A stretch of DNA of 39,231 bases from positions 1-39,231 of the IMG/VR virus record IMGVR_UViG_3300035698_003327; one strand, given 5' to 3'. This DNA is from a virus. This document shows positions 1 to 39,231 of this stretch, in pieces. How positions within the stretch are numbered: position 1 is the stretch's first letter; each line of letters begins with the position of its first letter. The position numbers and the translations under genes are program-made. Under the pieces are notes generated by a model that ran no database searches, was not told the origin of the DNA, and worked only from the letters and a program-made list of their open reading frames with translations.

Positions 1-127
1 GGGACAGTTATTGCAGCAATTCAGAACATTGAATTGACAATAAATAATTCCTCTGAAAGTTTATATGGTGTTGGTTCAAGGTTTAAGACAGCTAATGTTT
101 CTAAACAAAGAGAATACAATATCACGA
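1..127. repeat. terminal direct repeat, left copy (circularisation overlap)
   Basis: The first 127 bases are identical to bases 39105-39231. The repeat lies inside a coding sequence that stays in frame across the join. It therefore most likely marks a circular or circularly permuted genome closed by the assembler. The length equals a common assembler k-mer (127), which argues against a biological terminal repeat. The unique genome length is then 39,104 bases. Confidence 0.95.
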
Positions 128-423
128 TGACTGCGGCCTTCAATGATTATACAGACTTATTGACATATTTTATGAATGGTACAAATTCAGCAACAGCGCC
201 AGATGCAGGATCAGGAACTGAAATCGCAACTATGGAGTTAACATTTACAAATGATGATGGAGATATTTTAGACATTAATTTGACAGGAGTTCATCTTAAC
301 GAAGAAACACTCCCTCAAAATGTTGGAGAAGTAGTTAAAGAAGAAGTAACTGGTTGGGCAAGAGGATGCACAAGTATGATCTATACTAATGATGTACAAA
401 CTGCACCAGTTGAAGCAAGTTAA
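1..423 (+). CDS. major tail tube protein, C-terminal part (continues from 38529 across the join)
   Basis: The frame opens at base 1 without a start and ends at TAA 421-423. Joined to 38529-39104 it gives a protein of about 332 residues. It is a beta-rich, Thr/Asn-rich, Cys-poor protein with the look of a siphovirus tail tube subunit. The position fits: a tail-terminator candidate lies upstream and the frameshifting chaperone pair and tape measure lie directly downstream. The in-frame ATG at base 34 is internal and not the real start. I assign the function from gene order and composition, not from a catalytic motif. Confidence 0.8.
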   Translation, partial: GTVIAAIQNIELTINNSSESLYGVGSRFKTANVSKQREYNITMTAAFNDYTDLLTYFMNGTNSATAPDAGSGTEIATMELTFTNDDGDILDINLTGVHLNEETLPQNVGEVVKEEVTGWARGCTSMIYTNDVQTAPVEAS

Positions 424-456
424 ATTATTTTTTTTAATTTTTTTAATTTAGTAGAA
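424..456 (+). terminator. T-rich tract after major tail gene
   Basis: Two runs of T (8 and 7) separated by AA follow directly after the stop codon of the tail tube gene and precede the strong RBS at 467-472. T tracts without a hairpin are typical archaeal termination signals. Partial termination here would let the tail tube protein be made in excess over the chaperones. Confidence 0.5.
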
Positions 457-481
457 TTAAATTATAGGAGGAAAAAAGAAC

Positions 482-850
482 ATGGAAAAATCCGAAAAGC
501 AAGAGCCAAAGGTAATACCTTCAGTTAGTTTTAACGACAATGAGATAGTTGTACAAACGTTTGACGTCCCATTAATCTTCAATGATGAAGAAGCTAAGAT
601 TACAATGAAGAAGTTAACCGCCGGAGAAAAAAGGGATTTGATAAAAATGAATGCATCAGTTAAGTTGGTTGGAACACAAACAAATGGAACTGTTGATTCA
701 GTTGGTTACATGATTGGGCTATTGAACAAAGTAATTGTTAAGGCACCATTTACAGTAACCGAACCAGTATTATCAAGTCTTCCAGAAGAAGTTTTAGAGT
801 ATTTATTCGCAGAATATACTGAAAGAACTACTAGTAAAAAAAAACTTTAA
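482..850 (+). CDS. tail assembly chaperone, short (G-like) form
   Basis: 122 residues, preceded by an AGGAGG site at 467-472. It lies between the major tail protein and the tape measure gene, the place of the lambda G/GT pair. It has the typical mix of a beta-rich first half and a helical end (LPEEVLEYLFAEYTERT). The frame ends just after a run of nine A residues (836-844) that forms a slippery site, followed by CTT TAA. A -1 slip there opens the frame to 1065. The short form should be the abundant product. Confidence 0.75.
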   Translation: MEKSEKQEPKVIPSVSFNDNEIVVQTFDVPLIFNDEEAKITMKKLTAGEKRDLIKMNASVKLVGTQTNGTVDSVGYMIGLLNKVIVKAPFTVTEPVLSSLPEEVLEYLFAEYTERTTSKKKL

Positions 851-1065
851 TTAAAGGTTTCCTTAAAGGGCAATACTCAGGTAATTATGACCTACAAGAA
901 GATTATCTTGATTGGTTCTTCTTACATCATTTTGGAAAAGGAGCAGGATATTGGAGGAATCTGAGTGAAGATAAAATAGAGGCTTTAATGGCCTTTGAAG
1001 GAGAAAAAGAAAGAGCTTACTGGGATAACTGGATAAAAATATATTCAAAAGTTTACGGAAAATAA
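844..1065 (+). CDS. -1 frameshift extension of the tail chaperone (GT-like, T part)
   Basis: This open frame has no start of its own. It is reached if ribosomes slip back one base on the A9 run (836-844): AAA AAA AAA then ACT TTA ATT. The fusion from 482 would be about 194 residues. The extension contains LDWFFLHHFGKGAGYW and ends in TAA overlapping the tape measure ATG (TAATG at 1063-1067). A short, Trp-rich extension fused by -1 slippage immediately before the tape measure gene is the conserved arrangement in long-tailed phages. The reading is from sequence; slippage itself is inferred. Confidence 0.72.
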   Translation, partial: TLIKGFLKGQYSGNYDLQEDYLDWFFLHHFGKGAGYWRNLSEDKIEALMAFEGEKERAYWDNWIKIYSKVYGK

Positions 1066-2168
1066 TGGCATTTCAAATAAGAATACCGACAGGGAAAGGA
1101 AAAGGTGGAGCTAGTGGAGCGGCTGCTGTAGCTGGAGGGGCCGGAGAGGGCGCAGCGAGTGTTATTGAAAAAATGTTTAAGAAGCAAGAAAAACAAGTGA
1201 GTAAAAACACTAAAGTTCAAGAAGATAATTCAAGAGAAGTAAGTGATATGACTGCAGCAGTTACTGCAGGTAATTTATTATCTAAAGGAATTTTGGCAGT
1301 ATTTTCTGATGTATTAAAATTATTTCAACCTTTAATTAGATTAATTAGTTTGTTAGTTTTTGTTGCATTCTTACCATTATTACCTTTGATTGTTGAATTA
1401 ACTAAAAAATTAGCTGATTTTGTTGGGAAGGTTGCAAAAGCCGGTGGAGGATTAGGAGGTGTTGCAGAATCACTAACAACTGGAGATTCTTCTATGAAGG
1501 CCTTATTAAAAGGAGTTGCGATTATAATTTTAGGAGTTGTTTTAGTTATCGGAGCATTATTATTAGCAGGAGTTGCAATAATTCCAGCATTAATTGTGGC
1601 AGCAGTTATGTTAGTTGTTGCAGCGATTGTAGTATTTTGGGATAAGATAGTACAAGCGGCAGTATGGGTTGCAGCAGCTTTCCTTTGGATGTTAAGTTTA
1701 TGGAATAAGTGGTGGACTTTTGTTGGAGAGAAAATTATGCAATTTGCTACATGGATTTGGGAGCAGTTTTTTGTTAAAGGATTTGAGAAGGTAGTTAATT
1801 TTGGTAAATGGATCTGGGATTTCTTTTTAGATGGATTAAGTTTTATTTCAGATTTGGGAGCAAAGATATGGAATTTTATAAAAGACTCACTTGGAAGCAT
1901 TGGTGGTGGAATTGGAAGTGCAGCAAGATCGGTAGGCTCATTCCTTAACCCTTTTGATGATTTCATACAAAGACCGGGACAAGCGCCTATTGGATTCTCA
2001 CCAAGTGATACAATAGTAGGAATGAAAGATATATCTTCTTTAGGTGGAGCTACAACTGTAAATGTAAATAATCCTGTAGTTAGAGATGAATCTGATATCA
2101 GGAAGATAACTGATGCAATTAGTCGTGAACTTCAAAAGCGAGGAAATCGGGGGTTTAGTCCAGCATGA
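1065..2168 (+). CDS. tail tape measure protein
   Basis: 367 residues. It begins with a Gly/Ala/Lys-rich stretch, then has long hydrophobic segments at about 85-115 and 148-190, Trp-rich amphipathic repeats (about 205-270), and a Gly-rich end. Hydrophobic membrane-like segments in a protein directly after the frameshift chaperones mark it as the tape measure. It is short for the family, which would predict a short tail of roughly 50-60 nm if the usual length rule holds. The start overlaps the chaperone stop. A long minus-strand frame inside it is a shadow. Confidence 0.8.
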   Translation: MAFQIRIPTGKGKGGASGAAAVAGGAGEGAASVIEKMFKKQEKQVSKNTKVQEDNSREVSDMTAAVTAGNLLSKGILAVFSDVLKLFQPLIRLISLLVFVAFLPLLPLIVELTKKLADFVGKVAKAGGGLGGVAESLTTGDSSMKALLKGVAIIILGVVLVIGALLLAGVAIIPALIVAAVMLVVAAIVVFWDKIVQAAVWVAAAFLWMLSLWNKWWTFVGEKIMQFATWIWEQFFVKGFEKVVNFGKWIWDFFLDGLSFISDLGAKIWNFIKDSLGSIGGGIGSAARSVGSFLNPFDDFIQRPGQAPIGFSPSDTIVGMKDISSLGGATTVNVNNPVVRDESDIRKITDAISRELQKRGNRGFSPA

Positions 2169-2293
2169 TAGAAAATAAAGATATAATTAACTTATTAAAG
2201 GATATTAAAAATATTCAATTAGCAAACTTAGATGCGACTAAAAAATTATTACAAGAATTAAGGAGGTTAAAAGATGGCATCGATAAACGGTAA
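2165..2293 (+). CDS. small helical protein
   Basis: 42 residues starting at an ATGA overlap with the tape measure stop: MIENKDIINLLKDIKN, then a Leu-rich amphipathic helix ending in KDGIDKR. The codons AGG AGG inside it form the RBS for the next gene, whose start lies within this frame. Probably translated by coupling. Function unknown; a tail assembly accessory role is only a guess from position. Confidence 0.55.
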   Translation: MIENKDIINLLKDIKNIQLANLDATKKLLQELRRLKDGIDKR

Positions 2294-2669
2294 TCAAGGC
2301 GGAGGAGTAATTGATTTAGGAGATATTCAATCAGAAGAACAAACCAAAGATTCAGGTATTTTTAATCAACCCTTACCAAGAAGTGATAGTTCAGGAGTTA
2401 TATTGTTAGATTTGTTTGGATGTTCAAAGACTATAAATTTATCAGGAATTTTTAAAGGAACTCAGGCTGAGCAAAGGACTTTTATTTCAGCAATAGAAGC
2501 GATTAATAATGGAGTTCAAGTTTCTAGTACTTTTGTTAGTAGTTTAATTACAAGTCCAGCTTCTTATAATGTGTTTATAGTTACTTTTAGATGGGATAAA
2601 AGAATGGCGGATCCAAATAAAATAAACTATACATTGAACTTGTTAGAGGGAGCAAGCGTAACAAGTTAA
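2274..2669 (+). CDS. putative distal tail or baseplate protein
   Basis: 131 residues, with RBS AAGGAGG a few bases upstream. It is mixed beta with a short helical middle (GTQAEQRTFISAIEAI) and a beta end (YNVFIVTFRWDKR). It sits between the tape measure and the hub-like gene, where distal tail or hub-adapter proteins are encoded. The family is not recognised with certainty. The HNH gene at 2669 begins on the last base of its stop codon, so that gene appears inserted precisely at the junction. Confidence 0.55.
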   Translation: MASINGNQGGGVIDLGDIQSEEQTKDSGIFNQPLPRSDSSGVILLDLFGCSKTINLSGIFKGTQAEQRTFISAIEAINNGVQVSSTFVSSLITSPASYNVFIVTFRWDKRMADPNKINYTLNLLEGASVTS

Positions 2670-3238
2670 TGAAATTTCAAAAAGGGCATATTCCGTGGAG
2701 TAAGGGAAAGAAGTTAGGAATTTCTCCAAAGAAGGGAAAGAGTGACATTATTAAGAAATGTATTATTTGTGAAGAGGAGTTTAGTGTTGTAAAATCTAAT
2801 AAAAGATTTACCTGTTGTTCTAAAGAATGTAGGCTTGAGAGATGTAAACTAAGAATGGTTGGAAATAAATATAAGGTTGGGAAAAAGCAAAGTAAAGAAG
2901 AAATTGAAAAAAGAGTTAAAAAAACAAGTGGAAAAAATCATTGGAATTGGAAAGGTGGAATTACTCCATTAAATAAGAGATTGAGATGTTCATCTAAGTG
3001 GAAAATCTGGAGAGAATTAGTTTTTTTAAGGGATAATTTCACTTGTCAAAATATAAATTGTGAATATTGTAATAATAAAATTGGGGTTATGTTACATCCA
3101 CACCATATTAAGCAGTTAGCTCTTTATCCAGAATTAGCTTTTAATGTTAATAACGGTGTAACTTATTGTGCTGAATTTCATTTAAATTCTAAGTTGCATA
3201 TAAATATTAAAGATTTGTTGATGCAAGGGGGTGATTAA
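2669..3238 (+). CDS. HNH homing-type endonuclease (freestanding)
   Basis: 189 residues. The N-terminus carries a NUMOD3-like basic motif (FQKGHIPWSKGKK). A first zinc knuckle follows (CIICEEEF ... CCSKEC). The HNH core is near the C-terminus, with CQN..C at about 128, HPHHI at about 148 and a final H-rich segment (CAEFHLNSKLH). The ATG overlaps the stop of the previous tail gene, and the 3' end (GGGGGTGATTAAA) supplies a Shine-Dalgarno-like site to the next tail gene. A paralogue at 18614 shares the core LHPHHI...YPE.AFN..NG. A mobile gene rather than a virion gene. Confidence 0.88.
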   Translation: MKFQKGHIPWSKGKKLGISPKKGKSDIIKKCIICEEEFSVVKSNKRFTCCSKECRLERCKLRMVGNKYKVGKKQSKEEIEKRVKKTSGKNHWNWKGGITPLNKRLRCSSKWKIWRELVFLRDNFTCQNINCEYCNNKIGVMLHPHHIKQLALYPELAFNVNNGVTYCAEFHLNSKLHINIKDLLMQGGD

Positions 3239-5126
3239 AATTGCATATTTAACTAAGGTTGTAATTGATGGAGTTACAATTAAAGATGATTCTTCAACTG
3301 AAAATAAATTAGTTAGTTGGGAATATGAAAGAACAAGTGAGGCAGTTATTTCTCAGTTGACAATGAAAGTTCTGGCGTCTGCTTCTGATTTAGTTGATTT
3401 AACACCGGGAAAAACTGTACAAGTATGGGCCGGCTTTGCTACTTCTACTGATACTAAAATATTTGATGGTTTTATTTCTTCTGCAAGTCCTAAAGGTGGA
3501 ATCACTGAATTAGTTTGTGGAGATAAGATGTTGGATTTAGTTAGGAGAAATGTTAATAAGGTTTATGAGGATACTGGCCCAGAGGCAGGAGTTATCTCAG
3601 ATATTGCAAAAGATTTAATTGAGACTTATGGAGGTTTGACTGCAGATGTTACAGCCACAGGAACCTTAGATACTGAAACAATAGCAGAATTTAGGTGTGA
3701 TAATACAGACATCTGGGAGAGATTGAAAGCCTTAGCACAATCAGTTAATTATCAGATATTTTATGATGCAGTAAATGATACTGTACATTTTGAACCGATA
3801 GGATTTAATGATTCCGGATTAACTTTAACTGTAGGAACTGAGATTATTAATGCCCCCCAATGGTCAAATGATTTTAGTAGATTAATTAATGATTTAAGAG
3901 TGGACGGAGCAGTATCACAGACTCAAATTAGATTACCAAATGGATCAGGTGTTGGGCAAATTGACACAACGACAGATTTTGATACTGATGGGATTGTATT
4001 AACTAAAACTCCAGAGAATGTTGAGTTGATAATGGATGCAAGTAATCCTCCAGTAACTGTAACTATTGGAGGAACTAAAGATAGTACAACAGGAAACTTT
4101 TACTATGTTGATCGTGAAAATAAAACAATTAAGCCTGCAGTTGGGACTTCTTTTACTGTTGGACATTATGCGATCGTAAATTATACTTGGTTGGCGCCTA
4201 GTCCAATACATCAACTTAATCAAGATTCAATAGATACTTATGGAAGTTCAGAAAAGCAAATAACTTTAAGTGATATTCAAACAGTAGCAGATGCAGAAGT
4301 AAGAACTGCAGATATATTATCTAAATTTAGTCAACCATTTTTAGTTGGAGATTTTGTTTTAAAATCAAGTGCAACAGTAAGTTTGAATGTTGGAGATAAA
4401 GCAATAATAGTAGACTCAGTTAGTAATCCAAATATAAATCAAGAATTAGTTGTTACAAAGCAAGTAATGAGATACCCCGGAGAAAATCAAGAGGTAACGG
4501 TTGGAGATGAGTCTTTAAGACTTCAAGATTGGCAAATTAATGTAGAGGAAAGATTGAAAAGAATTGAAGAGCAATTATCTTTAAAGAATCAGGACCTAAT
4601 TTTAGAATTAAGAGATTTTGTACAACAAGTTTCTTCTTCTCCTAGATATAGAAAAGTTTTATCAAGAAATTTAAATGGTGATGGATTTATATTAGGTCAT
4701 TCTACCTTTGGAGTTTTAGGAACTAGTGCTTTAGGGCCTGATTCAGCTCCAGTTGCTTCAAATTATTATGTTCAACAATATTTAAATTCTTATGAAGAAA
4801 ACTTTATTGATTCTGATTTTAAAGATACTGAAACTAATTGTACTTGGGATGATGATGGATCAATTACTTTCACTTCAGGCCAAATTGCACAATCAACCTC
4901 AATAGATTTAAGAAATGGAACCATAACAAATGCAACTTTAACGAGTACAGAATTAAGTGGGGACTTTGATTATGAAATGACTGCGAATGGATCTGATTGG
5001 GAAGCTGTAACATCAGGAGTTGTACATGTTTTTACAGATACAGGAACAGATTTAAGATGGAGAGCAACAGAAAATAATACATCAACAGGAGAAATCTCTC
5101 AAATTAAAGTGGAGGATTATCATTGA
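3231..5126 (+). CDS. baseplate hub / tail-associated protein (gp27-like)
   Basis: 631 residues counted from GTG 3231, with an alternative start ATT 3240. The first ~200 residues look like the beta-barrel hub family: VVIDGVTIKDD, then TVQVWAGFA and FDGFISSA, then DKMLDLVRR and an ALAQSVNYQIFYD segment. The C-terminal third is a carbohydrate-binding-like beta domain after a coiled linker (about 425-455). It follows an HNH gene, whose last codons overlap the GTG. The sequence AAA ATT GCA after the G-rich site resembles the ATG GCA starts elsewhere in this genome, so AUU at 3240 may be the real start. Confidence 0.7.
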   Translation: MIKIAYLTKVVIDGVTIKDDSSTENKLVSWEYERTSEAVISQLTMKVLASASDLVDLTPGKTVQVWAGFATSTDTKIFDGFISSASPKGGITELVCGDKMLDLVRRNVNKVYEDTGPEAGVISDIAKDLIETYGGLTADVTATGTLDTETIAEFRCDNTDIWERLKALAQSVNYQIFYDAVNDTVHFEPIGFNDSGLTLTVGTEIINAPQWSNDFSRLINDLRVDGAVSQTQIRLPNGSGVGQIDTTTDFDTDGIVLTKTPENVELIMDASNPPVTVTIGGTKDSTTGNFYYVDRENKTIKPAVGTSFTVGHYAIVNYTWLAPSPIHQLNQDSIDTYGSSEKQITLSDIQTVADAEVRTADILSKFSQPFLVGDFVLKSSATVSLNVGDKAIIVDSVSNPNINQELVVTKQVMRYPGENQEVTVGDESLRLQDWQINVEERLKRIEEQLSLKNQDLILELRDFVQQVSSSPRYRKVLSRNLNGDGFILGHSTFGVLGTSALGPDSAPVASNYYVQQYLNSYEENFIDSDFKDTETNCTWDDDGSITFTSGQIAQSTSIDLRNGTITNATLTSTELSGDFDYEMTANGSDWEAVTSGVVHVFTDTGTDLRWRATENNTSTGEISQIKVEDYH

Positions 5127-5155
5127 TTTTAAAAACAATCAATCTATAAAATAAT

Positions 5156-5554
5156 ATGGCAAACGGACAAGTAATTACAACTGATGGTAAGAAAATAATT
5201 ATAGATAGAGCTTTTAATGCCTCTCCGACTAGAACAACAATTTCTCAATTTAAAGTAGGAACCGGAACAACCACTCCAGCTTTAGCTGATACTGATTTGG
5301 AGATTGCAGTTTCGATTGATGGAGATAATTTTAAGGATTTAGTAACAGGATATCCAACAATAGATTTTAATAATTTACAAGTAACTAGTCGAGCAATACT
5401 ACTTAGTACAGAAGCTAATGGAAATAATTTAACTGAATGGGGCCTAGTTAATTCAGATGGTACACCTCTTTTATTTAGTAGAGCAGTTTTCACTTTAATA
5501 GCTAAAACAAGTTCAATCGAGATAGCTTTCATTGAAAAGGACATAGTAAATTGA
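5156..5554 (+). CDS. small tail fibre / baseplate protein
   Basis: 132 residues: MANGQVITTDGKKIIIDRAF, then an all-beta protein with GLVNSDGTPLLFSRAVF and a C-terminal TSSIEIAFIEKD. Such sequences occur as short tail-fibre or collar proteins next to hub genes. No enzymatic motif. The ATG has only a weak RBS. It ends at a late-type promoter (5553-5569). Confidence 0.55.
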   Translation: MANGQVITTDGKKIIIDRAFNASPTRTTISQFKVGTGTTTPALADTDLEIAVSIDGDNFKDLVTGYPTIDFNNLQVTSRAILLSTEANGNNLTEWGLVNSDGTPLLFSRAVFTLIAKTSSIEIAFIEKDIVN

Positions 5555-5569
5555 TGGTTTTAAAAAGTA
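5553..5569 (+). promoter_or_regulatory. late-class archaeal promoter
   Basis: GATGGTTTTAAAAAGTA begins at the stop codon of the preceding gene, about 30 bases before ATG 5588. It matches five other sites before structural genes (23618, 29558, 35034, 37043, 37661). An RBS (GGAGG, 5571-5575) follows. Confidence 0.65.
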
Positions 5570-5587
5570 TGGAGGATAAAAAATAAT

Positions 5588-6013
5588 ATGGCAAGTGAAA
5601 GAGATGAAAATGGAAGATTTGTAAAAGGACATAGTCTTGGAAAGAGATTTAAGAAAGGAGAAACTTCACTAAACAAAGGAAGAAGATACAAATGTAAATC
5701 TTATAATTTAACTGAAAAAGGTAAAGAACAAAAAATTAAAAATCTTGGTTCTTATGCTAAAAGATTAAATAGAAAATCAATAAATAAAAAGGGATATGTT
5801 ATTTCTTATCTTGGGAATAGTAGAACAGGTAGAGAACATATTTCTGTTTGGTTAAGGGCAAATCATTTACATAGGTTGCCAGATAATTGTTGTATACATC
5901 ACCTTGATTTAAATAAAACTAATAATAAAATAGAAAATTTGCAGTTAATGCCTATGTCTGACCATACATCATTTCATAGACAACTACAAATTGGAGGGTT
6001 AAAATTGCAGTAG
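5588..6013 (+). CDS. HNH endonuclease with NUMOD3-like N-terminus
   Basis: 141 residues. The basic repeats GRFVKGHSLGKRFKKGETSLNKG resemble NUMOD3 DNA-binding motifs. The HNH_3-type core follows: EHISVWL, CIHHLDLNKTNNKIENLQL, DHTSFH. It is paralogous to 35068. It sits directly behind a late promoter and RBS and starts ATGGCA. The following fibre gene starts inside its last codons at an apparent ATT GCA. This suggests the HNH gene took over the original promoter, RBS and start of the fibre gene. Confidence 0.88.
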   Translation: MASERDENGRFVKGHSLGKRFKKGETSLNKGRRYKCKSYNLTEKGKEQKIKNLGSYAKRLNRKSINKKGYVISYLGNSRTGREHISVWLRANHLHRLPDNCCIHHLDLNKTNNKIENLQLMPMSDHTSFHRQLQIGGLKLQ

Positions 6014-7059
6014 AAGGTCAGTTTCCAAAGAGTGATGGGGATGTATTATATGCAAGTGAAGTAAATAAATTTAATTCTGCCTTATGGAATAATTTAGTTC
6101 TTGGTGGTGCTTCAATAAAAGGAGTTTTAGCACACACTGCAATAGATTGGACTATTATGGGTGGAAGTGTTGATACAGAAATAACATCTAATGCAGGAGT
6201 TGTTTGGGCAAGTGCAAATTTAAGTTCAGCAAATTCAGATGGTCTTTCAAGAGTATGTAGGGCAGATAAAACAAAAGCAATTACATCTTCTTTTAATACT
6301 ATGAATGTAGCAATTAGTTCAGATAGTGGGAACAACTGGGTAGAAGCAAGTACTGACCCATCAGGTTCTGCTACCATACAAGATTTAAGTTTTCCAACAC
6401 CAACTGTAGCGGTAGTTGGATTAAAGGATGGAACCACAAGAAATGTTTATTATTCAACAGATGCAGGAGATACATGGACAGTGTGTGCAACAGGACCAGC
6501 AAGTGGTGCTGCAGATGTTCCTACAATAGATATGTTTGATGCAGATGATGGATTGTTAGTTGATAGTGGTGGTAATATTTGGGCTACAGGAGATAGTGGA
6601 GTAAATTGGGCGGATAGTGGGCAAAATGTATCTGGACCAAGTGCAGATGGACAATCTACTATAATTGCATTATCAAGTACAACAGGAGTTATATTAAATA
6701 ATTCCCAGAATACAATATCAACTTTTAATACAACTTCTGGTGGGACTATTAGATTAGCTATTCAAGATGCAGGGGAAAGTGGTGTTTATATTTCAAATTT
6801 AATTCAAACAACAAATGGAAATATATATTTTATAGAATATAACTTTGATAGTACGGGAAATGAAAGTGGGGGATTGACATTACATCGTTCAACAGATAGT
6901 GGTGTTACTTGGAGCCAGAGGGGATTAGGGTCAGGAAAGTTTGAAAATAGTGCTGATTTATCAACTTATGACAGCAAATCTCAATTAGTAGAGTATGATA
7001 CAAATAAATTATTATTCATTGTTGGAAAAACACAATTAATGACAATAGATGAAAATTAA
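6004..7059 (+). CDS. tail fibre / adhesin with BNR (Asp-box) repeats, apparent AUU start
   Basis: About 351 residues if started at ATT 6004; the first in-frame ATG (6157) would remove 51 well-formed residues (IAVEGQFPKSDGDVLYASEV). A GGAGGG site at 5993-5998 is well placed for ATT. Four Asp-box motifs are visible: SSDSGNNW, STDAGDTW, ATGDSGVNW and RSTDSGVTW, typical of sialidase-like beta-propellers. No sialidase catalytic residues can be assigned. A receptor-binding or glycan-binding tail tip protein is the most likely role. It overlaps the HNH stop by 10 bases. Confidence 0.72.
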   Translation: MAVEGQFPKSDGDVLYASEVNKFNSALWNNLVLGGASIKGVLAHTAIDWTIMGGSVDTEITSNAGVVWASANLSSANSDGLSRVCRADKTKAITSSFNTMNVAISSDSGNNWVEASTDPSGSATIQDLSFPTPTVAVVGLKDGTTRNVYYSTDAGDTWTVCATGPASGAADVPTIDMFDADDGLLVDSGGNIWATGDSGVNWADSGQNVSGPSADGQSTIIALSSTTGVILNNSQNTISTFNTTSGGTIRLAIQDAGESGVYISNLIQTTNGNIYFIEYNFDSTGNESGGLTLHRSTDSGVTWSQRGLGSGKFENSADLSTYDSKSQLVEYDTNKLLFIVGKTQLMTIDEN

Positions 7060-7321
7060 AGAAAACCATTGCACGTGTAGCCCTGATAGTATATTAGGTG
7101 TTAGTATATCAGATTTATGTCTTAATCACGATTACGTTTATGCAGAACATTGTTGTTGGTATCACAAACTTGGAGGGGACCTGATGCTTGGATTACGAAT
7201 TTTATGTAGAGGAATTAAACATACGGCTGCAGGTATTGCCTTGATAACTGTATCTCCAATATACACTTTTGCGGTTTTAACTTTTGGTGGAATTGTGTGG
7301 AGGAGAAGAAATGGTAAGTAA
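7049..7321 (+). CDS. PLA2-like / DUF1353-like small protein with membrane segment
   Basis: 90 residues. The N-terminal half is Cys-rich and holds DLCLNHDYVYAEHCCW followed by GGDLMLGLRI. This His-Asp-x-x-Tyr plus downstream Asp pattern is seen in phospholipase A2-like and DUF1353 phage proteins. The C-terminal part is hydrophobic (about 58-82) and ends WRRRNGK. It overlaps the fibre gene and precedes a holin-like gene, so a role in host membrane lysis is plausible. The assignment is by motif only, and calcium-binding residues cannot be placed. Confidence 0.45.
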   Translation: MKIKENHCTCSPDSILGVSISDLCLNHDYVYAEHCCWYHKLGGDLMLGLRILCRGIKHTAAGIALITVSPIYTFAVLTFGGIVWRRRNGK

Positions 7322-7556
7322 TAATCAATTAGAACATCAAGCAATTATGAGCCACTTGATTGAAATTAAAGAAAATCAAGGAGAAACAAATCAACACCTA
7401 AAAGATTTGAATGGTAAAGTTGCAGCTAATGTTTTAAAGATTGACAAGCATGATGGAAGGATCACAAAGATTAATGCAAAGGTTGCTTACTATGCTGGAG
7501 CAATCGCAACAGTAATTTTTGTTATTCAAATAGTAGTAGCTTTTATAGTTAGATAA
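7311..7556 (+). CDS. holin-like / XhlA-like protein
   Basis: 81 residues from ATG 7311, which has GGAGGAG at 7299-7305; an upstream in-frame TTG (7284) lacks an RBS. The protein is a charged coiled coil (EHQAIMSHLIEIKENQGETN...LKDLNGKV) followed by one C-terminal membrane span (about 58-80, YYAGAIATVIFVIQIVVAFIV). This is the layout of XhlA-type haemolysin and holin partners. It lies at the end of the tail operon, overlapping the PLA2-like gene. Confidence 0.55.
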   Translation: MVSNNQLEHQAIMSHLIEIKENQGETNQHLKDLNGKVAANVLKIDKHDGRITKINAKVAYYAGAIATVIFVIQIVVAFIVR

Positions 7557-7580
7557 CCGACGCTGTTTCTTATTTTAAAA

Positions 7581-7643
7581 TAGTATTATTGTAGTATTAT
7601 TACTATTAGAAGCATTTATAAATAATACTATCATAGTATTATT
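7581..7643 (+). promoter_or_regulatory. early-class promoter with operator-like repeat array
   Basis: GAAGCATTTATAAAT (7609-7623) contains the TATA box (7615-7622), 29 bases before ATG 7644, so the transcript should be nearly leaderless. TAGTATTATT occurs at 7581, 7592 (11-base spacing) and 7634. Its inverse AATAATACTA is at 7621-7630, making a perfect 10-base inverted repeat with a 3-base spacer across 7621-7643. The palindrome covers the space between TATA box and start codon, a natural repressor site. Confidence 0.7.
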
Positions 7644-7937
7644 ATGGTGTTAAATTTTATTACAAAGAATTTTAATAGTAGAAGAAAAGAACAAGCAAGA
7701 AAGTTAAGGGAAGCATATAAAAATAATACTAATGGTTATCGAGATAAGTGTAAGGCAAGAAGAATTGCTCAAGCTTATATGAAAGTAAAAATGGGTGTAT
7801 GTTATTTTTGTAAAAACGCAACAATAGAAATGCACCATCCAGATTATTCTAAACCGATATTAGTTTATCCAGTTTGCAAAAAATGCCATAATAAATTACA
7901 CACTTTAATTACTTTAAATAAGGAGAAGAAAAAATGA
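7644..7937 (+). CDS. HNH endonuclease
   Basis: 97 residues. A basic helical N-terminus (RRKEQARKLREAYKNN) is followed by CYFCKN, IEMHHPDYSKP and CKKCHNKLH, the standard zinc-finger HNH core. It is the first gene behind the operator-rich promoter and has no Shine-Dalgarno, consistent with a leaderless mRNA. It could be a homing nuclease or a domesticated one, given its own tightly regulated promoter. Confidence 0.85.
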   Translation: MVLNFITKNFNSRRKEQARKLREAYKNNTNGYRDKCKARRIAQAYMKVKMGVCYFCKNATIEMHHPDYSKPILVYPVCKKCHNKLHTLITLNKEKKK

Positions 7938-8149
7938 AATTTGGGAGATGCAAATGCGGGCGATGGACTTTATTAACTAGACACTCAAAGGTCGGAGGAC
8001 ATGCTGAGGGGTTTGGTTATGAATATTTATGCAGAGAGTGTCATGATAAAGAACACGATTTTTCTGATAAAAGAATTAATGTAAGATTTCAAAAAGGATC
8101 TGGGGGTAAGTATGCAAAAAATACTCGGAGGGATAAGCGTAAAAAATGA
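7934..8149 (+). CDS. small zinc-binding HNH-like protein
   Basis: 71 residues overlapping the previous stop (ATGA). CKCGRW, RHSKVGGH and LCRECHDKEH give a Cys/His pattern like a shortened HNH nuclease; the tail is strongly basic (KYAKNTRRDKRKK). It may be nucleic-acid binding only. The AAGGAGAAGAAAA site upstream supports this start. Confidence 0.6.
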   Translation: MKFGRCKCGRWTLLTRHSKVGGHAEGFGYEYLCRECHDKEHDFSDKRINVRFQKGSGGKYAKNTRRDKRKK

Positions 8150-8185
8150 ATTTTATAATGATTACTACAATGGAGGTTTTAAACA

Positions 8186-8767
8186 ATGCAAAAAGATACT
8201 AACTATGCTACAATTTGGTCGTTCATCGCAATGGCTTTAGTAGCAGTGATTTTAGTTGGATTATTCGCAGGATGGTATGTACCAGAAGCTCCAGTAATAA
8301 CTGAGGCAGGTATTGCAACAGCAATTTTAGCTGGTGTAACAATCCCAACGGCAGCAGATATTGCAGCCGAGATTCCAGTAGTTGATACATCAGTAGCAGA
8401 CAGAATCTGTGAATTAACTGATGGATGTGAGTTCTGGGAAAGCAGAGCCCCATATATTTGGAAGAACATGGTATTAAATGAAGAAGATGATCTAGAAGAA
8501 GCATTACTAGACTTAGTAGGTTTAGATGATGACGAAATAGACGGCTCATTTGATATTGATGTGAAAGAATATCAAGTAAGAGATTATTCACCAGATTATG
8601 AATCTGGAGATGGGAATTGGGAAGTTAAGATATTCGCAAGAGTAACTTATCAAGACATCGATGAAGATGACCATGACCACGTTTATGTATTAATTACATC
8701 AACAATGGACGAAGGCGAATATGAGGATTTATCTGTTGAGAAAGTAAACAGACGTTTTGAATTTTAA
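8186..8767 (+). CDS. membrane-anchored acidic protein
   Basis: 193 residues, RBS GGAGG at 8171-8175. One membrane span or signal-anchor at about 10-30 (WSFIAMALVAVILVGLFAGWYV) is followed by a Thr/Ala-rich linker and an acidic domain rich in Asp and Glu (DDLEEALLDLVGLDDDEID, later YQDIDEDDHDHVYV). The acidic part should face outside the cell or be virion-exposed. Function unknown; it may belong to egress or superinfection exclusion. Confidence 0.55.
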   Translation: MQKDTNYATIWSFIAMALVAVILVGLFAGWYVPEAPVITEAGIATAILAGVTIPTAADIAAEIPVVDTSVADRICELTDGCEFWESRAPYIWKNMVLNEEDDLEEALLDLVGLDDDEIDGSFDIDVKEYQVRDYSPDYESGDGNWEVKIFARVTYQDIDEDDHDHVYVLITSTMDEGEYEDLSVEKVNRRFEF

Positions 8768-8768
8768 G

Positions 8769-8870
8769 ATGGCTGAAGAAACTCAAGAAAATCCAGCAAC
8801 AGAAGCAGTTGAAGAAGTAGCTAAAGAAGCTACAGAAGAAGCTGTGGAAGATGCTCCAAAAACTGAATAA
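8769..8870 (+). CDS. acidic micro-protein
   Basis: 33 residues (MAEETQENPATEAVEEVAKE...), almost entirely Ala, Glu, Thr and Val. It starts two bases after the previous stop and ends before a T-rich tract. Its composition resembles the acidic repeat part of the scaffold at 30223. Probably real because the frame is clean and coupled, but the function is unknown. Confidence 0.45.
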   Translation: MAEETQENPATEAVEEVAKEATEEAVEDAPKTE

Positions 8871-8904
8871 GTCTTATTTTATTTTTTTATTTTTTTTATT
8901 TTTA
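8871..8904 (+). terminator. T-rich termination tract
   Basis: After the stop at 8870 come three runs of T of increasing length broken by single A bases, ending just before the tRNA-like gene at 8906. It fits archaeal intrinsic termination. Confidence 0.55.
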
Positions 8905-8905
8905 T

Positions 8906-8999
8906 GGCGGGTATGGTAAGAAGCAGCTGACCTTTTTTTGTTTGACTCTTAACTTACATTGAAAGAGAAGCACTAGGGGTTCGACTCCCTTCCTCGCCA
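8906..8999 (+). tRNA. putative tRNA with an insertion in the anticodon loop
   Basis: 94 bases. The acceptor ends (GGCGGGT and CCTCGCC plus A) pair at six of seven positions with one G-U. The T arm is clear (AGGGG-TTCGACT-CCCTT). An anticodon stem TTTTT/GAGAA (8933-8937 with 8965-8969) leaves a 27-base loop, so about 20 bases may be an intron. The spliced loop would then read TTGTTAA, anticodon GTT (Asn), but another alignment gives TGT. The D arm is irregular. Either a functional spliced tRNA or a degenerate one. Confidence 0.5.
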
Positions 9000-9042
9000 A
9001 TATAGCAGGGTAGATTAGTTTGGTTAAATCGCTGGCCTCATA

Positions 9043-9357
9043 AAACAAATGGTAAGAACAAATAAACAAAAACAAAACGATAAGAGATACAGAGAGAAAT
9101 TCAATAAGGAGAAACAAATCTTTTATTCCCAAGTTGGCATAAAATGTGCAATTTGTGGTTCTAAAAAACGACTTGTTTGTCACAGAAAGAGTTTTGAAAA
9201 GCATGAAAGAATTGCTAATTTAAGCCGTCCAAAACTATTGGATGAAAAGATTAGTGATTATGTAAGGCTATGTTATCCGTGTCATTTTGGTACCCATTGG
9301 GTACATAAGTTTTTTGGATTATCATGGAAGCAGATTTTAAATTTGCTTATTTGAGAA
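9043..9357 (+). other. archaeal-type tRNA intron (bulge-helix-bulge junction)
   Basis: 315 bases between nucleotides 37 and 38 of the Met tRNA. The junction bulges TAA (9041-9043) and AAA (9356-9358) flank the helix CTCA (9037-9040) with TGAG (9352-9355). Run of A bases makes the exact cut uncertain by a base. Almost the whole intron is filled by an open reading frame, 9049-9354. Confidence 0.75.
9049..9354 (+). CDS. tRNA-intron-encoded HNH homing endonuclease
   Basis: 101 residues. A basic start (MVRTNKQKQNDKRYREKFNKEK) is followed by CAICGSKKRLVCHRKSFEKH and VRLCYPCHFGTHWVHKFF, the Cys/His frame of an HNH nuclease. The ATG lies six bases inside the intron and the TGA lies in the paired TGAG at the 3' splice helix. 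Presumably it spreads the intron into intronless tRNA-Met genes of viruses or hosts. No RBS is visible. Confidence 0.85.
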   Translation: MVRTNKQKQNDKRYREKFNKEKQIFYSQVGIKCAICGSKKRLVCHRKSFEKHERIANLSRPKLLDEKISDYVRLCYPCHFGTHWVHKFFGLSWKQILNLLI

Positions 9358-9405
9358 AGCCAGAGACCGATGGTTCAAATCCATCCCTTGCTATTTCAAT
9401 GATTT

Positions 9406-9507
9406 TATAAGGACTATTAACTCATTAATAACAGTGATCTTATAGTAATGTTGGGATATACACATCTTTTTTTGCAGAAATTTCTATAAGCCCAACTTCT
9501 TTTTTCT
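9406..9507 (+). other. non-coding stretch with inverted repeats and a T-run terminator
   Basis: TATAAG (9406-9411) is inverted at 9439-9444. GTTGGG (9450-9455) pairs with CCCAAC (9491-9496) and is followed by TTCTTTTTTC. A small palindrome AGAAATTTCT lies inside. This could be the 3' end of the tRNA transcript and its terminator, or a small RNA. No convincing gene is seen. Confidence 0.4.
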
Positions 9508-9514
9508 AGAAATA

Positions 9515-9522
9515 TTTATAAA
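9515..9522 (+). promoter_or_regulatory. TATA box of micro-gene 9554
   Basis: TTTATAAA inside AATATTTATAAATG, about 39 bases before ATG 9554 and directly after the terminator-like structure. Confidence 0.5.
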
Positions 9523-9553
9523 TGAATGAAAGCTATGTAACTTGCAAAAAAAG

Positions 9554-9694
9554 ATGGAAATTAACATTAATAAATTAAATATTTGCGAAGGCTTGGACTT
9601 ATCCCCTAAATCCTATGATATGAGGCGGCTCCTTGGGTGTGTTTATGGGTCCTATGAGATAGCAGTATTACAAGGGGAGGGCCTTACATTGTAA
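9554..9694 (+). CDS. hypothetical micro-protein (possible small RNA instead)
   Basis: 46 residues: MEININKLNICEGLDLSPKS...GSYEIAVLQGEGLTL. It has its own TATA box and a T-run (9703-9711) after it. The segment is richer in GC than its surroundings, with CCCCT (9612) able to pair with AGGGG (9673), so the transcript may act as an RNA. Codon use is not decisive at this length. Confidence 0.35.
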   Translation: MEININKLNICEGLDLSPKSYDMRRLLGCVYGSYEIAVLQGEGLTL

Positions 9695-9734
9695 TTTAGT
9701 TTTTTTTTGGGTCTGTGAATAATAATAAACTCAG

Positions 9735-9775
9735 TTATAAATAAAAAAAAATTATAGGTAAATTATAGGTAAATT
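9735..9775 (+). promoter_or_regulatory. promoter with tandem 11-base operator-like repeats
   Basis: A TATA-like TTATAAATA (9735-9743) is followed by two exact copies of AAATTATAGGT (9749-9759, 9760-9770) and a third partial copy. The 11-base period is one helical turn. The repeats cover the expected transcription start before ATG 9781. Confidence 0.5.
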
Positions 9776-9780
9776 AAAAA

Positions 9781-10008
9781 ATGATTGGAAGAATAAATAA
9801 AAAGAACAATATGATCAGTTTTAGGGCCAAGGGACTGGACCCGCGCGTATTACAACATTTAGACACGGAGTTCATTATCAAATCAATCAATCATTATTAT
9901 TTTTATTATTTTCATATTAAACAATTTTTAAGGCAAATTATTAAATTGAATTTTGGAACGATTAGGCATTTATTGAGAAAAGAGGGGAGAAGAAGAAATG
10001 AATTATAA
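9781..10008 (+). CDS. hypothetical basic protein
   Basis: 75 residues, basic, with an aromatic middle (HYYFYYFHIKQFLRQ) and a basic end (RHLLRKEGRRRNEL). It overlaps the following HNH gene by 11 bases. Its promoter carries tandem repeats, so it may be a DNA-binding autoregulator, but no helix-turn-helix can be confidently drawn. Confidence 0.4.
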   Translation: MIGRINKKNNMISFRAKGLDPRVLQHLDTEFIIKSINHYYFYYFHIKQFLRQIIKLNFGTIRHLLRKEGRRRNEL

Positions 10009-10315
10009 AAAATATATTAAAAGTAAGAATTGGAGGGAAAAAGCAAAAAAGTTTAGAGAATCAGTAGGAGAATGTGAAAGATGTGGTAGTAAAACAAAAA
10101 AGATTAATGCACACCATTTGAATTATAATAATTTAGGAAATGAAACCCAAGAAGATATTGAAATATTATGTGATAGGTGTCATTTAATTGCTCATAATAA
10201 AATAAGATTTCCTTGTAAACAGGTAAGGGTAAAGAGAATAATATCAACAAAACAAAAAGATGAAAATTGGAAAGAAATATCAAAAACATTAAGTCACAAG
10301 GTTTTATTAAGATGA
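9998..10315 (+). CDS. HNH endonuclease
   Basis: 105 residues with the classic short HNH plan: YKKYIKSKNWREKAKKF, CERCGSKTKKINAHHLNYNNLGNE, DIEILCDRCHLIAH. The zinc cysteines and both catalytic-region histidines are present. The start is preceded by GGGGAGAAGAAGAA. A freestanding mobile nuclease is most likely; HNH packaging nucleases normally sit near terminase, which this one does not. Confidence 0.88.
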   Translation: MNYKKYIKSKNWREKAKKFRESVGECERCGSKTKKINAHHLNYNNLGNETQEDIEILCDRCHLIAHNKIRFPCKQVRVKRIISTKQKDENWKEISKTLSHKVLLR

Positions 10316-10331
10316 ATAATTTAATTAAATT

Positions 10332-10604
10332 ATGAAATTAGTTAATAGGATCGCAGAGATAAAGATTAGATTAGGTAGAGGAGTTGGTTTGGTTTCTGAG
10401 ATTAAGAACATGCTTTATGTAACTACGGCCCTAAAATTGTTATTGAATTTGGAGATTTTTACTGCGATTTGTTTGGCGCCTTGTGTATTAATTGGATTCT
10501 ATATTATTGGGGCATTAGATTTAGATCGTTTCAAATTGGCGCAGGAAGAAGCAAGATTAAACACTGGAAAGTATAATCCTTATTTTAAAAAGAAGCTTGG
10601 ATAG
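10332..10604 (+). CDS. small membrane protein
   Basis: 90 residues with one long hydrophobic region at about 32-62 (ALKLLLNLEIFTAICLAP, then VLIGFYIIGAL), probably one span or a hairpin. The N-terminus is basic and the C-terminus is charged (FKLAQEEARLNTGKYNPYFKKKLG). Function unknown. Confidence 0.5.
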   Translation: MKLVNRIAEIKIRLGRGVGLVSEIKNMLYVTTALKLLLNLEIFTAICLAPCVLIGFYIIGALDLDRFKLAQEEARLNTGKYNPYFKKKLG

Positions 10605-10618
10605 AAGCATTTATAAAT
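10604..10618 (+). promoter_or_regulatory. early-class promoter
   Basis: GAAGCATTTATAAAT, identical over 15 bases to the sites at 7609 and 12043, 33 bases (TATA to ATG) before the gene at 10643. Confidence 0.7.
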
Positions 10619-10642
10619 ATAAATATCTTAATAATATTAAAG

Positions 10643-10750
10643 ATGGTAACAATAACAAAATGTATTAAGTGTAATCGAGATTTAATAATCTGTAAGGATT
10701 GTATTTGTAATAAAATAAATATTTGGCCAAAGAAGAGGAAGAAAAAATGA
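10643..10750 (+). CDS. micro zinc-ribbon protein
   Basis: 35 residues: KCIKCNRDLIICKDCIC with two Cys pairs, then a basic tail (WPKKRKKK). It is first behind an early promoter and ends in an ATGA overlap with the Tad2-like gene. Probably binds zinc and nucleic acid; function unknown. Confidence 0.6.
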   Translation: MVTITKCIKCNRDLIICKDCICNKINIWPKKRKKK

Positions 10751-11157
10751 ACTTTGAAGAAGCAATCAGATTAATAGAAGATGGGAAAAAAGTTTATAGA
10801 GATTGTTGGCAAGTTGGTTCTTATTGGAAATTAGGAAAGGGGATAATCTTGTGGACTGACAATACTCCGGCAAAAATTCATTTAAATCAAATTAAAGCTA
10901 ATGATTGGCAGATTTTTCAACAGACTTTAAGTGATAAAGAAATATCAGGGCCATTGTCAGGTAGTTCTTATTATAGAGAAGATGATATTAAACCATTCAT
11001 TCGTAAGATTATTCGTGGATTATATTTAATTGATTTTAAGTATGGTGGACATATAACTCAATGTGGAGATGTTCAAAGATTAAAGGGCCATATTTTAGAT
11101 GAGGTAAATGATTTAAAAAAATTCATTGAAGCAGAGGTAGGGAACAAATTAATATAA
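10747..11157 (+). CDS. Tad2-like (DUF2829-like) protein
   Basis: 136 residues from ATG 10747, coupled to the previous gene. The first 60 residues follow the DUF2829/Tad2 pattern: MNFEEAIRLIEDGKKVYRDCW, a YW segment, ILWT and a final NDWQIF. Tad2 proteins sequester the signal molecule of the Thoeris defence system. The second half (from about 70) is a separate helical region not seen in minimal Tad2. The assignment is by motif resemblance, and the central SQTDML-like segment is not conserved. The neighbourhood of early micro-genes fits an anti-defence role. Confidence 0.5.
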   Translation: MNFEEAIRLIEDGKKVYRDCWQVGSYWKLGKGIILWTDNTPAKIHLNQIKANDWQIFQQTLSDKEISGPLSGSSYYREDDIKPFIRKIIRGLYLIDFKYGGHITQCGDVQRLKGHILDEVNDLKKFIEAEVGNKLI

Positions 11158-11474
11158 TGGAAGCTCAAGAAATTATAAACGATTTAAATAAAGAAGATTT
11201 ATGCAGAGATTTAGCTAAAGCAGTTCATCAAATAGATAATCCAGATAATGAAAAAGCAGACGTTTGGATTTGTGGATTTCATCCAGCACCAACCAGCGCA
11301 AAAACAAAATGCAAAGAATGTGGTAAAGTTTGTTATTATGATCCTGAGAGAACAATAACTGAATGTTTGAAGAAAAAGCATAGAAAAATTTGTACTGATT
11401 GTGCCTTAAATAATCCAAAATATTCAGAGTGTTTAAACCCAATCGAAAGAATGATATTAGAGGGGACAAAATAA
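11157..11474 (+). CDS. zinc-binding hypothetical protein
   Basis: 105 residues. CKECGKVCYYD and KICTDCALNNPKYSEC suggest two zinc-knuckle halves, after an N-terminal helix (AQEIINDLNKEDLCRDL). A CGFHPAP segment adds another Cys/His. The start overlaps the previous stop (TAATG). No family recognised. Confidence 0.5.
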   Translation: MEAQEIINDLNKEDLCRDLAKAVHQIDNPDNEKADVWICGFHPAPTSAKTKCKECGKVCYYDPERTITECLKKKHRKICTDCALNNPKYSECLNPIERMILEGTK

Positions 11475-11509
11475 AACTCAATTAAATTCTACAGGAGGTA
11501 AAAAAACAA

Positions 11510-11965
11510 ATGGAACAACCGAAAAAAACAACCGAAAAACCGCAAGAAGGAGCATGGGACAAAATTAAGGGCTATCCGTTAAGAGTTAAGTTTGAGCTAG
11601 ACAAAGCTGTAACTGTAACTTTTTCCCAAGATTTTGAAGAACCTAAAGAGATGCCCAATACTGATGGCGAGGGAGTTTATTACATATTTAACTGTATGGC
11701 AGAAGGAAAAGAAGCTAGTATTTCGACTAGTGCATGGACCTTATTGAATAACTTAAAAACACACTCTCCTTTGGCAGGCAAAACTTTGATCATAACCAAA
11801 AAGAATGTTAAAGGCAAAAACATGTATTATGTATCAACTCCGGAGAACATGGAGAAGATGGAAGATGCTAAGGCTGAAGAATCTGAGATGACTGATTCAG
11901 AGAAAGTAAGTAAGGCTGCAAGCGAGAAGTTGGCGGAATTGAACGACGAAACCCCAATCATGTAA
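11510..11965 (+). CDS. putative single-stranded DNA-binding protein (OB-fold-like)
   Basis: 151 residues with a strong RBS (AGGAGGT). The core is beta-rich (YPLRVKFELDKAVTVTFSQDF, VYYIFNCMAE, KTLIITKKNVKGKNMYYV) with conserved-looking aromatics. A long acidic C-terminal tail follows (about 118-151), ending DETPIM. A beta core plus flexible acidic tail is the usual SSB plan. It stands alone between a good RBS and a T-rich terminator, suggesting high expression. No other replication protein is evident. Confidence 0.5.
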   Translation: MEQPKKTTEKPQEGAWDKIKGYPLRVKFELDKAVTVTFSQDFEEPKEMPNTDGEGVYYIFNCMAEGKEASISTSAWTLLNNLKTHSPLAGKTLIITKKNVKGKNMYYVSTPENMEKMEDAKAEESEMTDSEKVSKAASEKLAELNDETPIM

Positions 11966-11968
11966 AGG

Positions 11969-12022
11969 ATCATCTTTATTTTTTTTTATTTTTTTTATTT
12001 CTAGCCTTAATTAAGGCCTTTT
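11969..12022 (+). terminator. T-rich tract plus palindromic terminator
   Basis: ATCTTT followed by T runs (11975-11999), then the perfect 14-base palindrome GCCTTAATTAAGGC (12004-12017) and CTTTTT. It separates the SSB-like gene from the next early operon. Confidence 0.6.
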
Positions 12023-12029
12023 TAAGCAC

Positions 12030-12056
12030 ATAGTGCACTATAGAAGCATTTATAAA
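12030..12056 (+). promoter_or_regulatory. early-class promoter with 12-base palindrome
   Basis: ATAGTGCACTAT (12030-12041) is a perfect palindrome touching the promoter GAAGCATTTATAAAT (12043-12057). The TATA box is 29 bases before ATG 12078. A dimeric repressor or activator could bind the palindrome over the BRE. Confidence 0.65.
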
Positions 12057-12077
12057 TGTAAATATATTATATATATT

Positions 12078-12314
12078 ATGAAAAACAAAACAACAAAGGT
12101 GATAATTAACGGGATTCAATTAATAGGATGCAAGCATCCACATTTGATTGGAATGAAGATCCGAAAATTTAAACTTTCAAAATTGCAAAAGATTGCCTTA
12201 ATAATAATGGGAATAAATGTTTTAATTCCATTCACATTTTGGCCAGTAACAAACCCAATAATTGCTTTAATTTTTATTAAATTGGATAAAAAAAGGAGGG
12301 TAAAGTTCCTATGA
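12078..12314 (+). CDS. small membrane protein
   Basis: 78 residues from ATG 12078, a leaderless start set by the TATA box; upstream in-frame codons would lie before the transcription start. A basic start (MKNKTTKVIINGIQ) is followed by a hydrophobic region at about 38-65 (IALIIMGINVLIPFTFWPV, PIIALIFI) and a basic end. Likely one or two membrane spans. Unknown function. Confidence 0.55.
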   Translation: MKNKTTKVIINGIQLIGCKHPHLIGMKIRKFKLSKLQKIALIIMGINVLIPFTFWPVTNPIIALIFIKLDKKRRVKFL

Positions 12315-12424
12315 AAGTTAAATTAGTTTGTCAAACTAAAGACTGCGAGGAATTTAAGGAGATAGATTGGGACGAATCTGCTCCTTTACCCAAATTTCTA
12401 TGTGAGGATCACAATGAAATTTAA
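12311..12424 (+). CDS. micro zinc-binding protein
   Basis: 37 residues: MKVKLVCQTKDCEEF ... FLCEDHNEI. The C-x4-C and C-x2-H pairs make a minimal zinc ribbon. It overlaps both neighbours and has GGAGG upstream (12295-12300). Confidence 0.55.
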   Translation: MKVKLVCQTKDCEEFKEIDWDESAPLPKFLCEDHNEI

Positions 12425-12656
12425 AATATATGCAGAGAATTTCCCAGAAGTAATAGAGGCAAATGATATCACAGATGCTTCTGAAAAGGTTTTAGAATTT
12501 ATAGATATTCAAGAGTTAAATTATTGTGTTTTATGCAATGAAGAAATAATTGGTTATGGAAATAATGCAGAACCTTTGGCAGAAGGATTTTGTTGTGATG
12601 ATTGTAATAGTATGGTTTTAATTGAAAGAATTAAAAGAGCAAAGGAGAAAAAATGA
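12414..12656 (+). CDS. small zinc-binding protein
   Basis: 80 residues from ATG 12414 (an in-frame GTG at 12402 is possible). YAENFPEVIEANDITDASEKVLEFI precedes CVLCNEE and FCCDDCNSM, a treble-clef-like Cys pattern with a Gly/Asn loop between. Probably nucleic-acid or protein binding. Confidence 0.55.
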   Translation: MKFKIYAENFPEVIEANDITDASEKVLEFIDIQELNYCVLCNEEIIGYGNNAEPLAEGFCCDDCNSMVLIERIKRAKEKK

Positions 12657-12865
12657 TAAATTATGAGAAAATTGTAACTGAGTTCTTTAAAAGAAGATTC
12701 CCAGAGAATGACATAGAGTTCGAGAAAGAATGTGGGTATTTCTATGAATGGGTAAAAAGATTTAAGACAGGAGAACCTGAGGTTTTCATGGACCGAAAAT
12801 CATTAAAAGTTTGGGAAGATATGAAAGCTGGAATTTTTGAAAATTTGCAGAAGGAGGTAAAATAA
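12653..12865 (+). CDS. hypothetical protein
   Basis: 70 residues, coupled by ATGA to the gene before, with AAGGAGAAAA as RBS. Charged and helical (YEKIVTEFFKRRFPEND, WVKRFKTGEPEVFMDRKSLKVW). No recognisable domain. Confidence 0.5.
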   Translation: MINYEKIVTEFFKRRFPENDIEFEKECGYFYEWVKRFKTGEPEVFMDRKSLKVWEDMKAGIFENLQKEVK

Positions 12866-13399
12866 ATGGGATTAGATCAATATTTAAGCGCAAAGATTAG
12901 TCTTGGAAAATACTGTAATAAAGATTTAGTTAAGACTGGAGAAAAAGTTAGAAAATTACTTCCAGACATATTTAAATCTGGAAATATCGATAGTTTATCT
13001 GTGAAATTTGAAGTAGGATATTGGAGAAAAGCTAACCAAATTCACAAATGGTTTGTTGATAATTGTCAAGAAGGAACAGATGATTGCAGAGCTGGATATG
13101 TAAGCCGAGAAGATTTGGAAAAATTAAAGGCATTATGTGGGAAAGTTTTGAAGATTTTGTCTAAAAAGAAACCAGTTAAAACAAAATTTAAAGATCAGTT
13201 TGGCCAAGATCATGATGAACCTTTATATCAAGGCACAGAAGAAGTTGAGAAATTATTACCTACTCAAAGTGGATTCTTTTTTGGAAGTTATACTTATGAT
13301 GAGTATTATAAGTTAGATATAGAAGAGACAATCAAGATAATCGATAGGGCTTTAAAACTTCCAGAAGAATGGAGTTTTGAATATCAATCGAGTTGGTAA
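12866..13399 (+). CDS. conserved phage protein of unknown function (MGLDQYL family)
   Basis: 177 residues, RBS AAGGAGGT. It begins MGLDQYLSAKI and carries VGYWRKANQIHKWFVDN, DDCRAGYV, FFFGSYTYDEYY and W-rich end. This set of motifs marks a widespread small phage protein of no known activity. It is one of the best links between this archaeal virus and bacterial phages. Early operon position suggests takeover or defence roles. Confidence 0.65.
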   Translation: MGLDQYLSAKISLGKYCNKDLVKTGEKVRKLLPDIFKSGNIDSLSVKFEVGYWRKANQIHKWFVDNCQEGTDDCRAGYVSREDLEKLKALCGKVLKILSKKKPVKTKFKDQFGQDHDEPLYQGTEEVEKLLPTQSGFFFGSYTYDEYYKLDIEETIKIIDRALKLPEEWSFEYQSSW

Positions 13400-13400
13400 A

Positions 13401-13559
13401 ATGACTGAGAAATGTTTAGTCTGTGGGGGAAGAATCCCCCAATGGAGAAAGGATAAAGGCAGAATTACGTGCTGTAAGAAATGCAGTAATGCTTGGAATT
13501 GGATCCCATCAAGGGAAAGGGAAAAAATCAGAGGTAAAAAATACGGAGACACAAAATGA
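13401..13559 (+). CDS. micro zinc-finger protein
   Basis: 52 residues from ATG 13401. CLVCGGRIPQWRKDKGRITCCKKCSNAW is a compact C2C2 zinc knuckle similar to the first finger of some HNH proteins, but no HNH core follows. It may be a remnant of a nuclease gene or a small DNA-binding protein. Confidence 0.55.
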   Translation: MTEKCLVCGGRIPQWRKDKGRITCCKKCSNAWNWIPSREREKIRGKKYGDTK

Positions 13560-13750
13560 AACAAATAGATGCAAAACATTCAACAATGGAAGAAGCTTTT
13601 AGTTTAGCTTTAAAAGAACAATACGATCTAGAGATAACTTGCTCAGATGGAAAATTTGTATTAAAATGTGGGGCATTATTAAAAATGCCAAAAGGGACTC
13701 AGAAAGTATTAGTTTGGACTGGCAAAGAATGGAGGAATATTGGCAAATGA
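13556..13750 (+). CDS. hypothetical protein
   Basis: 64 residues, ATGA overlap with previous stop. DAKHSTMEEAFSLALKEQYDLEITCSDGKFVLKCGALLKMPKGTQ suggests a small alpha-beta protein ending in beta strands (KVLVWTGKEWRNIGK). No family recognised. Confidence 0.5.
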   Translation: MKQIDAKHSTMEEAFSLALKEQYDLEITCSDGKFVLKCGALLKMPKGTQKVLVWTGKEWRNIGK

Positions 13751-13911
13751 TATGGCTACTTAAAACAATAGGTATTTTAGTATTTATTATGCTTGGAATA
13801 GTAAATTATGATATGAATTTTGGCGGTTGGACCAGTTTTACAGATAATTTGGTGGGAATTATAATATTTATAATAATTGTATTAATAGGAGTATTTGTTA
13901 TAATAATTTAA
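13747..13911 (+). CDS. small two-span membrane protein
   Basis: 54 residues from ATG 13747 (ATGA overlap). Two hydrophobic spans: IWLLKTIGILVFIMLGIV and VGIIIFIIIVLIGVFVIII, joined by a short polar loop (NYDMNFGGWTSFTDN). An upstream in-frame start at 13639 would overlap the previous gene heavily and lacks an RBS. A holin-like or exclusion role is possible. Confidence 0.5.
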   Translation: MIWLLKTIGILVFIMLGIVNYDMNFGGWTSFTDNLVGIIIFIIIVLIGVFVIII

Positions 13912-13912
13912 A

Positions 13913-14068
13913 ATGAACTGTAAGAGACCTTTTTGTTATGAAAAAGCAAATCATAGTGGATGGTGTAGACCTCATCAAAAATTATTTATAAAAAAAGTAA
14001 AGATGTATAATGAATTATTTGAAGAGACTCCTAATAAACTGGGAGGCTCTCATCAGAAAACTTCTTAG
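13913..14068 (+). CDS. micro Cys/His protein
   Basis: 51 residues: CKRPFCYEKANHSGWCRPHQKLF, a C-x4-C...C-x2-H zinc finger of the kind found in CCHC/HNH-adjacent phage proteins. It starts two bases after the previous stop and ends inside the left arm of the hairpin that covers the next start codon. Confidence 0.5.
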   Translation: MNCKRPFCYEKANHSGWCRPHQKLFIKKVKMYNELFEETPNKLGGSHQKTS

Positions 14069-14098
14069 GGAGTTTTGTTTTTCATAACTGATGGGAGC
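14046..14098 (+). promoter_or_regulatory. long hairpin sequestering the start codon of the SWIM gene
   Basis: GCTCTCATCAG (14046-14056) pairs with CTGATGGGAGC (14088-14098), 11 pairs with one G-U. The inner repeat AAAACT/AGTTTT (14057-14062, 14071-14076) continues the stem, followed by a T-rich run. ATG 14091 lies in the right arm, with no Shine-Dalgarno. Translation control or attenuation is inferred. Confidence 0.55.
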
Positions 14099-14330
14099 AG
14101 TCAAATTCGCCAAAAAATATATTGAAAATGGAGAAGTAAAAATGTTAAGTAAATCAAAAACACAAATAATAATTCAAGTTGGAGAATATCAAGTAACTTT
14201 CAAAAAGAAAGCCGGATATACTCTAGATTCATGCTCTTGTCAGAATCACGCAAGATTTGTAAATATAAATCCTCGATGTTCGCACAAGCTAGCCAGTGCA
14301 GCTTACTTGGTAATGAGAGGTTTAGAATGA
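14091..14330 (+). CDS. SWIM zinc-finger protein
   Basis: 79 residues. The C-terminal CSCQNHARFVNINPRCSHKLA matches the SWIM pattern C-x-C-x(n)-C-x-H. A beta-hairpin segment (TQIIIQVGEYQVTFKKK) precedes it. SWIM domains bind DNA or proteins and appear in recombination-linked proteins. The start codon is inside a strong hairpin. Confidence 0.7.
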   Translation: MGAVKFAKKYIENGEVKMLSKSKTQIIIQVGEYQVTFKKKAGYTLDSCSCQNHARFVNINPRCSHKLASAAYLVMRGLE

Positions 14331-14758
14331 GAGAAATAAAATTTAGGGCCTTGGATAAAGGAAAAAAATATTGGATTGAAAAAATGAATATATTTCATGG
14401 AGATTTTACAGGATATTTTGGAATTACTGGAACCGCCTCAGAAGGTATAGAAATAATGCAATTTACAGGATTAAAAGATAAAAATGGAAAAGAGATCTAT
14501 GAAGGAGATATTTTAAAACAAGGAGAAGGAGAGCATGAGACTTTAATAGAAGTAAGATTTGGAACTGGAACTTTTGATTCTGGTTGTTATGGATTTACTG
14601 GTTTCTATGGAGTTTATGTAAAAGTTGGTTTTGGTGGAGGTTTCAAAAAAGGAGATTTATGTGAAGACATGGATGAAATAACTAAAGAAGAATGTGATAG
14701 AAGAGAAGTAATAGGAAATATTTATGAAAATCAAGAATTACTAAAAGGAGATAAATAG
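14327..14758 (+). CDS. YopX family protein
   Basis: 143 residues from ATG 14327 (ATGA overlap). MREIKFRALDKGKKYW, EIMQFTGLKDKNGKEIYEGDIL and the final EVIGNIYENQELL are the hallmark motifs of YopX phage proteins, which form decameric rings of unknown function. The family is common in Firmicutes phages. The region FGGGFKKGDLCEDMDE is an insertion relative to the shortest members. Confidence 0.85.
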   Translation: MREIKFRALDKGKKYWIEKMNIFHGDFTGYFGITGTASEGIEIMQFTGLKDKNGKEIYEGDILKQGEGEHETLIEVRFGTGTFDSGCYGFTGFYGVYVKVGFGGGFKKGDLCEDMDEITKEECDRREVIGNIYENQELLKGDK

Positions 14759-14763
14759 AAACA

Positions 14764-14780
14764 TTTATATTATATAATAT
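14764..14780 (+). promoter_or_regulatory. TATA box region
   Basis: GAAACATTTATATTATATAATAT (from 14758) resembles the early promoter class with one change; the TATA element is about 30 bases before ATG 14801. Confidence 0.5.
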
Positions 14781-14800
14781 ATTTAAATTAACAAGATAAA

Positions 14801-14980
14801 ATGGTAAAAAAAGAATTTACAATAAATGATGCTTATAAATTAAATGTATTGAATATTGTTAAACACCATAAGGCTAATTGTAATGACGAGAATTGTGGTG
14901 TGAATTTATATTTATTAAAAGATATGGCTCAGAAATTAGGAATTAAATTTAGTGAAAGGGAAAGCTTCATATTTTTTTAA
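14801..14980 (+). CDS. hypothetical small protein
   Basis: 59 residues with Cys/His in the middle (VKHHKANCNDENCGVNLYLL), then a helical end. It is first behind a TATA box without Shine-Dalgarno, so leaderless translation is likely. The next gene starts two bases after its stop. Confidence 0.5.
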   Translation: MVKKEFTINDAYKLNVLNIVKHHKANCNDENCGVNLYLLKDMAQKLGIKFSERESFIFF

Positions 14981-14981
14981 A

Positions 14982-15365
14982 ATGGTAAAATCAGAATTTG
15001 GAAAAGGGTTAAGTTATTGTTTGGGACTATTTCTATGTCACAGCGAAAGAGAGTATATTGCTAGAGATTTTATTAAAACAAAGGAAGATAAAGAATGTTT
15101 TGGAATAATTAATAGACCAAGCATGTGGTTCTATTCTGCAGCAGATCATTTATATGATTTAGAGATTCCAGAGGACTTACCCACAAGATTAAAAAACAGA
15201 TTAAAGAAATTTAGAAGTAAAGTTTTAGGATGGAGAATGACTATGAGAGATGAGGATGCTGCAACTGAAGAAGATAGAATCTGGGCCATTCAAGAAGCTA
15301 AGGAATTATTAAGATTGATAGATAAAAATTGGGGAGTGAAAACATCACAAGGAGGTTATGAATAA
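14982..15365 (+). CDS. hypothetical protein
   Basis: 127 residues from ATG 14982; an in-frame start at 14952 lies inside the preceding gene. MVKSEFGKGLSYCLGLFLCHSE, FIKTKEDKECFGIINRPSMWFYSAADHLYDLEIPEDLP, then basic helices (RLKNRLKKFRSKVLGWRM). No known family, though similar small proteins occur in phages of bacteria and archaea. Confidence 0.5.
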   Translation: MVKSEFGKGLSYCLGLFLCHSEREYIARDFIKTKEDKECFGIINRPSMWFYSAADHLYDLEIPEDLPTRLKNRLKKFRSKVLGWRMTMRDEDAATEEDRIWAIQEAKELLRLIDKNWGVKTSQGGYE

Positions 15366-15646
15366 TGGAATTAAAAAAATTAAGAAATATTTGTATAGTG
15401 ATTTGGACTTTAATTGGAGTAATAAATATTATTTTATATTTGAATGGTGGAAGTGCATTTATTTTACTTTTGGGTGGATTCTGGTTAGGAGTTGCTTTTG
15501 AATGCTTAATAAATAATCCACACATGATTTGGTTAGAGAAACATAATAAGATTATAATGAAACATTGGAGTGGTACAATCGAGAATTTAAGAAATGCTTA
15601 TGAAAAAATTAGGGAATTAGAGGTAAAGAAGGGGAAGAAAAAATGA
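15365..15646 (+). CDS. two-span membrane protein
   Basis: 93 residues. Spans at about 8-28 (ICIVIWTLIGVINIILYL) and 30-50 (AFILLLGGFWLGVAFECLI), then a charged coiled-coil tail (ENLRNAYEKIRELEVKKGKKK). RBS GGAGG is in the preceding gene's end. Unknown function. Confidence 0.5.
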   Translation: MELKKLRNICIVIWTLIGVINIILYLNGGSAFILLLGGFWLGVAFECLINNPHMIWLEKHNKIIMKHWSGTIENLRNAYEKIRELEVKKGKKK

Positions 15647-15909
15647 GTAATTGCTCGCGCTGCGGAACTTGCTGCAAGTTAATAACTTTCACAACTCCGG
15701 GCCTAAGTACCGATCGTATTAGATTGGAATATTTTAAGGCTCATGGATGCAAGGTAGAGGGGGACATGGTTATAGTTCCAATGAGGTGCCCTCACCTTAC
15801 TGAAGATAATTTATGTGATATTCATGATAAAAAACCTTTTCTTTGTAAAATATTCAAGGGCCAAAAGGGAAAGAGCTGGTATATTCCTCCGGAGTGCACA
15901 CATGAATGA
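15643..15909 (+). CDS. YkgJ-type zinc/iron-chelating domain protein
   Basis: 88 residues. CSRCGTCCK near the N-terminus, RCPHLTEDNLCDIHDKKPFLC in the middle, and a final PECTHE follow the YkgJ/CxxCxxCC family pattern that coordinates a metal cluster. A second, more divergent member is at 27360. The catalytic role of the family is unknown. Codons at the 5' end are noticeably richer in GC than neighbours. Confidence 0.75.
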   Translation: MSNCSRCGTCCKLITFTTPGLSTDRIRLEYFKAHGCKVEGDMVIVPMRCPHLTEDNLCDIHDKKPFLCKIFKGQKGKSWYIPPECTHE

Positions 15910-16117
15910 AGTAGGATTCAAAACATGCCCAGTATGGTTGAAGCATGCTTACAAAAAAGCAGTTGGATTTACTTGTGAAGATTGCAGGGAGTTGTTCCCA
16001 GAGAATAAGTTAGAGATTCATAGGGTTAGACAAGGCCATAAGGGTGGGACTTATCGACCGGGAAATATTAAAGTTATTTGTAAAAAATGTCACAAGGAGT
16101 ATGCTGAAGAATGGTAG
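15902..16117 (+). CDS. small HNH endonuclease
   Basis: 71 residues from ATG 15902, overlapping the YkgJ-like stop. FTCEDCRELFPENKLEIHRVRQGHKGG and IKVICKKCHKEYAEEW contain the zinc cysteines and the His residues of HNH, but the basic N-terminal DNA-binding part is minimal. Confidence 0.72.
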   Translation: MNEVGFKTCPVWLKHAYKKAVGFTCEDCRELFPENKLEIHRVRQGHKGGTYRPGNIKVICKKCHKEYAEEW

Positions 16118-16353
16118 AAAATCAAGATTTATTTGAAAGGATGATTAATCATGCAATTAAATTATTTGAGAGGGCCGAATTAGATAGGATGATAATGGGA
16201 GATGCTTTTGTTGAATTTGGAGAAAGAAGTTTAAGGGTAATTGACAAGGTAATGAAATTAGATACTGATGATCCTAAAAAAATTGAGAAGTTCAAAAAGA
16301 AGTTTGAAAAATACAATAAATTATATGGGAAATCACTAATCCAACCAATATGA
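16111..16353 (+). CDS. hypothetical helical protein
   Basis: 80 residues, charged and helical (VENQDLFERMINHAIKLFERAELD, KKIEKFKKKFEKYNKLYG). It overlaps both neighbours. No domain recognised. Confidence 0.5.
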   Translation: MVENQDLFERMINHAIKLFERAELDRMIMGDAFVEFGERSLRVIDKVMKLDTDDPKKIEKFKKKFEKYNKLYGKSLIQPI

Positions 16354-16514
16354 AATGCCCTTATAAAAAACTAAAGAAATGTACTAATAAATATGTTGTT
16401 GAGGACTATAGGAGATGTCCACATAAAAATAAATTAGAATGTCCGTTGTTTATTGATTGGATAAATAATTATAAAAAAAATGGAAAAGCCGAAAACAAAA
16501 GGGCAGTGGTATGA
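16350..16514 (+). CDS. Cys-rich micro-protein
   Basis: 54 residues: MKCPYKKLKKCTNKYVVEDYRRCPHKNKLECPLFIDWINN. Five Cys/His positions suggest a zinc site. It overlaps the following HNH gene by 35 bases, and its C-terminal 15 residues have poor composition, so the HNH gene may have truncated or extended it. Confidence 0.45.
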   Translation: MKCPYKKLKKCTNKYVVEDYRRCPHKNKLECPLFIDWINNYKKNGKAENKRAVV

Positions 16515-16833
16515 ATTTAAAAAACTAATATTTGATTTAGATAATAAACCATTAATTAAAGATTCTGATATTAGGAAAATAATAAATCCAAAAGTTAGAG
16601 AGAGAGATAATTTTGAATGTTTTTTTTGTTGTAGAAATATTTTTGATGTAAATGAGATGTATGACTTTGGATGTTCAACAATCCATCATAAGATTCCTTT
16701 GAGGTATAGTGGAGAACATGAGGAAGATAATTTAATAACTGTTTGTCATGAGTGTCACATGAAATTAGAACACTTGATTTCATTAGTAGAAGATAAAGCA
16801 ATTAAATTTACCTTTAATTTTATGAACAAATGA
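16480..16833 (+). CDS. HNH endonuclease
   Basis: 117 residues. VRERDNFECFFCCRNIFDV, CSTIHHKIPLRYSGEHEEDNLITVCHECHMKLEHL form a full HNH motif with the IHH dyad at about 68. It lies just before rusA, whose start overlaps its stop by four bases. A paralogous homing gene rather than part of the resolvase. Confidence 0.88.
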   Translation: MEKPKTKGQWYEFKKLIFDLDNKPLIKDSDIRKIINPKVRERDNFECFFCCRNIFDVNEMYDFGCSTIHHKIPLRYSGEHEEDNLITVCHECHMKLEHLISLVEDKAIKFTFNFMNK

Positions 16834-17216
16834 GATTTATAATTCACGGAAAAACACCAACAGTAAACAGTATGTATAGCACTAATCGATCTGGACACAG
16901 ATTTATGATCAATGCAGCCAAGAAACGTAAGGATGAAGTTCAAGAGGAAATTAGGAAACAAATCCCTAAAGACTTTGTGCATGCAGAATGGTGTGAAAGA
17001 ATGCTTACAGTAACAATAACGATCCACGAAGACTGGTTTACTAAGGCAGGGACAATAAGAATAAAAGATATTGTAAACTTAGAAAAATTTATTGATGATG
17101 CAATCTTCTCAGTTTTAAAATTAGATGATTCTCATATCTGGAAGATAATAATGGAGAAACATACTGATGAGGAGTTTATGACCTTTATTGATATCGAGTA
17201 TTATAACATTAATTAA
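16830..17216 (+). CDS. rusA: RusA-like Holliday junction resolvase
   Basis: 128 residues, close to the usual RusA size. MRFIIHGKTPTVNSMY at the N-terminus and DIVNLEKFIDDAIFSVLKLDDSHIW near residue 85-110 match the family, including the Asp residues that bind metal (the usual D-x-D-N-x-x-K is seen as KDIVNLEK). It would resolve branched DNA before packaging. ATGA coupled to the HNH gene. Confidence 0.82.
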   Translation: MRFIIHGKTPTVNSMYSTNRSGHRFMINAAKKRKDEVQEEIRKQIPKDFVHAEWCERMLTVTITIHEDWFTKAGTIRIKDIVNLEKFIDDAIFSVLKLDDSHIWKIIMEKHTDEEFMTFIDIEYYNIN

Positions 17217-17225
17217 ATTAAATAC

Positions 17226-17234
17226 ATTTATAAA
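17226..17234 (+). promoter_or_regulatory. TATA box
   Basis: CATTTATAAAC; the TTTATAAA element is 28 bases before ATG 17255, again a leaderless layout. The upstream bases differ from the GAAGC consensus. Confidence 0.6.
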
Positions 17235-17254
17235 CATCAGCAGTATATACACTT

Positions 17255-17377
17255 ATGGCAAAACCAATAATCGCAAAAGTTCGTGAATCTATTTCTGGGC
17301 AAAAGATAGTAACAATCCCAAAAGGATCTGATGTCGAAAAAGGCGAGTACGTTAAAATTGAAAAAGTAAATTTATAA
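17255..17377 (+). CDS. AbrB/SpoVT-like DNA-binding micro-protein
   Basis: 40 residues: KVRESISGQKIVTIPKGSDVEKGEYVKIEKV is a swapped-hairpin AbrB motif (…VTIPK…GD/GEYVKIE). Such proteins dimerise and bind DNA, often as archaeal regulators or antitoxins. It is first behind its own TATA box and overlaps the methyltransferase ATG (TAATG), so it may regulate that operon. Too short to be listed by size-limited gene finders. Confidence 0.7.
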   Translation: MAKPIIAKVRESISGQKIVTIPKGSDVEKGEYVKIEKVNL

Positions 17378-18636
17378 TGGAAGTTAAAAATCCTGTAATT
17401 GAAAAAGAGGAACCTAGACAAGAAGGGACCTTGGAAAAAATTAAAATTAATTCTATTAAGAAATATGCAAATAATGCTAAACTTCATCCAGTAGGCCAAA
17501 TTGAAAAAATAAAGGATTCTATTAAAAAATTTGGATATAAGGATTTTATTGCAATAGATGAGAACAACGTAATAATTGAAGGGCACGGTAGGTTAATGGC
17601 CCTGCAACAAATGTATTCTCCTGAAACTGAAATTGGTGTTGTAAGGATCACTGATTTAAATGAACAAGAAAAACGAGCTTACCGAATCGCACACAATAAG
17701 CTAAACATGGACACAGATTTTGATGAGTCTATTCTTGGCGCAGAATTTAACATGTTAGAAGATTCAGATTCTTTCAATGATACTGGTTTCTCTTCTAAGG
17801 AAATCTCTGCAATATGGGATAATAAAGAAGTAACCGAAGATGATTTCAAAGAACCAAAGGAACTAAAATATACTGTAGAAACAGGCGACGTTTGGCTATT
17901 AGGGACTCACAGGCTAATATGTGGGGATGCAACAAAAAAAGCGGACGTACAAGCCCTAATGGGCGAGAAAAAGGCCAACATGGTACTAACTGACCCGCCA
18001 TATAACGTGGATATTGGAAGGGTACCAAATAAGAACTCTGATAAATTCCCTAATTCTTATGAAAACAGAGCAAACCAAAGAACAATGGTTAACGATGCAA
18101 TGCCCAGAGAAGAATTTGTAACTTTTGTCGATCGATTTACAGATAATTTATTAGTTAGTTGCGATGGGCCACTATATATTTTCATGAGTTGTAAGGAATG
18201 GGGTACAATGATGAGGTCATTTGAAAAATTAGGCGGACATTGGAGCTCAACAGTGATATGGAACAAAAGCACATTTGTATTAAGCAGAAAAGACTATCAC
18301 CCTAAATTTGAACCAATATTATATGGATGGAGAGAGGGTGTAAAAATCAATCACTTAATCGACAGGGCCCAATCAGATGTCTGGGATTTTGATAAACCGT
18401 TTAAATCAGAAGAACATCCAACAATGAAACCTTTAGAATTATGCGAGAGAATGATTAATAATTCTTCAAAGGCAGAAGATATAATTTTAGACCTATTTGG
18501 AGGATCTGGTTCGACCTTAATTGCATGTGAACAATTAAACAGAATATGTTATATGATGGAGTTAGATCCGCACTACTGCGCAGTAATACTAGAAAGATGG
18601 GAGGCACTTACAAATGGCAAAGCTATTAAATTGTAA
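17377..18636 (+). CDS. ParB-nuclease domain fused to N6/N4 DNA methyltransferase
   Basis: 419 residues. Residues ~20-95 are a ParB/Srx-like domain (IKKYANNAKLHP, IIEGHGRLMALQQ). The methyltransferase follows: GDVWLLGTHRLICGDA, catalytic LTDPPYNV at about 205, and the SAM-binding DLFGGSGSTLIACEQL near the C-terminus (about 370-390), that is beta-class order. Common in phages for self-modification. The HNH gene starts inside its last 23 bases. No restriction endonuclease is adjacent. Confidence 0.9.
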   Translation: MEVKNPVIEKEEPRQEGTLEKIKINSIKKYANNAKLHPVGQIEKIKDSIKKFGYKDFIAIDENNVIIEGHGRLMALQQMYSPETEIGVVRITDLNEQEKRAYRIAHNKLNMDTDFDESILGAEFNMLEDSDSFNDTGFSSKEISAIWDNKEVTEDDFKEPKELKYTVETGDVWLLGTHRLICGDATKKADVQALMGEKKANMVLTDPPYNVDIGRVPNKNSDKFPNSYENRANQRTMVNDAMPREEFVTFVDRFTDNLLVSCDGPLYIFMSCKEWGTMMRSFEKLGGHWSSTVIWNKSTFVLSRKDYHPKFEPILYGWREGVKINHLIDRAQSDVWDFDKPFKSEEHPTMKPLELCERMINNSSKAEDIILDLFGGSGSTLIACEQLNRICYMMELDPHYCAVILERWEALTNGKAIKL

Positions 18637-19165
18637 ATATTGTAAAAAAGATTTTTATTCAAAAACTAGAAATTATAAACAAAAATGCTGTTCAAAAAGT
18701 TGTGGTCAGAAATATTCAGTTTTAATAGGAAATAAACCAAAGTTATTCAAAAAAGGAGTTTCTTCATGGAATAGGGGATTAAAAGGAAAATCGAGCCATA
18801 GTTATGGTGTGAAATTTACAAAAATTAGAAAAGAGAATATAGGCAAGGGAATAATAAAATCTTATGATAAAATTGGTAGAAAATCATCAAAAAATAGATT
18901 AATGAGGAAGTCTAAACAATTTATGGAATGGAGAAGAGATGTTTTTGAAAGAGATAATTATACTTGTCAAAAATGTGGTATAAGAAGTAAAAAGGGAGCA
19001 AGGATAATGTTACATCCTCATCACATTATGCATTTAGCAAAATATCCCGAAATCGCATTTAATTTGGATAATGGAATAACTTTATGTTATGAGTGTCATC
19101 AGGAGGCACATTATGGAATTTTTTTAACGGAAAAATTAACAGGAAAGGAGGCAGTGAAACAATGA
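18614..19165 (+). CDS. HNH homing-type endonuclease
   Basis: 183 residues. An N-terminal zinc knuckle (CKYCKKDFYSK, CCSKSCGQKY), a NUMOD3-like motif (FKKGVSSWNRG) and the HNH core (RDNYTCQKCGIRS, LHPHHIMHLAKYPE, TLCYECHQEAH). Closest relative in the window is 2669, with the same domain order in a different arrangement of motifs. It overlaps the methyltransferase end, consistent with insertion at a gene boundary. Confidence 0.9.
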   Translation: MAKLLNCKYCKKDFYSKTRNYKQKCCSKSCGQKYSVLIGNKPKLFKKGVSSWNRGLKGKSSHSYGVKFTKIRKENIGKGIIKSYDKIGRKSSKNRLMRKSKQFMEWRRDVFERDNYTCQKCGIRSKKGARIMLHPHHIMHLAKYPEIAFNLDNGITLCYECHQEAHYGIFLTEKLTGKEAVKQ

Positions 19166-19338
19166 GAGACTCAATAAGAAAAGCACATAATCTTACAAAA
19201 GAAAAACTCAAGGAAGTAAGGATCGCAGATTTAGAAGAAGCTTTTGAAGTAATAGAAGAATCAAGTGGTGAGGAAAATATTTATTATAAAGAACTTGCAG
19301 CTATTCAAAACGCATTAGATTGGATGAAGGAAATTTAA
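19162..19338 (+). CDS. hypothetical helical protein
   Basis: 58 residues from ATG 19162, with AAAGGAGG at 19145-19152 inside the HNH gene. MRDSIRKAHNLTKEKLKEVRIADLEEAFEVIEE is strongly helical and acidic at the end. No family recognised. The RBS is supplied by the upstream HNH gene. Confidence 0.5.
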   Translation: MRDSIRKAHNLTKEKLKEVRIADLEEAFEVIEESSGEENIYYKELAAIQNALDWMKEI

Positions 19339-19341
19339 AAA

Positions 19342-19959
19342 ATGAAGATACTTAATCTATATGCAGGAATTGGAGGGAATCGAAAACTCTGGAAAGGGCA
19401 CGAAGTCACTGCAATAGAAAATAATAAAGAAATAGCAGTAATTTACAAGGCATTATATCCAAATGATACAGTGATCATAACAGATGCCCATCAATATTTA
19501 TTAGATCATTATAAAGAATTTGATTTTATATGGTCCTCTCCACCTTGCCAAACACACTCAAGCTTTAGAAAGAATATATGTGTAAGGTTTAGAGGAACAG
19601 AACCAAAATATCCTGATATGACATTGTATCAAGAGATTATATTCTTAAAAACTCATTTTGAAGGATTATGGGTTGTAGAAAATGTTAAACCCTATTATAT
19701 TCCTTTAATAGATGCTTCAACAGTTATTGATAGACATTTATTTTGGAGTAATTTTCCAATAAAAGAAAGCAAGATCAAGAGGGAATATTGGATCAGGCAT
19801 AGTCAAATAAAACAATTACAAGAGATGCATGGAATTGATTTATCAAAATATAAGATTAAAAATAAAAGGCAAGTATTAAGAAATTGTGTTTTACCTAAAT
19901 TAGGCGCACATATAATTAAATCTGCATTAAATTTTAACAAACTTAACAAAAATGACTAA
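19342..19959 (+). CDS. C5-cytosine DNA methyltransferase (short)
   Basis: 205 residues. Motif I ILNLYAGIGGNRKLW, motif IV with the catalytic Cys in WSSPPCQTHSSF (about 68), and motif VI WVVENVKPYY are all present; the C-terminal part is too short for a full target recognition domain. Phage relatives of this length exist. It probably methylates cytosine at a short site. Overlaps the small terminase by 8 bases. Confidence 0.8.
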   Translation: MKILNLYAGIGGNRKLWKGHEVTAIENNKEIAVIYKALYPNDTVIITDAHQYLLDHYKEFDFIWSSPPCQTHSSFRKNICVRFRGTEPKYPDMTLYQEIIFLKTHFEGLWVVENVKPYYIPLIDASTVIDRHLFWSNFPIKESKIKREYWIRHSQIKQLQEMHGIDLSKYKIKNKRQVLRNCVLPKLGAHIIKSALNFNKLNKND

Positions 19960-20308
19960 AATTACAAAGGAGAAGTTCGCAAAAGCATTATCAGGAACAG
20001 GCGGGATAATGATGAAGATAGCTGAAAATTTAGGATGTTCAAGGCAAGCAGTATTTTATTTCTGTCAAAAGTACGCAGATATAGAACAAGCAAGATTAGA
20101 TGAAGAAGAGAAGATTTTAGATATTGGAGAGAACTCATTATTTGCAAAAGCCAAAGCAGGAGAACCTTGGGCAGTTAAAATGTTATTAAGTACTAAAGGT
20201 AAAAAAAGAGGATATGTTGAAAAGAAAGAACTACAAGTGGAAGCAAATATAACTGATACTTTAACTAAAGCACAATTAGATGCAGCAGTTAAAAGATTAA
20301 CAAAATAG
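19952..20308 (+). CDS. terminase small subunit
   Basis: 118 residues. An N-terminal helix-turn-helix (KEKFAKALSGTGGIMMKIAENLGCSRQAVFYFCQKY) is followed by helices and a segment typical of small terminases (SLFAKAKAGEPWAVKMLLSTKGKKRGY). It lies upstream of the large terminase, separated by a tRNA-like and a structured RNA element. The stop TAG shares its G with the first base of the tRNA-like element. Confidence 0.8.
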   Translation: MTKITKEKFAKALSGTGGIMMKIAENLGCSRQAVFYFCQKYADIEQARLDEEEKILDIGENSLFAKAKAGEPWAVKMLLSTKGKKRGYVEKKELQVEANITDTLTKAQLDAAVKRLTK

Positions 20309-20377
20309 GCCGTGTGGATTAGTGGTAAGTCGTTTGAGTCGCTCTCATTCACGGAGGTTCGATTCCTTCCTCGGCCA
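20308..20377 (+). tRNA. tRNA-like element, identity uncertain
   Basis: 70 bases. Acceptor GGCCGTG/CTCGGCC pairs six of seven, discriminator A; D stem GATT/AGTC with AGTGGTA loop; T arm GGAGG-TTCGATT-CCTTC. The anticodon stem is poor: only TGA/TCA pairs with two U-U mismatches, and by position the anticodon would be CGC with a non-standard G32 and U37. The variable loop is three bases. A decayed tRNA or a tRNA mimic is possible. It could also be a processing signal between the terminase genes. Confidence 0.55.
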
Positions 20378-20379
20378 TT

Positions 20380-20502
20380 GTATCATAGCGATAAAGATAC
20401 AGCATGAAGGGGAACATGTGCTGAAATCCCGACCAGAGAGAGACTGGGATTTGAGGGGGTTTTCCGATGACGGCGAAGACTAGGTAACCTAACTGCCCCC
20501 TC
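20380..20502 (+). ncRNA. multi-hairpin structured RNA between terminase genes
   Basis: Four stems tile this interval: GTATC/GATAC (20380-20384, 20396-20400); CAGCA/TGCTG (20400-20404, 20419-20423); AAATCCC/GGGATTT (20424-20430, 20446-20452); GAGGGGG/CCCCCTC (20453-20459, 20496-20502) enclosing two small hairpins CCG-ATGA-CGG and TAGG-TAA-CCTA. It is GC-richer than its surroundings and has no open frame. It may be a packaging RNA, a pac site, or an RNA released with the tRNA. No known family is recognised. Confidence 0.65.
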
Positions 20503-20512
20503 ATTTATACTC

Positions 20513-22030
20513 ATGAAAATCACTAATCAAAAGGTGGCCCAGATGATTCAAAAAGAGGGTGACCAAATCAAATTAAAAGAATTACTTAGACATGTATTTA
20601 GTTTTAAAGAGAATATTGCTGTTTTCTCTGAGTTCTTCTTTCCTGAGACAATCACAAATAAAATCCCTGATTTCCATAAGGAGATTTATAAGTTCCTATT
20701 TTCTGAAGGTAACGGGGCCTTAGCGGCACCCAGAGGGCATGCTAAGAGTTCAATCACAGGAATAGTCTACTTGATATTCTGTGTGGTAAACAAATTAGAA
20801 AGTTATATTGTTTATGTCTCACAAAATCATAGTAAGACCGTTCAGTTTATTGATCCTGTAAGAAATGAATTTAAGAATAATGACATGTTAAGATTTGTTT
20901 ATGGGGATTTAACTCCAAGTAAAAGCCGAGATGAATTTGGAAAGGATCGTGAAGATTGTTTTGATGTTGGTGGAATTAGGGTAGAAGCAGTATCATTTGA
21001 AAAGAATTTAAGGGGATTCAAATATAACAATATGAGGCCAACCTTAATAATTGGAGATGATATTGAATCAGATGAGAGGGTACTAAACCCTGATTTAAGA
21101 GTAAAAGACAAGAACAAATTAAACAAGGTTATTATTCCCTCTTTAGATATTAAAGGGAGATTCAAAATGATTGGCACGATTCTGCATGTGGATAGTTTGT
21201 TAGTGAATAAGATTAAATTATGTAAGGGCCAAATATTCAAGGCATGTGATCCTGATTTTAAAAATATTCTATGGGCAGACAGATTTACTAAGAAAATTCT
21301 AACAAAAATTAAATATGAGATTGGTTCTGTTGCATTCCAACAAGAATATTTAAACAATCCAATAGATAATACAAGTTCTTTAATTAAAAGAGAATGGGTT
21401 GAACAATGCTTTAGAGAGGATATGAGTCAGGCAGATGTTTTAGAGATTGGATTTGAAATGAAAACATTAGGGGTAGACTTTGCTTTTGCTGATAGAGTAA
21501 CAAGTGATGATTCTGCGTTTTGTTCATTAGGAAAAAAAGATGAGTTCTTTTATTTGATTGGAAGTTTCAAAGAGCATGGTTTATCTGTGTATGAACAAAT
21601 GAAATTAATTAAAAATGAGTTATTTGAAAAATATAAATATGATCAGATTGGGCTAGAAGAAAACTCAATTAAAGGGATATCCAAGGATATCCAAGGTTGG
21701 AATCTACCAATCACTCTATTTTGGACTGCAGCAAAGGACCCAGCAGACAGATTGAAACCCGGGTATGATTGGTCAAATAAAAGACATACGGTTGGAAAGA
21801 TTAATTTAATCATGAGGTTAGGCACTGCATTTGAAAATAAAAGATTTATAATCCCATATAAGACTGATGCAGATAAAGAACGTGCCGACAGAATTTTAGC
21901 TGAATGTACGAGTTTTGCTTTGTCTGATGGTAAATTAGTGGAGGCAGGAGTACACCCTGACATTCCGATAGCACTTGGTTATGCCCTTGAGTTATTAGAG
22001 AGTGGTGGAGTAGTCTTTGATTTTGGATAA
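20513..22030 (+). CDS. terL: terminase large subunit
   Basis: 505 residues. ATPase: Walker A-like APRGHAKSS at about 72-80, Walker B LIIGDDIES at about 178-186. RNase H-like nuclease: first Asp in TLGVDFAFADR (about 320), then GLEENSIKG and a late Asp-rich region. The length is typical. It packages DNA into proheads together with the portal at 23660. No Shine-Dalgarno precedes the ATG; the upstream structured RNA reaches to within ten bases. Confidence 0.92.
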   Translation: MKITNQKVAQMIQKEGDQIKLKELLRHVFSFKENIAVFSEFFFPETITNKIPDFHKEIYKFLFSEGNGALAAPRGHAKSSITGIVYLIFCVVNKLESYIVYVSQNHSKTVQFIDPVRNEFKNNDMLRFVYGDLTPSKSRDEFGKDREDCFDVGGIRVEAVSFEKNLRGFKYNNMRPTLIIGDDIESDERVLNPDLRVKDKNKLNKVIIPSLDIKGRFKMIGTILHVDSLLVNKIKLCKGQIFKACDPDFKNILWADRFTKKILTKIKYEIGSVAFQQEYLNNPIDNTSSLIKREWVEQCFREDMSQADVLEIGFEMKTLGVDFAFADRVTSDDSAFCSLGKKDEFFYLIGSFKEHGLSVYEQMKLIKNELFEKYKYDQIGLEENSIKGISKDIQGWNLPITLFWTAAKDPADRLKPGYDWSNKRHTVGKINLIMRLGTAFENKRFIIPYKTDADKERADRILAECTSFALSDGKLVEAGVHPDIPIALGYALELLESGGVVFDFG

Positions 22031-22239
22031 TGGTAAAACAATGTAAATATGTAGAGAGAAATCAAAAAGAGTGTAAATGCCCAGATTATTTTTATCGCCA
22101 TGTAGATCACGGGACCAAAGTAATGTGTAGGCTTACTGAATGGAAGAAGAAAAAAGGAGTTTGCCCATATGATAAAACTATAATTAGTCAAGCTAAGAAA
22201 ATAAAAAAAGAAAGAGATAAGGGGCAAAGAATACTATGA
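22030..22239 (+). CDS. Cys-rich hypothetical protein
   Basis: 69 residues starting on the terminase stop (TAATG). CKYVERNQKECKCPDYFYRH ... MCRLTEWKKKKGVCPYD gives five Cys, likely one zinc site, and a basic C-terminus. Confidence 0.5.
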   Translation: MVKQCKYVERNQKECKCPDYFYRHVDHGTKVMCRLTEWKKKKGVCPYDKTIISQAKKIKKERDKGQRIL

Positions 22240-22430
22240 CTAAATTTACAAAAGAACAAATAGAAAAATTGAATAAAATGTTGGAGCATCAAAAGAAATA
22301 TGCAGAATATGTTTGTGAAGAATGTAAAAAGAGATTTATTGGAATGGATGCAATGGGAAATCATGCAACAGAAGCACATCACTATACATTTTCACAACCC
22401 GGGAGAAAGGGTTTGATAGGGGTTTTATGA
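22236..22430 (+). CDS. C2H2-like zinc-finger protein
   Basis: 64 residues. YVCEECKKRFIGMDAMGNHATEAHH is a classic C-x2-C-x12-H-x4-H finger. An N-terminal helix precedes it. Single C2H2 proteins are common in archaea and their viruses as DNA-binding regulators. ATGA coupled. Confidence 0.7.
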   Translation: MTKFTKEQIEKLNKMLEHQKKYAEYVCEECKKRFIGMDAMGNHATEAHHYTFSQPGRKGLIGVL

Positions 22431-22555
22431 TGGATAAAAAAATATTACATTACTTAGAAGAATTATGTATTTGTTATAATCAACAGTTAGGGCCAATTTG
22501 TTCTTATCATTTTTTAAAGATGAAGAAAATAGCAGAGAGGTTAGCAGATGAATAA
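22427..22555 (+). CDS. hypothetical micro-protein
   Basis: 42 residues (MMDKKILHYLEELCICYNQQ ... MKKIAERLADE), helical with three Cys and two His. Overlaps the genes on both sides by a few bases, which supports it as coupled and real. Confidence 0.45.
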   Translation: MMDKKILHYLEELCICYNQQLGPICSYHFLKMKKIAERLADE

Positions 22556-22907
22556 TGCACGCGTTCATTATCCTAATATCTGTCTTGACTGTGGTAAGGG
22601 AATACAGGCAGCCAATAAACGTTGTAGAGAATGTTTCAAAGAAAGTATAAAAGGTAAGAAAAATATTAATTGGAAAGGTAGTAATGTTAGTTATATTTCG
22701 CTCCATCAATGGGTAAGAACAAATAAACCAATTCCATTATGTTGTGAGAAGTGTGGAAAAAAGAAAAGTTTAGATGCGGCTAATATTTCAGGAGAATACA
22801 AAAGAGATTTAAGGGATTGGTGTTATTTATGTAGAAGTTGTCATATGAAAGATGATGGGAGAATTAATAATTTAAAACAATTTAGAGGCAAAGATGGACG
22901 CAGCTAG
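22548..22907 (+). CDS. HNH endonuclease
   Basis: 119 residues. CLDCGKGIQAANKRCRECF forms an N-terminal zinc knuckle, KGKKNINWKG is NUMOD3-like, and CEKCGKKKSLDAANISGEYKRDLRDWCYLCRSCHMKDDGR is the nuclease core, of the type in which Asn-Ile and CHMK-D-R are conserved. The first residues (ARVHY) match those of the next gene at 22894, suggesting it inserted at that gene's start. Confidence 0.85.
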   Translation: MNNARVHYPNICLDCGKGIQAANKRCRECFKESIKGKKNINWKGSNVSYISLHQWVRTNKPIPLCCEKCGKKKSLDAANISGEYKRDLRDWCYLCRSCHMKDDGRINNLKQFRGKDGRS

Positions 22908-23175
22908 AGTTCACTACTTTCGGTGCCCTTATTGTACTACTAAAGAGGGCCATCATTCAAAAAAGGTAAGCAAATCAGTAGGATTATTTAGAGTGAAACA
23001 ATTATATAATAATGTTTTAATATTTGAATGTAGGAAATGCTCAAAAGTTTGTAGGATTCAAATGGTTGGGAAAGTTTTAAGGTGGCCAGATATGAGCTAT
23101 GAAGAAAAAAGAGTATTTCAAAAGAAAAAATATACTGCGTATACTAAATACAAACAGGAGGTTAAAAATGGATAA
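22894..23175 (+). CDS. zinc-ribbon hypothetical protein
   Basis: 93 residues. MDAARVHYFRCPYC begins a zinc ribbon completed by CRKCSKVCRI at about 49-58. The C-terminus is basic (EEKRVFQKKKYTAYTKYKQE). Overlaps the HNH gene by 14 bases. Unknown role. Confidence 0.55.
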   Translation: MDAARVHYFRCPYCTTKEGHHSKKVSKSVGLFRVKQLYNNVLIFECRKCSKVCRIQMVGKVLRWPDMSYEEKRVFQKKKYTAYTKYKQEVKNG

Positions 23176-23617
23176 AAAGTTTAAAATGATGGAAGACCAT
23201 CTGGAAGTTGTTGTTTTGCATGAGGATGAGATTTTCTTACCAACAGAACAAGGTAAAAAAGTTATTGGAAGATTTACTCAAACTACAATTCAGCATATTA
23301 TTCCAGAGCAAGTACAAACATTAGTTAATTTTGTTACAGTTGAAAATGAGAAAGCTGAGACACAATTAAAAGCTATTCAGAATCAAATTGATAGTCTGAA
23401 AGATGTTAAAGAAGATATAGATCCGGAAGTTGCAGATGCTGTAAAAAAGCAAATTGCAAAAGGGACTAAAGTTTTCAAACAAAAGATGTTAGTGCTAAAT
23501 AACCATATCGAACAGATTAATAAGAAGAAACAATTAATGGCTCAAAAAGAATATATAGAAACTCAACTTATTAAGATGAGAAAAGAGTTAATAGATATTA
23601 AAGAGGCAACTAAATAG
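23168..23617 (+). CDS. coiled-coil hypothetical protein (possible scaffold or chaperone)
   Basis: 149 residues from ATG 23168, which has GGAGG at 23157-23161; an earlier in-frame ATG lies inside the previous gene. The first ~45 residues are beta-like (LEVVVLHEDEIFLPTEQGKKVI); the rest is one long coiled coil (EKAETQLKAIQNQIDSLKD ... KKKQLMAQKEYIETQLIKM). The late promoter at 23618 begins at its stop codon. Confidence 0.5.
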   Translation: MDKKFKMMEDHLEVVVLHEDEIFLPTEQGKKVIGRFTQTTIQHIIPEQVQTLVNFVTVENEKAETQLKAIQNQIDSLKDVKEDIDPEVADAVKKQIAKGTKVFKQKMLVLNNHIEQINKKKQLMAQKEYIETQLIKMRKELIDIKEATK

Positions 23618-23633
23618 ATGGTTTTATAAGTAT
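23618..23633 (+). promoter_or_regulatory. late-class archaeal promoter
   Basis: GATGGTTTTATAAGTA, sharing the stop codon TAG of the previous gene; TATA is about 36 bases before the portal ATG at 23660, with no Shine-Dalgarno between. Confidence 0.68.
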
Positions 23634-23659
23634 TTTTCTTTTCTTTTTTATATTGTACA

Positions 23660-25276
23660 ATGGGAATGTTAGATTTTTTAAGAAATAGGGGTTCGATAGA
23701 ATCTGGTGGTTCTACTGAATCGGCAGTAATGGATTCTAAGGGTAATGATATTTTTAAAGCTTACATTCCTAATTTTTTATATAAACCTCCTTATGGGATG
23801 CCCAGACGAGATAATACTCCAATGATGAAGCAGTTGTCTGCTAACCCTTATGTTTTTTCTGTGATTAAAACTTTAGCAGATGAGGCTACTTCTATTGGCT
23901 GGGAAATAAAAATAAAAGAGGGATTCCAAGACGAGGGAAAAGATTACGAAGATAAAATAAAAGAGATCACAAAATTCTTTATGAACCCAAACGGAAATGA
24001 GGAAAGTTTTAATCATTTACTAAGGCAATTAATTACAGACATATGTGAAGTTGATGCAGGAGTATTAGTTAAGGTGTTTAATGTTGATGGAGAGTTCAAA
24101 CAAATGTTTGCAAGGGATGGAAGTTTATTTTTAAAGAATCCAGATATTTATGGTTATATTGGAAACAGGAGAGATATTGTTTCACCGTTGCCTGATGGAT
24201 TTACTGGGGTTGCAGTTGATATTGGTGGAACGCCAAATCCAAACCAGCAACAACTTATGAAGCATTATTCATTACTTTACAAGGATGATGCAGCTTATTT
24301 TCAATATGGTTGGACTGCAGGAAGTATGCCTGTACCATTTGGAAAGAGAGAGATTGTTTACATGATGCAGAACCCAAGATCAGATTCAATATATGGCCGT
24401 TCTCCAGTAAGCGTTTTAATGAAGACTATTTTAAATTTAGTTTATGGGATAGAATTTAATTTAGATTATTATACAAACAATAATATGGCAGATGGAGTGA
24501 TTAGTTTGTTAGGGGCCCAAAAAGCACAAATCACTCAGTTCAGAGAAAATTATGAAAATCAGTTTAAATTTGTAGATAGTTTTGGAAATAAAAGAAAGAA
24601 GTTTTTTAAGATTCCAATTACAAGTTCAGAAGTTAAATTCACACCATTTCAATTAAGCTCAAAAGATATGGAGATTATAGCACAGCAAGAATGGTTTACA
24701 AAAGTATTGTGGATGGCTTTTGGAGTTAATGCAGATGAGATGGGTTTTACTGAAAGTTCTAATCGAGCAGTAGGAGAAGAACAAATTAAAACTTTCAAAA
24801 GAAAAGCAATAAAACCATTATTAAACGTAATTCAATATCATTTAAATTCACAAATTATGCCTGAGTTCTTTTCAACTAAAGAAGAATTTGCAGATTTTGG
24901 AGATGTTCCTTTACAGTTTGAATTTGATATTTATGACGTTGATGAAGATATGAAAGACTTAACTAAGTTACAAATGGAAGTTAATTTAGGAATTAAAACT
25001 GGAGAGATGATCGCAGAAGAGAGAGGGATAAATATTGAGGAACTTAAAAAATCTAAAGAAGAAGCTATGGAGAAAGAGATGGAGAATGCTGAGAAATTTG
25101 GAGATGAAAACACCGGGAATCCCGGTAAAAAGGAAGAAAATGATAATCCTAAAAAAAAGGATAAAGTAGAAGAAAAGGCTAGTCCATTGTCACAACTTAA
25201 TTCTTATATTGATAATATTGGAAAAGACATCGTTGATACTTTGGAGGCCATAGATGAAAACGAACTCAAAATTTGA
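23660..25276 (+). CDS. portal protein
   Basis: 538 residues. YVFSVIKTLADEATSIGWEI, an NPRSDSIYGRSPV turn, NLDYYTNNNMADGVI and IAQQEWFTKVLWMAFGVNADEMGF match the HK97/SPP1-type portal pattern. The C-terminal 70 residues are acidic and Lys/Glu-rich. Directly upstream of a Mu gpF-like gene and downstream of the terminase, as expected. It forms the dodecameric ring for DNA entry. Confidence 0.88.
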   Translation: MGMLDFLRNRGSIESGGSTESAVMDSKGNDIFKAYIPNFLYKPPYGMPRRDNTPMMKQLSANPYVFSVIKTLADEATSIGWEIKIKEGFQDEGKDYEDKIKEITKFFMNPNGNEESFNHLLRQLITDICEVDAGVLVKVFNVDGEFKQMFARDGSLFLKNPDIYGYIGNRRDIVSPLPDGFTGVAVDIGGTPNPNQQQLMKHYSLLYKDDAAYFQYGWTAGSMPVPFGKREIVYMMQNPRSDSIYGRSPVSVLMKTILNLVYGIEFNLDYYTNNNMADGVISLLGAQKAQITQFRENYENQFKFVDSFGNKRKKFFKIPITSSEVKFTPFQLSSKDMEIIAQQEWFTKVLWMAFGVNADEMGFTESSNRAVGEEQIKTFKRKAIKPLLNVIQYHLNSQIMPEFFSTKEEFADFGDVPLQFEFDIYDVDEDMKDLTKLQMEVNLGIKTGEMIAEERGINIEELKKSKEEAMEKEMENAEKFGDENTGNPGKKEENDNPKKKDKVEEKASPLSQLNSYIDNIGKDIVDTLEAIDENELKI

Positions 25277-25907
25277 GGAGAAGGGCCTAATCAATGAATT
25301 GATTAGAAGGTTTAAAGTAATTCTAAGATTAACTGTATTTGGAGACACAATAGATCAAACTATTTTTACTCAATATAATCAAGCGATTCAAGAGGTAGAT
25401 GATAAATTTGATTTACCGATTAATATTGTACCTAATTCAAAGAATTTAAGGTTCTTACAAGAATATGTTACTGATAATATTGAACAAGCAGGGGACCAAA
25501 TTGGGGAAGATTTAAGGCAAGAAATCCAAAGAGGGATTTTAAATGATGATTCAAGAACTGACTTAGTGAAACGTGTTAAGAAATTGTTTAAAGATAAGAA
25601 ATATCAAACAAGATTAAAAACAATATTAAGAACTGAAACATTAAGGGCCAACAATAAAGGGACACTTGATGGAGCACATCAAGCAGAGAACGCAGGAGTT
25701 AAATTAAAAAAATGGTTGGATGTCGTTCTAGATTCTAGAACGAGTGACATCTGTATGGCAGAACATAGGAAATATGGGGCTCCAGATTTAGCTATTCCAT
25801 TGGATCAAGAATTTGTGGTTAAGGTTGCAAACAAAACTTATAAAAGTCAAGCTCCTCCTTTTCATGTAAACTGTAGAACAGTAATTAGATTGGAGGTACA
25901 AAAATGA
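25254..25907 (+). CDS. Mu gpF-like minor head protein
   Basis: 217 residues, overlapping the portal gene by 23 bases. The C-terminal part carries the family signature: LRTETLRANNKGTLDGA, KKWLDVVLDSRTSDICMAEH, and the final PPFHVNCRTVIRLE with conserved Cys and His. Head morphogenesis proteins of this type are ejected or bind the portal. Short for the family, so the N-terminal domain is reduced. Confidence 0.85.
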   Translation: MKTNSKFEEKGLINELIRRFKVILRLTVFGDTIDQTIFTQYNQAIQEVDDKFDLPINIVPNSKNLRFLQEYVTDNIEQAGDQIGEDLRQEIQRGILNDDSRTDLVKRVKKLFKDKKYQTRLKTILRTETLRANNKGTLDGAHQAENAGVKLKKWLDVVLDSRTSDICMAEHRKYGAPDLAIPLDQEFVVKVANKTYKSQAPPFHVNCRTVIRLEVQK

Positions 25908-26245
25908 TAACACTAGACTGGCCAACATTTAATCAGAAGTATATGAGTAAAAATAGGATATTTGTTTTAGAGACTGATGCTTCTTGGGAGTTATTTGCTG
26001 ATGATGGAATTTTTAAGATTCATTGTACCGTTGATAAATATGCAGAACAAACAGAGAACATGATGTTCATTGAAAGATATTTTAATAATAGGCCTAACAT
26101 TATAAAAGTTTTAGAGATTGATGATTATGAAGAAGAAGTAGAAGTATTTGAACCAATGAAAGATGAGGCAGATTTATTGTATGAAGAATTAGTTGAAGCT
26201 GATGAAAAAGAAAAAGAGGAGTTAAATGGCAATGCAAGACAATAG
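25904..26245 (+). CDS. hypothetical protein of the head operon
   Basis: 113 residues, ATGA coupled. WPTFNQKYMSKNRIFVLETDASWELFADDGIF, then an acidic C-terminus (EADEKEKEELNGNARQ). No family recognised. Position suggests a head accessory protein. Confidence 0.5.
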   Translation: MITLDWPTFNQKYMSKNRIFVLETDASWELFADDGIFKIHCTVDKYAEQTENMMFIERYFNNRPNIIKVLEIDDYEEEVEVFEPMKDEADLLYEELVEADEKEKEELNGNARQ

Positions 26246-26483
26246 GCAACAAAGAGAACAAGATAAATTTGTAGAGACTGATGCTGGATTAACTGCTGTA
26301 CGAACTTTAGGTTTAGGTGGATTTCTAGGTGGAATTGAATATGATTATGTTGATGTAGATTATACTGATGGGAACATTACTTTAGTAACTTACAAAACAG
26401 GAGGTAGTGGTGGTACAACCGTAGCAACTTTAACAATTACCTACAATTCAAGTAATTGTATTGAAACCATTACAAAAACATAA
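26226..26483 (+). CDS. small beta-rich virion protein candidate
   Basis: 85 residues, RBS GAGGAG, ATG 26226 (or 26232). ALGLGGFLGGIEYDYVDVDYTDGNITLVTYKTGG-like Gly/Thr/Tyr strands resemble small phage surface or fibre-attachment proteins. Stop overlaps the next ATG. Confidence 0.5.
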   Translation: MAMQDNRQQREQDKFVETDAGLTAVRTLGLGGFLGGIEYDYVDVDYTDGNITLVTYKTGGSGGTTVATLTITYNSSNCIETITKT

Positions 26484-26722
26484 TGACATATAAGTTTAAT
26501 CCTTTTACAGGAAATTTAGATTTATCAGAAAATAATTGGGAAATAGAATATATATTTGATGATGTTGAAGAAAGAGATGCCTTTTTTGCAGCTAATCCTA
26601 AATTATTAGTTACAGACACAATAATATTCATTAAAGATTCAAGCCCGCCACCAACACCAGGTGTTAGACATTATAATTTTAGTAAATCGTTTAATAGTCA
26701 ATATAGCTTGACAGCATTTTAA
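26483..26722 (+). CDS. hypothetical protein, fibre-associated
   Basis: 79 residues. MTYKFNPFTGNLDLSENN is the sequence style found at the start of phage fibre and tail-collar proteins, followed by VEERDAFFAANPKLLVTDTIIFIKD. Probably a structural attachment domain encoded separately. Confidence 0.5.
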   Translation: MTYKFNPFTGNLDLSENNWEIEYIFDDVEERDAFFAANPKLLVTDTIIFIKDSSPPPTPGVRHYNFSKSFNSQYSLTAF

Positions 26723-26746
26723 CTAAATCATGGGAGGTAAAAAATA

Positions 26747-27370
26747 ATGGCAGATAATATAACAATTTTAGACTCAGCAGAAGTAGAGAAAACTATAGCA
26801 ACAAGTGAATCAGCGGGGGTGCATACAAATAAACACCAGTTAGTTGATGCAGATGGACAAACCGCAAAGTTTGATGATTCAACAAGTGCATTAAATACAG
26901 TTGATTATTCACATCACGAAATTCATAATGGTAGTTCTTATGTTGTTACAGATGTTCAGGGAGTGAACGATACTATAATTCAATGGCAAATTACAACACC
27001 AGCTGGTACAAAATATTCTCATACAGTATTTGATATTCATTGTAGTGGAGAAATGATGGTTACAATTACTGAGGGTTCAGATAGAACAGACGGAACTGCA
27101 TTGTCAGAGATAAATAGAAGAAGAACGGGCACACCGAATGTCGCAGGAACTATTGTAACAAGAACACCAACTGGAGGTTCAAGTGACGGAGTAACTATAT
27201 TTCAATTAAAAGCAGGAGCTTCAGGTAAAGAGGGACAATTAGGTACAAGTAGAAATTTAAATGAGTTCGTTTTGGCAGCTAATACTAAATATATTGTAGC
27301 AGTAGAAACTTTTGATGATGTAGATGTTTCATTTGGAGTAGACTGGTACGAACACACTGATGCTTTGTAA
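26747..27370 (+). CDS. virion surface protein candidate
   Basis: 207 residues, RBS GGGAGGT. Beta-rich: EIHNGSSYVVTDVQGVNDTIIQWQI, GEMMVTITEGSDRTDGTALSEINRRR, NEFVLAANTKYIVAVETF. Similar sequences are found in proteins forming phage decoration or fibre heads. No catalytic motif. Confidence 0.6.
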   Translation: MADNITILDSAEVEKTIATSESAGVHTNKHQLVDADGQTAKFDDSTSALNTVDYSHHEIHNGSSYVVTDVQGVNDTIIQWQITTPAGTKYSHTVFDIHCSGEMMVTITEGSDRTDGTALSEINRRRTGTPNVAGTIVTRTPTGGSSDGVTIFQLKAGASGKEGQLGTSRNLNEFVLAANTKYIVAVETFDDVDVSFGVDWYEHTDAL

Positions 27371-27686
27371 TATTAAGAAATGTAATTCAATATGTTGTAA
27401 GATAATTCGTAGAGGAAGTCTAAACGCAACAGATGAACAGCTGACAAAAGCCCACGGAAAATTTACTGAGAAGTATGAGTTTGAGGGCAAACAATACCTA
27501 ATAATAGGTAAATGCAAACACCTATTAGATAACGGGACATGCGATAGACATAATGAGGAACATTATCCAAACACATGCAAATCCTTTCCGGGTAGAGGGG
27601 ATGAAAAGTTACATAGGTTTTGTGTACATTTAGGATGCAATAGAAAGCTAAAAAAGAAAAATGACAATAATAGCACAAAGATATAA
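27360..27686 (+). CDS. YkgJ-like metal-binding protein (divergent)
   Basis: 108 residues. CNIKKCNSICCK at the N-terminus, KCKHLLDNGTCDRHNEEHYPNTCKSFPG in the middle and C...C later follow the same plan as the protein at 15643. It overlaps the virion gene before it and the fibre gene after it, an odd place for a metal-binding enzyme. Possibly needed for assembly or fibre modification. Confidence 0.62.
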   Translation: MLCNIKKCNSICCKIIRRGSLNATDEQLTKAHGKFTEKYEFEGKQYLIIGKCKHLLDNGTCDRHNEEHYPNTCKSFPGRGDEKLHRFCVHLGCNRKLKKKNDNNSTKI

Positions 27687-28941
27687 CGGTACTGAATGGG
27701 TTAATGAAACATTTTCAGGAGGAGGCGGAGGTTCTTCAAACCACGCTTCTTTAACAAACTTAGATTGGACTTTATCAGCACACGAGGGGACAGTAGATAC
27801 TCTTGCAGGATTTGATAGTACTGGAGTTCCAATAGAATACACAGAGTCTGATTATTTCTTAGTTGATGGTACTCGGGCAATGACTAATGATTTAGAGATG
27901 GGTACTAATGATATTAATGATGTGGATGACATAGATGCTCAAACTGGACATATTGATGCTGTTCATTCTGATAATGTTTATACTGAGGAACTTGATGTAG
28001 ATACTACTGCAAATATTGGAACTCTTAATTTGACAACAGATTTAGGAGTTAATGATGGAGGAACAGGACAATCAACTGAACAATTAGCTATAAATGCTTT
28101 AACAGCAGTCGCAGGAGCAACTAATGAATACGTTTTAACTAAAGATACTTCAACAGGAAATGCAATCTTTAAAGAGGCAGCAGGTGGAGATGTAGAGGGA
28201 ACTGCAGTATTATCTACTGGTGAAACTATTACAAAATATCTTAGAGCAGATGGAGATGGTACTTCTTCTTGGCAAGTAGTTACACACCCAGCAACAGGAG
28301 CAAATACTGCATTAAGTAATTTAACAACAACCTCAATTAATCAAAGTTTAATCCCAAGTTCAAATGAGGGGCAGGATTTAGGAACTCCTACTACAAGATG
28401 GGATGATATTTACTGTGATGATTTAACGTGTGATGATAAAGTTACTTGTGGAAGATTAGATGTAGAAAATCATGGAAACTTTCAGAAAGATATAGAAGTT
28501 AATGATGAAATAACTTGTGAAAAGATTACAGCACAAGATACAGACCCAGAGACTTGTGAATATGAAGCAGTTACAAGACAAACTGTTATTGATAGATATA
28601 AAATTTTATGTGCAGTTGGAAAGACAAGTGCAGTTCAGTTTTTGAATATTGATACAGAACTGATGGAATTATATTATGTTTACAAAGGAGAGTTTAGAGA
28701 TATGATGGGTAACCTACTTCACACAGTACCTATTCAACAGAATGAAGATGTTAAAATAAGATATTATACAGACAGTATGATTGGTGAAATTAAACAAAGA
28801 CTTAAAGGTAGTTATCCAAAATATAGAAAGAATCCATTATATATATTTAATGCAAAAACTGGATTATTTGAAGACAGAAAAGATAGAAACATAATAATTT
28901 CAAAAGAGGAGGGTTTAACATTAATAAATGACAAAATTTAA
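27661..28941 (+). CDS. fibre protein
   Basis: 426 residues. Gly-rich start (GGGGGSSNHASLTNLDW), tandem beta segments (DLEMGTNDINDVDDIDAQTGHIDAVHS), the phage-fibre phrase GGTGQSTEQLAINAL, and GQDLGTPTTRWDDIYCDDLTC. The last ~100 residues form a separate region resembling intramolecular chaperone or tail-like domains. A fibre gene inside the head operon suggests a head or neck fibre. Confidence 0.72.
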   Translation: MTIIAQRYNGTEWVNETFSGGGGGSSNHASLTNLDWTLSAHEGTVDTLAGFDSTGVPIEYTESDYFLVDGTRAMTNDLEMGTNDINDVDDIDAQTGHIDAVHSDNVYTEELDVDTTANIGTLNLTTDLGVNDGGTGQSTEQLAINALTAVAGATNEYVLTKDTSTGNAIFKEAAGGDVEGTAVLSTGETITKYLRADGDGTSSWQVVTHPATGANTALSNLTTTSINQSLIPSSNEGQDLGTPTTRWDDIYCDDLTCDDKVTCGRLDVENHGNFQKDIEVNDEITCEKITAQDTDPETCEYEAVTRQTVIDRYKILCAVGKTSAVQFLNIDTELMELYYVYKGEFRDMMGNLLHTVPIQQNEDVKIRYYTDSMIGEIKQRLKGSYPKYRKNPLYIFNAKTGLFEDRKDRNIIISKEEGLTLINDKI

Positions 28942-29053
28942 TAAAGAAGAAGTTGAGGATATTATGAAGAAGCTTAGAACTAGACAAGAACAAGTAATAT
29001 TAAGAGAACAGAAACAGCTTGAAAGAGAGAAGAAGTGGAGAGCTGAGCATTGA
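28928..29053 (+). CDS. micro coiled-coil protein
   Basis: 41 residues (MTKFNKEEVEDIMKKLRTRQ ... EKKWRAEH), one amphipathic helix. Overlaps the fibre stop and the next start by four bases. Function unknown. Confidence 0.45.
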   Translation: MTKFNKEEVEDIMKKLRTRQEQVILREQKQLEREKKWRAEH

Positions 29054-29298
29054 AAAAGCATAAGCTTGAAGATAGACTATTCTTAATGAAGCCATTAGAA
29101 GATGGGGTAGGTAAATTTATTCCTTATTGTAATTACTGGAGACATAAAGGAGTAGTTATTCATAATAAATATACTCGTTGTGAGAAGAAAGGTTGTAATC
29201 ATTATTTGAGATTATATATTACTTATAGGTCAGACAATTATGAAAAACCTAAAGATGATAAGTCACCATTAGTCACCGAACCACCAAGAAAGGAATAA
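29050..29298 (+). CDS. hypothetical protein, TTG start
   Basis: 82 residues from TTG 29050; the first ATG (29087) would cost 12 residues. CNYWRHKGVVIHNKYTRCEKKGCNHYLRLYITY has a small Cys/His site. It overlaps the previous gene by four bases (a TTGA junction), which supports the TTG. Confidence 0.45.
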   Translation: MKKHKLEDRLFLMKPLEDGVGKFIPYCNYWRHKGVVIHNKYTRCEKKGCNHYLRLYITYRSDNYEKPKDDKSPLVTEPPRKE

Positions 29299-29308
29299 TG
29301 TACGAACA

Positions 29309-29316
29309 TTTATAAA
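29309..29316 (+). promoter_or_regulatory. TATA box (early-type)
   Basis: GAACATTTATAAAG; TTTATAAA is 28 bases before ATG 29337, so the transcript is likely leaderless. Confidence 0.6.
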
Positions 29317-29336
29317 GATTAAAAATATATAATTCT

Positions 29337-29558
29337 ATGGCTGAAAAAGAAAAAACAATAGAACCGAAACCTACCAATCCAATTAAAGACCGAATAAAGT
29401 TATTAGAGGAAAACGAAAAAAAGCTGCGTAATGATTTAATTAAACTTGACAAGATCAAGAATCAAACGCAACAAAACCTACTAGTAACGGTTGGTGGAAT
29501 TAATGAATTAAGATTATTGTTAAAGCCTAAAGAAGTTAAGAAACCTAATTCTAAATAG
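29337..29558 (+). CDS. coiled-coil micro-protein
   Basis: 73 residues, a charged coiled coil (IKDRIKLLEENEKKLRNDLIKLDKIKNQTQQNLL) with basic end. It has its own promoter between the fibre and protease genes. It could be a scaffold or regulator; unknown. Confidence 0.5.
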   Translation: MAEKEKTIEPKPTNPIKDRIKLLEENEKKLRNDLIKLDKIKNQTQQNLLVTVGGINELRLLLKPKEVKKPNSK

Positions 29559-29573
29559 ATGGTTTTAAAAGTA
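29558..29573 (+). promoter_or_regulatory. late-class archaeal promoter
   Basis: GATGGTTTTAAAAGTA starting at the stop codon of the preceding gene; the TATA element is about 30 bases before ATG 29593. Confidence 0.68.
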
Positions 29574-29592
29574 ATTTCCAACAACCTAATTG

Positions 29593-30585
29593 ATGGGAAC
29601 ATTACAGATGCTCAAACAAGAGCTAGAAACTCAAAAAGATTATATTTTTATTACTGACAAGATTACTTATTCTTCAGTGGGATTAAAGGGTGATAAGCAA
29701 AGTTATGTTACAGGTTATATTTCTGTTCCAGAGATTGATCTGTATAATGACTTAGTGACGCCAACTGCTATGAAAAGCATGCTCAGACAAATTACAGAAA
29801 AAACTATTGTTCTAGATTATGAGCATGAGTCTTTCAGGGACGACAATACAATTTTACCAGTTGGGAAAATCGTGGAGGCGCATGTTGACGATCGTGGATT
29901 ATGGGTAAAATGTAAACTTAATTCAAACTCGCCAAAATATAAAGCATTATGGGGAAGTATCAAGGATGGTTTTTTAAACGCATTCTCAATCGCATTCAAG
30001 CCTTTAAGAACCGTAGAAAAATCTATTGGGGATACTACAGTGAGGCTGATTGAGGATTTAGAATTACTTAATGTTGCGTTAACAGGAACCCCAGTAAATA
30101 CTGGTGCAGTAATGACTGGCCACTCGATGAAGGCAGTAATGTTAAAGGCAATAGAAGATACAAAACAAGAAAAGGTATTAGTAACTAAATCACTTATAAC
30201 TAAATTAATGGAGGAAAAAAACATGGCAGAAGAAAATGTAACGGAAGAAGCTAAACCAGAAGCAACTGAAGAAGCAAAAACTGAAGAAGTAGTTGAAGAG
30301 AAATCTGAAGATGAACCTGCAGAAGAAGTTGAAGCAGAAGCTGAAAAAGTTGAAGAGAAATCTGAAGAAGAAGCAACTCCAGAGGAACCGGCTAAAGCTG
30401 AGGAATCAGATGAAGTTGTAGAAGAGAAAGCTTTGGATAAAGTTGTAGCAGATTTAAAAGCAAAGGTTGAAGCTCAAGCCAAAGAATTGAAAACAATTAA
30501 GGAAAGTCCGGTTTTCAAAAGTACATTATCTGATAAACCACTTGTCGAAGAGAAATCTGTAGACATGCTGGATTTAGTAAGATAA
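29593..30585 (+). CDS. prohead protease fused to scaffold
   Basis: 330 residues from ATG 29593. The HK97-type serine protease domain spans about 25-180: VTGYISVPEIDLYNDLVTP, catalytic His in LDYEHESF (about 77), Ser in NAFSIAFKP (about 128). From about 211 the protein is an Ala/Glu/Lys/Pro-rich acidic coiled region (EEAKPEATEEAK...), a scaffold domain. A strong internal start at 30223 can make the scaffold alone. It is followed by the major capsid gene. Confidence 0.85.
   Translation: MGTLQMLKQELETQKDYIFITDKITYSSVGLKGDKQSYVTGYISVPEIDLYNDLVTPTAMKSMLRQITEKTIVLDYEHESFRDDNTILPVGKIVEAHVDDRGLWVKCKLNSNSPKYKALWGSIKDGFLNAFSIAFKPLRTVEKSIGDTTVRLIEDLELLNVALTGTPVNTGAVMTGHSMKAVMLKAIEDTKQEKVLVTKSLITKLMEEKNMAEENVTEEAKPEATEEAKTEEVVEEKSEDEPAEEVEAEAEKVEEKSEEEATPEEPAKAEESDEVVEEKALDKVVADLKAKVEAQAKELKTIKESPVFKSTLSDKPLVEEKSVDMLDLVR
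30223..30585 (+). CDS. nested scaffold protein (in-frame internal start)
   Basis: GGAGG at 30210-30214 lies 8 bases before an in-frame ATG at 30223, followed by GCA as in other strong starts here. The product would be the 120-residue acidic scaffold without protease. This is the arrangement of lambda C/Nu3. Confidence 0.65.
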   Translation: MAEENVTEEAKPEATEEAKTEEVVEEKSEDEPAEEVEAEAEKVEEKSEEEATPEEPAKAEESDEVVEEKALDKVVADLKAKVEAQAKELKTIKESPVFKSTLSDKPLVEEKSVDMLDLVR

Positions 30586-30596
30586 TAGTTCAATAT

Positions 30597-30640
30597 TTGT
30601 TATTTGTAAAATTTGAATAACAGGAGAGCAAAACTCCTAA
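30597..30640 (+). other. two small hairpins in the leader of the capsid gene
   Basis: GTTATT/AATAAC and GGAG/CTCC stems stand in tandem between the scaffold stop and the capsid RBS. They could stabilise the capsid mRNA or form a weak terminator; no T-run follows. Confidence 0.4.
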
Positions 30641-30692
30641 AAAACAAGAGACAACTTTAAACTTAACTAAATAAGAATGGAGGTAAAAAAAA

Positions 30693-31787
30693 ATGACAGG
30701 AAACTACGCAGTAAGTTTTTTGGATACGCCTAACCATACAATTTATAGCAACCCAATGGGTGTGCAAATGAAAGGTGTGGAATACAGTGGTTCAACTACT
30801 TTGGAAGCTATGAAAACAAAGCTTGGAGATATTGCTATGAAAGCATTATCAACTACAGCTGGTGGTGCAGGAACAGCAGGATATGCTATGGTACCAATTT
30901 TCGTGGATCCAAGAATAACAGATGTGACTAGAAAGTACACTCCTTTAGTGGAATTAGTACCAAGAGTTACAAACCAAGGTATGTTTGCGGATTACAATCA
31001 ACTTACAGTAAAAGGCGGTGCAGTTACAGCAGCAGAAGATGCTCCTTTATCTGAAACCAATACAACATATGATAGGCAATCTACACAGATTAAGTTCATA
31101 TACGCCGTAGGAAGAGTTACTGGTCCAGCGATTGCAGCAATGCCATCTTGGATTTTAGCAGGATTAACTTCAGCAGGAGGGGCAACAGGTCCTTTCAACG
31201 ATGCAGTTGGTACTAATGCTAAACAATTAGAAGTTCTAGTTAAGACTCGAGAAGTTCGAGAAAAAGAAGAATCTTTAATTGTAAACGGTGATGCTTCAAC
31301 AACAGCAACTGAGTTCTCTGGAATCGTGAAATTAATGGGCGCAACTAACACTGTGGATAAAAACACAAGTGCTTTGTCTCTAGATGATATCGATACAGCA
31401 ATTCAGTACGCTTTTGATGACGGTGGTAGACCAAATTTAGCAGTATGTAGTTCAGCAGTCTTTACAGACTTGTTAGGATTATTAACAGCGAAAATTGGTT
31501 ATATGCAACCTACTCAAGAAGTATTCTGGGGATTCTCTACTATTGTGTTAAACACAATGGTTGGACAAATACCAGTTATACCTAGTATGTACTTATCAAA
31601 CACAACAGCTGAAAAGGCAATATACTTTTTGGATATGAGTGTTGTTGAAATGAGAGTTTTACAAGATTTAACATATGAAGAGTTAGCTAAAACTAACGAT
31701 TCAGAGAAGTTTATGTTAAAAGTTTATGAAGCTTTAATCATTAAAAACACAGCGTTTTGCTCAAGTATTACGGAAATATCGGCATAA
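30693..31787 (+). CDS. major capsid protein (HK97 fold)
   Basis: 364 residues with a strong RBS (GGAGGT). VPIFVDPRITDVTRKYTPLVELVPRVTNQGMFADY, a Gln/Ser-rich E-loop-like part, AVCSSAVFTDLLGLL and IPVIPSMYLSN ... DMSVVEMRVLQDLTYEELAKT follow the HK97-type capsid layout. It has no delta domain of its own, since the scaffold is separate. The first ~40 residues may be cleaved by the protease. Confidence 0.88.
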   Translation: MTGNYAVSFLDTPNHTIYSNPMGVQMKGVEYSGSTTLEAMKTKLGDIAMKALSTTAGGAGTAGYAMVPIFVDPRITDVTRKYTPLVELVPRVTNQGMFADYNQLTVKGGAVTAAEDAPLSETNTTYDRQSTQIKFIYAVGRVTGPAIAAMPSWILAGLTSAGGATGPFNDAVGTNAKQLEVLVKTREVREKEESLIVNGDASTTATEFSGIVKLMGATNTVDKNTSALSLDDIDTAIQYAFDDGGRPNLAVCSSAVFTDLLGLLTAKIGYMQPTQEVFWGFSTIVLNTMVGQIPVIPSMYLSNTTAEKAIYFLDMSVVEMRVLQDLTYEELAKTNDSEKFMLKVYEALIIKNTAFCSSITEISA

Positions 31788-31799
31788 TAAACCTAATTT

Positions 31800-31856
31800 A
31801 TTCGATATCATATAGTCGGGTTATATGGCGAGTGGTTCACGATACGAACCAATTAA
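31800..31856 (+). other. hairpin between capsid gene and small-gene array
   Basis: TGGTTC/GAACCA with a 7-base loop (about 31833-31852) sits between the capsid stop and the next RBS. No T-run follows, so an mRNA-processing or stability element is more likely than a terminator. Confidence 0.35.
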
Positions 31857-31874
31857 ATTAAAAGGAGATAAAAA

Positions 31875-32144
31875 ATGACAGTAAACACAAATGTTACAGC
31901 GGGAAGGATCGCGGAATTAGGTGGAGCTACAAACTCTGGATTAAAATTAGGATTTGTAGATTCAGGAGCTAAGGCATCAGCAGATGATACTTGGACTGTA
32001 AAAAATGCTAAGACAATTTTAGCAGCCTATATAAAAGATGATTCAGATGGTACGGCAGAAGAGGTAATAATCTCGTCTGGTAATATCTTAACTCTTGGCT
32101 CATCAGCAACAGGTGCAGGATCAGGGATTATTATATTCAAATAA
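31875..32144 (+). CDS. capsid-associated small protein, paralogue A1
   Basis: 89 residues, RBS AAGGAGAT. Beta-rich with GGATNSG and DDTWTVKNAKTI, ending SGIIIFK. It shares about half its residues with the next gene (32164), including length and end. Placed just after the capsid gene, a decoration or capsomer-pore protein is likely. Confidence 0.65.
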   Translation: MTVNTNVTAGRIAELGGATNSGLKLGFVDSGAKASADDTWTVKNAKTILAAYIKDDSDGTAEEVIISSGNILTLGSSATGAGSGIIIFK

Positions 32145-32163
32145 ATCATAGGAGATAAAAAAA

Positions 32164-32433
32164 ATGACAACAAATGTAAATGTTACAGCAGATAGAGTAG
32201 CCGAATTAGGCGGAGCTACAAACTCTGGTGTTAAAATCGGTTTTGTAGATAGTGGTGGATATGGCACACAAAATGACACTTGGACAGTTATGAACGCAAG
32301 TGAAGTTTTGTTTGCAATGGTTACTACTGATGCAGATGGAGTAGCAAACGTTGTAAGTGGAATTACTACTAATGTAATCACTCTATCAAGTGCAACAGCA
32401 ACTGCAGCATCTGGATTAATAATCTTCAAATAA
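32164..32433 (+). CDS. capsid-associated small protein, paralogue A2
   Basis: 89 residues, the tandem duplicate of 31875: NVTADRVAELGGATNSGVKIGFVDSGG, NDTWTVMNASEVL, SGLIIFK. RBS AGGAGAT. The pair is more conserved at the ends than in the middle (residues 50-75), as expected for surface-exposed diversification. Confidence 0.65.
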   Translation: MTTNVNVTADRVAELGGATNSGVKIGFVDSGGYGTQNDTWTVMNASEVLFAMVTTDADGVANVVSGITTNVITLSSATATAASGLIIFK

Positions 32434-32464
32434 ACTCTAATTAAATCAAAATAGGAGGTAAAAA

Positions 32465-32758
32465 ATGGGAGAAATAACAACAAGTATAATAACTGACGCA
32501 ACTCCAGCAAGTGGGAGAAAGATGATCATAGTTGAAACACCAGCAACAGCTGATACAGATGATACTATTGATATCACATTAGCTGACTACGGAATAACAA
32601 CGTTTTTAGGTATCTTTGGTAATGAACACACTACAGAAAATAGTGTAGTTACAACTGAAGCTCCAACTACTGAAGTTACAAGTGGGGTATTAACTATCAC
32701 TATTGGAGGAAGTTCTGATGATGACGAAAAAAGAGTCTATACAATTTTTGGTAAATAA
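32465..32758 (+). CDS. capsid-associated small protein, paralogue B1
   Basis: 97 residues, RBS AGGAGGT. ITTSIITDATPASGRKMIIVETP, GITTFLGIFGNEHTTENSVVTTEAP, then beta strands. A clear duplicate follows at 32791. Thr/Val-rich, no Cys. Confidence 0.65.
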   Translation: MGEITTSIITDATPASGRKMIIVETPATADTDDTIDITLADYGITTFLGIFGNEHTTENSVVTTEAPTTEVTSGVLTITIGGSSDDDEKRVYTIFGK

Positions 32759-32790
32759 TACTAAAATTAAATCAAAACAGGAGGTAAAAA

Positions 32791-33084
32791 ATGGCAGCAA
32801 TAACAACAAGTACAATTACTGATACAGTTCCAGCTCAAGGCAGGAAGATGTTAATAGTTGAGACTCCAACAACAGCTGATACTGGAGACACAATTCCAAT
32901 AGTATTAGCTACATATGGGATCACAACTTTTTTAGGAATCCTAGGATTTTCACATGATACTGAGAATAGTATAGTTACAACTGAAGCTCCTACAACAGCA
33001 GTTTCAACAGGGACATTAACTATTACTACAGGCGGTTCAGGAAACACTGATGCTAAGAGAGTATATGTAGTATACGGGAGTTAA
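32791..33084 (+). CDS. capsid-associated small protein, paralogue B2
   Basis: 97 residues, same length as B1 with most residues shared: ITTSTITDTVPAQGRKMLIVETP, GITTFLGILGFSHDTENSIVTTEAP, KRVYVVYG. Even the leader (AATCAAAACAGGAGGTAAAAA) is repeated, so the duplication included the RBS. Confidence 0.65.
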   Translation: MAAITTSTITDTVPAQGRKMLIVETPTTADTGDTIPIVLATYGITTFLGILGFSHDTENSIVTTEAPTTAVSTGTLTITTGGSGNTDAKRVYVVYGS

Positions 33085-33085
33085 G

Positions 33086-33523
33086 ATGCACATCATAGCA
33101 GTCGGTGAGGGATATTCAGAGGGATTAAAATTAATCCAGAAACACTTTGATGGCCGAGAATATGCTGGCGGAAAATCTAAGGTCCGAGTTCGTGAAATTA
33201 AATTATTTAATTTTGCTTTAAATGAAGAAGGATATGATGAGTTTATATCTGACTTTAAGGGATTCGCTAGAAATTTGAATGCTGATAAAGCGAAACATGA
33301 ATCCGGAACATCGGGTGCACTTCACGGAAGATTTGCTAAGTATATAAAATACTTTAGGAAATTTTTTAGAGGCATAACGTCGATTGATGAGGACATAAAT
33401 AATGCGACTCTATCTGATTTTAGACAAAAATTAGAAGATAAGGGCGAGCATTTCCTATCAACTTTAATGCCGATCGGAAGAGTAAATGATGCACATCGAG
33501 CTGATGGCAAGGAATTAGTTTAA
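33086..33523 (+). CDS. hypothetical protein between capsid and connector genes
   Basis: 145 residues. MHIIAVGEGYSEGLKLIQKHFDGREYAGGKSKVRVREIKLFNF, then a helical, basic middle (FAKYIKYFRKFFRGI) and DFRQKLEDKGEHFLSTLMPIGRVNDAHRADG. It has higher Arg use and more GC than the flanking Thr-rich genes. No family recognised. Could be non-structural. Confidence 0.5.
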   Translation: MHIIAVGEGYSEGLKLIQKHFDGREYAGGKSKVRVREIKLFNFALNEEGYDEFISDFKGFARNLNADKAKHESGTSGALHGRFAKYIKYFRKFFRGITSIDEDINNATLSDFRQKLEDKGEHFLSTLMPIGRVNDAHRADGKELV

Positions 33524-33541
33524 TTTTTATTTTTATTTTTT
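33524..33541 (+). terminator. T-rich termination tract
   Basis: Three runs of five or six T separated by A directly after the stop at 33523. Confidence 0.5.
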
Positions 33542-33571
33542 AATATTCACGAGGAAACACAAGGAGGTAAA

Positions 33572-33751
33572 ATGGCACTAACAACAAAAACAATGGGTGG
33601 AGAAGTAAAAGAACCAGCGATAGATCCAGAATATGAAATTGTAACTAATGAAAAAGGTCAAAAGGCTCTAAAGAAAATTAGAAACAAAGTAGAAGAGAAA
33701 GCTGAAGTAATTGAAGAGAAACCTAAAAAGAAAAAAAGGAGTAAAAAATAA
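33572..33751 (+). CDS. basic small protein
   Basis: 59 residues, RBS AAGGAGGT. MALTTKTMGGEVKEPAIDPEYEIVTNEKGQ, then a highly charged end (EEKAEVIEEKPKKKKRSKK). Such short proteins often lie before connector genes. Stop overlaps the next ATG (TAATG). Confidence 0.55.
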   Translation: MALTTKTMGGEVKEPAIDPEYEIVTNEKGQKALKKIRNKVEEKAEVIEEKPKKKKRSKK

Positions 33752-34644
33752 TGGCATCTGGAATATCGCATTATTGCACGGCTGCAGAAGTAAAGTCAGC
33801 AATAGATTTCCCAGCAACAGGAGCACCAATAAGTGATGCAGATATTACTGTGTTTATTTCTGAATCTGAGGAAGAAATTGAAAATATTTATAAAACTAAA
33901 TTTGGAAATGTAGAGACAAGTGCAACTGCAGCTTCTGGAGATGCAACAACAATTACCGTCGCTGGAACACCTTATACTGCTGATGAATTTATTGGTTATG
34001 TTGTTTGGGTTTATGATGGGACTAATGTTGGAGAATATAGAGAGATCACAACTAACACTGATAATGATTTGACTGTCTCACCGGCTTTTAGTGCGGCAAT
34101 AGATAATACTTCTGTTTTTAGGATTACAAAATTAGGTTATCAAGATGAGACTGTAGATGGATCTGGAATAGATACTCAATTTACTAATTTACAACCATTA
34201 ATTAGTTTGAATGCTTTAACAATCGATAGCACTTCTGTTACGCCTTCTTATGTTTATCAATATGGAGATTCTGGAAGATTACTTTTAGGGACCGGAGATG
34301 TTGAAGTCTCTTATTTTGCTGATAATGAACCACAATTAGTTAATATGAAATATGTTTATGGAGTTTATCCACTTCCTTTAATAATCAAAAGGTTGTGTGT
34401 TATTTTAGCAGCAATGAGAACTTTAACTGCACAAATTGCAGGAACTTATGATGACTTTACTAATGTTAGTTTACCGGGCGGAGTGACTGCGTCTAAGGGA
34501 GAACCATATACAAATATTAGGGAGGCAGTTAGTGGATTTCAAGGGGAAGCTCGAGGAATAATTTACGGTTCTAGAACTGAGGGACAAATTGGCGGAGGTT
34601 TAAGAATACAGCCTTCTTATAGGCCCTATTCTTTGTTTGGTTAA
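33751..34644 (+). CDS. head-tail connector (adaptor) protein
   Basis: 297 residues. The N-terminus is the helical adaptor fold (CTAAEVKSAIDFPATGAPISDADITVFISESEEEIENIY), similar to gp6/gp15-type connectors. Residues ~50-125 are an inserted beta domain (TTITVAGTPYTADEFIGYVVWVYDG). The C-terminus returns to helices (PLIIKRLCVILAAMRTLTAQI). Long for an adaptor because of the insertion. Confidence 0.65.
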   Translation: MASGISHYCTAAEVKSAIDFPATGAPISDADITVFISESEEEIENIYKTKFGNVETSATAASGDATTITVAGTPYTADEFIGYVVWVYDGTNVGEYREITTNTDNDLTVSPAFSAAIDNTSVFRITKLGYQDETVDGSGIDTQFTNLQPLISLNALTIDSTSVTPSYVYQYGDSGRLLLGTGDVEVSYFADNEPQLVNMKYVYGVYPLPLIIKRLCVILAAMRTLTAQIAGTYDDFTNVSLPGGVTASKGEPYTNIREAVSGFQGEARGIIYGSRTEGQIGGGLRIQPSYRPYSLFG

Positions 34645-35030
34645 TGGCAACAAATATAATTCTAAGTGTAGAGGATTTTAATCAGATTCTTGATGAGTAT
34701 GCTGGAAGAACTTTATCTCTTACACCTTATACTCAAACAACCTCAAATATTACTGGAGAGGAAACTTTAACAGCAGGAACTCCAAAAAATATCAAATGTT
34801 ATGTTATGAAAACAGGCCAAACATTTAATTATCAAGAAATGGGATTTAGCGAACAAGGAAATGTTGTTGCATTATGTAAGGTTGCAGATGCTGTGAAGGT
34901 TAATGATACGATCACAATAAATTCGGAGGTTTTTAGGGTTAAAGAAAAATATGATGTTCCGGGAGTCTTTACGAGTAGTTCGACTGCTGTGTATATCTAC
35001 AGTGTATGCAACTTGTTCTTAATATCTTAA
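34644..35030 (+). CDS. head closure / stopper protein
   Basis: 128 residues, TAATG overlap. LSVEDFNQILDEYAGRTLSLTPYTQT ... KNIKCYVMKTGQTFNYQEMGFSEQGNVVALCKVADAVKVNDTITINSEVFRVKE is typical of phage stopper proteins of the SPP1 gp16 type. Lies between connector and the gp10-like gene. Confidence 0.65.
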   Translation: MATNIILSVEDFNQILDEYAGRTLSLTPYTQTTSNITGEETLTAGTPKNIKCYVMKTGQTFNYQEMGFSEQGNVVALCKVADAVKVNDTITINSEVFRVKEKYDVPGVFTSSSTAVYIYSVCNLFLIS

Positions 35031-35033
35031 TAA

Positions 35034-35049
35034 ATGGTTTTATAAATTA
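35034..35049 (+). promoter_or_regulatory. late-class archaeal promoter
   Basis: ATGGTTTTATAAATTA, near-match to the late consensus, with the TATA element about 30 bases before ATG 35068. Confidence 0.6.
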
Positions 35050-35067
35050 TATTTCTTTTAAAATAAT

Positions 35068-35463
35068 ATGACATTTAAAAAAGGACAAACTGCTTGGAAT
35101 AAGGGAAAAGGGATGTCTGATGAGACTAAAATAAAGTTAAGTAATTCATTAAAAGGAAGAAAAGCTTGGAATAAAGGTAAAAAATTTTCAAAAGAAATTA
35201 GACAAAAAATAAGTGAGGCACATTCACTTCCAGAAAATTCAACAAGATTAACTGATAAAGGATATAAATTAATTAAAAAGAAAAAAAGATGGATTAAAGA
35301 GCATCATTTAATTTGGTGCAAAGCTAATAATTTTTATAGGATTCCAAGAGGTTGTGTAATCCATCATTTAAATTTAATAAAGACAGACAATAGGATAGAA
35401 AATTTGCAGTTATTAGACAATGGGACACATTCTACATTTCATAACAATTTAAGGAGTTTATAA
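35068..35463 (+). CDS. HNH endonuclease with NUMOD3 repeats
   Basis: 131 residues. Two NUMOD3-like repeats (FKKGQTAWNKGKGMSDETKIKLS and GRKAWNKGKKFSKEIRQKISEAH) precede an HNH_3 core (KEHHLIWCKAN, CVIHHLNLIKTDNRIENLQLL, HSTFH). Close to 5588 in the core. It follows a late promoter and supplies RBS AAGGAG to the next gene, whose ATG overlaps its stop. Confidence 0.9.
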   Translation: MTFKKGQTAWNKGKGMSDETKIKLSNSLKGRKAWNKGKKFSKEIRQKISEAHSLPENSTRLTDKGYKLIKKKKRWIKEHHLIWCKANNFYRIPRGCVIHHLNLIKTDNRIENLQLLDNGTHSTFHNNLRSL

Positions 35464-35861
35464 TGGTTGAGACTTACGAAGCAAGGCAATACCGAATTGC
35501 TATTGAATTTACAAATGCTTTAGCAAATAGATTAACTAAGGAGCATGGGAAAGATACAGGCCATTTACAAAGTGCGATACTTAAAGGTTGGAAGATAGAG
35601 GAAGATGAGATTATTATTTCAATGCCAGATTATGCAGAATATTTAGAATATGGAACACCAAATCCAACAACGGCTGAGGAGATACTTGGATGGGTTGAAA
35701 GAAAAATTATGCCTAAAGTAAAAGTTAAAGGCAAGAAAAAGGCTGCAGCAAAAAGAAAGATCGCAGAGAATATTGCTAAACATATAACTAAATATGGGCC
35801 AAGACCTTTTCCATTTATTAGGGAAACAATCGAAAAGGATCTGCCGAGGATTCTAAAATGA
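35463..35861 (+). CDS. HK97 gp10-like neck/tail component
   Basis: 132 residues. ANRLTKEHGKDTGHLQSAIL, MPDYAEYLEYGTPNPT and GPRPFPFIRETIEKDLPRIL carry the gp10 family signature (Tyr-x-x-Tyr-Leu-Glu-Tyr-Gly then a PxPF motif). A Lys/Ala-rich loop lies in between. ATG starts on the stop of the HNH gene. Confidence 0.85.
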   Translation: MVETYEARQYRIAIEFTNALANRLTKEHGKDTGHLQSAILKGWKIEEDEIIISMPDYAEYLEYGTPNPTTAEEILGWVERKIMPKVKVKGKKKAAAKRKIAENIAKHITKYGPRPFPFIRETIEKDLPRILK

Positions 35862-36712
35862 GATATACATTAAGTACTCAAAAAGATTATGTTTTGAAAT
35901 TAACTGGTTCTAATTTTACGATTAAATCTGATTTAGGAAAAACAACTGGAAATACTCCTGTAACTCACTATCAATTAAATGAAACTTCTGGAACTAATGT
36001 AGCAGATAGTGTAAATTCAAGGACTGCAATTTCTACAACTAATACTTCTAATTTAACCACAATAGGAAAGATAAGAAATGCTTTTGAATTTGATGGGACT
36101 GGAGAGACTGTTGAAGATGCTGATGCAGAAGATTATCTTAATGGGATGACTGCAGTTTCAGTTTCTTTTTGGATTAAGTCAAATGAGATAAGTACAGATA
36201 GAGGGATATTTGCAACTAGGGACCCAATAGGAGGAGATGATGGATTAGCAGTTAGATATGATGCTTCGGGTTTTGGTGGCGGTGGAAATAATGTTATTAA
36301 GGTATCAATGGGGGCGAGTGTTCTTGAAAGTTCTGAAAATATACAAACTACTAATTGGCAGCATATTGTAGTCGTTGGGGATCCGGGAGAAGTAGCAAGA
36401 TTATATGTTAATGGAGTTTTAGATACCCCGACTTGGACATCAGGAACATTTACATCTTTGAGTGGATTAACAAGATTATTAATTGGGATGGGTGTAAAAG
36501 GGACAATAGGTTCTTCTGGTTGGAATGGAAAAATAGATGATTTTAGAATTTATGACTCAATTTTAACTCAAGCAGAAATTGAATATCTTTATAGTAATGG
36601 AAGTGGGACTGAGGATTTTAATATTAATTCAATCAGATATATATTAAAAGATGATGGGAGAATAACCTTAAAGAATTTAAATCAAGATTCATTAATTATA
36701 AAGGAGGCGTAA
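35858..36712 (+). CDS. LamG/concanavalin-like adhesin
   Basis: 284 residues. A LamG jelly-roll spans about 35-255: HYQLNETSGTNVADSVNSR, AFEFDGTGETVEDADAEDYL, VSFWIKSNE, WQHIVVVGDPGEVARLYVNGVLD, GKIDDFRIYDSILTQAEIEYLYSNG. Such domains bind glycans. Flanking segments (N-terminal LSTQKDYVLKLTGSNFTIKSD and the end) may attach it to the neck. An unusual place for an adhesin. Confidence 0.82.
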   Translation: MRYTLSTQKDYVLKLTGSNFTIKSDLGKTTGNTPVTHYQLNETSGTNVADSVNSRTAISTTNTSNLTTIGKIRNAFEFDGTGETVEDADAEDYLNGMTAVSVSFWIKSNEISTDRGIFATRDPIGGDDGLAVRYDASGFGGGGNNVIKVSMGASVLESSENIQTTNWQHIVVVGDPGEVARLYVNGVLDTPTWTSGTFTSLSGLTRLLIGMGVKGTIGSSGWNGKIDDFRIYDSILTQAEIEYLYSNGSGTEDFNINSIRYILKDDGRITLKNLNQDSLIIKEA

Positions 36713-36713
36713 A

Positions 36714-37043
36714 ATGGTACAAACATTCAAAATAAAAAAAAGTGATACAAAACCTTACTTAGCAGTTACTCTACAATATTCAGACGGGACAGCAGTAGAT
36801 TTAACAAGTGGTTCTGTACAATTTAACTTAGGAGATTCTAACTTTGCTCCAGTAATGAACGGAGTAGCTACAATTACTGATGCAAGTGCAGGCCAATGTG
36901 AGTGGAGATGGAATGGGACTTCGGATACAGTTAATGTTGGAGATTTCTTTGGAGAATTTCAAGCAACTTTATCAGATGGTAAAATAATCACATTTCCTAA
37001 CGATCATAGTTTAAAAATAGAGATATATGAGGATTATGATTAG
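36714..37043 (+). CDS. BppU-like N-terminal domain protein
   Basis: 109 residues, RBS AAGGAGG. FKIKKSDTKPYLAVTLQYSDGTAVDLTSGSVQFNL ... AGQCEWRWNGTSDTVNVGDFFGEFQATLSDGKIITFPNDHSLKIEI follows the baseplate upper protein (BppU) N-terminal domain. In lactococcal phages it attaches receptor-binding proteins. Here it stands alone next to the LamG gene. Confidence 0.72.
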   Translation: MVQTFKIKKSDTKPYLAVTLQYSDGTAVDLTSGSVQFNLGDSNFAPVMNGVATITDASAGQCEWRWNGTSDTVNVGDFFGEFQATLSDGKIITFPNDHSLKIEIYEDYD

Positions 37044-37058
37044 ATGGTTTTAAAAGTA
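37043..37058 (+). promoter_or_regulatory. late-class archaeal promoter
   Basis: GATGGTTTTAAAAGTA overlapping the stop of the preceding gene, about 36 bases from TATA to ATG 37089; an RBS (GGAGGT) also follows. Confidence 0.65.
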
Positions 37059-37088
37059 AAACTCAATTAAATAAAACGGAGGTAAAAA

Positions 37089-37658
37089 ATGAATATAATT
37101 GAATTAACAGGCACCGCAGATTCAAGTGGAGATTTAACTCTAACAGGTTCTAGTGAGATTGGTGTAATCCAAAAGATTTGCTTTGATTACAGTGATGGCG
37201 ACGCTATTGCAGATTTAGTAATCACAGAAGTTGCATCAGTTGCACAACCAATATTAACTGTAACAAATTTAGGAGTAGCAGATTTGACTTGGTTCCCAAG
37301 AACTTTAGCAAATAAGGTAGCAGATGCAAGTGCATTTACTGATGTTGCAGAAAAAATATTTGTAACAGGTAAAATGAAAGCAGTAATTTCTGGTTCTACA
37401 ATCAATATAACAACTATTGATGGAGATGCAACTGAAATTACTTTAACAGCAACAGCTCATAATTTAGTAGCAGGAGATTCTGTAACTATTGCGGGAACTA
37501 CAAACTATGATGGAACTTATACAGTAACATCAAAGACAAGTTCTTCTGTTGTAGTAATAGCTGATACAACTCATAATGAGGCAAGTGAATCAACTGGAAC
37601 TATGATTAGAGCTGGAGCAACTTACAGATTATTAGTTTATTTAACTGACGTAGATTAG
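37089..37658 (+). CDS. virion protein with beta-domain (surface/neck)
   Basis: 189 residues. The N-terminal ~95 residues are beta-rich (LTGTADSSGDLTLTGSSEIG); the second part includes ITLTATAHNLVAGDSVTIAG, TNYDGTYTVTS, a small repeat domain found in many phage structural proteins. Probably a surface-displayed protein. Strong RBS suggests high copy number. Confidence 0.6.
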   Translation: MNIIELTGTADSSGDLTLTGSSEIGVIQKICFDYSDGDAIADLVITEVASVAQPILTVTNLGVADLTWFPRTLANKVADASAFTDVAEKIFVTGKMKAVISGSTINITTIDGDATEITLTATAHNLVAGDSVTIAGTTNYDGTYTVTSKTSSSVVVIADTTHNEASESTGTMIRAGATYRLLVYLTDVD

Positions 37659-37660
37659 AC

Positions 37661-37677
37661 GTTGGTTTTATAAGTTA
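37661..37677 (+). promoter_or_regulatory. late-class promoter variant
   Basis: GTTGGTTTTATAAGTTA, close to the late consensus, about 40 bases before ATG 37707. Confidence 0.55.
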
Positions 37678-37706
37678 ATGAGAATTTCAAACAGAGTCAA
37701 GAGACT

Positions 37707-38351
37707 ATGGTAACATTAATGAATATAAAGCAAGAGCTTGTAGTCGGGCTAAGAAACGCCGACATTATTTCTATCTCAGATAGGGGTGTGACAACTTCTC
37801 AAGATACAGGCACATTTTCAACTGATTCTACTCATACCTTGGCAGTTAACCCAACTTTGGCTAAAAACGTCCGTAACGTGGCAGTAGGGGGCACAGATTT
37901 GACATTTGGGGAGGAGTACACTGTAGTTTATTCAACAGGAGTCATTACATTCATAGCAGCTCAAACAGGCAATTATGTCATAGATTACGATCAAGGAAGT
38001 ACAGATAGAATTTATCCTGACTTTCCACAACCTCATTTAAAATTAAATCAATTCCCAAGAGTGGCAGTAGACATAATTGGATCTGTTTCTAATGAATTTG
38101 GAATAGGCGCCGAGATTACTCAATCGGCTTATACGGTTTCTGTAGTTTGTTATGATAAGGACCAAACAGATGTTGAGAATTTAATTAGTGGTGTTAAAAC
38201 TTGGATAATGGATAACAAGAAATTATTATTTTATTCTGCATTTATTACTCCAACTAATGTAGGCCCTTTATTAATTACAGAGTTTGGACAAAATAAAATA
38301 CTTCAAAGAAATCAAGACGCGGAGGTATTATTCAATTTCGATGGAATCTAA
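37707..38351 (+). CDS. tail terminator / completion protein candidate
   Basis: 214 residues. The C-terminal half (HLKLNQFPRVAVDIIGSVSNEFGIGAEITQSAYTVSVVCYDKDQTDVENLISGVKTWIM) looks like a tail terminator fold, and the N-terminal half carries an inserted beta domain (VAVGGTDLTFGEEYTVVYSTGVITF). It lies directly before the tail tube gene, as expected. Function by order and pattern. Confidence 0.62.
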   Translation: MVTLMNIKQELVVGLRNADIISISDRGVTTSQDTGTFSTDSTHTLAVNPTLAKNVRNVAVGGTDLTFGEEYTVVYSTGVITFIAAQTGNYVIDYDQGSTDRIYPDFPQPHLKLNQFPRVAVDIIGSVSNEFGIGAEITQSAYTVSVVCYDKDQTDVENLISGVKTWIMDNKKLLFYSAFITPTNVGPLLITEFGQNKILQRNQDAEVLFNFDGI

Positions 38352-38352
38352 A

Positions 38353-38523
38353 ATGTCAAAAGAGAAATCTGACGAAAAAGTAGTTTTAAAAAAAGTCTAT
38401 AATAAGAAAAAACTACCACCAAAAGTAGAAATTAAAATATTTACAGACAAGGAAGAAATGATTAAGAAGAAACGAGAAGCATTAGAGAAAGCAAAACTTA
38501 AATTAAATCAAAACGGGAGGTAA
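38353..38523 (+). CDS. basic small protein
   Basis: 56 residues from ATG 38353 (38341 also in frame). Lys/Glu-rich (KKVYNKKKLPPKVEIKIFTDKEEMIKKKREALEKAK). Its stop TAA overlaps the Shine-Dalgarno of the tail tube gene (GGGAGGTAA), so the two are tightly coupled. Confidence 0.5.
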   Translation: MSKEKSDEKVVLKKVYNKKKLPPKVEIKIFTDKEEMIKKKREALEKAKLKLNQNGR

Positions 38524-38528
38524 AAAAA

Positions 38529-39231
38529 ATCGCACAAAATTACATATCAGGAGCTGAATCAGTTATCTTATTTGCATTTGAAAACCAAGCAGAGTGGGCA
38601 AATGCAGCAGCTAGTCATACTGCAAGTGATCAGACTTATATGCCATTTGGACATGGAGTAAGTGCTAGCGTTAATAGATCTAATAATGCAGAAAGAGTTT
38701 ATGGTGTTGGAGCAAGAAATGCAACAGCAACAGTTAACAAACAATTTGATGGGAAAATCACAGTTGATGGAAGCTTATCAAATGCGTACTGGTTATTAGG
38801 AGTTTTAGGAGCAAACACAGACGGTGGAACTACTGGAGCTTATACACATACTTATACTGAAGCAGATTTAGTGCCAAGTTTTTCTGTAAAGTCAAGCTTT
38901 GAATTAGGTACTACAGATTTTGCAACTACAATCGTAGGATGTAAATGTGAAACAGCAAGTATTACAGCGGCAGTTGATGAAGCAGTTAAGTTTAGCTTAG
39001 ATTGTTCTTATAGATATGAAACTTTAAGTACTACAAAGGTAGCAAATAATCCAGACATCGAGCCAGTGTTTACGTTCGCTCATGGAAATATTGAAATGCC
39101 AGATGGGACAGTTATTGCAGCAATTCAGAACATTGAATTGACAATAAATAATTCCTCTGAAAGTTTATATGGTGTTGGTTCAAGGTTTAAGACAGCTAAT
39201 GTTTCTAAACAAAGAGAATACAATATCACGA
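38529..39231 (+). CDS. major tail tube protein, N-terminal part, apparent AUC start (continues at base 1)
   Basis: The frame follows GGGAGGT (38515-38521) with ATC at 38529 then GCA CAA AAT TAC. No ATG, GTG or TTG exists in frame until ATG 38640, which would cut 37 well-formed residues (AQNYISGAESVILFAFENQ). The AUC start is therefore the best reading. The N-terminal domain carries YMPFGHGVSASVNRSNNAERVYGVGARN and the C-terminal copy (SSESLYGVGSRFK) resembles it, so the protein may have two related domains. It runs to the stop at 423. Confidence 0.75.
   Translation, partial: MAQNYISGAESVILFAFENQAEWANAAASHTASDQTYMPFGHGVSASVNRSNNAERVYGVGARNATATVNKQFDGKITVDGSLSNAYWLLGVLGANTDGGTTGAYTHTYTEADLVPSFSVKSSFELGTTDFATTIVGCKCETASITAAVDEAVKFSLDCSYRYETLSTTKVANNPDIEPVFTFAHGNIEMPDGTVIAAIQNIELTINNSSESLYGVGSRFKTANVSKQREYNIT
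39105..39231. repeat. terminal direct repeat, right copy
   Basis: Identical to bases 1-127; see the left copy. The two copies are one place in a circular map. Confidence 0.95.

Follow-up and report, generated by a model that had tools for sequence, protein, structure and literature searches.

An HNH gene within a probable archaeal-type intron of a viral initiator-like tRNA gene

An initiator-like tRNA(CAT) gene, carried by what appears to be a virus of DPANN archaea, is interrupted by an insert that is most likely an archaeal BHB tRNA intron with a homing-type HNH gene inside it. The gene lies in a 39,231-bp IMG/VR virus record (IMGVR_UViG_3300035698_003327), the whole of which was analysed and is referred to here as the window. 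The anatomy of the interrupted gene, the conservation of its tRNA, the BHB layout of its junctions, the homology of the encoded protein to HNH proteins, and the recurrence of the arrangement in two tRNA genes are established at the level of sequence. Splicing of the intron, translation of its gene, cleavage of DNA by the product, and homing are inferred.

Archaeal tRNA introns are regarded as short, non-coding elements of unknown mobility, and their origin and spread remain an open question. A tRNA intron that contains a nuclease gene, present both in a virus and in a chromosome, provides a testable route by which such introns may be gained, namely the insertion of a homing element followed by loss of its ORF, which would leave a short intron behind, together with transfer by viruses.

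The interrupted tRNA gene

The 5′ exon (positions 9004..9042, plus strand) contains the 5′ strand of the acceptor stem, the D arm, the 5′ strand of the anticodon stem, and CTCATA at tRNA positions 32–37. The 3′ exon (9358..9393, plus strand) contains A38, the 3′ strand of the anticodon stem, the variable loop, the T arm, the 3′ strand of the acceptor stem, and the discriminator A. Both exons are supported by ARAGORN on the spliced sequence, which reads the 75 nt of the joined exons as tRNA-Met(CAT), and by alignment with host initiator tRNAs. The spliced tRNA aligned without gaps to 11 initiator tRNAs that lack introns, all from genomes of the Woesearchaeota order, and all 21 cloverleaf pairs (21/21) were kept in each of the sequences (12/12). 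Two pairs that span the intron were changed on both sides in the window tRNA, A4:U71 replacing G:C and C33:G41 replacing G:C (numbered by alignment columns). The two segments are a single tRNA gene. A preliminary description, made before any database was searched, had placed the exons at 9004–9042 and 9358–9393 and had read from them a complete tRNA with anticodon CAT; both claims held. The refutation that it had named, in which the halves belong to two separate fragments, was not borne out, as they align gap-free as one tRNA with 7/7 acceptor pairs.

The further remark in that description that the tRNA looks like an initiator held only in part. The window tRNA shares A1:U72 with archaeal initiators and matches five host initiators at 54–57 of its 75 positions, compared to 34–51 for five other host tRNAs, but its D-loop is elongator-like and it retains two of the three initiator anticodon-stem G:C pairs, with C31:G39 in place of the third. 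Because of these last two features the tRNA is probably best called initiator-like, and no firmer label is justified.

An HNH-filled intron of this kind defeats tRNA-finding programs. With introns enabled, ARAGORN detected the gene in the unspliced window, misplaced the splice site, and called it Leu(GAG), and because of the insert the Rfam tRNA model did not report the interrupted tRNA-Met in the raw window.

Other tRNA-like sequences were found in the window. Just upstream, at 8906–8999, lies a second tRNA-like element with a good T arm (AGGGG TTCGACT CCCTT) and a 5′ end, GGCGGG, that matches its CCTCGCCA end; its D and anticodon arms are not acceptable, and no Rfam tRNA match was obtained for it at E values up to 10. 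It could be a tRNA that has decayed or that is interrupted in an unusual way, and its identity may be Lys-CTT. A permuted or split tRNA, in which the half beginning at 9004 would join an upstream 3′ half at 8960–8999, was considered and rejected, as AGCAGGG is left unpaired with CCTCGCC and pairs 7/7 with CCTTGCT. A tRNA-Ala(CGC) gene lies at 20308–20377, just before the terminase gene, and overlaps the upstream ORF at 19952–20308 by one base, the first of the gene and the last of the ORF.

The intron and its splice motif

The intron is 315 nt long (9043..9357, plus strand) and occupies the canonical site between positions 37 and 38. It is defined by its BHB layout and by the fold of the pre-tRNA, and introns in Woesearchaeota initiator genes share both its position and its CTCA/TGAG helix. 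In the 5′ half of the motif (9037..9043, plus strand), the central-helix strand CTCA (9037–9040) is followed by the bulge TA-A (9041–9043; the hyphen marks the cut, after 9042). In the 3′ half (9352..9358, plus strand), which is supported by the fold and by the layout of host initiators, the strand TGAG (9352–9355) is followed by the bulge AA-A (9356–9358; cut after 9357). A weak inner helix, read from the sequence, would pair AACAA (9044..9048, plus strand) with TTATT (9347–9351) through 4 of 5 possible pairs.

In the ensemble of the full 390-nt pre-tRNA, the anticodon stem (9032–9036 with 9359–9363) forms with pair probabilities of 0.96–0.97 and the central BHB helix with probabilities of 0.73–0.90, while the inner helix remains unformed in the global fold. 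Given the base composition of the intron, the chance of a 4-bp helix at the exact spacing is about 0.006. Sequence and fold together show a BHB motif that is complete up to its bulges and relaxed on the intron side; that it is spliced is an inference. The 315-base insert at 37/38, the CTCA/TGAG helix, and the three-base bulges of the preliminary description thus stood up to the folding that it had named as a check, apart from the weakness of the inner helix. As to other types of intron, a group I intron in the insert was rejected when Rfam group I models gave no match even at E values up to 10, and no Rfam family of any kind was found in the insert.

The HNH reading frame

The intron contains an ORF (9049..9354, plus strand) for a 101-aa HNH-type protein. 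It starts 6 nt into the intron, and the stop codon, TGA, lies inside the TGAG strand of the 3′ BHB helix, so that 3 nt remain at the 3′ side; an HNH ORF with these limits had been claimed in advance and was confirmed by a match to PHROGs phage HNH families (best E 6.8e-5) and by the chromosomal homologue described below. Among 5000 dinucleotide shuffles, one gave an ORF of this length. The protein was not matched by any Pfam or NCBIfam model.

The invariant HNH residues are C33, C36, H45, C75, C78, H79, and H83, and the window protein possesses all of the expected elements, that is, the two CxxC pairs of the zinc ribbon, the catalytic His45, and the C-terminal CHxxxH. The residue preceding the catalytic His is Cys in the window protein, Tyr in the chromosomal homologue, and His in phage relatives, so the usual Asp/His metal ligand is missing from the first two, and the middle Asn of the HNH motif is absent from the same two proteins. 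Judged from sequence alone, it is uncertain whether either protein is an active nuclease, and the main reason for caution is the unusual residue that precedes the catalytic His. A single-sequence structure prediction of the window protein (pLDDT 47) was too poor for use.

Homing-type nucleases are abundant in this virus, which has at least six more HNH-like ORFs (5588–6013, 7644–7937, 9998–10315, 16480–16833, 22548–22907, and 35068–35463), two of which resemble NUMOD3/HNH_3 homing genes.

A second example in a chromosomal tRNA-Gly gene

When the window HNH protein was compared with 371 DPANN genomes of the same phylum, one strong match was obtained (E 3.1e-11), at the locus designated L202. 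ARAGORN, run independently, found there a tRNA-Gly(TCC) gene with a 283-nt intron at 37/38, exactly around the homologous HNH ORF of 91 aa (35%, E 2e-12), which fills the insert; the spliced sequence was again read as tRNA-Gly(TCC). The neighbourhood is chromosomal, with ORFs that read as sugar-nucleotide enzymes, a glycosyltransferase, and an ABC transporter. Because a homologous HNH gene occurs independently in a chromosomal tRNA-Gly(TCC), what would have been a single curiosity becomes a type of element, and the earlier proposal of a new kind of mobile element is supported to that extent, with mobility and splicing only inferred.

At the L202 junction, an outer helix ATCTGC/GCAGAT (6 bp) is followed by the bulge CA-G, the central helix CTTC/GAAG, and the bulge TG-A, and an inner helix AGGTTT/AAACCT has 6 of 6 pairs by reading and forms in a fold with a shortened intron. 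By reading of the sequence, this BHB motif is complete and canonical. Thermodynamic folds of the full and shortened pre-tRNAs preferred other pairings of the anticodon arm over the BHB motif, and the fold of the spliced tRNA likewise preferred other pairings in that arm. The ATG lies 8 nt into the intron, and the 3′ bulge itself serves as the stop codon, which straddles the 3′ splice site; the excised intron would therefore carry the stop without its final base, which favours translation from the precursor in this case. Neither the tRNA model nor a similarity search revealed another tRNA-Gly(TCC) in the L202 assembly. Since this is the only copy found, the cell would depend on splicing it, and the inference that the tRNA must be spliced holds provided that the assembly is not missing another copy.

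The virus and its host

The viral setting claimed in the preliminary description held, as the record contains terminase, portal, SU10-type capsid, and tail genes. In IMG/VR, 68 relatives of the capsid gene were found, and scanning the alignment of these relatives against GTDB genomes led to five MAGs, of which two belong to Woesearchaeota, one belongs to Nanoarchaeota, one is labelled only "archaeon", and one is a WOR-3 bacterium. MAG binning is error-prone as evidence of host, yet four archaeal bins concur on carrying capsid relatives. One MAG with a capsid relative (L094) has an 18-nt intron at 37/38 in its own initiator gene. Furthermore, short 37/38 introns in initiator genes of Woesearchaeota-order genomes (e.g., L132, L133, L135, L136, and L137) have the same layout of CTCA...TGAG, 3-nt bulge, and CCC.

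Related viral contigs also carry interrupted tRNA genes. In one (L074/L146; capsid 61%), a canonical BHB intron of 99 nt interrupts a tRNA-Glu(CTC) gene (1501–1672 of L146, IMGVR_UViG_3300025308_000337, minus strand). Another (L070) has an initiator-like tRNA with an insert of about 65 nt at 37/38 (3965–4106 of IMGVR_UViG_3300028840_002151), which ARAGORN miscalled as Ser(CGA) and in which a clear 4-bp central helix was not found. Because capsid relatives occur in archaeal MAGs and related viral contigs carry BHB or 37/38 tRNA inserts, the best reading is that the virus is a tailed virus of DPANN (Woesearchaeota-like) archaea with BHB splicing, with the reservation that binning can err. The archaeal character earlier ascribed to the intron is thereby supported, the Woesearchaeota and Nanoarchaeota MAGs with capsid relatives being independent evidence of host. 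In the absence of transcript data, splicing of introns of this layout by the host is an inference, though a very likely one, since Woesearchaeota initiator genes share the layout and capsid relatives lie in Woesearchaeota and Nanoarchaeota MAGs.

Two further features were seen in related viruses. In the closest relative, about 1 kb interrupts the terminase gene between residues 78 and 79 (2530–3513 of L006, IMGVR_UViG_3300033144_002476) and is a candidate intron. What looks like a permuted tRNA gene is present in a related DPANN virus, where the 3′ half comes immediately before a matching 5′ half (1520–1595 of L154, IMGVR_UViG_3300032731_000128), with a 7-bp acceptor (GAGGGAG/CTCTCTC) and a 5-bp anticodon stem (CCGGC/GCCGG).

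Relatives of the HNH gene and empty alleles

No close HNH relatives were found in IMG/VR, whether the query was the window protein, that of L202, or an alignment of the two, and none were found in plasmids or elsewhere in the order of the L202 genome. In Woesearchaeota-order genomes, the window protein and the two-row profile gave weak matches only, none with a surrounding tRNA. Distant phage relatives (crAss001 and S-RIM2) lie between tRNA genes, and their ends overlap the next tRNA by 10–14 nt. The HNH lineage is thus tRNA-associated; a position inside a tRNA was seen only in DPANN, where BHB splicing exists.

The check for empty and occupied alleles proposed in the preliminary description gave an occupied gene, the chromosomal tRNA-Gly(TCC), and no close empty allele of the viral tRNA-Met. 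Intron-less CAT and Gly(TCC) tRNAs are present in relatives. A search of IMG/VR for exact patterns of the 5′ exon and of TGAG-type 3′ junctions returned nothing, and a pattern search for empty sites yielded 32 CAT tRNAs, the best of which matched the window tRNA at 58/75 positions. Since no intron-less allele of the same viral tRNA was found, homing is not demonstrated.

Proposed mechanism and alternative explanations

In the mechanism proposed, the host tRNA-splicing endonuclease would cut in the two 3-nt bulges and the RtcB ligase would join the exons into a normal tRNA, so that the insertion would be tolerated. Translation of the HNH ORF would take place either before splicing, on the precursor, or afterwards, with the excised intron serving as a near-leaderless mRNA. 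The protein would then most likely cut the DNA of an intron-less tRNA gene in its anticodon arm, and repair would copy the intron into the break, by analogy with the LAGLIDADG enzymes of archaeal rRNA introns. A bolder reading, which taken as a whole may as easily be wrong as right, posits a class of protein-coding mobile tRNA introns common to DPANN archaea and their viruses. In that reading the element would be a single HNH gene whose two ends double as splice signals, its excision would both restore the tRNA and free the nuclease mRNA, and the HNH protein would spread the element among different tRNA genes.

Several alternatives were considered. In the first, a small HNH-like gene would have settled in a BHB tRNA intron without being a homing nuclease, a role that it either lost or never had; its product would be degenerate or would bind DNA or RNA, and the intron would be inherited vertically or travel with the virus instead of homing. 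In favour of this are the unusual residue that precedes the catalytic His of each protein, the missing middle Asn, the lack of an empty allele of the same gene, and the very sparse distribution. However, one lineage occupies the same site of two tRNA genes that are unrelated, with the same design of an ORF filling the intron, and this requires movement; the frame is still open in both the window and L202, and the distant phage relatives adjoin tRNA genes as free-standing homing genes do, which leaves this alternative unlikely. It is less probable still, and very unlikely, that a free-standing HNH gene broke a viral tRNA that is now a pseudogene, with the BHB-like pairing a coincidence. This alternative can draw on the weakness of the inner BHB helix, on the degenerate element at 8906–8999 just upstream, and on the point that a virus whose host provides the tRNA can do without a copy of it. 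Against this stand the full set of 21 pairs with matched changes across both exons, the exact 37/38 position, the low chance of the central helix, and the full BHB motif in a chromosomal tRNA-Gly(TCC) that is apparently the only one.

Group I introns with homing genes are known from tRNA anticodon loops of bacteria (review, PMC3984707), and a small self-splicing group I-like intron, as in bacteria and phages, might be supposed here as well. This possibility is all but excluded: no group I family matched at permissive thresholds, the 6 nt and 3 nt left by the ORF give no room for a ribozyme core, and the BHB layout and the DPANN host point to splicing by proteins. A BHB intron with a homing-type HNH gene remains the preferred reading.

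Comparison with known systems

Archaeal tRNA introns have been reported at 11–129 nt (PMC4090602). Accounts of canonical 37/38 introns mention no protein-coding one, and the introns of tRNA-Trp hold C/D box RNA (PMC4090602, PMC6379350). No report of a protein-coding archaeal tRNA intron, or of an archaeal tRNA intron with an HNH gene, was found in the open-access literature searched, a scope that excludes most subscription journals. The intron described here resembles the canonical class in its position, its BHB motif, its presumed processing by EndA and RtcB, and, in the case of Woesearchaeota initiators, its CTCA/TGAG helix; it differs in being 315 nt long and protein-coding.

Free-standing HNH genes of phages (crAss001 and Synechococcus phage S-RIM2) share with it a distant HNH homology and an association with tRNA, but they are found in the spaces between intact tRNA genes, where they run into the 5′ end of the following gene, and not inside a tRNA. 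The group I introns of archaeal rRNA that encode LAGLIDADG enzymes likewise combine an intron with a homing endonuclease in DPANN; 39 archaeal group I introns have been reported, all in rRNA and with LAGLIDADG, none with HNH (PMC6125680). Those introns are catalytic, whereas no group I structure is present here.

The closest parallel in design is found in archaeal BHB introns of rRNA, in which homing genes are of the LAGLIDADG type (16S and 23S; Thermoproteales and others; PMC4496867). These are also spliced by proteins, encode a homing-type endonuclease, and are likely mobile. In the present case, by contrast, the host gene is a tRNA, the nuclease is of the HNH type, the hosts are a DPANN archaeon and a virus, and the ORF fills nearly the whole of a 283–315 nt intron. 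An HNH-encoding tRNA intron is therefore likely to be a previously undescribed and probably mobile element, its homing being inferred, and what is new relative to the known BHB introns of the homing type would be the class of host gene, the nuclease family, and the size class.

Follow-up and report, generated by a model that had tools for sequence, protein, structure and literature searches.

An apparently degenerate tRNA gene and a stretch of hairpins between the terminase genes of a probable archaeal tailed virus

The 204 nt that separate the terS-like and terL genes of the virus record IMGVR_UViG_3300035698_003327 (the window, 39,231 nt) are best explained as a non-coding insertion in the genome of a probable archaeal tailed virus. 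The interval consists of a tRNA-like element, which appears to be a degenerate tRNA gene, followed by a 126-nt hairpin part (20378–20503; Table 1). We see about even chances that the tRNA-like element is a cargo gene that punctuates the terS/terL transcript and that the hairpins form a structured terL leader. The main rival is a pseudogene on a tolerant site.

Table 1. Features of the terS–terL junction in the window, and positions of the UCACCUCU-loop hairpin in relatives (loci designated by L numbers)
Feature	Position	Strand	Stem	Basis
terS-like gene, 118 aa	19952–20308	+		ORF; TAG stop at 20306–20308
Putative degenerate tRNA gene (tRNA-like element), 70 nt	20308–20377	+		ARAGORN; Rfam RF00005
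Hairpin 1	20378–20402	+	20379–20384/20396–20401 (6 bp)	Helix list, MFE
Hairpin 2	20402–20419	+	20402–20406/20415–20419 (5 bp)	Helix list, MFE
Hairpin 3	20424–20452	+	20425–20431/20445–20451 (7 bp)	Helix list, MFE
Hairpin 4	20452–20503	+	20452–20460/20495–20503 (9 bp)	Helix list; inverted repeat
terL, large terminase, 505 aa	20513–22030	+		PHROG 38, E 2e-56; Pfam Terminase_6C
UCACCUCU hairpin in relatives	L033 3697; L034 746; L038 108; L040 1135; L049 3948; L058 1491; L059 472			

Results

Layout of the junction

The upstream gene is terS-like by its position directly before terL and its general sequence character; its product gave no Pfam, PHROG or NCBIfam match, and no relative was found with it as query. 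The start of terL is backed by relatives whose alignment begins at residue 1. Most of the layout proposed in the first-pass annotation was recovered. The tRNA-like element overlaps the terS stop codon by one base and has a weak anticodon arm, four consecutive stems with almost no linkers follow it in a stretch of raised GC content, and terL begins shortly after the hairpins without a Shine-Dalgarno sequence ahead of its start codon. The statement that the interval holds no ORF needs qualification, as short mechanical ORFs do cross it (53 aa on the plus strand and 51 aa on the minus strand). Both run over the tRNA or the hairpin sequence, and there is nothing in their favour.

The tRNA-like element

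The element scored 38.2 bits against the Rfam tRNA model (gathering score 29) and was called by ARAGORN as tRNA-Ala with anticodon CGC. It takes the last G of the terS TAG stop as its G1. Six of the seven acceptor pairs are formed, the T-arm and D-arm are fully paired with wobbles counted, and the loops are canonical (T-loop TTCGATT, fitting TTCRANN; D-loop AGTGGTA, with its GG). The anticodon stem has three pairs of the usual five, 27–43 and 28–42 being U–U, position 37 is U, and CCA is not encoded. Alanyl-tRNA synthetase requires the identity pair G3:U70. The element has C3:G70 at this place, so that its identity as tRNA-Ala is doubtful. These features suggest a degenerate tRNA gene. RNase P and RNase Z read the elbow and the acceptor stem of tRNAs, both of which are intact here. 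Searching the interval against Rfam at E 10 returned only the tRNA and one chance riboswitch match, and a search of a phage collection with the interval DNA gave only chance matches to the T-arm.

The hairpin stretch

Hairpin 1 can be extended to a 7-bp helix, TTGTATC/GATACAG, which begins with the base that follows the tRNA and whose last pair competes with hairpin 2. The arms of hairpin 2 are GCATG/CATGT; its loop, GGGGAAC, could pair over 7 bp with GTTTTCC at 20459–20465, a possible pseudoknot. Hairpin 3 has the arms AAATCCCG/TGGGATTT. Hairpin 4, with the arms TGAGGGGGT/GCCCCCTCA and a 34-nt loop, is separated from the terL ATG by TTTATACTC, and it matches the hairpins directly before terL in L036 and L049 in arm composition, position and tail.

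No other 123-nt stretch of the 39-kb window is as GC-rich as the hairpin region (50% vs 33% on average), which stands beyond chance in this respect. By folding energy it does so only weakly. Compared with shuffled sequences, the fold gave z values of −1.3 to −1.4 with no span limit and −2.15 (p = 0.024) with the pair span limited to 55 nt, and about 10% of the tiles of the window reach z ≤ −1.5. The whole 204 nt including the tRNA folds no better than shuffles (z = +0.6).

For the 126-nt part, homologues were sought by exact 21-mer and 20-mer scans of viral_contigs, by blastn-short and nhmmer on the collected loci, by blastn over 50 whole records and by a one-sequence covariance model run on 53 loci and 20 whole records, all of which returned only the window itself. 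Several identities for this part were tried and rejected. A second tandem or degenerate tRNA was ruled out, as no T-loop was found; alignment showed no similarity to the RNA between the two tRNAs of L016; no kinship was seen with the pseudoknotted RNA behind the tRNAs of L011, L031 and L071; and Rfam gave no match to a group I intron core in the interval.

The junction in the nearest relatives

With one exception, the roughly 60 TerL relatives that protein-guided scans yielded come from viral contigs. In the closest, L001 (TerL 81% identical over the aligned part), terS and terL lie 5 nt apart. Among relatives with 74% TerL identity, the genes are separated by 5 nt in L009 and by 1 nt in L010 and overlap in L027 and L028. 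With little or nothing between the two genes in the nearest relatives, the interval is an insertion or replacement in the lineage of the window, and the packaging motor does not require it.

This comparison bears on two functions suggested in the first-pass annotation, a packaging RNA analogous to that of phi29 and a pac recognition element. A phi29-type packaging RNA should be kept wherever the same motor is kept, and homologues with abutting terminase genes had been named in advance as telling against it. The element is missing in L001, L009, L027 and others, and the Rfam search at E 10 linked the interval to no credible RNA family other than tRNA. The pac reading meets the same absence in L001, L009 and L027. 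Both readings are thus unsupported and, as far as the sequences go, unlikely.

The TerL reading frames of L001 (2296–4797), L021 (2789–5335) and L025 (2783–5350) are about 330 aa longer than those of relatives. Inspection of the translations by eye suggested an intein-like insert at the Walker A region, ending in ...THN before S.

tRNA genes upstream of terL

The Rfam tRNA model was run over 50 whole records, 13 of which had a tRNA above the cut-off. Merging two nearly identical records and counting each record only once leaves 12. Five of the 12 (the window, L016, L062, L065 and L066) carry a tRNA in the non-coding gap that immediately precedes terL and makes up about 0.6% of the sequence. 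The enrichment corresponds to p of about 2e-7, or 5e-4 with non-coding space alone as the reference, both values being rough because the viruses are related and the gap lengths partly hand-set. The tRNAs in the gap scored 69.7 and 67.8 bits in L016, 66.3 in L062, 39.5 in L065 and 34.2 in L066. Weaker tRNA-like matches lie in the same gap of L033 and L019, and in L021 a tRNA called by ARAGORN only starts right after the terS stop. Relative to an upstream stop codon, tRNAs start at −1 nt in the window, 0 in L021, +2 in L050, +5 in L019, −10 in L011 and −15 in L065. The gap immediately ahead of terL is thus a tRNA hotspot in this clade.

Other structures were noted in these gaps. L019 1916–1977, between terS and terL, resembles the 5' half of a tRNA without the T arm (16.6 bits). 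In L016, 3441–3526 matches skipping-rope RNA (Rfam RF02924), a tRNA-like relative, at 35 bits, just below the cut-off of 36.7, beside the two good tRNAs; this RNA was not found in the window. Between the two tRNAs of L016, 3668–3760 is strongly folded (z = −3.8), and the loop of its first hairpin, GGTATG, is perfectly complementary to CATACC near the end of the RNA.

A covarying hairpin and other modules in relatives

A hairpin with the loop UCACCUCU was found at the terS–terL junction of six relatives and, less perfect, of L059. Typically, its G-rich/C-rich stem has 7–9 bp and leads into a TTCATACTCA-like tail ahead of the next module or the ATG; TTCATACTCA itself often follows. Over the inner six pairs of the seven sequences, 97.6% of the cells pair and 14 double changes occur, a covariation score matched by no shuffle; the stems were those with the best complementarity on either side of the motif, trimmed by hand, and loop letters were dropped for the count. 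As a control, the same stem search at 25 reverse-strand copies of the motif gave no score above 12 and only one above 8, compared with 11–16 for the six hairpins. The sequence UCACCUC resembles the 3' end of 16S rRNA (anti-Shine-Dalgarno).

The window has no UCACCUCU hairpin, its only CACCTCT lying at 5463 without a GC-rich stem, and a gapped pattern for the hairpin with its tail gave no exact match in viral_contigs. Hairpin 4 resembles the UCACCUCU hairpin only in its G-rich/C-rich arms and the tail TTTATACTCATG; its 34-nt loop is unrelated. Hairpins with a GC-rich stem ending at most 22 nt from a start codon were found at 3 of 47 terL starts (the window, L036 and L049) vs 4 of 403 others (p = 0.03), a modest enrichment.

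A conserved RNA of about 110 nt lies right after the tRNA discriminator base in L011 (1398–1510), L031 (900–1010) and L071 (2609–2500, minus strand). It contains AACATTGCAGGGYAGRAGTRTCCGAGTTCG, and its two long helices would together make a pseudoknot; at the gathering cut-off, L011 had no Rfam match besides tRNA. Further folded RNA-like modules that share GTGNATGCG and GTTGATA occur in the terS–terL gap of L040 (1170–1290) and L043 (3140–3280). Junction elements differ among relatives and so do not point to a single conserved function.

Host and other features of the window

The host is probably archaeal. At 9004–9393 the window carries a tRNA-Met(CAU) with a 315-nt insert at 37/38. CUCA/UGAG, with UAA and AAA on its flanks, makes up a bulge-helix-bulge at the insert junctions, and splicing in silico yields a perfect tRNA. 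This assignment draws in addition on the tRNAs with predicted introns in L031/L032 and L011 and on the portal protein, whose best match by E-value among the matches listed was Halorubrum tailed virus 28. Matches to TerL and other proteins include bacterial phages.

The tRNA-Met insert is almost wholly one ORF (9049–9354) with the CxxC...H...CxxCH spacing typical of HNH endonucleases and no Pfam or NCBIfam match; the arrangement resembles an archaeal tRNA intron with an ORF inside, carried by a virus. Directly before this tRNA, 8907–8999 was read by eye as a second degenerate tRNA-like stretch (12 bits). HNH endonuclease genes are scattered among structural and other genes of the window (5588–6013, 16480–16833, 18614–19165 and 35068–35463), one of them with NUMOD3. 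A weak Tad2-like (Thoeris anti-defence) match at 10723–11157 fell just below the Pfam cut-off.

Discussion

In the favoured explanation, terS, the tRNA-like element and terL would be co-transcribed, and host RNase P and tRNase Z would recognise the intact acceptor stem, T-arm and elbow of the element and cut at 20307/20308 and about 20377/20378. The intactness of the acceptor stem and T-arm is the ground for proposing these cuts. They would free a tRNA-like RNA, separate the terS and terL messages, and leave the terL message with a GC-rich leader of four hairpins without a Shine-Dalgarno sequence. A cut at G1 removes the last base of the terS stop, and therefore release of the tRNA and an intact terS message would be mutually exclusive; processing may affect the expression of terS and terL. 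Among the functions suggested earlier, an RNA released through tRNA ends appears to fit best, the tRNA-like element being the released piece.

Several observations argue for this explanation. The tRNA was found by two methods and its arms are well paired, tRNA genes recur at the junction and their starts hug upstream stop codons, and a GC maximum at the element is what an RNA gene should show in AT-rich surroundings. The near-start GC-rich hairpin at terL and the UCACCUCU hairpins at the junction of relatives were counted on the same side. Counted against it are the 126-nt part without a homologue in 53 loci or exact scans and its marginal fold, the low tRNA score with a nearly absent anticodon stem and U37, and the differing junction elements among relatives.

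In the main rival explanation, a tRNA gene was acquired by chance at a tolerant junction of the late operon and has since become a pseudogene, with the hairpins leftover or incidental and functionless. We regard such decaying cargo as unlikely. It would agree with the low score, the broken anticodon stem and the missing G3:U70, with the lack of the element in the nearest relatives, and with a marginal fold and a 126-nt part that has no homologue. Nevertheless, pairing in the acceptor, D and T arms is good, the GC content of the 126-nt part has stayed at 50% where the genome has 33%, its four stems stand back to back, and the junction of relatives holds high-scoring tRNAs and a covarying hairpin.

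The junction might instead be a dedicated RNA site at which interchangeable modules (tRNA-like elements, anti-Shine-Dalgarno-like UCACCUCU-loop hairpins and other folded RNAs) set the amounts of TerS and TerL by processing and occlusion of the ribosome site. The tRNA-like element and four hairpins of the window would then be a non-homologous replacement doing the same job, a proposal that we consider quite improbable. It is likewise doubtful that the interval encodes a dedicated small RNA for phi29-like packaging or for control of terminase translation, to which the tRNA-like part would give defined ends. Its place between terS and terL and the RNA structures that recur at the junction within the clade, the covarying UCACCUCU hairpin of seven relatives among them, would suit such an RNA, but the nearest relatives evidently package without it, the window lacks the UCACCUCU hairpin, and at E 10 Rfam gave no credible match except the tRNA. 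As a candidate non-coding RNA near packaging genes the element is like the phi29 packaging RNA; it differs from it in having no corresponding Rfam match, in not being conserved in relatives and in containing a tRNA.

Packaging sites are often in or near terS. A DNA-level packaging start (pac or cos) in this inverted-repeat-rich stretch would fit that location, but we consider it very unlikely, given its absence in relatives with a similar terminase and the junction stems of relatives, which keep pairing while their sequence changes completely and so point to RNA rather than protein-bound DNA. A self-cleaving RNA beside the tRNA is barely credible: the 7-bp helix starts at the position of the theta cleavage site (PMC10879173) and the element lacks CCA, as do most theta-associated tRNAs, but no HDV-like or other ribozyme family matched at Rfam E 10 and the first helix closes a local hairpin whose loop has 11 nt rather than taking part in a nested double pseudoknot.

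Mitochondrial tRNA punctuation, in which tRNAs lie between genes and processing at their ends separates the messages, offers a parallel to the processing proposed here. The window likewise has a tRNA wedged between genes, with its 5' end inside a stop codon; its genome is viral, and processing there is only predicted. Theta ribozymes, which are HDV-like and occur mostly in gut phages of Bacteroidota, adjoin phage tRNAs and have their cleavage site at the tRNA 3' end (PMC10879173). They share with the window a structured RNA right at the 3' end of a phage tRNA without encoded CCA, whereas no HDV-like fold was found in the window and its virus is probably archaeal. Archaeal tailed viruses are known to carry tRNA genes, HGTV-1 encoding 36 (PMC8651126). 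The window resembles these viruses in having tRNA genes, some of which have introns, in a probable archaeal member of the Caudoviricetes, and differs in the single degenerate gene inside the terminase pair, lying over the terS stop and followed by a structured stretch. The sections of PMC8651126 consulted do not describe a tRNA hotspot at the terminase junction.

Viral tRNA genes are well known already. In the literature consulted, we found no description of a tRNA wedged in the terminase pair and sharing a stop-codon base, or of a clade-wide preference for tRNAs and hairpins at the terS–terL junction. The covarying UCACCUCU hairpin of the relatives is a new RNA element, concrete enough to be tested. 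If the processing model is true, the junction would exemplify tRNA punctuation in a viral genome and offer a simple means of uncoupling two packaging genes.
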